A DNA stretch of 64,000 bases from Nemania diffusa (lineage: Eukaryota > Ascomycota > Sordariomycetes > Xylariales > Xylariaceae): assembly GCA_038501195.1 (NCBI GenBank), contig JBBPUQ010000003.1, forward strand, positions 2,620,501 to 2,684,500. Direction: 5' to 3'. This document shows positions 1 through 64,000 of this stretch, in pieces (the stretch's first letter is position 1; every line of letters starts with the position of its first letter). Position numbers and translations under genes: made by a program. The notes under the pieces were generated by a model. The model had not been told where the DNA came from. It did no database searches and saw only the letters and a list, made by a program, of their open reading frames with translations.

Positions 1-1018
1 CGATGCGCATCTTGACACACCGGTAGATCATTTCCTCGCCGCCCTTGAAATCTATTCCCAACTGCACGATATCGCCGTCATTAATCGGATACGGCTTAGA
101 CTCAGTTGCTGGGGCGCTTAGACGGATATGATTAAGAAACGTGCCCGACGAGCTCTTGACGTCCTTGATATACCACTTTCCCTTTTCAAACCAGAACTCG
201 CAATGGCGGCGGCTGACGACCTTGCTCTTGAAGCCCACAGGAGCCGCCGACGGAGCGTTCATGGGGACGGGCGCATGGTTTTCCCGCTCAGAATAGCGGC
301 CGACCTTGATGGTCTCCTTGCCAGTGGGTAAGGTACGGGCGACGGGCGAGAAAGTCAGGGCCGGGCGAGTCGCCCGTGGATCGTAGAACGCCGACAGGCG
401 TATGGATGGGAGCGAGTCATTAGGCGACATTTCATCCAGAGTTGCCAACGTCGCAGAACGCGACCTAGTCATATCTGCGTCGACAACGGGCGGCTCGGGC
501 TCAGGTTCGGGGCTGGAAGTGAACGCAGACCTCTCCTGTAACAAGGCGGCCGCGGCAGTCTCACAAAAGCGGGTGCTGAAGCGGCGGTTGTTGGGGTCCG
601 AGTCACTGTTGCTGTTCCGGGGAATGCCGGTAGCGATGGGGTCTACTATTGTGGTGTCGAGGGTTATGGAGAGCGGTTCGGCCAGGTAATCTGTGCCACT
701 GAGGTTGAGGGCATCAGCAATCGTGGCGGCGAAGGCTGACTCCTCTTGGCTGACGGAGCTCGCACGATTGGCACGGTTGGCACTATTGCCGCGGATGGAC
801 GAAGAGCGGAAGATGGCGCCGTGGATGCTGTGGCGATTGAGATTGCGAGAGCTGCTGGACTCGCGGGCGGAAAGGAGCGAATTAGCTGCGTAGCTGCGTA
901 GGTTGATGATACCGCTGAGGCGTCTTCGCGCTGATGACGTTGGTATTGATGGGGTGGAGGGAGCAAGGGGCTCGAAAATGGTAGGCGACGAGACGCCTGC
1001 GGGACGTTGGGAGAACAT
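1..1018 (-). CDS. FHA-domain protein, probably a Dma1-type FHA-RING ubiquitin ligase (5' part, partial)
   Basis: An open frame without introns runs from an ATG at 1018 to the left edge (339 codons visible); an in-frame stop lies about 25 codons upstream of that ATG, so it is the first usable Met. Residues 1-200 are Ser/Asn/Arg-rich and look disordered. From about residue 206 an FHA domain follows, with the phosphothreonine-binding signatures GRYSER (near 239), SRRHCEF (near 265) and SSSGTFLN (near 290), ending at the edge with GGEEMIYRCVKMRI. In filamentous fungi this FHA type with a long disordered N-terminus is typical of Dma1/Chfr-like proteins, which place a RING finger after the FHA and act in the spindle and septation checkpoints. 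The RING would lie outside the window, so the Dma1 assignment is inference; the FHA domain is seen directly. Confidence 0.75.
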   Translation of the reverse strand, partial: MFSQRPAGVSSPTIFEPLAPSTPSIPTSSARRRLSGIINLRSYAANSLLSARESSSSRNLNRHSIHGAIFRSSSIRGNSANRANRASSVSQEESAFAATIADALNLSGTDYLAEPLSITLDTTIVDPIATGIPRNSNSDSDPNNRRFSTRFCETAAAALLQERSAFTSSPEPEPEPPVVDADMTRSRSATLATLDEMSPNDSLPSIRLSAFYDPRATRPALTFSPVARTLPTGKETIKVGRYSERENHAPVPMNAPSAAPVGFKSKVVSRRHCEFWFEKGKWYIKDVKSSSGTFLNHIRLSAPATESKPYPINDGDIVQLGIDFKGGEEMIYRCVKMRI

Positions 1019-4000
1019 CTGGTGCCTGGGTTGTAGACCTGCCTTCGCCCCGTGGAGCGATGGGTCGGCTGGTTGGTCGCGTGCGTCTTAGGGGGCTGGA
1101 ATGGCGGGGGTGGTGGACTTGCTACAGCGCTGTAGCGGTACCTAAGACACCTGAAGCGGGCTACTTATGGGTAGGTAGGTACCTTAGGTATGGTATAAGC
1201 CACCTTAGTGCCTTATGGGTAGGTAGCTACCTATTCCCTCGCGATGATGCGCCTGCGCGGAGTGAGTGTTTAGCGCCCGAGTGGTCTGCTGTAAGGTAAC
1301 CTCGGAGGTATACTGCGTATGCAAGCATGCAGGCCGGCCGTCCGCCCGTATAACTTGTCCTGCAACAATACTTGTAGATGATGCAAAGGGAAAACGGAGA
1401 GGATGGTCGATGCGAAGCAGAATGAGCAAATGATTAACACAGGCAATATGACTTTCAGACGATCATATCGAACGAACACCTATGCCAACAAGCTAGACCT
1501 AATAGTGTATGGATACACGCATCACCAGTCCAGATGCTTCTGCTTCCAAGGCACTAACAACGTGATGCTTGTGGTTCGACTGGCTGAAAGACGAGAAGGT
1601 CATGGGACTCGCTAGGTAGGCAGGCTATACATGTACATGAGCGGAACGCTGCATGGAACGTCGTTCGGAGGTCGGTATCTGCAATGCAGGTAGTTAGCAA
1701 AGTCTAGAAGAGGAAACAAAGGGAGACCTATGTCCCGAGATCAAACACATACAATTATACGTGAGAAAGGAGGCAAGGGAAAGGAGTGGGAAAAAATTCC
1801 ATCAAGACATTAAGAAATCTCAGGCGGGAGAGAAGCAGTTGAGGCGTGGTAATATACTATGTTTAATATACTCTGTAATATACTCTGTAGGTACCGCTCA
1901 CAATCAACTTCACACCAGGATCGAACTATCATTTGCCGGCCACTAGACTACTGTATAACCTAAACTAAGCCTTCATAACATGTATGTACCTAATGTAAAC
2001 AAGGGGGCCAAATCCACCAGGGCTCAGAGCGCGTAAGATCATGTTGATCTCTCTCTCCATCAGGATGGCTTAAGGATGCAAGCAATGGCTTTGTCAACCA
2101 GGGCAGATAGAACCAGGGGATGTCCCCATTCAGCGCCGCCATTTACCTAGATCGAGGTCCCCTGGGGCTCGATTTGGAGATACTGTACTGAGTCAATAAT
2201 AGCCTTCATTAGATCTACTATGTAAAGAGTAGGTACTTGCTTGCATTGACTGGAATGAGATAGCTCGAGCCAGATTGTTGACAATCGCCGGGCGAGAAAC
2301 ACGGCCCTTTTTAGCGGCCCAACTACAGAGTACATAGATACCTGTATGATGTATGTAGGTCTCTAATCACTACAAGTTTTCAGTACTTGTAGTTGGAGAT
2401 GTCCGGCTTTAGGATTTTTCTATGTAGTGCCACATGTGCATACATACATAGTATCACCTTAAACCAGTATCTATCTCTCTGGGCGTGGGCGAACCTGATT
2501 TCTCCAAAATCTGGTAAATAATGAAGCCCGATCTCGATCAAACCATCACCTACCTACCTCTACAATGCTCATTATTCTGTACATGATGTGTATCGTTTGG
2601 TTGACATTTCCCAAACAAGTGTCCGAGATTACTATCGAGCAAGAGTGAATGCATAATCTCAAGCCCAAGTTTAGGTCAGCAGATCTACGTGCATTGCTGC
2701 CACCACAGTTCGTCTTTATGTGAAACAATATAGAACAAGCATAGCTCTGGCCCACGCCTGTTTATTTATTTGTTGTCAGCCTGCCCTTCGATCCTACCGC
2801 AACGTTCTTGGGCCATGTCTTTCTCAAATAGGGAATCTTCTGGATTTTGCGGTAGTCATGCTCACCCTGGTCAGTACAGAATGCTAGCATGGGTTTCCCC
2901 GGTTGCTGACCCTATCATAACCCGGCAATAAAGATTATTTACAGAGGAGTGGATATGATATTATGGTAAAGTTCTATGTAGGTACTTACATATGCATAGT
3001 GTAATAATCAACAGATTACTGCTACTACATAAACCATAACAATGCACACTCTTAGAATATGTAGGTACTTACTTACACTACATGCTTCTTGGATTATAGG
3101 CTACACCGTTTTTGTAGTGCTAATGTTGATCATCTGCCAGTGCTGACCTCCGCAAAGTAGACTAGCCAGGTTAGTTCCCTAATACCTACCTAGGTATGTA
3201 CCTATGCGAACACCATAGTAGGTAGGTAAGTATCTATACGCATAGGTAGGAAGGCAACTCCCTCTATTGATCGATGAATTCTATCAAGACAGTAGAAATT
3301 TTCTTCTTCCAACAAACACTAAATAAGGGGATAAACACAATCTTTTTAGGAATTGGTATGCCACGATGATGAATGTTCTGTAATAGGATTGGATTACCAA
3401 AGGAGGAAAGAGGGGCAATGCTGTTAGTGTACTGCATCACCCCACCAAATTAAATTTAGAACAACCCGGGCTTAGGCGTTGTTTCAGCTTTCTTCATCAA
3501 GAATAGTGGGCCACACAATACCTCAATCCCCGGGTTTTGTCGGCGCATCCGAAATCGAAGCCAACCTGGTAGGTATCTGCCGGTATTACCTACATATCTC
3601 CACTGTGTATTGAGATCGTAGCGCCCAGTCATCTAGCTAAGTATCCACGTTACAAACATAATTATAGTATACTATGTATGTAGTAACTAAGCTAATAATG
3701 CTAGATTGTCTTCTCACGTACTACTCAGTAAGAATTTCTCAATGGCTTGTTATACTCTTCCTTGATTATCATGCTTGATTATAGCTATGAGGTATGTACA
3801 TGCGCATCGAGAATAGGGACCTGAAAGAAAGTTACAAGACGAGTTCTGTATTAGGGGGTTTGTTAAACGCGCTCTTCTAATACATTAACTAGTGCTATGA
3901 GTTTCTCTTCAATCTGAGGGTTATATGCTCTATACTCTATTTGAGGTGTTACAGATGATAGTATTTATATTTTTATTATTTAGTCAAGCTATTCACTATA

Positions 4001-4237
4001 TAAAAGAAAAATTAAAGCAGTAGGTAACCTACTTCTTCTTCCATCAGCCGCGGTCTAGTGCACGGAGAGCGAGGTGAGGCACTGGACTAGCGTGAGCCGA
4101 TAAGAGTGTCACCTGGCCCGATAAGGACAATATTCTTAGTCATCTTTCATCGGTCACTGCAAATATCTCCGTCTGCTTTGAGCCATCGATTGAACACTGC
4201 GCAAAACTTACACTGGGCAACGCGTGTTCACTTCGTT
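1019..4237. other. Intergenic region, no gene recognised
   Basis: About 3.2 kb between the divergent FHA gene and the MPP gene. Open frames here are short and none resembles a known protein. The stretch contains repeated TAGGTA/TACCTA words (for example 1165-1235 and 3180-3250) and is moderately AT-rich toward its right end (3900-4020). It should hold the promoters of both flanking genes, but no specific operator can be assigned. Confidence 0.5.
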
Positions 4238-6060
4238 ATGTTCCGCGCATATACATCTAAGTCCCTAGCTAGAGGCCTAGCCTCGCCCGTGGCTGCAAGG
4301 GCCAAAATATCCCGCCTGCCATTAAATCGCACCCTTGCCACCGTCAAAGTCCCAGTCGCCAAGGTACCCAAAACCCTTCCTCGTGCATGGCATGTGCACA
4401 GCATCCCCTAACCCCTCTGTAGGAACCTACCGATTTCGATAGGTTAACGGTACTTCCAAATGGCGTTCGCGTCGCATCCGAAGCTCTTCCCGGGTCCTTC
4501 TCTGCAGTGGGTGTCTACGTCGAGGCCGGATCACGTTTCGAAACTCCTCAACTAAGCGGGTTAAGCCATGTCATCGATCGCATGGCCTTCAAGTCCACCG
4601 ACAGCAAGTCGAGCGAGGATATCCAAGAGGTGGTCGAGTCTCTTGGTGGAAACATACAATGCGTTTCTTCCAGAGAGTCCATCATGTACCAGGCTGCCAC
4701 ATTCAACTCGACAGTTCCTATTGCAACGGAGCTGCTCGCTGACACGATCAGAAATCCGCGTATCACAGAAGAAGAGGTTGCCCAAGAGCTCGCCACCGCC
4801 GAATATGAAATCACCGAGATTTGGAAAAAGCCCGATCTTATTATACCCGAGTTGGTACACATGGCCGCCTTCAAAGACAATACTCTTGGTAACCCCCTTT
4901 TATGCCCCATGGAGCGCATACCACAGATCGACAGGTCGGTCATCAAGACATACAGAGATACCTTTTATCGTCCGGAACGAACAGTTGTGGCATTCGCCGG
5001 CGTGCCTCATACTGAGGCTGTGCGATTGGCCACCGAGTTCTTCGGTGACATGAAACCTACCGGACCGCCGTTGCTATCAAGGTCCGGCTCGGAAACATCT
5101 ATAAATTCGTTATCGTCAGTTAACGCAGAATCCTCCGCTTCATCATCTTTAGCATCCTCATCCTCCTCATCCTCCGCATCATCCGTAAACTCGAAACAAC
5201 AATCATCTGGTATTTTCTCCAAAATACCCCTCTTCAAGAGTCTCTCCACTTCGGCGAGTAAGAGTGCCGCCGTCCTAGATTCACCAGGCCTTGTCCCAAC
5301 ATTAGAGGACATCTCTGCTCCCGCCCACTACACCGGCGGTTTCATTTCACTGCCCACGCTCCCCCCTTCGTTCAACCCTATGCAACCTAATTTCAGTCAC
5401 ATTCACATAGCATTTGAAGGGCTGCCAGTAGGATCTAAGGATATATATGCACTCGCCGCATTAAATACTCTGCTGGGTGGTGGTGGATCGTTCTCTGCGG
5501 GTGGCCCCGGGAAGGGCATGTACTCTCGATTGTACACAAATGTTCTCAATCAACATGCATGGGTGGAAAATTGCATGGCCTTTAATCATTCCTACACAGA
5601 TTCTGGGTTGTTTGGCATATCCGGATTATGTATGCCGGGCCGTACTCAGCACATGCTAGACGTCATGTGCCAGGAACTCCGGGCGCTTACCTTGGATACT
5701 GGCTTCTCAGCACTCGGCGAAGTTGAGGTTCAGCGTGCCAAGAACCAACTTCGGTCGAGTCTTCTGATGAATCTCGAAAGCCGCATGGTCGAGTTGGAGG
5801 ACCTCGGGCGACAAGTCCAAGTCCATGGCAAGAAAGTGCCAGTGAGAGAGATGTGCTATAATATCGAGAAGCTAACTGCCAGGGATCTCCGTCGTGTCGC
5901 GAAAGAAGTCGTCGGCGGCCTCGTCCAGAACCCAGGAAATGGCAGTGGCGCTCCCACCGTCGTGATACAAGAAGTAGATTCGCCGAATTTCACGTCGAAG
6001 CCGCTGACATGGGATGACATCCAGGAGAGAATATTTAGATGGGGACTTGGTAGACGGTGA
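4238..6060 (+). CDS. MAS2: Mitochondrial processing peptidase alpha subunit (MPP-alpha)
   Basis: Two exons, 4238-4363 and 4423-6060, joined over a 59-nt intron (donor GTACCC, branch CTAAC, acceptor TGTAG) give 587 aa, close to the usual fungal length. The product is the non-catalytic, substrate-binding subunit of the matrix peptidase that removes import presequences. Residues 1-42 are Arg/Ser-rich without acids, a mitochondrial presequence. The M16 fold begins with EPTDFDRLTVLPNGVRVASE. The HxxEH metal motif of catalytic subunits is replaced by SHVIDRMAF (near 91), as expected for alpha. The glycine-rich substrate loop GGGGSFSAGGPGKGM is near residue 392. A Ser-rich low-complexity insert occupies about 267-327. 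The Met at 4238 is preferred over an in-frame Met at 4106 because it starts the basic presequence directly. Confidence 0.93.
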
Positions 6061-6517
6061 AGATCGGGTCCCATCCCGAAATCATCTTAGTCAATAGGCC
6101 AGCCGTTTTGCATGTGGCCCATCCATATACCTTATAACATCGGCGAGGTGTACGAATTAGGGGCGGGCGCATATTGCCATAGACGCTGTGTCCTAGTATA
6201 AACCTATCCACTCGTGTACAAGCATGTAACAACAATTTTTACGAAGAAATGGCACACACTGCTTGCAAATAGATTTGTTAAAGAAGAACTTAGACGAGCC
6301 TTATTTACGTATGCTCATGCTCCTGCCCCTGACTGTAGCTGAGGAGTATAAATCGCCAACTTGTTTCCACTAGCCGACAATGATTATCTTCTCTATTTTC
6401 TATAACATTTCCGGGACTTATTTCATATAGACTGGTAAGGGATTGGCCATATATAGTAGCATCTTAAATTGCAAGACATGGTTCTAAAACCCCTCAAGCT
6501 AGAGTCGGGTCAATAGT
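6061..6517. other. Convergent 3' intergenic spacer
   Basis: This is the space between the 3' ends of the MPP-alpha gene (plus) and the rhamnosidase gene (minus). It must contain both polyadenylation regions. No other structure was seen. Confidence 0.5.
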
Positions 6518-8653
6518 CTAGTGCGAAACCCTTGTTCCCGTCCTGACAAGGCTGACAGTCGTCTTCTTGCCCCCCTCAACCCTCACTTTCTCGGTCCCTG
6601 AAATCGGACCGCCCACGGTCCCAGTCGTGCCATTCGGCGGGTCCACCACGACGGAGATCTCCCCGCCCGCGCCGGCCTGCCAGCTCACGCCCAGCGGCCC
6701 GTACGGCGTCGGGACCACGCCGCGGGCCCAGGCGATGTCGTCCGCGCGCGCGACGTCCACGCTCCACTCCAGGAACCCGGGCCGCGCGGGCTTGACGCCG
6801 AGCACGTAGGTGCTCAGCAGGGGCGCGACGCCGGACGACCAGCCGTGCGCGAGGCTCGTGTCGGCGCCCTCGTACTTGGCGCCATCCGCGCCGACGCCCT
6901 CCCAGTGCGTGACGCCCGGGTCGGCCGCGGCCATCCAGCCCCAGGTGCGGCGCACGAGGTCCAGCGCGCCGGCGGCGGCGTCGTCGTCGTCGTCGGCGCC
7001 GGCCTCGAAGCGCGCGGCGCCCTCGAAGTACGAGACGAAGGCGTACACGCGGTCCGAGAAGCCGGCGCCGAGCGCCTCACCCGCGGCGTCGTAGAACGCG
7101 TTGCCCCAGGGCCGCGCCGTGGCCGAGGCCAGGTAGCTCAGCGCGCCGGTGGCGCTCGTGGCGTTGGCGATCCCGGCGAGCACGGCGAGGCTGTTGCCGT
7201 CTTGCGCGTGCGCGGCGCAGCCCGCGCCGGTGCACTTCCGGTCGAAGTACGCGGAGACGGAGGGGTCCCAGAGCGTCGCCTGGAACCCGGCGGACACGGC
7301 CGCCGCGCGCGAGCGCCACCGCGCGGCGTCGGCGGCGTGTGCAGCGCTGAGGTCGGCGAGTGAGGCGGCCTTGTTCAGCGCGAGCACGTACAGGGCGCTG
7401 TAGTACGCGGCGGAGCCGGGACGGGGCAGGAAGGCGTAGTCGCCGTAGCCGTCGGGGCGCACGAGGAGCTGCGTCGCGGCGTCGGTGTGCGCGGGGTAGT
7501 AGGTGTCGAGGACCTTGACTAGCACGGCGTAGTGGGCGTCGAGGTAGGACGCGTTGCCGGTGTAGAAGACGTAGTCCCAGCTGCAGAGGACCCAGTAGAG
7601 GGGGTAGTCAAAGAGCGCGAGAGTGTACTGGTTGATGCTGGCGGGGGGCAGCCAGCCGTCGGCGCGCTGGTGGGCGGCGAGGTCCTCGAGCACGTTGAGC
7701 GTCGCCGTCGAGGCGTCGGGGTGCGACAGGTAACTCGTCAACGAGGCGACAGCGAGGTCTCCGATGTACGGGTCGCGGTCGCGCTTGGCGCCGTCGAGGA
7801 GCACGAGCTTGCCGAGCAGCGACGCGCTCGTGGCGCCGCGCGGCTCCGTGTCGTTGGCGTTGAAGACGGCTGTGCCCATGTCGACCGTGTACACGCCGTC
7901 GAACCACCACTGCGTCAGGTTCGCGTCGGAGCACTCGAACCAGCCCGCGAAGGTGTCTGGCGTGCCCAAATACCCGGACCAGCGCAGCGCGACGGACGAG
8001 ATCTGCACTTGGCCGTCGGCGGATGTGTACGGCGCATCCGTCGTCAGGGCGTCCAGGGAGATCCGGACGTATCGGAAGGCGTGCAAACCATCCGAGCAGA
8101 CTTGACTGCCGTATTCACAGCCCCATTGGTCTTCCCAAGTGTACGCGTCGTTCTTGACGGCAACCTAGATAGGTGGGATACGTAAGTGCGAACTCTCGTA
8201 TCTCCTTTCCCGAGTTATTCCAAACGAGTTGTCTTAATTTCTTACCTGATCTGTTCCTGTGGTGACGAGCTGAGGTGGATCCTATTGTGCAAATAGTCAG
8301 CACCTCGTATTGGATCGAAGCCATGCGCGATTGGACACGAAAACATACCCCTTGTGCCCTATCCGAGCGGGTATAATCACTGCGATCAGTCAAAAACTCG
8401 AGGGCCTCCGAAAAGGCCAATCGAATCCCGGGAAAGGCCTGCGACGACCCGTTCGTCGATCCTGCAAACTCGAGAAGTAATTGACCCACGACGTTCTGTC
8501 CAAAATCAACAACAAGCGTCGGGGTCTCGTCCGAGCCGCCAGATGCTGCGGTAAGCACAGTTGTGGCAGCACCTGTGACGAGTCCATCCGCATTTGCAAT
8601 GTTCCCCTGCGTGTAGCTCGACAGTATTGTCGCTGGGCGCACGATGGCACTGT
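6518..8653 (-). pseudogene. GH78 alpha-L-rhamnosidase, 3' part separated from its 5' end by an insertion
   Basis: Three exon pieces on the minus strand: 8653-8349 (interrupted exon), 8281-8246 (36 nt) and 8164-6518. Introns are 67 nt (GTATGT..ATAG) and 81 nt (GTAAGA..CTAG). The product is a six-hairpin glycosidase of family GH78, which releases terminal alpha-L-rhamnose from plant glycosides and pectin side chains. Recognisable blocks are VRPATILSSYTQGN, VVDFGQNVVGQLLLEFAG, DRSDYTRSDRAQG, YTWEDQWGCEYGSQVCSDGL, GAKRDRDPYIGDLAVASL, DYPLYWVLCSWDYVFYTGN and SLAHGWSSGVAPLLSTYVLG. There is no frameshift or stop. The frame opens without an ATG at the edge of the 14 kb element; the missing first 36 codons lie at 22834-22942. 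The last exon is very GC-rich compared with neighbouring genes. As it stands the gene should be inactive. Confidence 0.9.
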
Positions 8654-8692
8654 TACAGCAACCCAGAGGGCTAACTGTTCGAAAACTAATTT
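8654..8692 (+). repeat. Left terminal inverted repeat of the 14.2 kb element
   Basis: 39 bp starting TACAGCAACCC and ending ACTAATTT, inverted at 22789-22827 with two transition differences. Immediately outside is the CACTGT duplication at 8648-8653. Confidence 0.9.
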
Positions 8693-11600
8693 TGAGTCAC
8701 TAGCAACACACTATACTCCTAAATAAAAACAGAGTTAACTTATTTTAAAATAATTAAATAGAAATATACAGTATAAACATAAATAAAATTTACAGTACAG
8801 TATATATTAAAATTATTTTAATTATTAATCTAAGTTATAAACTATTGTTTATATTCGCTTTTTATTATACAAGCTCAAAATAGTAAAATAAAAGTTATAA
8901 TAGTTTGCGCTATTAATTATTAAGCTTTTATTTAAAAAAAACTAGTTACTAAAGCTTGCTTTAACTACAATATACTATTACGAAGTACAAATTCTGCTTT
9001 TCTGCTTATTATTAACTTTACTAAAAGCTTACCGATTTAAGCTACAACTGAGCTAAAGTTTATTCAACTTATTCGTTTTATTTTAACACTTATACTAAGT
9101 ACGCCTAGAGCTTTATTACAACTGATTACTTTTGCATAACTTGATTTTGCATTTATTTTTGTATAAACAAACTAACAGCAAAGTATTACGTTAACAAACA
9201 CAAAAAAACAAAACATTATTAATAGTATAGCTATTAATATTTATGTTAAACTTAAAATTGTTAAATCAATTAGTACTTTTATATACGAGTTTATTAAAAA
9301 AATCAAACAAGTTAAAGCTATGTTAGCTTATACTGTTTTAATTAATTAAGTATTTAATAACTACTAAGAACTTATTAAATATTTCAAGTCGAACTAAACA
9401 ATTTTAAACTTATATACTACTAAACAAGCTTGTAAATTAGTTGTATCAGTTATAACAAACAATAGATGCAGTGTTATAAAGTTAACTAAAAACTTTATAG
9501 AACTTATTCAGCTTTTTAACTTAAAAGCTGCTAACAATAATGTTAATAAAAACAAGTTTGCAGTTAATTTTTATTATTCGCAAAAAGCTCCGCTTAATTA
9601 TTTTTTAATCAAACCGAAAAAAAGCAAAAAATACAAAGTTTAATTTTTTTCGGACATACTTTTAAGTTTATTAAACAGTAAAACAAAAAAAAAGATTAAA
9701 ATTGAACTTAAATCAACTTTAATTAAACAAAAGCTTACTAGTGCTAGTTTATTTTTACGTAAAATAAAAAATGAACTAAGCAAAATCAAGCTAAATTTAA
9801 AAACATCTTGTTAGCTAAAACTACAAACACTTTCGTTAAAAAAAATCAAAAAAAAATTAACTTTTACTTATAACTTACTAAGCTTTAAACTACTAATTTT
9901 AACTAAAAATAAATATAAACACTTTAGCTTATTTGTACAAATATAAAATGCAGCTAAACAGCAAACTAAAGTAAAAAATACTAGCGAAAACTAGTTAAAA
10001 ATACAAAAACAAAGTTTATTTCAAGTTGTTTTTTCGTTAAACTTTCTTAGTTCATTATAACTATTTTATATTGTTATTTAGTTTGTTTATAGTTTAAATT
10101 AAGCAAGTTTTTTTTATATTAAAGTATATTATTTATTTTATTATTTAGTTCAAAGTTGTTCAAGTTTAATAAACTAAAACTAGCTAACTTTAACTTCTGT
10201 TTTAGTTCATTTTAGCTTCTTTTAAGTTTAACAAGCTTAATAATTTAAAGCACTTGTTTATATAAAATATAACTTTTTAAATCAGTTTTTAAACGTTTAT
10301 ATTTGTAAATATATAAAGTTTAATTAGTAAAAAAAGCAACTAATAATAATTGATTTAAATAAAATACAGTTAAACAATTACAAATTTACATTGTAGCTTC
10401 TAAAAAATAAGCATTTAAATTAATACTATTAATATTAACTAACTTTATAAACTCAAACTATCGTTTTTTATTTAAAAGTATATAGCAATCAACAAAGCTT
10501 TAAACTAAATTTAGCATTGTATATAGTTAGTAAAAAATACTAGCAATAATATATAGTTTTATTTGTTAAGCTTAAATACAATACTTATTCTAAAAACGTA
10601 TAAATTCGAAGCACTTATAACGAATTAAAAGCATAAAAATATAAAGTAAAACAACACAGTTTTTTTAAAACTTAAATAACTAAAAGCTTTAATACTTAAA
10701 CGTACTAAAATACTTCTAATATATATTAGTACAAATGTAATAATAATAGTATAAGCTTGTATAAATACTTACTTTTTAAAACAATGTACAGCTTTTTTAT
10801 AGTTAATTTTACTAGCTTTCAATTTATTAATTAGCTGTGCTTTTGCTAAAAAACTAGCAACTACTTTATTGTAAAAACCTATTTCTTGTGTTTTTATTGC
10901 TGTTATTATACGCAGTAAATTAAGCAATATTGCTCGAAAATGTATTTGTTTGTGCTATTTTAAACATAAAAACACAAACTTTTTTTAGAAATAATTAACA
11001 TGAATATTAGTCGCTTTTAGAAACTTCAAATAAAAAAAAATGTACTATTACTATTATTAAAGTTTCGTTATTTCGATTTAATTGAATAATAAGTAGTAAA
11101 TAGTTATATTAATTAACTATTTCTATATATTAAATAAAAATAAACTAAGCTATAACTGCTAAAAACTCAATATAAAACTATAAAATAAATTGTAAATAAG
11201 CGTTAATACTAGCATAAATTTCGAATCTATATTTAGCAAGTTTAAAATATACATTTACTAACAAAATATAGTTTAGTTTAAAACAAGTCCAACTTTTATA
11301 GCAATAATAAACTTTGTTTAAACGTTTAATAATCAAAACTTCATAAAATTTTCAGTAAACTTTATACAGTACTTTACAAAATAAAACAAAAAATCGTTAA
11401 TACATATAAGTAACAAAAGTTCGAAGTTCGAGCTAACTTGTTAAACTTTGCATATTTTTTTTAGTACTAAAAAACTTTCGTAGTTACTATTAATATGTTT
11501 GTACAACTTCAATCAAATATTTGTAATATATTTCTAACTGTATACAAATAACTACAATACTATATAAAAATATAATAAACTTATTACAAATTAAATGTAC

Positions 11601-12000
11601 ATATAGCTATTAATTAAATAGCCCGTACTTATAATATAATGTTACAAATTGCTTGTTAAAATTATCGCTATACTTAGTACGTTGTTTATTCTTAAAAATT
11701 CTCTATTGTTTTAATTGTACATATAAAACAGTTCGTTTAATTAGTATATTGTAAAAATAATTAAAAACGTTTATTATAAATTCGACTCGGGTATAATTTC
11801 GGTATTCTTCGATAATCCATTTTTTTTATAAATTAAAGTTAATTGTTAAGTGCTCTATTTTAGCATGCTAAAAGAAAAAAGTGCTAAAGCTTTATGTAAC
11901 ATGTGCTAAAAAAAACAAAAGTATACAAAGTCGAGCTATTAAACACAAACATATACATAAGCATACAACTTTGTACAAATAAGTACTACATAATAATATA
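8693..12000. other. Left arm of the element: AT-rich, non-coding, no recognisable gene
   Basis: This 3.3 kb zone still contains scattered G and C, mostly as isolated bases in words such as AGCTT, TTCG and TGTAC, while GG and CC are rare. There is no open frame of note on either strand. The palindrome TTGTACAA occurs near 9933, 11499 and 11971. It may be a mutated remnant of coding DNA, but nothing can be identified. Confidence 0.6.
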
Positions 12001-12058
12001 AATAAATAAATAATAACTAAATAAAAAAAATAATAGAAATAATAAAAAAAATTAATAT

Positions 12059-12237
<179 letters not shown>

Positions 12238-13256
12238 AAATAATTTATTTTATTTATTTATTTAATTAATTATTTATTTATTTATAATTAAAAAAATTAT
12301 TTTAATAAAAAAAAATTATAAATTATAATTTTTTTATTAATAAAATAAAATTAAATAAATTATTTATTTATAATATTAATTATATATATAATTATTTAAA
12401 AAGTTTTAAAAATTATTTATTTTATATATTTTTTTATTAAAAAAATAATAAAAATAATTATATATAAATTAATTATTAATTTAATATTATTATTATAAAA
12501 TTTAAATTTAATATAAAATATTATTTTAAATATATTATTATATATTTAAATTTATAATTTTTTAAAAATATATTATAATTATAAATTATTAAAATTTTAA
12601 AAATAAATAAATTTTTATTTTATTTTATTATATAATAATTTTTAAATTTTTATATAATTTAATTTTTTTTATATTAAATATTTATATTAATAATAATTTT
12701 TAATAATAATTTTTATTATTATTATATATTAATATAATTTAATTAAACTTTTATTATTTATATATTAAAATTATTTTTATATATTTTAATTAATTAATTT
12801 ATAATTTATTTATAAATAATATATATATATTATATATTAAATTAATATTTTTAATTATTATAAATTTAAATATTATAACTTTTATATTAATTATATATTA
12901 ATTTTTTTATTTATTTAAAAAATATAAAAATATAATATATAATTATATTTAAACTTTTAAAATTATTAATAAATTATTATTAATTAATAATATTATAAAA
13001 ATATTTATATTATATAAATAAATATAATAATTAATAAATTATTTATATATATATAAATAATATTTAAAAAAATTAATTAAATTATAATATTATAATATTT
13101 AAATTTTTTTTATTTTATATTTAAATATAAAATAAAAAATTTAAAAAAATTAAATTAAATAAAATATTAATTAAATTATAAAATATTATAAAATATATAT
13201 TAAATTTTAATAAATATAAACAAAATTAATAAAATATAATTAAAAATATATAAAGT

Positions 13257-13700
13257 TTTAATAAATATAAATATAAATTTATTAATATTAAATATATAAT
13301 ATATATATTTAAAAAAAGCTATTATTTTTTTATAATAAAATAAAAATTTATAATTTTTATTTATTTTATTTTTAAATTATTAAAATTTATATTTTTATTA
13401 TAAATATTATAAATAAATTAAATTAAAAATAAAATAAATAATTATAAATTATATAATATATAAATAATAAAAAGTTAATAATTTATTATTTTAAATTTTA
13501 AAAAATATAATTTAATAAATAATAATTTTATATAAAATATTTAATAATTATTTAAAAATTTTAAATATTATATAAAAATTATATAATATAATAATAATAA
13601 AAAACTAATATAAAATAAAATAATTTATTAATAAATTAATATTTTAAAAAATATTTTAAATAATAATTTTTAAAAAATAATATTATAAATTAATTTTAAT
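13257..13700 (+). repeat. Direct repeat C, copy 1 (diverged)
   Basis: A longer and more diverged repeat that aligns with about 20330-20850. Shared blocks include AAATTTATTAATATTAAATA near the start, an AAAGCTATT word, ATTTATATTTTTATTATAAA in the middle, and TATAAAATAAAATAATTTAT near the end. Exact limits would need an alignment. Confidence 0.65.
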
Positions 13701-14195
13701 TTAATTTATAAATTATATAATTTATTTAATTATTATATTAATAAAAAAAATATAATTATAATATATAATTTAAATTAATTAATTTAATAATTTAAAAATA
13801 ATATAATATTAAAAATATTAATATAATAATTTAATTTTTTATTATTATATTAATTATTTTAAATAAAAAGTTATATTATTATTTATTATAATATATAATT
13901 AAAACTTTTTTAATTTTATTTAAGTTTTATTAAAAAATTATATATTAAATTATTATTATAAATTATAATTAAATTTTTATAATTAATTTTAATTTAATTA
14001 TAATAATATTATAATTTAATAAAATATTAATAAATTAATATAAATATAAATATTTATTATTAAAAAATAAATATATTATAATATAAATAAATTATTTAAA
14101 TAAATATTTATATAAAATTAAAAATAAAAAAATTAAACTTTTAAAAATAATTTTAATAAATTTATAAAATATATAATTTAAACAATAAAAATTTA

Positions 14196-14359
14196 ATAAT
14201 AAAATTATTAAATTATAATTAATTATAATTAATATAAAAAAAATAATAATATAATTTTTTATTTATTAATATTTAATATCAATTAATAAAAAATAAAAAA
14301 TTATATTATTATTTTTTTTATATTAATTATAATTAATTATAATTTAATAATTTTATTAT
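14196..14359. repeat. Palindrome with arms of about 70-80 bp in the AT core
   Basis: The left arm (14196-14265) contains AATAATAAAATTATTAAATT and continues through TTAATATAAAAAAAATAATA; the right arm (14290-14359) is its reverse complement with essentially no mismatch. The centre is near 14277. Confidence 0.85.
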
Positions 14360-16169
14360 TTATATATAAATGTTTTTTTTTTTTTTTTAAATTTTAATTA
14401 ATATATTAATAATATATTTAATTTAATTATTATTTATTATATTTATAAAAAATCTTTAAATATTAAATAATTATTATTAAAAATTAAAAATTAAAAATAT
14501 ATAATATTTAATTAAATAATTAATAATAATAATAATAAAGTTTTAATATTTTTTTAAAATAAATTATTTATAAAATTATTTAAAATATTATTATATTTAT
14601 ATATAAATTATTTATATATATATATATATATTTAAATTTTATAAATTTTAATTAATTTTTTTAATTTTTTAATTTTTTAAATAACTTTTAAAAAATATAA
14701 TTATATATATTTATATATATAAATAATATTAAATAATTAAATATAATAATTTTTTATATAATATAATATATAAAAGTATTATTTATAAAACATTAAATTA
14801 ATAATATATTTTATTTATTATTAATATTTTTATTAATATTTAAAATTAATTTATAATTATTTTTAATATTAATAATATAAAAAATAAAAAAGATTATATA
14901 AATTATATATTATAATTATAGTTTTTTTTATTTTTTATTAATTTATATTAATTAATTATTTTTAAAATTTTTTATATTAATAAAAGTTTTTAAAAATATT
15001 AAATAAATAAATTTATATAAAAACAATATATTTTTAAAAAAAACTATAATAATTTTTTAACTTTTATTTATTATATTAATTATTTTAATAAAAAATTATA
15101 TTATTAATATTAATATATAATAAAAACTTTTATAATATTTTTTTTATTTTTATAATAAATTATTTTATTATATAAATTTATAAATAATATTATAATTTAT
15201 ATTATAAAATATATTTATATTTAAATAAAAAAATTTTATTATTTATTTAAAATAATAAATTTATTTAAAATTTAATAAAAAAATTAAAATAATAAATTAA
15301 AAAGTTTTTATATAAATATATTAATTTAATTAAAAAAATTAAATATATTTTTTAGTTTTATATTTAAAAATATATAATATTATTTAATTTTTAAATTTAT
15401 AATTAATATTATATTTTTTATAATTTATTAATTTATTAAAAACTTATATATTAAATTAATATTAATTATTAATTTATTTATAATAATATTATATTTAATA
15501 AAATCTTAATAAATTAATAAAAATAACTATATAATTATTATTAATTATATTAATATAATTATAAATGTTTAATTTTAAAAAATAAATATATTAAAATATA
15601 ATTTAATTATTTTTTTATAATTTTATTATTTATTTAAATAAATTAAAATAAATTATATTAATTAATATTTATAAATAAAATAATATTTATATATATTTAT
15701 AAATATAATTAAAAAATTAATATTATTAATATTTTTAATAATATTAATAAAATATATTATATATAATATATTTTTTAAATTAATTAAATAAAATATAAAT
15801 AATTTATAATATTAACTATTATTTTTAATTAATTTTTTATATATTTATATATTATAAATTATTTAATTTATTTTATTATATAATAAAATATTAAAATTAT
15901 ATATATATTATTAAATTAATTAATATATAAATAAATTAAATTTATAATTATAATAAAAAAAATTAATATTATTAATATTTTTAATAATATTAATAATATA
16001 TATTATATATAATTAAAAATTATTTTAATAAAAAAAAATTTTATATTATAATAACTTTTATTAATAATAAAATAAAAACTTTTTTAGTTTTTTTTTTATT
16101 AATAAATTATTTTATTATAAACTTATATATTAAATTAATATTAACTATTAAAATATTATTAATAATTTA

Positions 16170-16322
16170 TTTATAATTAAATAATAACAATTTAATTTAT
16201 TAATTATATAATTTAATTAATTATTATATATAATAAATATATAATTAAACTTTTATTATTTATATATAAAAGCTTTTTTTTTATTTTTTAATTAATTTAT
16301 TTATAATATATTTAATTTAATT
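16170..16322 (+). repeat. Direct repeat B, copy 1
   Basis: About 150 bp, also present at 20860-21009; both contain TATATAATAAATATATAATT followed by AAACTTTTATTATTTATATA. Copy 1 has AAAAGCTTTT where copy 2 has AAAACTTTT, and CAATTT where copy 2 has TGATTT. Confidence 0.8.
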
Positions 16323-16576
16323 ATTATTTAAGTATATTTATTATATATAAATTAACTTTTTATTTTAATTTATAAATTATATATATATATATTATATATT
16401 AAATTAATATTTTTTTATTTTTATAAATTTAAATAATAAAACTTTTATATAAATTATATATTAAATTTTTTTATTTATTTAAAAGTTATAAAAATATAAC
16501 AATTTTAATATTTAATATTTAAATATTATTGATAAATTATTAATAAATAATAATATTTTAAAAAATTTAAAAATAT

Positions 16577-17550
16577 AATTTTATTATATTTAAACATTTT
16601 TATTATAATTAATATAAAATATATTTATATTATATAAAATAACTACTTTTTTTATAAATTATATTTTTATAAATTATTTATATTATATAATTTTATATAT
16701 AAATTAAAATATATATTAATAAATTTAAAAAAATAAATAAAATTTAAAAAATTAATATATTAATATTAAAAATTATAAAAAAATTTAAATAATAATAATA
16801 AATTTTTATTTATTTTTATATTAACTTAATTAATTTTTAAAAATAATTATAAATAAAATTATAAAATTAAAAAAAATATTAATATTTTAAAAATTATATA
16901 ATATTTTATAAATTAATAACTATTTATTTTTATTATTTTTATTTAAATTTTTATTAATTAAAAGTTTTATAATTTTTAAATAAATTTATATAAAACTTTA
17001 TATTAAAATTATATTATATAATTATAAATTATATATTTTATATATAAAATTTTATAAAAATTATAAAATTTTTAATTAATAAAAATTTAAATAAAAATAA
17101 TAAAAATAAATAGTTATTAATTTATAAAATATTATATAATTTTTAAAATATTAATATTTTTTTAATTTTATAATTTTATTTATAATTATTTTTAAAGATT
17201 AATTAATTTAATAAACTTTTTATTTTTAATATAATATTAATAGTTTTATTAATAATTTATATATAATAATATTATTAATTATTTTTAAAAATTAATTAAA
17301 TTAATATAAAAATAAACAAAAATTTATTATTATTATTTAAACTTTTTTATAATTTTTAATATTAATATATTAATTTTTTAAATTTTTTTTAATTTGTAAA
17401 CTTTATTAATATATATTTTAATTTATATATAAAACTTATATAATATAAATAATTTATAAAAATATAACTTATAAAAAAAGTAATTATTTTATATAATATA
17501 AATATATTTTATATTAATTATAATAAAAATATTTAAATATAATAAAATTA
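16577..17550. repeat. Large palindrome of about 970 bp in the AT core
   Basis: Two arms of roughly 450-480 bp face each other around a centre near 17020-17060. Segments such as AATAACTATTTATTTTTATT (left, near 16915) reappear as the exact reverse complement near 17100-17120, and the outer segments at 16600-16720 pair with 17400-17530. There are small indels and scattered transitions. The left arm keeps AAACATTTTTA where the right arm has AAATATTTTTA on the paired strand, a C/T difference. Confidence 0.85.
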
Positions 17551-17671
17551 ATTAATATTTAATTAAATTAAAAATAAAAAATCATTTAATTAAATAAAAA
17601 TTTTATTATTTATTATTAATTTAAATATTATTATAAAAAAAACAATTAAATTATAAAATATAATTAAATAT

Positions 17672-17932
17672 ATTAATTTAATTTTATATAATCGATTATA
17701 TATAGCAAAACTAAAGCAAAATATAATATTGTAATTATATAATATTATTATTGTTTTTTTATTAATAAAAAAAATTTATATATATAATATATATATATAA
17801 ATTATATAAATTTATTAATAATTTATTAATATTATATATAATAAAATATAATTAATTATTTAATAAATAAATAATAAATTATATAAAAAAAAATTAAATA
17901 TATATTAACTATAATTAATATTATTATTTTAA
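17672..17932 (+). repeat. Direct repeat A, copy 1
   Basis: About 260 bp, repeated at 19965-20222. Copy 1 keeps ATCGATTA, TATAGCAAAACTAAAGC and TATTGTAATT where copy 2 has ATTAATTA, TATAACAAAACTAAAAC and TATTATAATT. Nearly all substitutions are C/T or G/A transitions. Confidence 0.85.
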
Positions 17933-19964
17933 TAGTTATAAAAAGAATTTTTAATTATAGTTTTTTTTATATATATATTTTTTTTATTTTTTTTATATAT
18001 ATTTTTATTTATATATATAATTTATTAATTAAAAGTAATACTTTTAATATTTAGTTTAATACTTTTTTTATTAATATATTAATTAAGTTATTTTTTTTAT
18101 TAATTTAAAATATTTTTAAAATTTTTTAAAAAGTTATATAAAAAATAATTATATTATTAAATTTATTAATTATTTTATATAATTTATTAATTAATATATT
18201 ATTAATTATTTATTTATATTTATTTAAATTTTAATAAATAATATTATTAAAAATTTTAAATTTTAAATTTTAAATTAATATTATTTTTTATATAAGTTTT
18301 TATAACTAATATAATTAAAATTTTAATTTATAATATTATATTTATATTATTTATAAATAAATTATTTATAAAAATAAAAAACTTTTTATAATATAAATTC
18401 AAAAATATAAACATTTGTTTATAATTATAATTATTAATTTATTATTTAATTTATTTATTTAAAATAATTATATTAACTTTTTATAAATTAATAATTTAAA
18501 TAATAATAAATAAATTATAAAAAATTTTTAATTAATAAATATTATTTATATATATATTTTAAATATATTAAAAAATATATTATTATATAAAGTTTTTTAT
18601 ATAAAAATGAATTTTAATTAATTATATAATTTAACTTTTTTAAATTAATATAATATATTTATTTATAAATATAATTTAAATATTATTAAATTTAATTAAA
18701 TTATTTTTATTTAAAATTTGTTTAAGTTTAGTTTTAAATTTTATTATATAAAATTAAAAATATTGTTTATTTATAAATTTAATAATATTAAAATTTTAAA
18801 ACTATTATTAATAATTAATAAATAAAAATTATATAAAAAAACAATTATTTTAAATTTTTAATAATAATATTTATAATATATTTTAAATTAATATAAACTT
18901 AATTTAATTAATTTATATAATAATTATATAATTTATAATATAGTTTTTTTAAAATATTTATTTTTAAGTTTAATAAATAAATATATATAAATTTTTATAT
19001 AAATTTATTAATTAATTATATATATATTTATATAATATTTTATAATTTATATATTTTATTATAGTTTTAAATTAAAATAAATTTAAAAATTAAAATTAAT
19101 TGTTAATTTATTTATTAAATTATTAATAATTATATAAATATAATATTTTTTTTTAAATTGTTATATTTTTATATAATTAATTAAAACTTTTTATATAATT
19201 AAATAATTTTATTTTTAACTTTTTATATAAACTTTAATTTAAAAATTTAAATATTATAATATTTATTAAAGTTATATTTTATAAATTTAAATATTTTTTA
19301 TATAAATAATTTATTAATTTTTATTATATTAAATTTTTTAAAAAAAAGTTTAAATATATTAATAATATTATTTATTTATAATTTAATAACTAGTTTATAA
19401 TTTATTTTTCTTAATTAAAAAAATATAAAATTTAATTATATAAAAAAATTAAAAATTATATTAATTTTTTAAATTAGTTTTTTTTTTTTATATAATATTT
19501 ATTAAAATAAATAATATATTATTTTTATTGTTTTATTTTATATTTTTTATTATATAAAAATAAAGTTTAATTTATATATATTAAAATTTTATAAATTTAT
19601 TAATTATATTAATTATAATATTAAATTTTTTAATAGTTTATATTTTATATAGTTTATTTTAGTTTTATTTTTTTTGCTATATAAATATTTTATATAAAAT
19701 AAAACTGTTTTATTAATTAATTATATAATTAATTTTAATTATAATTTGTTTTTTTTAAAATATTTTTATAGCTTTTTTTAATAGTTTTTACTTTTTATAT
19801 AATATTAAAAAATAAAATAAAAATTTAATTAATTTATAAACAATTATTAAAAATAAATAATATTAATATAAAACTATTAAATTTTATAATATTATTTAAA
19901 ACTTATTAATTTATAATATATTACTATTAAATAAAAAAAGTTAATATAATTATTAATTAATATT

Positions 19965-20222
19965 GATTTAATTTTATATAATTAATTATATATAACAAAA
20001 CTAAAACAAAATATAATATTATAATTATATAATACTATTGTTGTTTTTTTATTTAAAAAAAAATCTTTATATATATAATATATATATATAAATTATATAA
20101 ATTTATTAATAATTTATTAATATTATATATAATAAAGTATAATTAACTATTTAATAAATAAATAATAAATTATATAAAAAAAATTTAAATATATATTAAT
20201 TATAATTAATATTGCTATTTTA
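19965..20222 (+). repeat. Direct repeat A, copy 2
   Basis: Second copy of the 260 bp repeat at 17672-17932. It keeps AATACTATTGTTG where copy 1 has AATATTATTATTG, so each copy has lost different C/G positions. Confidence 0.85.
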
Positions 20223-20329
20223 ATAAAATATATATATAATTTTTATATAATTAATTTATTATTTAAAAATATTATTTTTAAAACTATTTTTTAAATAAAA
20301 AAAGTTATAAATATTTATATATATAAATA

Positions 20330-20850
20330 ATTTAATAAATATAAATATAAATTTATTAATATTAAATATATATTATATTTATATATATATATATAAAGCT
20401 ATTTTATTAAAAACTATTTTAAAATAATAAAAAATTAAAAATTAAAACTATAGTTTTTAATTTTTTTATTTTTAAATTATATTTAAATTATTTTTTAATT
20501 ATTAAAATTTATATTTTTATTATAAATATAATATAAAAACTAAATTTATAAAACAAAATAAATAAATTAAATAAAAAATAAATTATAAATTTATAAATTA
20601 TATAATATATAAAAAATAAAAAATTATTTATTTATTAATTTAAATTTTAAAAAATAATAATATTAAAAATAATAATTTAATATAAATAATAAATAAATTA
20701 TATTATATAAAATATTTATTAATTATTTAAATTATTAAAAATTATATAGTAATTATATAATATAATAATTATAAAATAACAATATAAAATAAAATAATTT
20801 ATTTATAAATTAATATATTAAAAAAAAAATAATATTATAAATTAAATATA
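20330..20850 (+). repeat. Direct repeat C, copy 2 (diverged)
   Basis: Partner of 13257-13700. It directly follows direct repeat A copy 2 and precedes direct repeat B copy 2, so A, C and B lie in tandem here and are dispersed elsewhere in the core. Confidence 0.65.
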
Positions 20851-20859
20851 TATTAATTT

Positions 20860-21009
20860 ATAATTAAATAATAATGATTTAATTTAATAATTATATAATT
20901 TAATTAATTATTATATATAATAAATATATAATTAAACTTTTATTATTTATATATAAAACTTTTTTTTATTTTTTAATTAATTTATTTATAATATATTTAA
21001 TTTAATTAT
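20860..21009 (+). repeat. Direct repeat B, copy 2
   Basis: Second copy of the repeat at 16170-16322, with transition and small indel differences. Confidence 0.8.
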
Positions 21010-21399
21010 ATTTATTATAATTATAAATATATATATTATAATATAAATAAATTATTTAAATAAACATTTAAATATATTTTAATATTTTTTTAATTTATTA
21101 TTATTTAAAAAACAATTTTTTATTTTTTTATTTATTTATTTATATTATTATAATTAAAATATATAATTTTTTAATATATTAATTTATAAATTAATATTTA
21201 TTTATTATATATATAATTATATTTTTATTAATTTTAATATTATATTAATTTAAAATATATAATTTAATTTATAAATTATATATTATAAAATTATATTATA
21301 TTTTATTTATTTATTTATTTATTTCTTTATTTATTTATATTTTATATTATAAAATTTCACATTTATTAAAATTAAAACTTTATATTATAAAAAATTATT

Positions 21400-22788
21400 T
21401 ATTAACTTAGTTATTTAATTTTGTTTACTAAGTTTAAGTAAAAAAAAACTTTTGCAAAATTTTTATAACTATCGATTTTATTTTATTTAAAAGTGTACTA
21501 ATTTTTAAAACTTTAATTTAAATATATATTAACTTGTAAACTTTAATATTAACTCGTAAAAACTTAAACTAAATTTAACACAATTATTCATTGTTGTATA
21601 CACTTGCACAAAAGCATATTCCTTTTATCCTTTTTGCAGCTACTTAACTCTTAGTCAATTTGTTAACAAAAACGTTTGAGCTAGCTAGTAGTAGCTTGTT
21701 CAAGCATTTCTGAAATAATTTTAAACAGTTTTACAGTTTTTACGTTTTTATTATTAGCTATAAATGTTAGTATACGTTTGTATAAAGTTGTACAAATACT
21801 TACAAGCTTCTGCATATTTAAATCTTTTTTGTTTTTTATAAAAAATGTACAATGTTACTAGTAAAAAGTATTAGCAGCAAAAACAAGCGCTGCTAAAAAC
21901 GTTAAAGCCAAAAAAAATACACTTGTTAAAAAAGCTACAGCTTTTCGAACTTGCACAAATTTAACAATTTTTAACATTAACTTAATTAAAAACTATATAA
22001 GCTGCAACAGCTAACGCTTGCTGTTAACGACTTGTTTCGATATTGCAGTAAATAAAAGCACTTTTAATTCGAACTTTTTTTGAAATAATAAAGCGAAAAA
22101 TAGTTTATATATATTAGTTTAAGTAGTATTAAAGTTGTACAAAGTTGTACATACAATATTGTCCTTAATATAACAACAAACGTTGTTAAAATTACTTTTA
22201 CAAAAACTATTAAAAAAGCTCTAAGTTTTTGCAATATAGCTATCGAAGTTGTTATAATTGTATAAATATTTCAAACTCTTGCTATTTTAACACTAGAATC
22301 GAATATTAATAATTTTATTATTACTACAATTTTTCTGTTTAAATCTAGCTATTTGCTGCTCACGCTAAGTTTAAGTAGCTCGTTCTACTTAGTAACAAGT
22401 TTTAGCAAAATTAGCTACAGCTTGTTTTATTTAAGCTTTAATTAAACAAAGTTTACTTCTGCAACTTTTATATAACAGTATGTTGCTGTATATATAATAC
22501 AAGATTATATAATATAATAATGTTTATTAATAGTTAATAATACATATAAAAGCTTGTATATATTAATACACTAGTTAACACTTTTGTACAAAGTTGTACA
22601 AATATGTTTCTAAAACTTACTAAAAAATAAATTGTTGTAGCTAAAAAAAAAATCAATAATAATAAATATTCTATATATACCAACAGCTTCTACTATTTTT
22701 AGCTGTATTATATACGCTAACCCAAAAACAACTATAATACCCACTTATAAGGGGTATTTCTATACTTCTTAGGTGTTATTTTAATAAG
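21400..22788. other. Right arm of the element: AT-rich, non-coding
   Basis: Composition like the left arm, with G and C returning abruptly near 21400. No open frame of note. The palindrome TTGTACAA occurs at 21788, 22135, 22584 and 22594, the last two in near-tandem, which resembles the subterminal repeats of some transposons. Confidence 0.6.
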
Positions 22789-22827
22789 AAATTAGTTTTC
22801 GAACAGTTAGCCCTTTGGGTTGCCGTA
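22789..22827 (-). repeat. Right terminal inverted repeat of the 14.2 kb element
   Basis: 39 bp; read on the minus strand it starts TACGGCAACCC and ends ACTAATTT. It matches the left end in 37 of 39 positions. The CACTGT duplication follows at 22828-22833. Confidence 0.9.
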
Positions 22828-22942
22828 CACTGTCCGGGGCGCGCACATACTGTTGCCAGCTCGGCGGCTCTTGCGCGGAAGACCGACAGACTAATATGCA
22901 GGCGGCCGGCCAGAGGCTTGAGACGAGTGAGCGTGTGTGCAT
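22828..22942 (-). pseudogene. GH78 alpha-L-rhamnosidase, 5' fragment with signal peptide
   Basis: From an ATG at 22942 the minus strand encodes MHTRSLVSSLWPAACILVCR followed by SSAQEPPSWQQYVRAPDS, then meets the element. The first 24 or so residues form a secretion signal (short basic start, hydrophobic stretch, cleavage after SSAQ). Joining 22942-22834 to 8653 continues the frame as APDS-AIVRPATIL, the normal start of the mature fungal GH78 fold. Together with the 3' part the uninterrupted gene would encode 698 aa, a usual length for the family. An in-frame Met upstream (23056) is possible but would bury the signal peptide. Confidence 0.85.
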
Positions 22943-24358
22943 TGCGTCTCCAAGTTCCCGCTTATCCCGGCAACATATAGCAGACACGAAGCTTCGTGTA
23001 AGGTGAAAAGGGAAATAGATAGGCAGGAAACCGAGTGCAACAATTAAATAACCCAAGTTTCACACCCTTGGCTTCGTTCACCCCATCACACGTTCAAGAT
23101 TAAAGAATGAGGGAGGCCTAGCAGATTTATGGCCGGAACCTCTCGCTTTTTCTCTCGTGCGAGAAGAGGATCAAACCCTAGTCCGATCCTATGATCTACA
23201 GTTCAGAATAAGCCAAACTAGGAAGTCGAAAATGATGCCAACTCGGTACAATGCAAGCCGATTTCTCGGGGTTCCACCGTCGCCACGATTGTCCTGACGC
23301 CCATGGTTCCTCGACGTGCCGTTGTGGCCCGGTGTCCGGTTCCGTTTCCCACCTGCCGCATACGTATGTGTGTATATAGGTATGTGTGGCTGACGGCATC
23401 AATCCAATAGGTAGGTAGTCGATCCATCAAATAATGCCCAAAATATCATAGCTAAGTTGCTATCAACCCCATGTATATTCGGTGTCGGGGTATCGGTAAC
23501 ATTAATTAGAGAGGCAGAGGTTGTTATTGTTCTTAGATCATCCTTCCGCTTAGGATAAATACCCCTTCATCTTATGACCGTTCTTACGGTGTCTGGATAG
23601 CTGTATCTATCGGTCAAAGATAGCAATATTTAATACATAAGTAAGCCATTAGTATAATTTGAGAATTACTTACTTCACTACATTTGAAAGTAGACTTGTG
23701 TGTGTCACAAGGGACCGCTTCGCCCAGTCTTGGCTATCACAAGTCACACAACCTCGTGGCTTAGGCCCTGAGATGGCTTCAACCTCACGTACTCTCGGAT
23801 TGTTGTATTATCGCAATGGTATTATAGAATTATACAGTGGTACATACGATCCACCTTGACAGTAGGTTTAAAGGCGATCGAATGATTAGAAGAATGTCTC
23901 CCCCTCCGTATGGGCAGACGGTCGACATAAGGTGAGTACACTTCTGAGGGATAATTAAGTTGTCTCGCATTGTCATAACTATGCCATATCGTCACGAGGC
24001 GCGAAGAATAGCAAAATTCGTTAACTGTAGAGAGCGTATCGCTTTCCTGAAATAGTATTAAATGCTTCAGCTCTAGTATCATCATGATACGGTGAAACCT
24101 GAAGTCTGCTCTATCGCCTTTGCCTATAGCGTTGTTGAGCAATACGGCCATTCAGACGTCATTCTATATCTATAACGATCGTAATAGCTATAGTTGTAGT
24201 GCTGCTGCTCGCACACTTATGTTTTGAACCCAAAATCACTTTTATCTACTGCCGAAGAACCGAAACACGAGATTATTCTACCTTAGCCATTCTCTTCGAC
24301 ATGCTATAAAGATTGTTAGCCTGTTTCTTGGTGCATGATCTGAGGATTATATCTTAAC
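22943..24358. other. Intergenic region: rhamnosidase promoter and GDH2 3' side
   Basis: Immediately upstream of the rhamnosidase start and downstream of the glutamate dehydrogenase stop. Base composition is ordinary right from the element edge. Small open frames on both strands have no recognisable product. Confidence 0.5.
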
Positions 24359-27300
24359 TTACAAGTCGTAGAAGGCGAATTGGCTAGGTTGGCTGCCAAA
24401 TTCGTATACAAAACGAGATGCTAGGTAGCTTCCGAAAATCGCCCGGAGATAGGCATCTGGAACACGGCTAATGATTGTATCAAGCCCAAGCTTGTCCAAC
24501 AAAAGCTTAGGCAGAGCGTCAGCCAGTACGGATCGCCGGATTTTCTCACTCTTCCATAGATCAGACGCCTGCAGCTCTTCGTCGAGCTCTGTGATAGCGA
24601 CGGACAGCTTATCGGAGAGCACTGAGCGAGGCACGCCGGTTTGCTCGTGTTCTCTCCAGATTGCTTCGAACTCTAGATGAGCGTTCCCACAAATGGTCTG
24701 CTGAACCTGCTTCACATATGCCTTGTAAAAATCGGGTGCTCGGCCTTGCTCATCGCAGCACATGTTCTGTGCGAATCCTTCATCATCGAAGCTGAGCGAT
24801 GCAAGAACCTCGAGCGACGATGATGTAACACCGCCCTTGTTCGCGGACGCATCTTTAAATAGAATGCACCCAGCTTCTTCCAACCGCAGTTTAGCGTCTT
24901 GCGCAATAAACAAATTGGCTCCTTCCACGATATATGGTATTATCGATCTCCCATCCTTGATAAGCCTATTAGCCGTCGAAAGATCAATCGACTCGGGGCG
25001 GCCACCGCAAGGCACAAAGCAGTCTACAAAATCCGAATCTCTCAGGTGGAAAACATTGCGAAACGCGGTTCCGCTGTTAACAAATTCGCCAGAAGGCAAC
25101 GTGAGGTTCGAATCATCGCACAGGACTCGATATCCGTCCTTTGACAGTAATGAAACGTCGTAATGAGAGATCATGGCCCGGTTCTTGGCTAAGCGCTGCA
25201 ACTCCTCTTTGTTGAGGCCATTGGGATCGACGAGAACACCAGAACCGTCTACGATTGCAGTGTATTTCTCATTGCTGAGAAGAATTTCATTGCTTCCCAG
25301 GTCACCATCGGGGCCGCCAGTCTGCATCTTCTTTACCGTAGCAGGATCAAGGTTCAGTTTGCGGTAGATGCCCTTAACATACTCCCGAACTGACAATGTA
25401 GTCATGCCATATGCGTCGTGCGGGATACCACCCAATCTAGGAGACTTCCCCGTGAAGAAGGACTTCCACCAAGGGGCACCTCGGAAACGAGCATGCTCGG
25501 TGGCCCAGTCCACCAAGTCGGCCGTATTCTCATCTGGACCCATAAATAGAATCTCTTCCTTGTCATAAAGATCGACTATAGGATTCTTTATGCCAGGCGT
25601 TTGAGCAGGAAGCAGAAGATCGAGAATGCTATCAATATATTTCTCGAATGCTTCGCGCGCCCTGTCTTGCTCCTTAGCGCCGAGTAGAATAACACCTTTC
25701 GAACCACCTTCTGGAATATCCTTGTTTTTGCGCTGCTGTGTGCTGGCAAGGCCGTAGTTTTCATCAAACAGATTTCTCGCATTGATGCTGAATGCCTCTT
25801 TACTACGGGATTTTACGATTCGGATACCTCCGCGAGCGACGTCCTTGAATCGAAGATGAAAGCCGCGTGCCTCAGCGCTGATAACAAGGAACATGCCATA
25901 CAAGGGACGGGGATATTCTGATTCTGGAAGGAAGGCTGGATCAAGACGGAAACTGAGAGCGACTTTGGTAGGTGTGAAGTAATTCGTCTTTAAAACCGCG
26001 CCGTTGAATATACGGAACGCAGTCATCACCATTTCGTCGTGTTCATTGGACACCTCCCGACTAATCTTTTCCTTAAGATGAGCATCGGAGAGAATGTCAA
26101 CCGAAGAAGATGGAGCAACCACGTGCCGCTCAAACCCCGGACCGACAGCTAGATGAACATGGGCAAAAGCTGCATAGAGTGATCTGACTAGTTCAGGGTA
26201 GGACGAGATAATCTCTAGGATGTAATCGGGAGTAAATGTTTCAGTGCGCAGGCGGCGCTTCAGCTTAGAGAGCATCTCCGCGTGCGCCGCGTTAGTAGCA
26301 TTTAGGGCATTCCTGATAGATGCATACTCCGGGCCCAGGCGGTTTAAGAAATGCTGAATAAACACCCAAACGCAGTGCCCGTAAACAGTTTCCTGTAGGC
26401 TGAGCTGGCCGGACGCAAACAACGGGTGGAGCTTGTTCTGCGGGATACAGTACAAGAGAGAGATTTCTTTGGTGATCTGGTGGATTGATTGCTCGATGGG
26501 CATAGGCTTGGTTTCAAGGTTTGCCGCCGGCTTCAGGTAGATACTCATGACGGTAATACCGTTAGAGAATTGTTCCACGTATTTCCTTGAGCTAGTAACC
26601 CCGTAGTAGTGGTACAAGTCACTCAAGGCGCTAAAAATGCCGCGGGCAGTACGGGAACGGAATGCAACAACAAGTCGTTTTTCCTCGGTTCCCTCAATGT
26701 CGAATACTTCAATCACCGGGCCTGTACGGTTGACAGCCAGCTTGATGATGTCATGGTATATCAGCTTGGTATTCTTAGTCGCCTTCGTCAGAAACATTCT
26801 GTCACTGATAACTTCAAGGCGAGTCTCATCCGGGTCTGGCCTTGAGTCCACGAACTGGCACTGGTAAACGAAGTAGCAACGTAATGACGTGTTAGATGAT
26901 TTATCGTTAGATAGAGATACGGGCGAGCGAAAGGTCTCAACCCGGAATCTCTTGTCGGGATCTGCGTGATCAAGATACTTCGCTTCCAGTCTATTCTCGT
27001 AACGCGGGCCTTTGAGGTTAGAAAGTCCAGGGACACTTGTATCAATGTAGATGGCGTGGTCCACAGCTTCCATATCCAGCTGGATCTCTTCACGCTTGTC
27101 TATGCGTGAATGGGCCGCGACCTTGGCGGCATACATCGAGGTGATGATTGTTGCGATAACATCTGCTTTCTCCATCTGAAAGTAGACATCGTCGATGCCT
27201 AATTCATTATAGAACCAAGATATCTGCTCATCCAGATGTGAAACAGGGATCCAGTTCTCCTTCGTGATGATTTCCTTGACTAAGGCTCGTTAGCAACATA

Positions 27301-27695
27301 CCAATAGACACTAGCGAGTATAGTACTACGATGGGCTTACCTGTTTTCATCTGTTCATCCTTACCCCCAAACTCGGGTGCAATGTATCCAACCGTAGCAG
27401 ATCTTAAGACCCGGTGGCCGTTGTGCCTATCGAGCCCATCGACCCTATTACTGTCAAGTGAGACGGTGAAGTGGGTAGGCCGTGGTGAGGGATGACGAGA
27501 CAACTGCTCATCCTTAATCTTGCCGAGCAACTTGCTGGCAGGAGCAGGAGCACCCTCCGAAGCTGTTAAGTCTTTGGAAGCCATGATTTCACTTCTGGGT
27601 TGAAGCCCCTCCACAGATTCCACAGGGTCTATATAGTCGGGAAACCTATCCAGGGGGAGGTTAGTCGTGTGTAGTGTCAACATTTTGACAACCAT
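24359..27695 (-). CDS. GDH2: NAD-specific glutamate dehydrogenase
   Basis: Two exons on the minus strand, 27695-27341 and 27279-24359, with a 61-nt intron (GTAAGC..TTAG); the join reads EQMKT-V-KEIITKENW in frame. The large fungal NAD-GDH (about 1050-1090 aa) converts glutamate to 2-oxoglutarate and ammonium and is used when amino acids are the carbon source. Signatures: HRVLRSATVGYIAPEFGGK near the N-terminus, WFYNELGIDDVYFQMEKAD, RFKDVARGGIRIVKSRSKEA (about 595-615), the substrate-site segment DIPEGGSKGVILLG, and MGPDENTADLVDWATEHA with LGGIPHDAYGMTT of the cofactor domain. The start is uncertain: Met at 27695 gives 1092 aa, while a later in-frame Met at 27584 (MASKDLTASE) gives 1055 aa and is closer to the common family length. 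The N-terminal 100 residues are poorly conserved in the family. Confidence 0.93.
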
Positions 27696-30012
27696 GGATA
27701 AGACGAAGACTGTGGTTCCTAGAGAGAACCTGAAGGGAGCGAAGAAACAAAGTTATAGAATGTGAAACTGATGGTTTTTAGGGTTTGATATGCACTGCGG
27801 GCTCATAAAGGAAACATGAAAGGGGAGGTGGGAGGAGAAGGGGAAGAGATATATACTGTCATGAGCTTGAGATCGATACAAAAGGTGCAGGTCCTCATCG
27901 CAACATATAACAGGTGTGGTTCCAAGATCTATACTTGGAGTACTGACAACCAAGTACATCCAATAAGCACATTTTGCTATAATAGTGATATAATGGAGTT
28001 GGTGATAGATGGGTAATTACACCCTCAGGGGTTCTCGTATCGAATCATGCAGGCCGCGTAGCAGCATATGCAGCCATCTACGAAAACAAAAACAAAAAAA
28101 GTAATGTAGAATAAACGAGACAAATAGGTAGGGTAGGGGTACGGTGTCATAATCGAGTCGCTTTTCGTCTGGAGTACCCCCGGAGCAACCAGGGTTGGGT
28201 GGAAATTCGTGCAGGTTGAGAATAGAAATAACATAGGTACCAAACAATAGAACAGGCTGAAAACAAGGACAAGACGTACCGACAGAAAATTATCTATCAA
28301 AAACGGGATAGAATTTCCGGGCTTGTATTCAAAATGGCAGCACGGTAGTAGTAGTGGTCCACAATGGGAGCGCGGAACGGGCCAATCTGCAGAAAACGGA
28401 GATCTCGACCTCGGGGTCTTCGGCCTGAGAATAGAGGATATGCAGAAATATACAACCCCTCAGTTGGCCCAGGTAATAACAATAAGCTGAATGAATGCCA
28501 GGCAAGAGGGCTGCTTGAAAAGAGGCCACGCCAATGTCAATCAACAATCAACAATCGTGATTTGGTCAACTTTAAAGTTCAAAGAAGAAAGTGAAGAAGG
28601 TGCCGGGCCTCGAAGCCGAGAAAGAGAGCCACGGAACGGGATGATATGATAAGGAGATGAAATGTAGGTAGGTAGGTATAATGAATTATCAAAGCGTCTT
28701 AAAGCTTTACGTAGGTAGATAGAGATAAGCCTGTCTAAGGTACTAGTTAGTAGGTAATAGGTATCATAATGACATTGAGCCAATAGTATGCAGCAAGAGT
28801 GCTGAATTGGACCGGCTCCTGTAGCACATAGCACAGCCCTGCACTATAGTAGGTAGGTACAGAATACAGTGCTATCTTCCCCATAAAAGTCAAAGAGTAA
28901 AATATTATAGGTGCATACCTCTTTCTTATTTGATGTGCTGTATCTTGTACTGTATTTCGTAGGTACCGTGGGTTATAGGCGAGACTGAAGCTACAAATAG
29001 ATACGAGGAGAAGTGGGTTTCAATATCAGGATCAAATAGACCGTAGGGCTGGGATTGGCCAAGCGATAATTGAAAGTTGTCGATAGTATGTAGGTGAAGG
29101 TTTAATAAGCGAATTGAATTAAGTAGCACCCTCGCACATTGATTGCATCTACCTAAGTATGTGTATGTATTCACCTGAGGAATGGGGCTCTAAAGGTCTT
29201 TATATATTTTTGCGTCCAACTACCAATTAGTCCGATTGGATTCCTCAAAACATGGGATAGCTCCGATCAAGAGAAGCAATTCGCTCTTTTACCAGCACTG
29301 TTCCCAACAACCCCTGTTGGTAGTTCTGGGCAAACGCTCACACGAAGGCGATACGGTAGATGGGCGGATGTACAGGTGTACTTACGTCACATGTAGAAGA
29401 GTATAGAATATCTATGCATAGGTACTAGAATCGTTAAAAATGAGAGCAGAAAAAACTTCACTCTAGGTGACGAACAATGAGGGTCGTGTTACAGCCACTG
29501 CTAGCTAAAATGGGATGCGGGCTGTGCTCTAATTGGCCTGGCCATGCGGTACCTGACAATCCCCCCCCGGTGTAGCGAGGTTTAGTCCACTAGGAGTATT
29601 TCCTGTCCCCATGGCTGTATACTGTACACCGTGATTCTATTCTTATACTACGGCGCTACTACACCTGGAACAGAAGAGCCGCATACCTACGTGTATTACA
29701 TATGTATATACTATGTACTCGTAACAAACACTTAAAAAGGAAGAAGTATTTCCCAATCCCTCTCCTTGTCGAATGGTTATTAGACCTATACTACCGAAGA
29801 ACCTAGGAAATGCTCGACACCGAGTATCACAGAGAGAATGAGTAGACCTTGCGTAAATTGAAAGAAGTATCTACATAGGTACTCAACTGGGGAACTGAAC
29901 GGTCTGGACTACCATCTGTGTGTCATGTACAGTATACCTACCTATCGTGTGACCGATAATAATTTTACGTACAGCGGCTGCCTCTCCACTGACTCCTGAC
30001 TAACTACCTATA
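27696..30012. other. Intergenic region upstream of GDH2, no gene recognised
   Basis: About 2.3 kb with many TAGGTA/TACCTA words (near 28665-28680, 28740, 28850 and 29880) and a C-run near 29562. Short open frames on both strands have no recognisable product. The GDH2 promoter and 5' leader should lie at its left end. Confidence 0.45.
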
Positions 30013-30404
30013 GGGGGGAACCCGTTTTTAGGACACGCTGTTGACAGCGCTGTTAGCAGTATTTTTACCCATCTTCTGCAGTGCTAACCTAACAGTATGT
30101 TAACCGGACCATTTCAGTTCCAACCTTTTCGAGCCGTACAATGTTCTATTGTATATAATGTTACAACTGAAAACAGTGTTACAGCTCTGCTATAATAAAT
30201 ACAGAAAGAACGCTGTATCATTATTTTCATGTAAAGCAGGTATACTTGAAAACTTGGAGATAGTTTCGACCTAGCAATAAAACCTAGTTATGCAGTTGCA
30301 ATAACACTATTATACAATACATGTAACAGAATAACGAGAAAATCGACAGCGTGACGTAGGAAACACGCAAGTTCCAGCGTGTCCTAAAACCGGGTTCCCC
30401 CCCA
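30013..30404. mobile_element. MITE copy 1 (TA-flanked, 392 bp)
   Basis: The left end is GGGGGGAACCCGTTTTTAGG followed by ACACGCTG; the right end, reverse-complemented, is TGGGGGGGAACCCGGTTTTA followed by GGACACGCTGG. TA lies at both borders, as for Tc1/mariner-type insertions. The inside is non-coding. The first 60 bp or so (ACACGCTGTTGACAGCGCTG and TTAGCAGTA) are shared with a second copy at 51451-51926. Confidence 0.85.
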
Positions 30405-33313
30405 TAGGTACCTACCTACTACATATGTACGTACCTAACCTAGCCTAAACTATTGGCGGATATTCAAGGCAATGTGAACGTCTCTCTTCGTTCTTCGTTA
30501 TACTTACCTGGTACTACAGTACTATATACGTGAAATTATCCTTCATGATTGTTTATTACGGTATCATGACTCATCTCCATTTTTTTCTTCTACCATGACA
30601 TACATTGGATGAATATACCTGGTAGGGAACTAGGTGCCTAATGGCTATTATCGGTTACTACCTACAGTTCAGGTTCTCTCGTATCCCATAACTGCTTCTG
30701 TATTAACTATAGCGATGTTGAAACCTCGCAGCTATTTCCCCAGAAGGCACCTATAAGACGTGATGTAAGACAGTGAAGTATTATGGCTGTGTTCAACAGC
30801 TGAGTGCATCTTCAGTTAGGCATACCTAGAGTGTTACCATTAATTTCAATACGACACCTAGGAGTATAAACGGTTTACTCTCTACATAGATACGTATTTA
30901 AATCGAAGTAAGTAACCGATACCTTGCTTGGTTTTCTGACGCTAGCTTTTTTGAATTATCTAATTGTTTGAATCTCCTTTGTAGTGCAATGCCGATTTCA
31001 GGGGTTTAAATCCAGCAAGCCAGTGGCATTAGAAGATGCGTGCACGGGTGGTTCTGGAAGCCGCAAAATCGCAGATCGTGTGACGATCGGGGTCACTGGC
31101 CTTGTCCCTCTCGGGCATGGTCGGGCTTGTCAGAGCACGACCCGGCGTGCATCCAGAACGCGGGTGACTTGTTTCTTGAATTGCTGGCCATCCACTGCCC
31201 AAATGCCGTCGAGCCATCCGCCATCCGGACCGTGCTGAGCACTGTAACGGTGCCCCGGGCCCGTCATCTTTGACTAACACAATCACGCGTCTCTCGCTCG
31301 GGTCGCTATTTTCGGTTTTCTATTACCCCTATAGACCATTCTATTACCTTTGTTTTACCTGATTGTAGAGTCGCCCAGCCCCGTCTCGCGCCCGCTTCGT
31401 CAGCCGATCGAGTGCCCAACAAAACAAACCGATCTTGTGATAGTCATCGTTTTCAAGCCCCCTGGCTACCCGGGAATACCGCCGTAACACTTGACTAGCC
31501 AGGCAGGCCAAACCCCAGATTTTACCCCGTCAATTTGCTCCCTAGGTACTGAGGTAGTTATCCACTTTGTTCTCACCCCGCCATATCGAGTCTTGGCCAC
31601 AGTACCTAGGTCTTGTCGAGCTTCTCCAATTCATTGCAAAATCTTCTCCAAAATCGAGTGAACATCGTGGGGACTATCAATTTTTTTTCTTCTTAAGTCG
31701 ACGACCATGTTACCACGCTATTCCTGAGAACCTGCTCAGTCAGTGCTACATAGTAGTATGTAGACACTAAAAGACCAGGATGGTATCCACTCGACAAAAG
31801 ACAATTTCATTTATTACTGTCGCAAAAGCACGGAACATGTTGAGCTAAGTAAATCTCAGGTGACACGACCGAAGCAATGGCGCTGACCGCTTCCACCATC
31901 ACTCGCGATACTTGCGACAATGACGAATACTTTCTCATGTTTCATTCGATTTGTCGTTCGTGGAAACTAGTACTTAACTATTAGCTAAGGGCTATAAAGC
32001 TGGTGACTGCTCGGTCGCAACTTCGGTCCCCTCCCTCCGCAGCATCTGGAGCAAGTAACCCCAAATTCAAGCTTCGCTTGTCGTTTCTCTCTGGGATTGG
32101 CTCGGCCCTATCTCCAAGACCTTCTCTGTTTAGAATACTGGAATGAACGGGAAACGGGCGGGAAACGGGAATGCAAATGAAGCCGCGAATCTGGGGTGCA
32201 GTTCATATAATTCAGATGCAACAGACTATGCGTAGATTGATACACGTGTACCCGATGAACCAAGCCACGTGAGTGTGTCTTATACCCCTTCCGGTTCAAT
32301 GCGCATCCCCCTCGAGGACACAAAATGGCCAATGTGAGCGAGAGTGCTAAAGGCTACCTATCCGTATACCTAGGTATTGATGTTAGGGAGGATCGTCGTA
32401 CCTCAGGGTCTCTGTGTTCGCGATACCATCAAAGCAAATGTGACCATAATGGGACACATTGAAGATCTTGATTGCGGTCAAGGCCAATGGTTTCTCTGCC
32501 CACTCAAAGATCTGTTGGGAGCGCATGCAGGGAATCAATCCGCGATTATTGTTTCAGGGGGCTGCCAGATTCGTAGCATTTTCGGGGTGCTCATACCGGC
32601 GAAATACAGATTGCGCGACCCGGCGCTGCACGGGATGTCACCGGTTGCATGGCAAAGCTTGTTTAAAAGCTTGACCTGAGCCGACACAAAGGAAATTCGA
32701 CGGCCTGCTGAGCGCATCAACAAATTTGTGCCTGGGACGATCACTGAAGTGCCACCGAGTTGCGAGAATTGCGTGCAGGTGATCCCTCGTAGATTAGCCA
32801 ATTTGCAACAGCCAGAGCATCTCCTAAACCAAACTACCATCTCCAATAATACAAAATGCCCCTAAGTAAGTAGGTACCCCACACACCGCCAGGTGTGAAT
32901 ACTTCGTGAGACTAGACTACGGCTAGACTACTGCCCTAGGGTAGCGTACCTAGGTAGGTAGCAGGTAGCGTACACTAGATACTACATGGAGATAAGTCTG
33001 GGTAGTAGCAACCTTGGAAGCTCCAACCATCACAGACTCACCCACCTTACACCCTATACACCCCCACCTTGCGAGGCGGGGCTCCTCGGAATACTCAAGA
33101 CGTCCCGTACGACTTTCCTATCGAGCCTAAACAGGAGAGGTTTTTTGCTTGCTCCATCCAACCCAACTTCAATAATACATACCAGTAGATCTAGTTCCCG
33201 TGCGCAACTAGGCACTAGTCATATTACGGCTACCTGATCATCTTATTCGCATTTCTCCTTCGCCCACCGCTCCTGCCCCTAGTCCACAGGGACTTTCTGG
33301 GCCTTTATCGCTC
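30405..33313. other. Intergenic region with a GC-rich patch, no gene recognised
   Basis: About 2.9 kb between the MITE and kynureninase. A patch at 31020-31280 is clearly more GC-rich than its surroundings. On the minus strand it holds a 45-codon frame (31267-31130) containing GGWLDGIWAVDGQQFKKQVT; I do not recognise it, and it may be a gene remnant. Another frame at 32377-32679 (plus) has no recognisable product. TACCTAGGTA words cluster at 32940-32985. Confidence 0.45.
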
Positions 33314-34863
33314 ATGGCTGCCCTGGCTGATATCTCGCGCTTTTCGGGCCTCCGTGCCCAAGCCGAGGCCCTCGATGGAGAGGATAGCCTTCGCCACCTC
33401 AGAGATGAATTCCATATTCCTACCAAAGCCGAGGTCAAGCGGAGGACGCTTGCAGCAGGTGGTGAGATAATTGCGTCTTCTAGGGAGGTCTCGAAAGTAG
33501 CTGAACGTCCGTAGATAGTAGCAATGACGCACATGTCGATGAAACGACGCCATGCACATACTTATGCGGAAACTCCCTTGGAGTGCAGCCGAAGAGAACG
33601 GCGGCCCGCATCCAGCAATATCTCGCGACATGGGCAACTCAGGGCGTCCAGGGCCACTTTAAGCCACTCGAGGATTCCCCTTTGCCCGCATGGCTAGATG
33701 CAGATGATCGGGCGGCCAAAATGATGGCTCCCATAGTCGGGGCGGAAGAGACGGAAGTGGCTGTTATGCAAACGTTGACAGGCAATCTCCACTTACTGAT
33801 GTCTGCATTTTACCGCCCGGACCCTAATGGCCGGCACAAGATTATCTTGGAGAGCAAGGCATTTCCCAGCGATCATGTAGGTATCACCTAACAAAGTCCA
33901 TTGAGTGAACGAGTGGACGAGTGAGCTAAGATGTCATGGTAGTATGCTGTACTGAGCCAGATTAGACATCATGGCCTATCTCCCGAGACCTCTATGGTGA
34001 TCATTGAGTCACCCTTCGCAGAAGACCCAATTATCAGTACCTATGATATCCAGGCCTTGATATCAAAACATGCAAAAGACACAGCTCTCATCTTACTTCC
34101 CGGAATACAATACTACACCGGCCAGCTTCTTGATATACCGACAATAACAGCGTATGCCCGCAACCACGGCATATTCATCATCTGGGATCTCGCTCACGCT
34201 GCAGGCAACGTGCCTCTTTCTCTCCACAGCTGGGACGTGGATGCCGCAGTGTGGTGCACGTACAAGTACCTAAATGGCGGGCCAGGCTGTATAGGAGGCG
34301 CATTCATACACTCGCGGAACAGTCTAATGACAACCACGACTACGGAGAATGGATCTGAGCAAGCTTACGGTAACCGTTTATCAGGTTGGTGGGGCAATGA
34401 GAAAGCAACGCGTTTCCGAATGGAACCCAAGTTTCGCCCCGCCAAGGGAGCCGCTGGCTTTCAGATAAGCAATCCCAGCGTCTTAGACATTACGAGCCTC
34501 TGCGCATCCCTTGAGATCTTTGAGCTTGCCGGGGGCATGTCACCAATTCGGGAGAGGTCTAAGCGGTTGACGGCGTTTCTTGAGCAATGCATCTCCTCGA
34601 TGTCGGATGAAGCGAAGAAACTTTTTCGGACTATCACACCGCCTGACCCTGAGCAGCGGGGCGCTCAGTTAAGCCTCCTACTTGAGGATGGCTTATTGGA
34701 TGCCACGATGCATGGCCTAGAAGAGCATGGAGTCATTATTGACGAGAGGAAACCTAATGTCATCAGAGTGGCACCCGCACCACTTTACAACAATTTCACG
34801 GATTGTGTATCTTTTGTCGAGGCACTTGAGTCAGCTTTGTTGGCTACCCAGAAGACAAAATAA
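33314..34863 (+). CDS. BNA5: Kynureninase
   Basis: Three exons, 33314-33461, 33515-33876 and 33943-34863, with introns of 53 nt (GTGAGA..CGTAG) and 66 nt (GTAGGT..GGTAG), give 476 aa, the normal length. Both joins restore conserved sequence: LAAG-D-SSNDAH, leading into [17 protein letters not shown], and [20 protein letters not shown]. The enzyme is PLP-dependent and cleaves L-kynurenine or 3-hydroxykynurenine to (3-hydroxy)anthranilate and alanine in the tryptophan-to-NAD pathway in the cytosol. Visible motifs: [29 protein letters not shown], the cofactor aspartate in [11 protein letters not shown], and the PLP lysine in [12 protein letters not shown] (about K278). Neighbours are not other NAD-pathway genes. 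Confidence 0.93.
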
Positions 34864-36989
34864 TAAGATAGGAGGAGGCGCGTAGAAAGAATTGGGCATC
34901 ACCTTCTATAGATGCTTGTTTTCCTTTCAACCTGGAAAACTCCTAGTTTAGAAAGTGGACATAATTTCCTTAAGTGCATAGAAACCGTCATTAACGTCTC
35001 AAATTTAGCATAACAGTTAACACATTATACGCGTAGTAATATTAGCCGCTACCGTATAATTTGCTGCAAGGATTGTGTTTGCCTGACACATTCGCCTACC
35101 TTAGGCAGATAGATACATACGTGGCATTTAGCATCGTGTTCCCTCGTCTCTACGTTGACTTGATAATACTAATAGTACACATGTATACAAGCACCTTTAA
35201 GCAAGTCGAAACGGATCCCAGTAAGGTGGGACGTAGCACAAGCCGTTAGAATATTTGTGGCTTAGGCGGCTTGTACAACCCCTAGCTCACTTAGCGCCTA
35301 TCAGAATTGAGTTTAGTGCCCAAAAGGATTAGGTACCTTGGAACCAAGATATCAATGCACAGATACAAGAGACATTGGTATGACGTATTGTCGCCCTTGC
35401 CAAGGGTCCAGAAACTCTTGATTCATCCTGAATAGCAAGTAGAGACCAATCTCCCTTGAGAAACTTAGCAATGTCATAAGAACTACCCTAGAGACATTCA
35501 ATTGTCGATATAATCCTATTGGTACTCGGTCTAATCCCACACATTGATAATCCTCTTGCTAGATCGCAAAGAAAACACGACTCTTCGTTAACTACCACAA
35601 CGAGGTAAGTATATCACTACCTCTTGAACTTAGGCTGCATTTACGCAAACAACAGCTCAACGATCTGACAGCTCACATTACTGATAGGAAGCATCTACCT
35701 AAATAACCTACAAGGTCCTACACCGCGACCCAAATGCCTCTTTTCTACTCCAAACGTTTCGGCGGTAGACACTTCGGCACGAACGTCAACGTTAGTCGCC
35801 ATGGCGTACACCGAGGGCCGTGGCGGTTTTCATTTGGCAGGTTCAACTGCTTCCGAGCTTAAATACGCCCACCTTATCCCCCATTTTGTGGCGTAATCCT
35901 GTCGGTTAGCGGCAGCGGGATTCTCAGCAACCTCGTATTGCGCAGAAGATCTTGCCACAATGGGAAAATTTTTAAGAGCTCTCTAGGAGCACGGAGGCTA
36001 TCCGGGAGGGTTATGGGGCTGTGCTTGACATTTTCCCGATCAGGGCCATAAAGTTGGGAAGCCGTGGAGTTTCTGGTATTACATGGCTCAACGGGAGCCA
36101 CGATTTTCAGCCTGCCACCAAGTTAATGAAATTCATTTCTACATCCCGGGCGAGCGAGTATAATAGGTATGGGGTCACTTTGACTATGGATAACTCCCGA
36201 AGTAATAAAGGATGGAATTCATAATGGTATAGGGCTCTTTACAATAATCAGCATCGCATTCAAACAGGCGAGAGCATTGCTAGGGGATATGATGTTGACC
36301 AATAAAACCTATACTTCCTTTTACGTCGCAAGATATTCGAAACATAATTTTGTGGATACTATCGGATATTATATGACGTTAGAAAACGAAGCCAAGCCTG
36401 CTTACCGAGGTGATAACTTCGGCTATAGTGTTGATATCAGCAGTAGAGTGTCTTTAACCTATTTGGTTACAATTCGCTACATCTCTATAGTCGATATGTA
36501 GCTACTATTTGTGTTCCAAGAAAATTCCCGACAGTATATGTAAGATGAGATAGCAGCTTACAATGAGAAACTGTACTTGAGGTTATCATGAAGCATCAGG
36601 TGTTAGTAAGAGGCTGAAGGAGCTAGATTGGGCTAGACCGTCACAGAAGGCTATACTAATAGACAGGGGCAGAGCAGCGCTATACGTCAACTGCACCCCG
36701 CACTACTGACCTAATAGGTAAGCGTACCACCGCAGCGCTCACCACTGAAATTTCGTGACGCGCCCAACTTTAATTCTGAACTATTCGGCATTGACTATCC
36801 TTTGATAGTTACCTGTCAACTATATAAGGTGAACTGGCCACAAATATGTGGTGAGTATAACATATCATGCTGAATTCTCCCCTTGCTAGCACAGGTGTCT
36901 AATAGCTTTAAAGCAAGCACATCCTAAACGCCCAAGTGGCGATTCGGTCACCATGTTGTAGGTTCACCATCACCCACCAAGCCGCTTAG
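34864..36989. other. Intergenic region, no gene recognised
   Basis: About 2.1 kb. Open frames such as 36277-36501 have no recognisable product. The last few hundred bases must hold the promoter and any first exon of the CHY zinc-finger gene, but neither could be placed. Confidence 0.4.
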
Positions 36990-37406
36990 ACCCCTCCCCG
37001 CGCACGCCGTGTCACTTGTGATCTATTATATCCACGGGAAACCGAGCGAACCGGCCATGGGCTCACGACAAGACTGGAACAAACAGGCAAGAAGTGGTTC
37101 GACTGCGCCGACTGCCACCACGAGCAGGAGTCGCACCAGCTCCGGCAGGCCCTCGAGATGACCTTCGCGTGCAAGAAGTGCAAGAAGTGCTTCCGCAAGG
37201 ACGCGCAGGAGTTCGAGGAGGCCGACGAGTACTGCCCGCACTGCGACAACCACTTCGTCCTCGAGGCCGTCATCCCCAAGCCCGCGCTCCGTGTCGAGGG
37301 CGAGGACGCCCGCATGGACAACCGCATGCTCAAGGACGAGCGCGTCAAGAACAACGAACATAGGACCATCTTCGACATCCAGAGCGACGCCGATAAGCTA
37401 GGCTGA
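36990..37406 (+). CDS. CHY-type zinc-finger protein, 5' end not found
   Basis: An open frame of 138 codons runs from just after a TAG at 36987-36989 (which could be a splice acceptor, CGCTTAG) to a stop at 37406. The translation contains TCDLLYPRETERTGHGLTTR, GKKWFDCADCHHEQESHQ, MTFACKKCKKCFRKDAQEFE and EYCPHCDNHFVLEA. The CxxCH..H, CxxC and CxxC pattern with WFDCADCH is the CHY zinc-finger fold; the family function is unclear. The first in-frame ATG is only at 37158, inside the domain, so the true start must be in an upstream exon. I could not identify that exon in the preceding few hundred bases, where base composition also drops. Either a longer intron separates it or the gene is 5'-truncated. 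The extreme 3' part (DARMDNRMLKDERVKNNEHR) is intact. Confidence 0.75.
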   Translation, partial: TPPRARRVTCDLLYPRETERTGHGLTTRLEQTGKKWFDCADCHHEQESHQLRQALEMTFACKKCKKCFRKDAQEFEEADEYCPHCDNHFVLEAVIPKPALRVEGEDARMDNRMLKDERVKNNEHRTIFDIQSDADKLG

Positions 37407-37709
37407 TAGATAGGTTTGCTGTCCCTGTCAGCGTCGACTTGATCAGAGGAAATAGGGGTTGGAAATTGGGGGGGAGCGGAGAGGACGCCTCACTTTCGGA
37501 GCGACGACATAGACTTCATATGATACCACATGTTTATTATACATCACGAGACCCATGAACAAAGAACAAAAGACTCATTAACAACGTAGTTGGGTAAGCC
37601 GTCGTTGTACATCGCAATTTGAAGGTGTGCTCTGCTGCTAGAGTCTACAACGCTTGCTGTGATTATTCTATACCTCCTACTTTCCCTAGATCATTTAACT
37701 AGAGGTTGA

Positions 37710-38752
37710 CTAATCACTACCACCCTCCCGTTCCCTCGTCAAGATAGCTGCACTTCCTGTACCAGGTGTCCGACCAGTCTTCTTCTTAGCAGCCTCCTCT
37801 TGCTTCTCTTGCTCAATGGTCTTGACGTAAGCCTCGATATCTTCAACTGGCAGCATCTCAATCGTCTTCCCTGGTGCCATGATGGCGATCTCAATGTTTT
37901 TAGCGCCAGTCTGAACGACTTCTAGCAGCGACTTGATAGCTAATCGAATTGTCGCCTCACGATCCATATCATCCTTGTAGTTTCGCTCTAGGAATTCTCG
38001 CACCGTTTTGCTCGAGCGGCCAATTGCATTCGCTTTCCTGCTCAGAGTTAGCCTCGGGATTCAATAAGGGGGGGTGCGATTAATGTGATAGCACATACCA
38101 TGCGGAGTAGATGCCACTGGGCTCTGTCTGGTAGAGTCTAGGTACGGTGCTGCCCTTGTCGAATCCCACAACCATAGTGCTAATACCAAATGGTCGCACA
38201 CCACCGCTCTGTGTGTACCGCTGTTGTACTCCGGCAACATATTTTGTAATGTATTCGATCGTGACGGGGTCCTCGACCGTTAGGCGGTGGGATTGCGCCT
38301 CAAGCCGGGCTTTGTCGACCAGAATGCGGGCGTCGGCGTTCAGGCCTGCGAAGGCGAGGCATACGTGTGTATCAACAAGTCCGATCTTGGAGGGTGTGAT
38401 ACGTGTATCTTGTAATTTCATGGCGGATCTCTTCTCGCACCCGAGGACGACAATATCTTGGCCCTTTACGCCAACAGCGCAGGTTCCTAGGAAGTTCGTC
38501 GTTAGATGATTGTTGGGAAGTAGGATAGCTAGGAACAGTGAATGCTCACCTCTTTTGACTGCTTCACCAGCATACTCGACCTGGAAGACGTGTCCGTCCG
38601 GGCTGTTGATCATTAGGAGGCTAGCATAACTGGGCATTTGCGCGAGGCACTAACCTAAACACTATAAGGAGTGATGATTAGTTGAGATGGGCGTATACTA
38701 AGTTCATGGACAGAAACATACCTGAAAGAGCTCTATCGTATCCTGACGCCAT
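37710..38752 (-). CDS. PRE6: Proteasome subunit alpha4 (Pre6 / PSMA7), with a 7-nt microexon
   Basis: Five exons on the minus strand: 38752-38722, 38661-38655 (7 nt), 38602-38550, 38486-38099 and 38037-37710. Introns are 60, 52, 63 and 61 nt, all GT-AG. They sum to 807 nt, 268 aa. The start is [10 protein letters not shown]; the microexon TGTTTAG supplies V-F and part of S, giving the invariant [17 protein letters not shown] at the N-terminus that gates the 20S core. Later blocks are [110 protein letters not shown] and [20 protein letters not shown]. The C-terminus has a [11 protein letters not shown] tail and about 15 extra residues. One oddity is [11 protein letters not shown], with Gly where the family usually has Leu. 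Confidence 0.95.
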
Positions 38753-39305
38753 TTTGTGAGGTTATTTCGGGTTTCTAGGCGTTTCGGTATAAAAGAGTGG
38801 TGTTGAAATGGCGAAGTCGGCAGGAAGTTGAGGGTGATGGTTGCGAGGATGGATTCACTTGCAAGGCTGCCAGAAGTTACGAAGCTCTCAAACAACCCGC
38901 TGAGCAGCTCCAGCCAGCCCCAGCTTGGCAAGCTTGCGGGTGGTGTTGGTACCCACATAGGTAGCGTGGGTGGAGCACAAGATATTCTGTACACAGCCAC
39001 AAATACTAGGTAGGTACTTCAGCCACAGATATTTATGTACCTAGGTAGATAGAGTGGGATAGCGGGTCTCTCCATACCTTTTTTCATATTTGCATGCACC
39101 TAATCAGATAGTAAATTGTTGTGCCTAGATACCTAAGTACCTCTCTATGATACTCCATTAAATAAAAAAGCGTAGTGTTTTGTAGTCCCGACTATTGCTG
39201 CTTTTCCTTAAATTAGATTTTCTTTATAATACAGAAAAAGGGGTTATACAAGATAGAAACGCTGCTTATCAAATCCCATCCGCTTACATCCTGCTCCAGT
39301 CGCTC
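38753..39305. other. PRE6 promoter side and 3' end of the Zn2Cys6 gene
   Basis: 550 bp between two minus-strand genes. It contains TAGGTA words at about 39008-39055 and 39125-39140. No other feature was seen. Confidence 0.4.
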
Positions 39306-40946
39306 TTAGCCAAATCGCCTAATGCTGGTCCATCGTTTCTCCTCTAACCAGGCTTTCATCTCACGAGTGCGAGCCTCTTGTCTTTCTATAAAGTCATCAA
39401 CCCATAGACTTTCTAGCTCGCAGAGTCCAAATGCCTTCATCCGGTCGTAAAAGTCTTTGACAATCCAGACTGGGGCTGCCAGTAGATCAGGTTGCGTGGT
39501 GGTGCGAAGAGCAAAATCTAAGCTGCGGCACACGAGTGCTGCTAACTTTCTGGTTTCAGCTAGCTGGTACTTTCGTAGATCAAGGCCCAGAGACAACTCA
39601 GGCACTGCCGTCGAACCCGAACCCTCATTTTCTGGTTTCTGGACTAGCTCGAGAAGCGCACAGATGCATTGATGGAAACTTATGAGAACTGCCCAGTAAT
39701 AGATGTGCACAAGGCACAGCAAAGGACTTCCAAAGCTCAGCATCTCACTGAATGGTAAATGTGACCTTTCCGTGGAGTCCGCTACCCAATGTAGCGCGCC
39801 TGATGATCCAGTGCTTTCCTGGACCATGCGAAGCCAGAAGTTGAATTGGGTCTCAATACTCACACAGTTGTCTAACAGATCTTTCGCTCTCGATTGGCGG
39901 TCAGCACCCGCGTCGAGTAACGTGATATCGTCGGCTCGCGAAAATATCGATGGTAAAAGCACGACAATGTCGAGTAAATGATCGAGAGGGGTTCGGAGAT
40001 AGTGTGCCCATGGTACGACTGTCCATTCCGGGTTGCATAGGAAGGTCGGCTGACGATTGAGTAATGCGGCCCAGATCTAACGCTTCGGTTAGTCCACAAG
40101 CCGGACTGCTCGTTGAGCTTTAACACTTACAGCACTTGGCCTGTAAATACGCGCGAAAAAATGATGTGCCGGGAAAGTCTGATATGCACCAGGGCCTAGT
40201 TCGCGTATTGCATCTGCTTGAGTGGGCGTGCCGTTCCAAGGGGGCTCCTTGTACATTGTCGATGAATTTTGCTTCATCTCCCCATTAATAAGGATATAAG
40301 CAGTGGCATTGATACTCCAGTCTTACCTGATATAGAAACAGACATACGCTTTCGTCGGAAGCACCTGTCGAGCCATCGCTAACTCCAAGCCAATTCACAA
40401 AACAAAACGACTCTAGATTGAAGTCTTCCTGCCGAAACGTCGGGGTCACATCAAGGGTTTGAGACTCTAGTAACGATAGCGATACCTCATCGCCCTGCGG
40501 TGGCCAGCCACTATGGTTAACAGCTGAGTCGAGGTCCGCGTGTTGCGCAAATATACGGACAAGTTGCGAATTTGATCCAGATCTCAGTAGCACGGTTTCG
40601 TCCCACGCTGGCTGGAAAGGCTCAGTTCCTAAGTGTTCGAGTCTTGTGACGTTCTGAGTGCCAGCTTCAGGCTGGGTAGCTCTCGACTGCTGGGCATTTC
40701 GTGGTGGGTGGGATCCAACTCTGCCTCTATCGTTCTGTGTACCAACGATGAAGACAGTTTCTCGTTCATACCCACCACATTCGCGGCCATAGTCGATACA
40801 CTTTTTGCAGAACGGCCTAGTATTATCGCACTTGACTCTACGAGCCCGGCACGTATTGCAACCTCCGTAGACTTAGTTAAGTGCGAGAGATTAGCATGTA
40901 TTGTTTGTGAGGACATACCTTTATACTTTCCAGGCACTCCGACCAT
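39306..40946 (-). CDS. Zn2Cys6 fungal transcription factor
   Basis: Four exons on the minus strand: 40946-40919, 40862-40327, 40277-40131 and 40076-39306; introns of 56, 49 and 54 nt. Total 493 aa. The DNA-binding domain straddles intron 1: MVGVPGKYKG then CNTCRARRVKCDNTRPFCKK and CIDYGREC. Cysteines at 11, 14, 21, 28, 31 and 38 give the C-X2-C-X6-C-X6-C-X2-C-X6-C pattern of a binuclear zinc cluster. The rest resembles the fungal-specific regulatory domain: WAALLNRQPTFLCNPEWTVV, PWAHYLRTPLDHLLDIVVLL and a helical C-terminus. It is a nuclear regulator of unknown target. Neighbours give no clue to a pathway. Confidence 0.9.
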
Positions 40947-43900
40947 AATGCAAGAGGCGTGTTGTGTTGGACGAATCTATCCGCCTATCGCACTGCTGAA
41001 ATATCTTCTTAGGGTTAATTTCGCCCAAATCAACAACCAGAGCTATGCCAGCCAGTAACGAAACTGAGTCCGAACGCCTTGGTAGTCATGAGACGATGCC
41101 TTAAGTCTACGAGATGGCCGGCTCCTCATATATCTATCTGTAGGCCGAGCCCGAAATATGAAGGCTACATTCTCGTAGTACAAAGCATAGACTCGACCAA
41201 TCATAGGTAATACGAAGATGACAAGATAGGAAGAGTTAGGTAGGTACCCCATGATGAGTGAAGCTCGGTTAACCATATCAACGGTCTACAACTGCGAGAC
41301 AGCAAAGCTCTATTTTGGCGGCATACTAGTGTCGACACGAGAACGATGCTACCGTATCTAGGGGATAGCTCCGAGAACCCCCGTCAACGGCGCTTTACTT
41401 ACCTACCGTGCCCGTCTACGCTCTCCCCAAATTGAGGGCCAGTTTGGCCACGAAGGGTAGAGTGAGACACCAGGGATTCGCAACAGCAGCGCCAAGTACA
41501 TCGCCTGCATGTCCGACCGTAGGGCTGCATTTGGACTCTGCAGGTTACCATGACGTTTTTTGGGGTGTACTTGGGGTGTGCCTGGGTGGATCTCCCGAAT
41601 GTTCGTGGGGGCTTCACGTCTGGGCAGGGGGCTGATTCGACTGGACACCTCTAATTGCTGTTTCGTATTGAGGCCAATTCGTGCCAAACGATACGAACGG
41701 CAAGTCGACAACAGCCCGAAAAAGGTGAAACTCCCCTGCAATTGAAGTGACGCCTTCTCGCGCTTTCCCTTAACGGTATCACGATCTGACGCGACTAGTC
41801 ACACTTATTCCCTAGGATCGATGTTGCGACCGCTGACTTAGTGTGGATTATGCGCGGCTCCGCGTCTATTCGAATCCCCATCGAGCAGGTGGTTGGGTTT
41901 GTCGTGTTGACGCATAGACCGACCATGTACCCAAGCGAAACCCGTATTCTAGAAAAGGTCTCTTGGCTAGACGCCTCCCGTCCGTATTCGTCTCGGTGGG
42001 GAGGAAGCCCTGGTAAGCTGAATGCTTTTTGCGGCTGAGGCTATCCCTAAACGGTTAGCAATCAAGCCATCGCGTCGCGTTGAACTCCCCCACCAACCCG
42101 GAGTTTTCGGTATAACCATTACCTAAACAGGCAATTAAGGATGAACACCAGCAACTAACTATCTTGTGACTACACCACCACTTACTCAGGCCGCATATGC
42201 ATACTATCAACGACAGCCTGCCTACGCATACCTCCAAGCCTTGCAATGCAGAACATCACGACGGACCCCATGATGCAGTACCTTACTGGGCGCAGCACCT
42301 ATGCATTCTTGAAAGATCTATATGGAAACTTGTTTTTTCTTTCAGCTACTATCTAGGTAACATACCTTAAGATATCGGCGAGATCCCGCTTCTTTCTACC
42401 GAACCGTTCTGTATCACTACTACTTCCTTAGACCGAAGGGTTGTGCTTTTCTACTTTGGAGTAGGCTACATAGAAGGGGGGCCGTTTTCCCTTTTTTTTT
42501 TAATTCTCCTCGCCCTACGTTGTACTAATACCCCCGACTAAGAGAATGCAGGGGGCAGGAGTGATGATGCTGCCGCTACTTCAAACTTGTCATATAACCT
42601 GGACTATACTTTAATTCTCTAGTTTCGCGCTTCCGCATGTCTATTTTCTCTGCCGAATTTCTACCTGCATGCACTTATTTTGCCCACCAGCCAACAACGA
42701 GGTATGTGGTTGGTCAGAATCATAGGCCACTACCTCTTTGTATTATTACGAGGGACCATATTATCCCCTAGACCGAAGAATAATGCTACCTAGATGATAT
42801 ACTCGTCGCCATATATCGTTGTTTATTTCGGCCGTCGGTTCCGGCTTTCCCCATGATATAGACTCACCGTCTTGGCGTACGGGACCGGGCTCTGATTCAT
42901 AACCTCATGAAGCCCTAAGATGATAGGTTACTAATCTTGGCACTACAGCAATTGTTAAGTCTCTGTCCTCGCACTGGAGATCCATGCCAGAGCCTACAGG
43001 CGTGCTACAGTCTCATCAAGCTTTTGCATCTACCAAAGACTTATTCCCCATCCATACCCCCTTAGTTATCGCACAAGCTCGGTATTACCCACCTCCTAGG
43101 CTACCAACATATGCAAGAAATTAATCTAGGGTTTAAAACTGCTAAAAGAAAAAGGCGATCGAGATAGGCTGTTTGTGTGACTACAAGGGTTAGTTCGCTG
43201 TCGCCTTTATTGAGGTCCTGTGGATGATGGCGAACGCGCTAGGCAGGTTTGTGACAACAGTTTTAGGGGTAGGAGAACCATGGGCCGGGTATTTCAGACG
43301 ATGCACGTATAGTCGTAAGGGTCCACGTTTCCACCGCACATCATAAGGGATATCTAACGTATCTCTCCTGCATACACCACTGCAACCACGGTGCTTGGCC
43401 AGACTTTCTCTCGCCACATAACAGTCTCGGTAGGCGGGGAGCAACAATATTTCGAATCCGAGCTTCCTCATTCGATAATGAAAAGATTATCTTGCCTTAA
43501 GAGTCTCACAATGACCATCAACGTATGGGCTTAGCATCCACAATGATGTCTAACTCTCTGAATAATTCACCACAAGACTTTCGTGAAGTTTGAAGCCTAC
43601 TGAAATTCTAGATCATTATCAGCCACTTCGACCATGGGCCTTGAAAACGGGATAGGCGTCGGGGAGTTGCGTCTCGAAGCCAGGGCTGTTGCAATTTAGG
43701 CCTCCGTAATAGGAGGCCTGTAGCCTGACCGAATCATTGCGACACCACCATCTCATGCATGGCACTAAACTCGCAGTACCGCCCAACCTATACAAACGAT
43801 GTAATCGTACTACACCGCCCCTGGAGTTGTAGGTGTGGTTTCTTTCCTTGGTGCCTTAGCTGGCCACGCGTCTAAGGTCATGTCATACGCTCATGAGAAC

Positions 43901-45715
43901 CTACTAGCTATTAGGCAACATAGCCCCTCGAATACATACATGTATGGCCGAAGAAACCCTCTGTCTTTAGCCACACAAGATAATTTACAACTTGTAACGA
44001 ATAATGTCAGGCAGCGTCGTCATGCCAGAATACTAGAGCACCCATCATCCCCACTGATCCTAGGGGAAGCGTTGCATTCGCTATACCATAGGCTATATGT
44101 ATTATATTATTGAAGGTGAAAAGTATGGGTAATGAACTCCTACAACACCGTAGCAGTAAGGAGAGAATTCGGTAGAGGATCCCGGGTGGTGTTGTGACAG
44201 AGGATGACGCGAGTCATAGGGGTGTAGTGTTCAGACGGACCTTGCACAGAGGGATTGCCGCTGTAAATGTACATGAAACCAGATTCTTCTCGAACACATA
44301 TACTGTCGCAAAGGGATGTTAGCATTGGCGTGTCCGGATGTCTACCTACCAGCTTAACGATCGTCTCCGTATAACATCGATACGACCTCATCTCATATCC
44401 CGCGAGCAAAGGCAAACTGTTCTTTGCTACATAGGAACATTTCCTCACCGCCATTGAGGTTCCCTTCATCACCCCTGAAGAGCGCTGATCTCGCGATCCC
44501 CCTTAACCTCGGCAATAACTACTCACGCCACGCAGCGGGATCATTTGCGGTAAGTTTGGACGTCACCGTGACATAGTTAAGTCCAACCAAGTATTTCAAA
44601 TCTGTTCGAGCCAGCATCCTGAGGATGAGATTTCAGGTGATGCAAGACATTGTCACACGGGAGATAGAATACGGCGGATAGGAGGCGGGATATCCGCGCT
44701 TTGTACAACCTCGAACATTTCAGTCAAATACCACAAACGGCTCATCTAAACGCCACATGCCTCATGGAGGGCTCTACTAGAGATTAGGTTAAAAAATCGG
44801 CAGGCAATTGAAAGAGCTACGAGCTTATTCGCATACATATTAGACACTAGACGGGTGAGTGTGTGCACACGATGCCCGCTCACTCTGGATAGCGTCAACT
44901 CAGCTTAGCTATTGCGTAACCAGATGGCAATGGAGAGGCATAGAAGAATGAAACGTGGCAAGCCCGCTCTGATTATTCAACTACGAGCGCTGACGCCCAG
45001 AAGCGCAGCCTTATTATCAGATCTGCGGTGCCTCGGGGGCTGGGTTGCATCCTTGGTTACACGGTAAGTATGTATTACATGAACGGTGGCTAATGTTGAA
45101 TCGGAGTTGGTAGACGGCAGAAAAGTGACTCCCTAGAATGCAACCCGATGGTCGCAAAACTCGCCAACCCCCAAATTATACACGCGTAGTAGAACCTATC
45201 ACCGTCGTCACCAGAAACGCATGGTGGTTTATTGATGACAGCCAAGTTCGCTTAACCACTTGGTAGTTTATGGGTACCCACAATAGAAGGCCATCAGGCT
45301 GACTCGATCAGTAATCTAGATCTAGATAGATACCCTTAGTCTTTGCCTTTGATCACCTTTTATTCTATTTTTTAGATGTCATGATTGGCAGACGGAAGGC
45401 TCGTATTGTCAGCTGACAACAAAAATATTCATTGCCGGAGGCTTCGCAGACGTATTACTCAGTAGGCTTTCTATTTTCAACGACTCACATTCTCTGTTCT
45501 GCCTAATTATAGTACATGATGTATCATGTGGACTATTCGATCACCTTAAAACAGTTACTTTTCCTCTTCCAATGCCTCTTCCCTTTTTTTTCTTTCACGT
45601 TCGACTTAGTTTAGTTTCGTTGGAGGTAAACATCAACATCTTTTAGTAAAGCAACTTTGAATAGCGGCGTAGAAGACCACTCTGCTGTAGTTAAAAACCT
45701 CCAGTGCTCAACCCT
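40947..45715. other. 4.8 kb intergenic region without a recognisable gene
   Basis: Base composition is ordinary and there are no long open frames. Frames at 41403-41741, 43190-43471 (minus), 43835-44113 (plus) and 44140-44472 (minus) do not resemble known proteins. No inverted-repeat element or tRNA was seen. It may be decayed sequence or contain an unrecognised non-coding transcript. Confidence 0.4.
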
Positions 45716-47320
45716 CTACATATAAGCCTCGGGGAGAGCATCTTTTTGGAACGCCCTGCCTCTCACCTGACGCCCCTTGTTTTTCTCCCGACGCTCCTCC
45801 GCGCGCTGGCCCTGGTGCCGCAACATGAGCTCTTTTCGGCCCATGTAGGAGAAGTACCAGGTAGGCTGCCCATGTTTGACGCGGCAGCCACGATCGTAAT
45901 GGCCATGCCTATCATGCATGAAATAGTCGCTGTGGTCGCCATCCGTCTTGAACTTGTGCATACAGTCGAGGCACAGACCACCAAAGTTCCTCCTGACGCG
46001 CTTAGACGCAGACAAGACGTTAGATGTTAGGTATTCCGCCTGGTCGACTAGTCTATGGCCGGTGCACCTCCTACAGAGGTCCTTTGACCACCATGGGTTA
46101 ATTTCCTGGCCGGAGTATCGAGGCTTGACCGGAGCGAGAACAAATTGGTATTTGTCGAGGTGGTCGAGTAGCTCGTTCAGCGTCCGTTTGTGATCGATCA
46201 ATGAGAATAGAGATTGAATCCCGGTCAACAAGAGAGATTTTTTGTGTGAGAATATCATCACGTCGAGGCATTCGCCCGCATGGTCTTCACAGGGAGCTAA
46301 TACATGGGGCAGCCATTTGTCGAGTCTCGTACGTTGACTTCCTCGGGCTGCGCTGAGCTGGGCTAATGAACATTTTTTATTAGTATGACGTGTTGATGTA
46401 CAGCCATCGCTTGAACTTCGTAAATGCTTCGACGCGAGGGGAATCGTCATTGGTAGAGCTTGGTAACATGTTGACGATACATAATGAAGGAATAGCAATG
46501 ATAATATGTGTAATGGGTGGAGCCGATTTCACTCACACAGCACTCGATTGGGGACACCTCTCATATATCGATCAGTTTTTCTTGTCGGGTTACGGTTCTC
46601 AATCGAACAGGCCGTGTTGTAGGCGATGTGGTTGGTAATATCGTGGAAGATTTGGGGGCAGTCAAACCAGTATGCCGGGGCCAAGACCAAGAATGCTCTG
46701 GGGGTGTCATTAGCTTTCGTCATTTTGAAATATTTTTCGTGCTTGGTATAGAATCGCGTGAACCAGCCAGCAAGGCAAGACATATCCTTAGCCGGCTTGA
46801 GGGCGTCCTCATCTTCATCCTCGTCGTTCTCGTGGCTGAGCTCTGCGCCCTCTTTTCGGTCCAGTACTATAACATTGGAAGTCAGTGGCTAGATAGTTAC
46901 CATCTCATACGTTGTCGAGATGTCTCTTGGAAGCGTGAGGAACTGGCGAGAGCCAAAAGAAAACTCTGTCGAAGATTACTTACGATATTTGTTGCCAAAG
47001 TGAATGGCCCACCAAACGTCTTCGATGCTAACATTCTCGTCCTGAGGCACGTTGCGGTGAAGAACATCCATCCAGACTTTGACGGCTGTGATGGACTCGT
47101 CATCGACGACGAGATGGACACCATCTTGCTCGCCATGATTGGCGGCCTTTGTGTCAAGAAGACTCGTGGCGCGTTGCACGCAAGCGCGCGAAACCCTGAT
47201 TGTGGCAGTTTCCTTGAGCGGGCGTCTACCATCGTGGGCAGCGCCTTGATCATAATCTCGTTCTCTCACAACAAGTTCAAGATCACCCGCCACGTTGCAC
47301 ATATGATGAGAGTTTGTCAT
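45716..47320 (-). CDS. BTB/POZ-domain protein of a fungal family
   Basis: Three exons on the minus strand: 47320-46984, 46866-46537 and 46362-45716, with introns of 117 nt (GTAAGT..TATAG) and 174 nt (GTGAGT..ATTAG). They join in frame as HFGNKY-LLDRKEGAELSHEND and RGVPNRV-LSQLSAARGSQR, giving 437 aa. The N-terminal BTB-like fold is seen in CNVAGDLELVVRERD, VSRACVQRATSLLD, VKVWMDVLHRNVPQDENVSI and VWWAIHFGNKY. The middle has a Glu/Asp-rich linker and LAGWFTRFYTKHEKYFKMTK, LAPAYWFDCPQIFHDITNHI and AYNTACSIENRNPT. The C-terminal region has paired Cys/His residues (DLCRRCTGH, GLCLDCMHKF) that could bind zinc. Such proteins are common in Pezizomycotina and have no defined role. An in-frame Met at 47425 would add 35 residues. 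Confidence 0.82.
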
Positions 47321-48008
47321 GGTGAAGAGGTGGGGAGCTTTAGATGGGAGGCGGCTTGCTCGGTTACAGGATAATGCGGCAGAGAAGAGATCGTGGGTGA
47401 GAGAGGTTGTTGTGGTATATTTCATTGGATTGAATATCCTAAAACCCCTCGAGTGGGGAGCCTGGTGTAAGGCCGAGTCGAAAGGAGAAGGGAAAAAAAG
47501 GGATTCAGGTTGTTCAAATATCTAGAGGGGCAGTACAAAACCACAAGGTAGACTACCTACTTGTAGGTAGATAGATGGAAGCCTCGCCTTGTGCTGTAGC
47601 AATATATCGAAAAGGAAACAACGAACTCTGTGCCAACTTTAAGCGCCGCGCCAGCATTAGGCAGCGTCCTCTACGGCTGCTTAAGTAGGTACCTAGGTAG
47701 CTCCCCAGACTAAATAATATTAGAACATGTTGATGAGCGTAGCCAGACCATTTTGGACAAAACCTTGTCGTCTTAGCATCTATTATCAAGTATTGGTCTT
47801 AATGTCCCGCAAGCTAGCTAAGTCTATTTTATGTAGCTTTCTCACGAATATATGCGGCATGGATTTGCACAAATGAATTCTACCTGCCGTCTAGCAATGC
47901 CTAGACCATCGCCTGCTACAAGTGACAAACAAAGGAAAATCCTATCTCCAAGTTGAGCCATCATCTAACGAACGACACAAGACTGCAGCTGGCCTAGCCG
48001 GGCCATGC
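47321..48008. other. Intergenic region with TAGGTA palindromes
   Basis: 690 bp between the BTB gene start and the 3' end of the transporter gene (both minus). TACCTACTTGTAGGTAG at about 47554-47570 and TAGGTACCTAGGTAGC at about 47686-47701 are palindromic intergenic words of the type found throughout the window. Confidence 0.45.
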
Positions 48009-49937
48009 TTATATGAGTCGTAGGCGTCGAGCCAACAGTAGCGCCAAGACGACAAATCCTACCAAACTTCCGAGGATACCGAAGAAAGCATTCAGATTGC
48101 CGTTATGAATGAAAGGCACTTCAACGTTCATGCCAAAGAGTCCCGTGACAATATTCAGCGGAACAATGACAGTAGCGATGAAGGTAATCTTGCTAAGGCC
48201 AGCGTTGGTCTTCGTCCCCTGTGAGATGCTGTCAATGGTAAGCTGCGCAAGGTAGTTGCTATGGGCGCGAGATAAGATCTTCTCGAAATGCGTCAGGTTA
48301 GTCATCATTGTGACAACATGATCCTGGATATCGCCCAAGTACATGCCGATGTCCATTCGCGGCGTGACCTTGTAGTTCTCATTGCACCGCTTAGTGAAGC
48401 CTTTGAGGACGTCGGCCTTGCCGCCGAGTACTCGCATTAAACCCAGTGTATTCTTGCGAACACTGCCAAGTTTGCGAAGAAATGTATGCATGTCGTCAGA
48501 GCGTGCCACAAACACCGAATCTTCGATACCTTCGGTGAGCGATTCAATGCGGTGAATCGCAGGTGCAAAGGAGTCAACGATGTTATCGCTATCACGAATG
48601 GTCAGATTATGTGGTTTGGTGCTGGAATAAACGTCAACTTACATCAAGGCGTAGCATATCCAATCACTGCTCAGCGAGACGTATTCCTTCAAGTTAACAA
48701 TTCTCTTTCTGACTTGAGTAGCATGGCTGTTGGGCTGGAAGCTGAAGCTCAGGGTTCCCTCGCGCCATACGATCACGTAGATGTTGAATGGTTCGTAGTC
48801 AGGTCCGTCCTCGTCTTGGACGACATTGAAGGATCGGAAACAAGCGAAGTAGTAGGAAGGAAATATCTCGATCTTCTCACGAGCTTCTTGAGTCGTGATG
48901 TCTTCGATCGTCAAAGGATGGACGCCGAAAGCTTTACACAATGTTCGAACTTCTTCTTCGGTTGGTCGGTTGACATTCAGCCACCATACACCATCAGGCT
49001 CCTCGCGGGGAAAGGTGAACAGACCCCTCAGGTCTTCGCCAGGCAGCACAAGGTCTCCAAATTCGGCGGTATGGATGGTCGACTCCCACGTAGACGAGAA
49101 GAAGCTAAATCGATTTGGATCCATATGTTCCTTGTCCACAGGACTAACAGTAGCATCAGCCGCAACTGGCTTCGGCGGCTTATCGTCAATATCTGAGCTA
49201 GTTGAAGGCACATAGAGAATATCTCCATCAGTTGTAACCATGGGTTCACCGTATTCAGTTTTTTGCTCAGTTCGCATGGTTGTAAATACTTTCTGGGCTT
49301 TCTGAGCTTCAATACTCTCTTTCCGCGCGGCATTCTCTGACGCGATAAAGTTCTCCAAGTAGTCAAAATCGATGTAGAGCTGATCCTGCCGATGGTCTTC
49401 TTGCATAGGAAAACATACATCTTCTTCTGCAGTCCTATTCGTTGCTAGGGAGGCCGCGTCGTCAGCAGCGAATGTTACGGGTCTGCTACGTCCAGATCGT
49501 TGACTGTTCCGGCTCACGGACGATTGGGTACGGTGCAGAGGTTCGCCTTCGTCATGATTAACACCTCGGCTGTCGGAAATAGAGAAAGCGCGCTCTCGAC
49601 GACGTGCTTCTGCAAAAGCTTTCACAGAGTTTGGTGGTGACACGGCTCGCTCGTTTGTGGAAGTAAAAGTTAGACGGCGGCCGTGGGGAAGCGCCGTAGG
49701 AGCATCGTCATCATCTTCATCAATAATAGCTTCTTCGAAATCCCGGATTTTAACATTGGTCGGAGAATATGGCCCTTCAGCATCGAGATGTTGACGAGAG
49801 CCGTAGAGTGTGTCAACTGTTCCACGACGAGGGCGGTCAATCCTCTGTGCCGAAGTAGTATTGTGGCGGTGATCATCGAGTTCAGGGACAGGGGTCTCAT
49901 AGCCCTTGTCGGAGCTGCTTCCTTCGTGGTCGGACAT
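48009..49937 (-). CDS. CorA/Mnr2-type magnesium transporter
   Basis: Two exons on the minus strand, 49937-48643 and 48588-48009, with a 54-nt intron (GTAAGT..GATAG); the join reads WICYAL-I-DNIVDSFAPAIH. 624 aa. Residues 1-200 are hydrophilic and Ser/Arg/Asp-rich. The soluble CorA domain includes REEPDGVWWLNVNRPTEEEV, VHPLTIEDITTQEAREKIEI and FPSYYFACFRSFNVV, followed by long helices. Near the C-terminus come two membrane segments, ITFIATVIVPLNIVTGLFGM and FFGILGSLVGFVVLALLLAR, with the GMN selectivity signature in GLFGMNVEVP. Proteins of this build in fungi are Alr plasma-membrane or Mnr2 vacuolar Mg2+ channels; the Mnr2 type is favoured by the overall length, but this is inference. Confidence 0.92.
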
Positions 49938-51450
49938 GTTGGCAAAGCTATTGTAGTTGGCTATTTTGGGTTAATGTAAAAAAGAGGGAGGTTTTGCGTG
50001 ATTTATCTCAACGTAAAACAAGGTACGAATAGGCTGAGGGGGAAAGCCTTCGATGGGCTATTCATACGAAGGCACGCATACTGGTTGCGTTCTAGTCCAG
50101 CGACATTCGCGGGTCGCAGCAGGCGTAGCAGCACGCCGACTGCAGAACAAGGTAATTGGAGGTCAGGACCAGTCCAATAACTGATAGTAGCCAAGTCTAA
50201 CCGATATATATAACGGGGGTAGTGGGCGAAGAATCTGTGACTATAACAAAATGGCAGGTTGTGTCAAACCAATTAAGGAGGCTTCGTGTCAACGCCGCTG
50301 TAGACCCAGCAAAGGGGGCCCAGGAGCGGTCGTGAGAATGAAAACTTGTTGCTGTTGAGGCCCGCCAACTTGGTGGTTTTAGATATGTCGCGGTATTTTC
50401 ACCGCGAGAAGGTACCGACCGAGGGCGAACCGGAGAATGACGCGGCTCGTTCTCGGTGATGTATGATTTAGGGTTCTCCGGAACAAGAATCAGAGCGGAC
50501 TTAAGTATCCAGCCTCGGTATCCGTAGGATGAACACGCGTAGTGCTTGGGGGTGGATGATCGAACGAATAGTCGGACAAATGGGGTTGCGATGGAGCTGA
50601 CTAGGAAATCTGCTCAATGTACAAAATAATCTGCGGATTGCTGAGCGTTGCGAGGATAGTTGATGATCTCTCGGCGACAATTATTATAGCTCGTTGAGAG
50701 GTGTATAGCAATTTAAACGAGCTCGTAGTGAAGTAGTGAAGAAAAAGTTATTTGTCCTCGGAGTAGCTAGCTTTTGTAGCGCAAGATTATTGTTGGTTGG
50801 AAAGGTTTGTGTCATCACTGGGCGAAGAGCAAAGGATGAAATATAGTAAAAGAAGGGATGGAGTTGACTGAGGGCTGCAAACATGGGTAAAGACCGGCGG
50901 CGCTAGGCAATTTTTCTCTTTCAATGGAATAGGTATGTACCGGCTTCCAGGCCTTTAGGTACCTACTTCCCCACCTATGGCCTACTGCAGCTTAGGTAGC
51001 ATGTGCCTTGTGCATATGTAGGTTGTGCTTGTGCATTGTACAACCCACCCACTGCACTATGGCATGCCGTCCATTAGTGGACTGTACCTAAGGTTCTGGG
51101 AAGTGCCGGCCAGCCAATCAGAAGAATGCAAACTTGGTTATAAGCTACCTGAATACACACATACCCGCTTGCTCTAAGGATAATTACTCCGTCGAAATGT
51201 TCATAATGGCTAACATCTGAACCTCTCATCCCCCTTATTTTTCTTCGGGGCTTGTACCTATAAGGTAGCTGGCATTTTACCTCAATTTGTTGGACGTTAC
51301 CTAAGTACCTGGTGTTGGCATGTAGTGTGGTTATACCAGTATTATCCGACCCGTTGAACATCCGGAGCGTATTCGGGTTGTTCACACCTGGTATTTCAAT
51401 GTGTATTTCAATGTTCTACGTCATACATAATTACAGACTACATACCTCTA
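49938..51450. other. Intergenic region upstream of the magnesium transporter
   Basis: 1.5 kb. It should hold the transporter's promoter at its left end. TAGGTA/TACCTA words recur at 50935-51000 and 51240-51310. No recognisable gene. Confidence 0.4.
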
Positions 51451-51644
51451 AGGGAACCTGTTTTTGAGACACGCTGTTGACAGCGCTGTTAGCAGTACTT
51501 TTATCCTTCTACTGTAGGGCTAGTACCCTTTTCAAGCTGTAGGCTGTTATAGTTATATTGTACAAGGCAGTGTTACATGACAGCACGATATTATAATAAT
51601 GATAATAAAAATAAAGGGACTTTCTACCGCTTTATCTAGGTGCC

Positions 51645-51804
51645 TTTTCAACTCCGTGACTTAGATGTGGAGTAAAAAGGTTTTTTTTGCATATCTGGAT
51701 ATACCAATAAAACTATTATCCAAGACTGATATTACTGTTTTATTGGGTATGCTTTTTATGTAATAACCCCTGTTACTCCACTTCTGAGGCCATGGAGTTG
51801 AAAC
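51645..51804. mobile_element. Small inverted-repeat element nested in MITE copy 2
   Basis: The left arm TTTCAACTCCGTGACTTAGA continues TGTGGAGTAA; the right arm, reverse-complemented, reads TTTCAACTCCATGGCCTCAG and then AAGTGGAGTAA. Most differences are transitions. Total about 160 bp, non-coding, with a 50 bp hairpin (51701-51750) inside. Confidence 0.7.
51701..51750. repeat. 50 bp hairpin, copy 1
   Basis: ATACCAATAAAAC, a 24 nt loop beginning TATTATCCAAG, then GTTTTATTGGGTAT; the two flanks pair almost perfectly. A second copy lies at 52003-52052. Confidence 0.8.
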
Positions 51805-52002
51805 GAAATAAAAAGCGTAGTAGTCTCGACCTTGAGATAAAAATTTGGCGATTACCTGTTTCTGTAGCAATACCTAGATAGGTACCTACATAGAATTATA
51901 TCGTGTCCTAAAACGGGGTTCCCCTCTATGTAGGTATCTATCTATCCCTTTGAAGGCCGCTACCGCACCGTGAGAATATGAGGGCCAGTTTTATTTACAT
52001 AC

Positions 52003-52052
52003 ATCCAATAAAACTATTATCCAAGCATAACTTTATTCTCTTATTGGGTATA
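52003..52052. repeat. 50 bp hairpin, copy 2
   Basis: ATCCAATAAAAC, a loop also beginning TATTATCCAAG, then CTTATTGGGTAT. It lies about 75 bp outside MITE copy 2, so the hairpin unit occurs independently of the nested element. Confidence 0.8.
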
Positions 52053-52333
52053 TGGAGAAAGTTCGGCCCCGCTTCACTTTTAAAGTCAGGTTAGGAAAAT
52101 CGGTACCTATATGAATTGGATAAGTGGGACACTAAGAAGTGGGCTTGTTTAGCGTCGTACCTGGCAGTGCTTGGAAGGACCACGTCGCAGCATTATTTGT
52201 CTGGGTTATTAATCGACCTGAATCGCTCTGTACAAATAAGTCCATCATCACGTTCAACGCTATATCAAGAACACCAATAATTCAGCGCAAAACAAGATAA
52301 CGCCAGCCCCGAAATTGCTGTAACTACGATACC

Positions 52334-52824
52334 ATGGCTGATCAATTGCTCGAGCAAGTCCGAGATGTTATTGATGGACAAATCGTGGGTTCCCCTCCTA
52401 TGAGCATAGTAGTTGGCCTCTTACTATGAACTTCAGTTAACTTGGGGTACTCCCTTCGACAGGACTTTGAGGGCCAAAAGCTAGCCGAGATTCTGGCAAC
52501 CTTGCTCCTCTCTATTGTCGGGGTATGTGTGCCTCTAGCCTGTTGAGGAGTTGCTTTACGGGACAAGCCTACGTTGTGCCATTACAGGATTATTGCTCAC
52601 AGTATCAACAGGCAGTTTCGTTCCTCGTCGGCTTCTTCCTCCAAGATATCTCCCTGGCTCTCAAGATCGGCCTAGGTGGCACCGCGTTGACTTTTCTTGC
52701 CGTCGTTCCCCCGTGGCCCTTCTTTAACCAACACACCGTAAAGTGGCTCCCTATCGGCGGATTATCAATTCCAAGCAGTCACCAAAATATAATCATAGAC
52801 GACAAGATACTAGTCGAACGATGA
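52334..52824 (+). CDS. SPC1: Signal peptidase complex subunit Spc1 (SPC12 family)
   Basis: Three exons, 52334-52384, 52463-52522 and 52612-52824; introns of 78 nt (GTGGGT..GACAG) and 89 nt (GTATGT..AACAG). 107 aa. The protein reads MADQLLEQVRDVIDGQI, DFEGQKLAEILATLLLSIVG, then AVSFLVGFFLQDISLALKIG and TALTFLAVVPPWPFF. Two membrane segments flank a short loop, as in Spc12/SPCS1, a non-catalytic ER-membrane subunit of the complex that cleaves signal peptides. The C-terminus after VKWLPIGG is an extra hydrophilic tail. It converges with HRT1, whose 3' end is 268 bp away. Confidence 0.93.
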
Positions 52825-53092
52825 ATTCTGTTAATATTCCTTTTTTTCTGAGGTACATGCTATGGGACCAAATACGAGGCTCTTCTAAGGATAGCACACA
52901 GTGAATATATTTGTCTTGTTCTAAGTGCGCGCACGCGTGTTATATCACGCTAGACCCTGTGTCTCCAGAACATTTATTCATGTGTAATAGGCGCCGTAGA
53001 GCGTGGGAACCATGGCAACCTATGGAAAAGCCGCTCGTGGTCATTGTTCCCGTTGTCTAACACCTCCTCTCACTCTAAGGTGGAACTAGCCC

Positions 53093-53582
<490 letters not shown>

Positions 53583-54698
53583 ATTTATGGCGTGTATGGT
53601 ATGTACGGGATGGTGTGGCAGGTGGCAGGTGGTGGTGGTAGTGGTAGCTCGGATGAAAGTTTTGGAGGGGTCGTAGGAGTTGTCGAGGCTCGAGATAGTA
53701 TTATGTCCTGATTGTTGGTGTATTTGCTTTGTATGCTCAGGCCCAGTTGGGAAACAAAAGATGTAGAGAAATAAATGGATGTACGGAATGTACAGTGGGT
53801 GGATGTAGTTTCTTAAGACCAGCTTACCTAGGTAGGTTGTGAGATGCCCTCAAGGTTGCAAGCTTCAATGATAGATTGCTATTCGAAGTACGTAGGATGA
53901 TTACTGAGCAGATGCTCTGTACAGAGAGGTAGGTACCTACCTAGGTCCCTAAGCCAGTAGCTCATTGATCTTGCCCCACGTACACTGCGCTACAAGTCTG
54001 AGCTACCGGTACATTTGAAGTACCCACCTACATGTAGGTACGTACTTCCCTTCCACTTACCTACATAAATCATGTAGAATTACCGCCTACCTTTTAATTC
54101 AATACTACAGAATATTATACACCTTGTATATACATATATTATCAGAGTGGTATCTATCTAACAGTTGTGCATGTTGCCTGGGTTTCAGTAGATACATGCC
54201 CCATTCCCTGAGTCTCGTGATACAAACAAACCCTACAGAGTACAATAGATCTCTACCTTAGGTATGTAAACATGGCCCTTGCCATTCTAATTACCTACAT
54301 ACTCTTAACCATGCTGTATACATAGTGCACACTTCCTTCTCTAAAGTGCATACCTACCGACTCTTTTCAAGCCCCCATAACTTGTGATTGTTGACTTGAG
54401 GATCACCATTAATTTGCCCAGCTCCATCTCCACCTAACGATCCATCATCCACCTGCCTGACTAGTCTCACCCATTCTCTTCAGTCATCTTTGTCCTCGGC
54501 GCTCTGCATCTCGTTGCATTCCATCCTCATCTCGTTCTCCTCCGGTCCTCCGCTCAATTCATCCCTCCCCATTTTCTCCCATCTATCTTCTGTCCAATCG
54601 TTCTTTTCGTTCTTAAACTAGTCGCGCGCACCCTTTTTAGGCGATCAACGAACGTTTCCTCACCTTCTTCAACACGAGATACATGTTACCACATCAGA
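53583..54698. promoter_or_regulatory. Divergent promoter region of HRT1 and the Edc1-like gene
   Basis: 1.1 kb between two divergent starts. It has the densest run of TAGGTA/TACCTA words in the window: 53826-53838, 53925-53945, 54025-54064 and 54255-54290. From about 54420 to 54690 the plus strand becomes rich in C and T (for example CTCCCCATTTTCTCCC), typical of a fungal core promoter and 5' leader just before the ATG at 54699. No specific factor site is assigned. Confidence 0.5.
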
Positions 54699-55913
54699 AT
54701 GCAGTTCGTACCGACCCCGAAGAGCACACCTAACCGACGGCGCCCCCCTACGGGCCGAAATCGCAATAGTTCCCAGAAGATTTATGCTTCTGAGAATGAT
54801 CTTCCATCGGAGCGGCCTAACAACACCGTAAGCCCAAGTACCCCTCAGAAACTCGCGCCTGGTGGAACCGCCGCCCCGCGAGCCCAATCAACAAATCAGA
54901 AACAGAAGAACAAAGGCAGTAAGAATCGCAACACCAAAAATGGCGTTGCGTCACCAGGTCGCCGGCAGGGTCGAGAAAGCCCGTCTCTCCAGCCTCAGGT
55001 AGCTTCAGCTCCTATCTTCGCCGGCTCTACGTTCCATGCATCCCCCGCACCGTCAGCCCTACCACTCCCAAGTTTTTTAAGGCTATCCGGCGCAGACTCG
55101 TCTATGGACAAATCGAAAACAACAGAATCAGCTAATGAGTCATCTCCCCTAACCGATTCCGATGAGGGTAGCCCGGCAGATAAACCTATTCCTCGCAATG
55201 AAGAGTCTCCTTTAGAATTTTTCTTCCGCGCTGATCGGGCTGAAAAGGCGCTTGGTCGCCGAGCTAGCTCGGCAAACATAGACTCTGTTCCAACCGCAAG
55301 ACTGTCACCGCTACGAAATTCCCCTCATAAGGAATGCAATACTTTTCCTAAAGCCATGGGCCACAGTTCGGCCCGGCGCCCGATATTTACCGGGAGTGAT
55401 ACTTCGCCGAGCATACCCACGACCGGGCTAGATATCAGTTCCAGATTGCCTGTCGGCCCTGCGTTTTCAACGCCATACCACGAACGAATTCGAGCAGCTC
55501 ACTCAAATCAAAATTCAGCACGGTCAACGCCGGTCGTCAATCGAAACCCGGACCCCAACTCCTCTGAAGCTTTGAAACGGTACTTGTTTACTGGTCAATT
55601 CAACCGATTGGAATCACACGAGCCATCAACCCATTTCAGTCAATCACCGCAGGTACCCCACGTCGCTCAACAGCAATATATGTCGGATGGTGGTCGGCAA
55701 CAAAGTGCACATCAGGCTTCGCAGCGATCGCTTTTCCCTGCCCCGAACGTCTCACGAGGAATGTTTCCGGCATCAACACCGCCAGGCCACGCACCGCGTA
55801 CACAAGCTACCCCACCCGTTCGTATAGACAATGAATCGAGCCCTCGGCCTGACCATATTCTCGCCCTGGAGGGCGATCTTCGACGGGTGCTTAAGCTTGA
55901 CTCAGTGGGTTAG
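54699..55913 (+). CDS. Disordered protein with an Edc1/PNRC-type decapping-activator motif
   Basis: A single exon of 404 codons, almost all low-complexity Ser/Pro/Asn/Arg-rich sequence. Residues 107-127 contain FAGSTFHASPAPSALPLPSF, which fits the short proline-rich motif (YAG...F..SP.P..LP.P.F) by which Edc1/Edc2 and PNRC proteins bind the Dcp1 EVH1 domain and stimulate Dcp2 mRNA decapping. A second conserved-looking segment, ESPLEFFFRADRAEKALGRR (169-188), could be a short helix. The N-terminus is MQFVPTPKSTPNRRRPPTGR. A role as a decapping enhancer is inference from this one motif; the rest offers no domain. Confidence 0.75.
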   Translation: MQFVPTPKSTPNRRRPPTGRNRNSSQKIYASENDLPSERPNNTVSPSTPQKLAPGGTAAPRAQSTNQKQKNKGSKNRNTKNGVASPGRRQGRESPSLQPQVASAPIFAGSTFHASPAPSALPLPSFLRLSGADSSMDKSKTTESANESSPLTDSDEGSPADKPIPRNEESPLEFFFRADRAEKALGRRASSANIDSVPTARLSPLRNSPHKECNTFPKAMGHSSARRPIFTGSDTSPSIPTTGLDISSRLPVGPAFSTPYHERIRAAHSNQNSARSTPVVNRNPDPNSSEALKRYLFTGQFNRLESHEPSTHFSQSPQVPHVAQQQYMSDGGRQQSAHQASQRSLFPAPNVSRGMFPASTPPGHAPRTQATPPVRIDNESSPRPDHILALEGDLRRVLKLDSVG

Positions 55914-57184
55914 ACCCACCACGGCACTGGTGTGGTCCGGATGCGAATATTGATCTATATCTTACTATGGCGTTCTAGGTGCCAGTCTTTTAACCCGGCC
56001 CTGAGTATCTATTACTGCGGTTACGGCTCATATCAGGCTTCATTGCTTACGTTATTTTTTCTTTTCTTCATTTCTTTGTTGAACCACCTACGCTGTCTCT
56101 AAGAGACGGAGTCTATCGTGGTCTGATACTCAATGGTTGATTACGGGGCCGCATTTCGAACATCTACCCTCTTTATAGGGGAAGGCATACTAGGTTTCAA
56201 TCCTTGTGTTTCAGTTGACATTGAGTAATGTATTACAGTCCATAGGGCTTTGGGCCAGCTTGTTGAGCGCTGCGTGTTGTGTGGGAGGGGTGTTTGATCG
56301 GGACTCGATCTTATCTCAGGCGGATGTTTATCGGCAACAGCTCTTGGTTCGAGAGCTACGCGATATCATGGAATGATGGCAGGGTTTGCATTCGGTTCGG
56401 CGACGGTTTATGTGGTATGAAATCATCATATCTGGTGTTCAAGGCGATGGTACGGAAGTGAATCGGTTTGCGATGGATGATGCATGGCGTTTCGATGTGT
56501 ATATGACCACGGAACTGGCAGCTCTGGTGTTGATTGGGGGTCTAGAAGCTTGCCTTCTCTCGGTGGTGGGGGCGGGCACGATTCGGAGAAACAGAATACG
56601 AAATGAAAAGAGTGGTTTTTTTTTTTGGTGATCTATATCAGCACTTTGGTCTTGGTCTCAGCTTCCTACTATAGACCTTAGGCAACCAATAAGACGGGCC
56701 TCACGGCCTCGTATATCATCAATGACCTGCTCTTTATCCCAGCAAGGAGATTCTGTGAGCTATCACTAAGCGACACGAGTTGATTACCAAATGAACTCTA
56801 CAGTATAAAAGTCCACAAAAAACGCTATACGCGATGTTTAAAAAATTACCGAGGGAGTTTTAAGCCAAATTATATCCGGTGCTATAACTTAGGTGCCATG
56901 GGCTGTGCTGCTTAGATAGGTACTTAGGTATTCAGGGGCTATTTTGGCACTGACGTCATTTGGCCTAAAACGTTGGTAAGCAAGGGTATCATGTCTCACG
57001 TGAGCTCGTGCACCATTCGCGTTTGTTAAGCATCCGCTATCCTGTATATTTCCCGCTTGCTAACACTCAAGCTTTTATTCTATGAGAAGCTATAAACAAA
57101 CTAAACTGTGTAATAAATCTCAGCTGCTAACTTCCTCTGCCATCTTCATTACAATTCGGCGCCCTTTTTCAGCATCAGCCGGCA
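55914..57184. other. Intergenic region, no gene recognised
   Basis: 3' region of the Edc1-like gene and promoter of TDP1, 1.27 kb. It contains a T-run at 56619-56628. Short frames have no recognisable product. Confidence 0.4.
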
Positions 57185-59579
57185 ATGGATCCTCATCATG
57201 ATCCATTTGATGGAGACGAAGAGGCAGCACTACGTTACGCGATTTCATTATCGCTCCAGGATCCCAATGCATCCATGTACCGTCCAGCTTCTCAGGTGCC
57301 AATTGAAATAGACTCGGACGAAAATGAGGATGATGACCTAGAAAATCAGCCTGGAGGCCCAACTACGCCGAAGAAACCTACACGATCAGGCGATGACGAC
57401 AATGCCCAGGCGGTATCGACAACATCTCATTCGCTCCCATTGCCTCAGTCTACGTCTCTGGAAGCTCAATCTAGTGGTTTTACAGCCCTAGGGCTTGACA
57501 GAAAAAAGATGGAGGAAGAACGACTTGCCCGAGCTGCCAAGCGCAAAGCACCTCATGACGACGAAAAGACTGGGCATCGCCCGCAGCGTACTAAGCTTAG
57601 CAATCAATCGCCAGCTACGACAACGCCTCATATACCTAGTGTTGCCTCGCTCACATTACCTTATCCTAAGGGTATCGTGAAGAAGACTGTAAGTGCCTCC
57701 ATAAGCTACCAGTCCCTTCTTTGCCACTAGATTGTCAGCTTTATGCTATGGTCCAAGTGTGATTGACTAACTCAACTCCTATAGTGGGTTTCCGGCTGTC
57801 CGCGCCAAGATGACATCAAAATTGAGGAAATATTACAAAAAGAGGAGCTTGAGCTTGCTGTCCTTAGCTCATTTCAGTGGGATGACGAGTGGTTGCTATC
57901 CAAAATCAACATAAGGAAAACTAAGATGGTCTGTATTGCCTTTGCATCAAGCGAAGACCAGAAGGCGAAAATGAAAGCAAACGTGCCAAAAGACCGTATC
58001 CGGTGAGGAGCCTCCTTAATTTCCAAATAGAAGTTCCTCTTAGATGTCCACATACTTTACCTCGCTATCATACAGAGCAGAACACTTATTTCTAACATAT
58101 CCTAAGCTTTTGCTTTCCCCCCATGATGCCGACTGGCAGTATGCATTCAAAGCTCCAGCTGCTCAAATTCTCCAATTACCTACGTTTAGTTATCCCTACG
58201 GGTAACTTAGTACCTTACGATGTGAGTAGATATCTGATTCCCTTTTCCAAATAGATCTCGACGCCAGCAATCCTAAGAAAACGCTACCAATAGTGTTGTT
58301 GTCTATAATATCATTGACAGTTTAGCTAATCATGATATCTCACTTAGTGGGGCGAGACGGGCGTCATGGAGAATATGGTTTTCTTAATCGATTTGCCCAT
58401 GAAAAAAAGCCCAGAAAACCCAACGACTATATTCGGCCAAGAACTTTGCTATTTCTTAAAAGCGAGTGGTCTTGATGATAGTTTAATCAACAGCCTGGCA
58501 AAATATGATTTCTCGGAAACAGGCCAATATAGGTTTATTCATACTATGTGAGTTTACTACAGTTGTGAATTGATTTTGGGTATCTTATTGACTGACCCGG
58601 TAATAGTGGACAATCGCATACTGGAGCAGGATGGCAGCGAACAGGTAAAACAACCATACCTATGCTCTTTGGCTTTTACCAATCATTATTATCACAGGCT
58701 ATTGCGGCCTAGGACAAGCTGTCAAGTCGTTAGGCTTGGCAACAACATCAGAAGTTGAATTGGATTTTGTAGTAGCATCTCTTGGCTCCGTAAATAACGA
58801 TCTGATTTCGGCTATTTACAATGCCGCCCAAGGTCAGCCCAAGGGTCCTTCCCAATCCATATCTACAGATAGTGTACTTACTTGACACCAGGGGACAACG
58901 GACTGAAAGAGTACGAGAAAAGGGTCTCCAGCAGTGGCAAAAAGAAGGCCTCTCGAAGTCCTGAGTTAAGCTATAACCCTAGCAATTTTCGTGTCTACTT
59001 TCCTTCCCATGAGACAGTAAGCCGAAGCCGTGGAGGGAAGAATGTAAGTTACATATGTTACAACCAAGCCCTTTTTATAGAAAAAAGAAAATCATATACT
59101 AAGGAAATAATGCAGAGCGGTGGTACTATATGCCTACAGGGTAAATGGTGGGACTCGCCAACATTCCCCCGAGAGCTAGTACATGACTGTAAAAGCGTTC
59201 GGCCTGGTATATTGATGCATACTAAAATTCTCTTTGTCCGTCATTTATGTCACCGTGAATCACAAACCTCTTGGGCGTACCTTGGGAGCGCGAATCTCTC
59301 AGAGAGCGCATGGTAAGAGTATCTCTTATACGTCAATTACATCAAGCCAAACTAACTACAAGTTCGAGTAGGGGGCGTCTAGTGAAAGATAGAGTATCCG
59401 GGGAACCCAAGCTTAATTGCCGTAACTGGGAATGTGGTGTACTCATTCCTGTGGAGGGCGAGGCCGTCAAGTCCGGCTTAGAGGCTTTCAAGAAGAGGAT
59501 ACCTGTTCCCATGGTTGTTCCAGGTGAGGCCTACGGTAAGGCCAACTCTAAGCGACCATGGCTTTTTCTTGAGACTTAG
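57185..59579 (+). CDS. TDP1: Tyrosyl-DNA phosphodiesterase 1
   Basis: Nine exons: 57185-57688, 57785-58002, 58107-58221, 58348-58547, 58607-58644, 58698-58832, 58892-59043, 59116-59312 and 59372-59579. They sum to 1767 nt, 588 aa, and all joins keep the frame. The enzyme hydrolyses the bond between a topoisomerase I tyrosine and the 3' end of DNA in the nucleus. It is a phospholipase-D-fold protein with two HxK motifs: TGSMHSKLQLLKF (about H254, K256) and GILMHTKILFVR (about H489, K491), the second followed by SANLSESAWG. Other blocks are SSFQWDDEWLLSKINIRKTK, RLVIPTGNLVPYDWGETGVM, GYCGLGQAVKSLG and RNWECGVLIPVEG. The N-terminus carries a ubiquitin-interacting motif, DEEAALRYAISLSLQD (11-26), as in many fungal orthologues. 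Confidence 0.95.
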
Positions 59580-62500
59580 ATCCTCGTTGTATTTTCCTTC
59601 AGGCTAGTTAGCTTACTTGATTTGGCCCGGCGTTCTTGGTTGGCTCTTGTGAAGGTCTTAAATACATCTTAAATCATCCCATGCTAAAATATTGAAACAT
59701 ACATTACACTTATAGTTATATAGCCATGCCATGCATCGAGGAGAAGAGAATTGCTATACAATACTCCCCGAATAGATACTACCCCTATATAAGAAACTAT
59801 AGAGAGCGTCGCTGTGAGGTTCCTTTAGCTAGGAATTCCAGAAACAGATAAGTATTCCAGCATTCCCCTTTCTGTGCAGAGCTTCCAATTATACCCAGCA
59901 TACATACGATGGAAATAATATCACTCATACTCTAACTTCTACGCTCATCGCCGCGAAAGCTCGTCCTGTTGGGCGGTGATTTCTGTTGATATTCACCACC
60001 TATATTATCTAATTAATATTCATCTCAGTATTCAAGAAACTAACAACACATATATCTCGAAATCCTTTCTTGCTATGCGAGTTATTTCAAGAGTTCGAGG
60101 CTCTTATTCTATCTACCATAATCTCTTGGCAGCTTTCCATAGTTGCAAACGGATAACAGGTTGCGCTCAAGATGGTTGTTACGTACTAGACTCTAGACTT
60201 TGTATGTTCATTCAACCTTCGGATTTTAGACTTAAGGTTCTAAATCTCTACTACATAAGTACATGGCGGTCACCGGCGCCCCATTTTCGGCCTTACACAT
60301 GCAATAACAGAGGGCCTATCCTCGGTACATGTAGAGTAGGTACCTACATACATAATATCCTTCCACACCTAGCAGGCGTAGATAGATCGAACTAGACGGC
60401 GAGAGCAGAAGTGGTCGTTCAATTTTACACCGTGCGTGTCACGCCCCCCATGAAGATACCTGTGTAAGTAAACTTCTAGCAGCCAAACGTTCACCACGTC
60501 TGAGTTATAAACCTAGTGTAAGAGCATATTAATGCAGTTTGTTCTATGGCAGTATGCTATTTTAGGTGTATTACTCTAGCTTTATAGGAACTAAGAATCA
60601 TCCCGCCTCAATGCCGTTAGTCTACCAAGTGTTCGGCCGAGGTGTTAATCATCCCGGAAACGTGTGCATGAGATGAAATTTCTTGCCAGAAATCCTCGCC
60701 GACGGGTATACTATCATCTCTCCGCAGGAATCTCCCTCAATGCCTTGTGTAACATATCCCTTACAAGGGGAAATGAGTCGTACAACATAATTTAGACCTT
60801 CCGTCCCACCGGATCAACTTCTATCGGTCACTCAAAGTTGTATTATTAATCCTTTACCCTCTTGGCCAAACCGTTGATACAAGCCCGTAATCAAATCAGC
60901 ACTCATTAATCAACCCTTTGTACTATTTAAGGACTAACATTCGTTAGAAATACAGCGTTAATTGTTAATGGGGTGTAGTGACCTCTTTACGGTGTAGGAT
61001 CAGCCATTATCGTACGAAATAGTAACACCCTACCTATCCGCGAACATGTCTGTCCGATGCCGGTTACACCACCCACGATGCTGGATTAGAGCCTTGGTAA
61101 CGAACATCGCTAATCGGCCCTATGCGTTACCTAGGTAGTTACTCGCCTCTATTTTCCTTTAGGCACGCACCAGGGCTAGTTACTGGAATGGTCCAGCACA
61201 GGTCTTGAGCCTCCAAGGAGATAACTGGAGCCACAGAGAATAGAAACGGCCACTGCTGGTTGGATGCGGCTTAAGGCTTTAAATAAGGTTTTCTTGGAGG
61301 CCTACTAGTAGCAGGGCTTCCCCAGCTTACATTCTTCATACTGCCTCTACTCGGATGATCCGCTCAGCTCCCCTACACCCCACTACCCCCTATGGTGTGC
61401 TTGCTAGAGCTGGTTTTGCTGCCCTGATGTTTGCTAATTCTGGTGCTCACAGGTCTCCGAGAAGCTCCCCTGTCTCTCGCAAGAGAACTATCACGGGACA
61501 TTGTGTTCACTTGGCGATCTTGCTCCTTTGGGGAATAGTCTTGCCAACTGCTGGGACAGGATTTACCCCAGAATTGCGGTCTAGACAAGAGTCGACGGCC
61601 AGGAGGCATGGTAGCCGGTATCCGCAGCTCGACAGGTTTTTCATCGTCGTGTTACCAATTCTTGCCCCAAGCTCCCCTCACTTCAGACAAATGTGAACTG
61701 TTAGGAGTGAGCATCGTACAAGCCCGCCAAGGCCATATCATTGACTCCTGTATTACTCAGAACTCAATCTATATGCTTCAAAGTGATGCTAGGTTAAAAT
61801 CGTAGCTGAAAAGAAATTCTAACATGCATATAAAAACGCATAAAACCCGCGCAGCTATAAAATCTGCAGTCAATAAATTAAGAGCTTGAGTACTCCAGCT
61901 GCAGATTTCAACTGAATCGTGCTCGAGAGCTCATGCAACCACACGACAAAAGCATAACATCATAGGCCATCGATGTTCGGAAACAGCTTGAGTGACGGCC
62001 CACGGGTGCTCCAGTGATGTGACGAGTTCTGTTGGTATATCCCCCTATTATATTCTACCTGTGAGAATACGCTGGCCCCCCTCGAGGAAACAGGAGCTAG
62101 GTAATGGCGAGTATGGCATACTTACGTATAATAGTATGTAAAGCAGCCCCTGTATTCATTCCAACGTGACAATAATATAGATTATTACTAAAGGTATATG
62201 CCCAAATTCTACTCTTAGGTCTGTTTAAAGAAGATTTCTCTCAACTTGCCAGGGAGATATTCTGCTTGTAAATGAACATTCTGTATATCTCATGACGTTG
62301 TGGTCACAACCTTTCCTTAGTTTCCTAGCCCCTCCGCACATAGCTCCCACTTTTGTCCCCTCACTAATAAGCAGTCTTGACTCACGGAGAGAAAGTTGCG
62401 GGTGGTTCCGCTCTCGCGTTGAGCAAGTAGAGAATCAAACCATGGGTCATCTAATATGCCACCACCTAATTTAGTGCAGGACATCTAGATGTACAACGTA

Positions 62501-64000
62501 GACAAAGTCTCTGCACTCGACACAGCCCTTCCCCTAATAGCCCAAATACCGCCTCAACGTCGATTATGCATTGATATGATAACTATTGTACTCATGCTTC
62601 CAGCCAATGGTGAAATATACCGTAAATATTTGGCCAGCGAAAAAAAGGCAAATTCTCACGTCGAGCGATATGAGTCGATTACATCAATTTTGGCCGGCCG
62701 CTAGCATCAGATAAACACCTGCTCATACAAGCTACTCATGAGAATCGGCCAGAACATGCCGTCACTAAGGAGTGACAAAGGACACGAAAGCGACTGCAGG
62801 TGGCTAACGCTGCGACCCTCCGCTGTCTTTGAACGCTTAAGGCCGGTGACAACGAGGTCGTTATCCGGCAATTTGTTAGATCGAGAAGACAAGTATTTAC
62901 GCTTCACATACGCAACCGGCCCAGAGACAACAGGGAGGCTGACGCGATTTGCCATAGGCGATACAGCACGCTACCCTAGGTAGTTTTATTCCTACTTACA
63001 TAAGGTACTGGCCAGTGCCCGTAGTTCTCGGTATATATGAGCCGATTTCGAGGTGTGCCGACGAATTTCTGGAGAGTGTATGCGTATGTGGGCCGAAGTT
63101 CATGAGTAAGAGATCTACAGATTACAAGGGAGTCCCCTGGGAACCTTAGTTACCTACTTAGGTAGCAAAGTGACTTTGCCTTAGTACAGCGACGCATGGT
63201 AGCGGGAGGGACTGGGTTGGTTCAGTAGTTTTAGTAGGCAGGTAGGGTCGGTATGTAGGTAGGAACAGTAGAAATGGTAGGTACCTACTGTAGGGCAAGT
63301 CAAAGAGAGGGAGGGTAGGTAGACATCATGATGGACTTACCGGGGGAACTGCAATTCGCATTTGGGCACATGCATGATATGCGTGCCTACTTCCTAGCTA
63401 GAGGTAAACACCTGCCCAGCACGTATGGTAAGTAGCGATGTAGGTCGGCAGGCTAGCAGGTACTTGGGCAATCCCGTCGCACAAGTGTACATGTCAAAAC
63501 AATTCGAACGGTTCGCGGTGGTAGGTACTTACCTACACATAGTCCATCCATATCTAAAATGGGTCCTACCCCTGCCTCCTCGAGAGGCTCAACAAGATGA
63601 GACATCACAAGACGACTACGGCAACGACAACGCCAACGCCAACGTCACTCGGCACTCGACCTTAGTACCGTACCCTACCTCACCGAGGTGGACAGTCATC
63701 ACCGACACCAAGAACCTTTTTGTATCTACGCTATAGTCGGCTCGCACTGCCGTCGGCTCATTGCCGGCCTCAGTCTCGGACTATACGTTGTCTTCTTCCC
63801 TATATTCACTCCCATAATACCAATTCCATCCCATCCTCCTTATCCACATGCCCATGCCCATGCACACGCTCATCCAGAACTCAATTTTATCCCGTTCCCA
63901 TACATAGAGCGGAGGACGCCGAGAAACTAAGCCAAGGAAGAAGGTTGCGTGCATTGGCGGCCGAAACTTAGCTGGGCTCCCCATGGCTTCTCATGGCTTC
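59580..64000. other. 4.4 kb region without a recognisable gene
   Basis: Open frames at 59976-60395, 61355-61696, 62489-62704, 62738-62983 and 63425-63736 do not resemble known proteins and most lack coding character. A short inverted repeat, AAATCTGCAG / CTGCAGATTT, lies at 61858-61909. From 63150 to 63540 the TAGGTA/GGTAGGTACCTACC words are dense, as before other genes, and the final 500 bp become more CT/CA-rich, so this may be the promoter of a gene beyond the right edge. A CCATGCCCATGCCCATGC mini-repeat lies near 63848. Confidence 0.4.

Follow-up and report, generated by a model that had tools for sequence, protein, structure and literature searches.

Background

Classical RIP prefers CpA and operates in the sexual cycle, ahead of meiosis. 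Microbotryum RIP is said to target TpCpG. The DNA described here, from the endophytic fungus Nemania diffusa, resembles the Neurospora type of RIP in having C>T and G>A changes on both strands of repeats, and presumed RID- and DIM-2-like genes in the genome. Unlike that type, it has a 5'-YC preference, a weak 3' effect and saturated DNA near 98-99% AT. The 5' base counts, as in Microbotryum. However, the Microbotryum target is a trinucleotide with a 3' G, while here YC is struck with any 3' base. A literature search, mostly at record level and outside subscription journals, found no description of RIP in a YC context. In the accessible part of a 2025 fungal survey, the results strongly suggest that CpA preference is common to RIP-like defences (PMC12543289).

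The accessible accounts of IS3EU transposons give target site duplications (TSDs) of usually 6 bp and termini TA..TA, which in fungi take the form TAYGG..CCRTA (PMC10045372, PMC12730594). Two described groups are closest to our element. Styx, of Zymoseptoria, carries additional ORFs beside an integrase assigned to IS3EU; its TSDs are 6 bp, and RIP-like mutations were counted in its copies. It differs in its 7,927-bp consensus and its GATA, CCHC and DUF3577 domains, and the available text describes no AT-only core (PMC10853768). The TET+ IS3EU elements of rusts and Tuber indicum share TAYGG..CCRTA ends, TIRs above 30 bp and passenger genes, with the 6-bp TSD stated for rust families. In the part of that source available, their passengers are TET/JBP and alpha-kinase genes, whereas our element has DUF3716, a 408-aa ORF with no Pfam match and an AT core (PMC12730594). 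A narrow literature search found no paper on AT-only transposon cores.

Insertion into a GH78 gene

The window is the whole 64,000-nucleotide stretch of N. diffusa DNA that was analysed. In it, a 14,174-bp element interrupts a GH78 rhamnosidase gene within its first coding exon. The features are as follows.

22834..22942, minus strand: first 36 codons of GH78 plus one base of the split codon, by match to P0033
8115..8653, minus strand: continuation of the split exon, in which 8349-8654 matches P0033 residues 37-138
6518..8164, minus strand: GH78 six-hairpin and C-terminal domains, a 548-aa frame, by domain and protein matches
8654..22827, no strand: DNA transposon of 14,174 bp within GH78, assigned to the IS3EU superfamily, by TIRs, TSD and at least 17 left-arm copies in the genome
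8648..8653, plus strand: left TSD, CACTGT, by comparison of the ends
22828..22833, plus strand: right TSD, CACTGT, by comparison of the ends
8654..8692, plus strand: left TIR, 39 bp, nearly spared by the mutation that struck the arm
22789..22827, minus strand: right TIR, 39 bp, an inverted copy of the left TIR

The two GH78 pieces were translated separately and the split codon across the join was read by eye. The 5' piece gives MHTRSLVSSLWPAACILVCRSSAQEPPSWQQYVRAP and a single further base, and (S)AIVRPATILSSYTQG is read from the 3' piece, which begins at the TSD. P0033, a 697-aa protein named N. diffusa, runs through the join unbroken as ..YVRAPDSAIVRPATIL.. and shares 99% identity with the 3' part of 548 aa. 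In a search of the whole genome, P0033 residues 1-39 matched 22826-22942 (95%), residues 37-138 matched as listed above (98%) and residues 150-697 matched 6521-8167 (99%, with one TAG inside the match); residues 139-149 had no placed match. The TAG is probably at an intron edge, because the 548-aa open frame starts right behind it. The open frame of the 8115..8653 piece extends below 8349 into a probable intron.

The sequence-only reading had proposed that a TIR element broke this gene. TIRs, TSD and the uninterrupted homologue agree on this, and the 39-bp TIRs with two transitions and the CACTGT on both flanks lie where listed. The split falls inside one exon, with residues 1-39 and 37-138 mapping to opposite sides of the element. 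The two fragments are contiguous across the join in P0033. We rejected P0033 as a second gene of this genome, because its only other matches are 33% identical and lie on C10; the split gene is the sole close copy. An unbroken protein named N. diffusa (P0033), absent elsewhere in the genome, fits polymorphism among strains. The insertion is probably polymorphic, on the basis of a protein rather than empty-site DNA. In itself, it is an ordinary gene knock-out.

Copies and genes of the element

The 55.6-Mb genome has at least 17 copies of the element, counted by the left arm. With up to 3 mismatches allowed, the TIR pattern had 39 matches and its reversed control 0, which excludes a chance origin. 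Among 13 end pairs with both ends testable, 9 were flanked, precisely at their ends, by a perfect 6-bp TSD, 3 had a TSD off by one transition (by eye) and 1, at C4:2657318, had none. Most ends displayed have the termini TACGG..CCGTA; C4:2657318 lacks the last A, and the window left end, TACAG, is the G>A form of TACGG. One copy of 20 kb contains Copia sequence at C4:2589163.

The window copy retains relics of several genes.

8834..10057, plus strand: relic of the 408-aa ORF, coordinates transferred from L040:1681-2904
10719..11915, minus strand: relic of IS3EU integrase part one, by domain profiles (rva_4; Clr5 and rve below cut-offs)
10122..10715, minus strand: relic of integrase part two, past a probable intron (rva_4 below cut-off), transferred from L040:2969-3562
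21752..22105 (approximate), minus strand: relic of a DUF3716 (PF12511) protein, transferred from L061:823-1176

The 408-aa ORF is open in several unmutated copies. In Pfam scans, an unmutated copy gave rva_4 above cut-off (E 1.8e-10), and DUF3716 likewise came from unmutated sequence. All 32 integrase homologues found have rva_4. The window copy is dead as a transposase source, because 28 stops (1 TGA, 9 TAG and 18 TAA) lie across the 10719..11915 stretch.

With an IS3-type DDE integrase bearing rva_4, TACGG..CCGTA ends and 6-bp TSDs, the element fits the IS3EU superfamily; this placement is by domain, termini and TSD, with rva_4 taken as the IS3EU marker against related superfamilies. Polintons and Starships are also large and have TIRs, and Polintons carry an integrase. 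Polinton TSDs, in the accessible account, are likewise 6 bp (PMC10045372). Against a Starship or Polinton/Maverick, the integrase here is of the rva_4 type with TAC..GTA ends. Moreover, the five element ORF pieces scanned with Pfam, all from outside the 9.4-kb core, held no polymerase (Polinton polymerase B), no capsid domain and no DUF3435 captain (the Starship tyrosine recombinase). We regard either assignment as scarcely credible.

Hypermutation of the window copy

Aligned with an unmutated copy over 3340 bp, the left arm of the window copy shows 322 C>T and 365 G>A changes (687), with 0 reverse changes, 0 transversions and 0 gaps. Leaving aside the first 150 bp, conversion reached 81% of YC sites (509 of 629) versus 24% of RC sites (168 of 698; chi-square p 1.4e-94). 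Sorted by 3' base, conversion was 0.57 for CA, 0.39 for CC, 0.53 for CG and 0.51 for CT. Hence, the 5' base decides, and CA is only slightly above CG and CT rather than preferred, which we count against the RIP reading. Conversion of G/C rose from 6% in the first 40 bp to 27% at 41-150 and 41-59% beyond.

Mutated arms were found in 11 of 17 copies, 3 of them with no other change and 8 with 4-228 transversions. The same YC context recurs in two Copia copies and at further AT-rich loci. Among 8 mutated copies, compared in 28 pairs, shared sites were only 1-10% above the context-only expectation (505 versus 461 for the window and C9). Sharing so close to expectation implies that copies were struck mostly separately. 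Spread of copies after mutation was rejected, site overlap being near the independent expectation.

The AT-only core

Between the arms lies a core of about 9.4 kb with 98% AT; from 12001 to 21000, each kb has 0.6-3.3% GC.

12051..21420, no strand: AT-only core, the same in copies with unmutated arms, by composition and copy comparison
12051..12236, plus strand: (ATT) microsatellite of 61.7 copies at the left core edge, by repeat scan
16576..17550, no strand: large palindrome within the core, 83%, with the inner 16819-17213 at 93%

The control for the palindrome was a single shuffled sequence. Dispersed internal repeats form a mosaic in the core. We rejected an origin of the core in the window copy's own mutation, since the same core sits in copies whose unmutated arms have about 41% GC. 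Two such copies share 99.3% identity in the core; with gaps excluded, one of them agrees with the window copy's core at 99.65% of positions up to 20999. At residual core C/G sites, 9 of 157 were converted versus 33.9 expected at arm rates. Core differences comprised 9 RIP-type changes versus 9 reverse changes and 8 transversions, unlike the arms, which we count against the RIP reading. Older divergence or unpolished sequence could lie behind the reverse changes and transversions.

In short relatives, the C and G content of 51-bp repeat units falls step by step toward an AT-only centre. YC is lost before RC, and unmutated copies show the same grading at two core edges, one on the left and one on the right. 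These readings (n=111) are not all distinct, as L029, L030 and L018 repeat elements of L023, L024 and L017, and units with >4 purine/pyrimidine mismatches were left out of the count. The innermost units carry 1.06 transversions per unit versus 0.49 in outer ones, and so were not altered by transitions alone; this too counts against the RIP reading. The core itself as a degenerate 51-bp minisatellite was rejected: the best matches were 38 and 40 of 51, and shuffled controls gave 37-41, a chance-level result that also weighs against the RIP reading of the core. AT-only loci also occur beyond the listed copies (L058-L060, GC 1.4-6.4%).

Candidate enzymes and rival explanations

The PF00145 methyltransferase profile finds four loci in the genome, of which, by their motifs, we take two to be RID-like and one DIM-2-like. 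Hence, a RID-family methyltransferase is present, as a candidate by sequence. For the second RID-like methyltransferase, the names of close relatives (54-77%) point so far to Nemania, Xylaria and related fungi. APOBEC3 enzymes prefer TC/CC, akin to the YC preference here, and an APOBEC-like cytidine deaminase could instead edit single strands exposed during transposition or repair. The small weight of the 3' base and the strand bias of the L033 copy (516 C>T against 367 G>A) would suit such an enzyme, and that bias is a point against the RIP reading. Conversely, RID-like enzymes are present, and three copies showed no strand-coordinated runs: neighbouring YC sites correlated at 0.01-0.02 on the same strand and 0.01-0.05 on opposite strands, a weak test with about 80% of YC converted. 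The APOBEC_N profile had 0 matches in this genome and also in 0 of 14 controls. We consider deamination of this kind unlikely.

Two further explanations concern the core. Microsatellite growth and slippage, rather than C-to-T mutation, might have produced it, given the ATT tract of 62 copies at its edge and the long ATT tracts in short relatives. However, C and G disappear from the 51-bp units, YC first and RC next, yet the units keep their register and their purine/pyrimidine pattern. Residual core C is depleted by context (TC observed/expected 0.1-0.2; CC 0/169), and the palindrome and dispersed repeats are there too. Slippage thus seems to us quite improbable. Capture is a more substantial rival, and plausible if short of an even chance: host heterochromatin or nested transposons, already mutated, would have been caught between IS3EU ends and spread with the element. 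AT-only loci outside the listed copies, the mosaic of internal repeats and the 20-kb copy with Copia sequence speak for this. Against it, a 1.4-kb core piece had, among the matches listed outside the family, mostly 69-73% identity, about the chance level for AT-only DNA. Three of the matches listed reached 79-80% over about 0.65 kb (C4:862695, C5:4760074 and C2:6613003).

Discussion

The history that we favour, with considerable confidence, is IS3EU insertion into GH78 with the core already present, then RIP-like, YC-biased hypermutation, the core being the end state of that process. An IS3EU-superfamily transposon integrated into the first coding exon with a 6-bp stagger, breaking the gene. 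The cut-and-paste mode is taken from the family, and the insertion itself is read from TIR, TSD and uninterrupted homologue. The incoming element already bore the 9.4-kb AT-only core, because the same core sits in copies with unmutated arms. A repeat-associated C-to-T process, favouring cytosine after pyrimidine, then struck both strands of the window copy, largely independently of other copies. It spared the outermost TIR bases and scarcely altered the core, where almost no preferred cytosine was left. We infer that the host RIP pathway, with RID-family methyltransferases, was the agent, and that the same process may have saturated the core before or early in the history of the element. The sequence-only reading had included neither the IS3EU superfamily, nor the AT-only core, nor hypermutation of the window copy after insertion.

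A broader proposal is that N. diffusa has a repeat-targeted mutator of 5'-YC specificity, perhaps run by the second RID-like methyltransferase. It would drive neutral repeats to AT-only DNA, which IS3EU carries as a core nearly immune to further change. We regard the case for this as evenly balanced. The window copy, all of whose 687 left-arm changes run one way, records a non-CpA rule very cleanly, in a genome with four candidate methyltransferase loci. The family also shows how a transposon can keep moving even though AT-only DNA makes up most of its length.

Insertion into the GH78 gene

We found CACTGT at positions 8648-8653 and 22828-22833, as the sequence-only reading had proposed for the target site duplication (TSD) of an element splitting a GH78 rhamnosidase gene. 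The terminal inverted repeats (TIRs) were also as described: 39 bp inverted copies with two transitions between them. The element, put at 14.2 kb, measures 14,174 bp. The gene was correctly identified; its 3' half contains six-hairpin and C-terminal rhamnosidase domains (Pfam). The two halves, expected to adjoin in homologues, do so in P0033, a 697-residue protein named as N. diffusa, which is unbroken across the join. The two pieces were translated separately and both match.

22834-22942, minus strand: 5' piece of the GH78 gene, matching P0033

In this genome, P0033 has matches of 95-99% nowhere but in the two gene halves; otherwise there is a 33% relative on contig C10.

A probable IS3EU family with an AT-only core

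Searches with the TIR and arms, in which 40 of 78 candidates received a score, identified at least 17 left-arm copies in the genome. Among 17 aligned arm copies, 11 were mutated and six unmutated, defined as having 0-5 RIP-type changes; two of these six lack the left end. Unmutated copies encode an integrase (Pfam rva_4) and a 408-residue ORF with no Pfam match. The opposite arm encodes a DUF3716 protein. This pairing is not peculiar to the N. diffusa genome because DUF3716 and rva_4 also occur together in a single predicted protein from Seiridium (P0015). Three integrase frames, including the query's own, are stop-free and 100% identical to the query; the corresponding stretch of the window copy has 28 stops. 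Element ends are TACGG..CCGTA. The 6 bp TSD is exact at 9 of 13 end pairs, one transition off (by eye) at three more and absent at one. Ends, 6 bp TSDs and integrase agree with published descriptions of IS3EU.

GC content per kb between 12001 and 21000 is 0.6-3.3%. In unmutated copies the arms are 41-44% GC and the cores 0-5%. Cores of two copies with unmutated arms are 99.3% identical over 8.5 kb, and one of these two matches the window core (as far as 20999) at 99.65%, gaps left out. A 1,441 bp core piece is present in 16 of 17 copies at 82-100% identity; in the copy at C2:5324411 it matches at merely 75-76%. Within the core lie a 975 bp palindrome and internal repeats scattered along it, clearly exceeding the level in a single shuffled control. 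That copies with unmutated arms share the core indicates that it is part of the mobile unit, present before the GH78 insertion.

Cytosine mutation is set by the 5' base

Compared with an unmutated copy, the window left arm (3,340 bp) has 322 C>T, 365 G>A and zero other differences. The same holds for copies on C9 (354 C>T, 313 G>A) and at C3:112370 (574 and 531). The remaining eight mutated copies have 4 to 228 transversions besides. In one of these eight, L033, the changes are strand-biased (516 C>T vs 367 G>A). Along the window copy the converted share of G/C rises from 6% over the outer 40 bp to 27% as far as 150 bp and 41-59% beyond. Across mutated copies the outer 40 bp are 0-24% converted; in the most mutated copy some bins reach 98%.

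The mutation context is set by the 5' base. Window-copy conversion is 0.89 for CC, 0.76 for TC, 0.27 for GC and 0.21 for AC, and varies narrowly with the 3' base (0.39-0.57). Conversion of cytosine after pyrimidine (YC) exceeds that after purine (RC) in 11 of 11 mutated copies, the gap being smaller near saturation. In two copies of a Copia retrotransposon, only 67% identical to each other, residual C is 0.35 and 0.19 of expectation after T, and 0.13 and 0.05 after C. C/T differences between them affect 21 of 23 sites after pyrimidine and 105 of 163 after purine. The AT-rich loci L058-L060 and L055 also fit the YC footprint. Hence, within what was sampled (the pair of Copia copies and a few loci), the rule applies across the genome.

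Copies share 1-10% more mutated sites than context alone would predict (28 pairs, eight copies), which indicates that most of the mutation struck each copy where it stood. Of 157 residual C/G sites in the window core (13483-20999), 9 are converted, vs 33.9 expected from arm rates. The neighbouring arm (21300-21919) has 114 of its 233 converted, in line with expectation. The AT-only core is therefore nearly refractory to mutation. The window core has nine reverse and eight transversion differences besides, of which the arm has none; divergence or unpolished sequence may lie behind them.

Larger copies and other AT-rich loci

The mutated copies at C1:2745998 (its left arm split), C2:6425621, C3:112370 and C6:233010 each span about 27 kb. 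In three of these four, coordinates place the core piece about 12 kb farther from one arm than in the window copy. This suggests that their cores are longer by about 12 kb, the addition lying on differing sides of the palindrome. Extra length in the longer copies (20-41 kb) is likewise deduced from coordinates. A 20 kb IS3EU copy contains a stop-free Copia reverse transcriptase match (C4:2589163-2589699); equal-score stop-free matches occur at five other places. TIR pairs also lie far apart at C10:3311128-3334417 (23 kb) and C6:3818039-3832672 (14.6 kb), possibly giant non-autonomous elements. One end was read per pair (L055, L027): an arm of a few hundred bp, about 9-27% GC, then AT-only DNA. 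L058, L059 and L060 lie apart from the listed copies and consist of AT-only DNA (GC 1.4-6.4%).

Stepwise loss of C and G

Short relatives of 1.3-2 kb, with similar TIRs, contain 51 bp tandem units. Units losing C and G occur at L023 (C1:1418185), L017 (C6:2412499), L024 (C2:1334617), L025 (C4:4949170) and L028 (C8:3092870). In L023, L024 and L017, read on both sides, the units are inverted either side of an A/T centre. Inward, C and G vanish while register and purine/pyrimidine pattern are kept, among units counted at no more than four purine/pyrimidine mismatches. Sites after pyrimidine are lost first. One L023 unit has lost 13 of 17 YC and 1 of 13 RC sites; the next unit inward has lost 17 of 17 and 9 of 13. 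Transversions per unit are 1.06 innermost vs 0.49 outer. At two core edges of unmutated copies (right, L061; left, L041), C fades within some 150-200 bp, YC for the most part ahead of RC. We read this gradient as mutation that would formerly have been confined to the core, with slight outward leak.

Candidate methyltransferases and host genome

The genome has four cytosine-5 methyltransferase loci. By characteristic motifs and length, we take L063 and L064 to be RID-like and L065 DIM-2-like. L063 and L064 are 39% identical.

C6:3189900-3191500: L064, candidate second RID-like cytosine methyltransferase

Among the best 120 of 240 matches to L064, the top named ones, which cover at least 98% of its length at 54-77% identity, are from Nemania, Xylaria, Astrocystis and Poronia; below this group identity falls to about 45% or less.

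The genome, in which the window is C3:2620501-2684500, comprises 55,621,613 bp in 16 contigs. The published N. diffusa YAFEF818 assembly, from Illumina-polished nanopore data, has 19 scaffolds, 55,636,603 bp and 39.9% GC (PMC11320954). With genic DNA at about 47% GC and blocks at 1-2%, a total of 39.9% would, by crude estimate, need about one-sixth of the genome to be AT-only.
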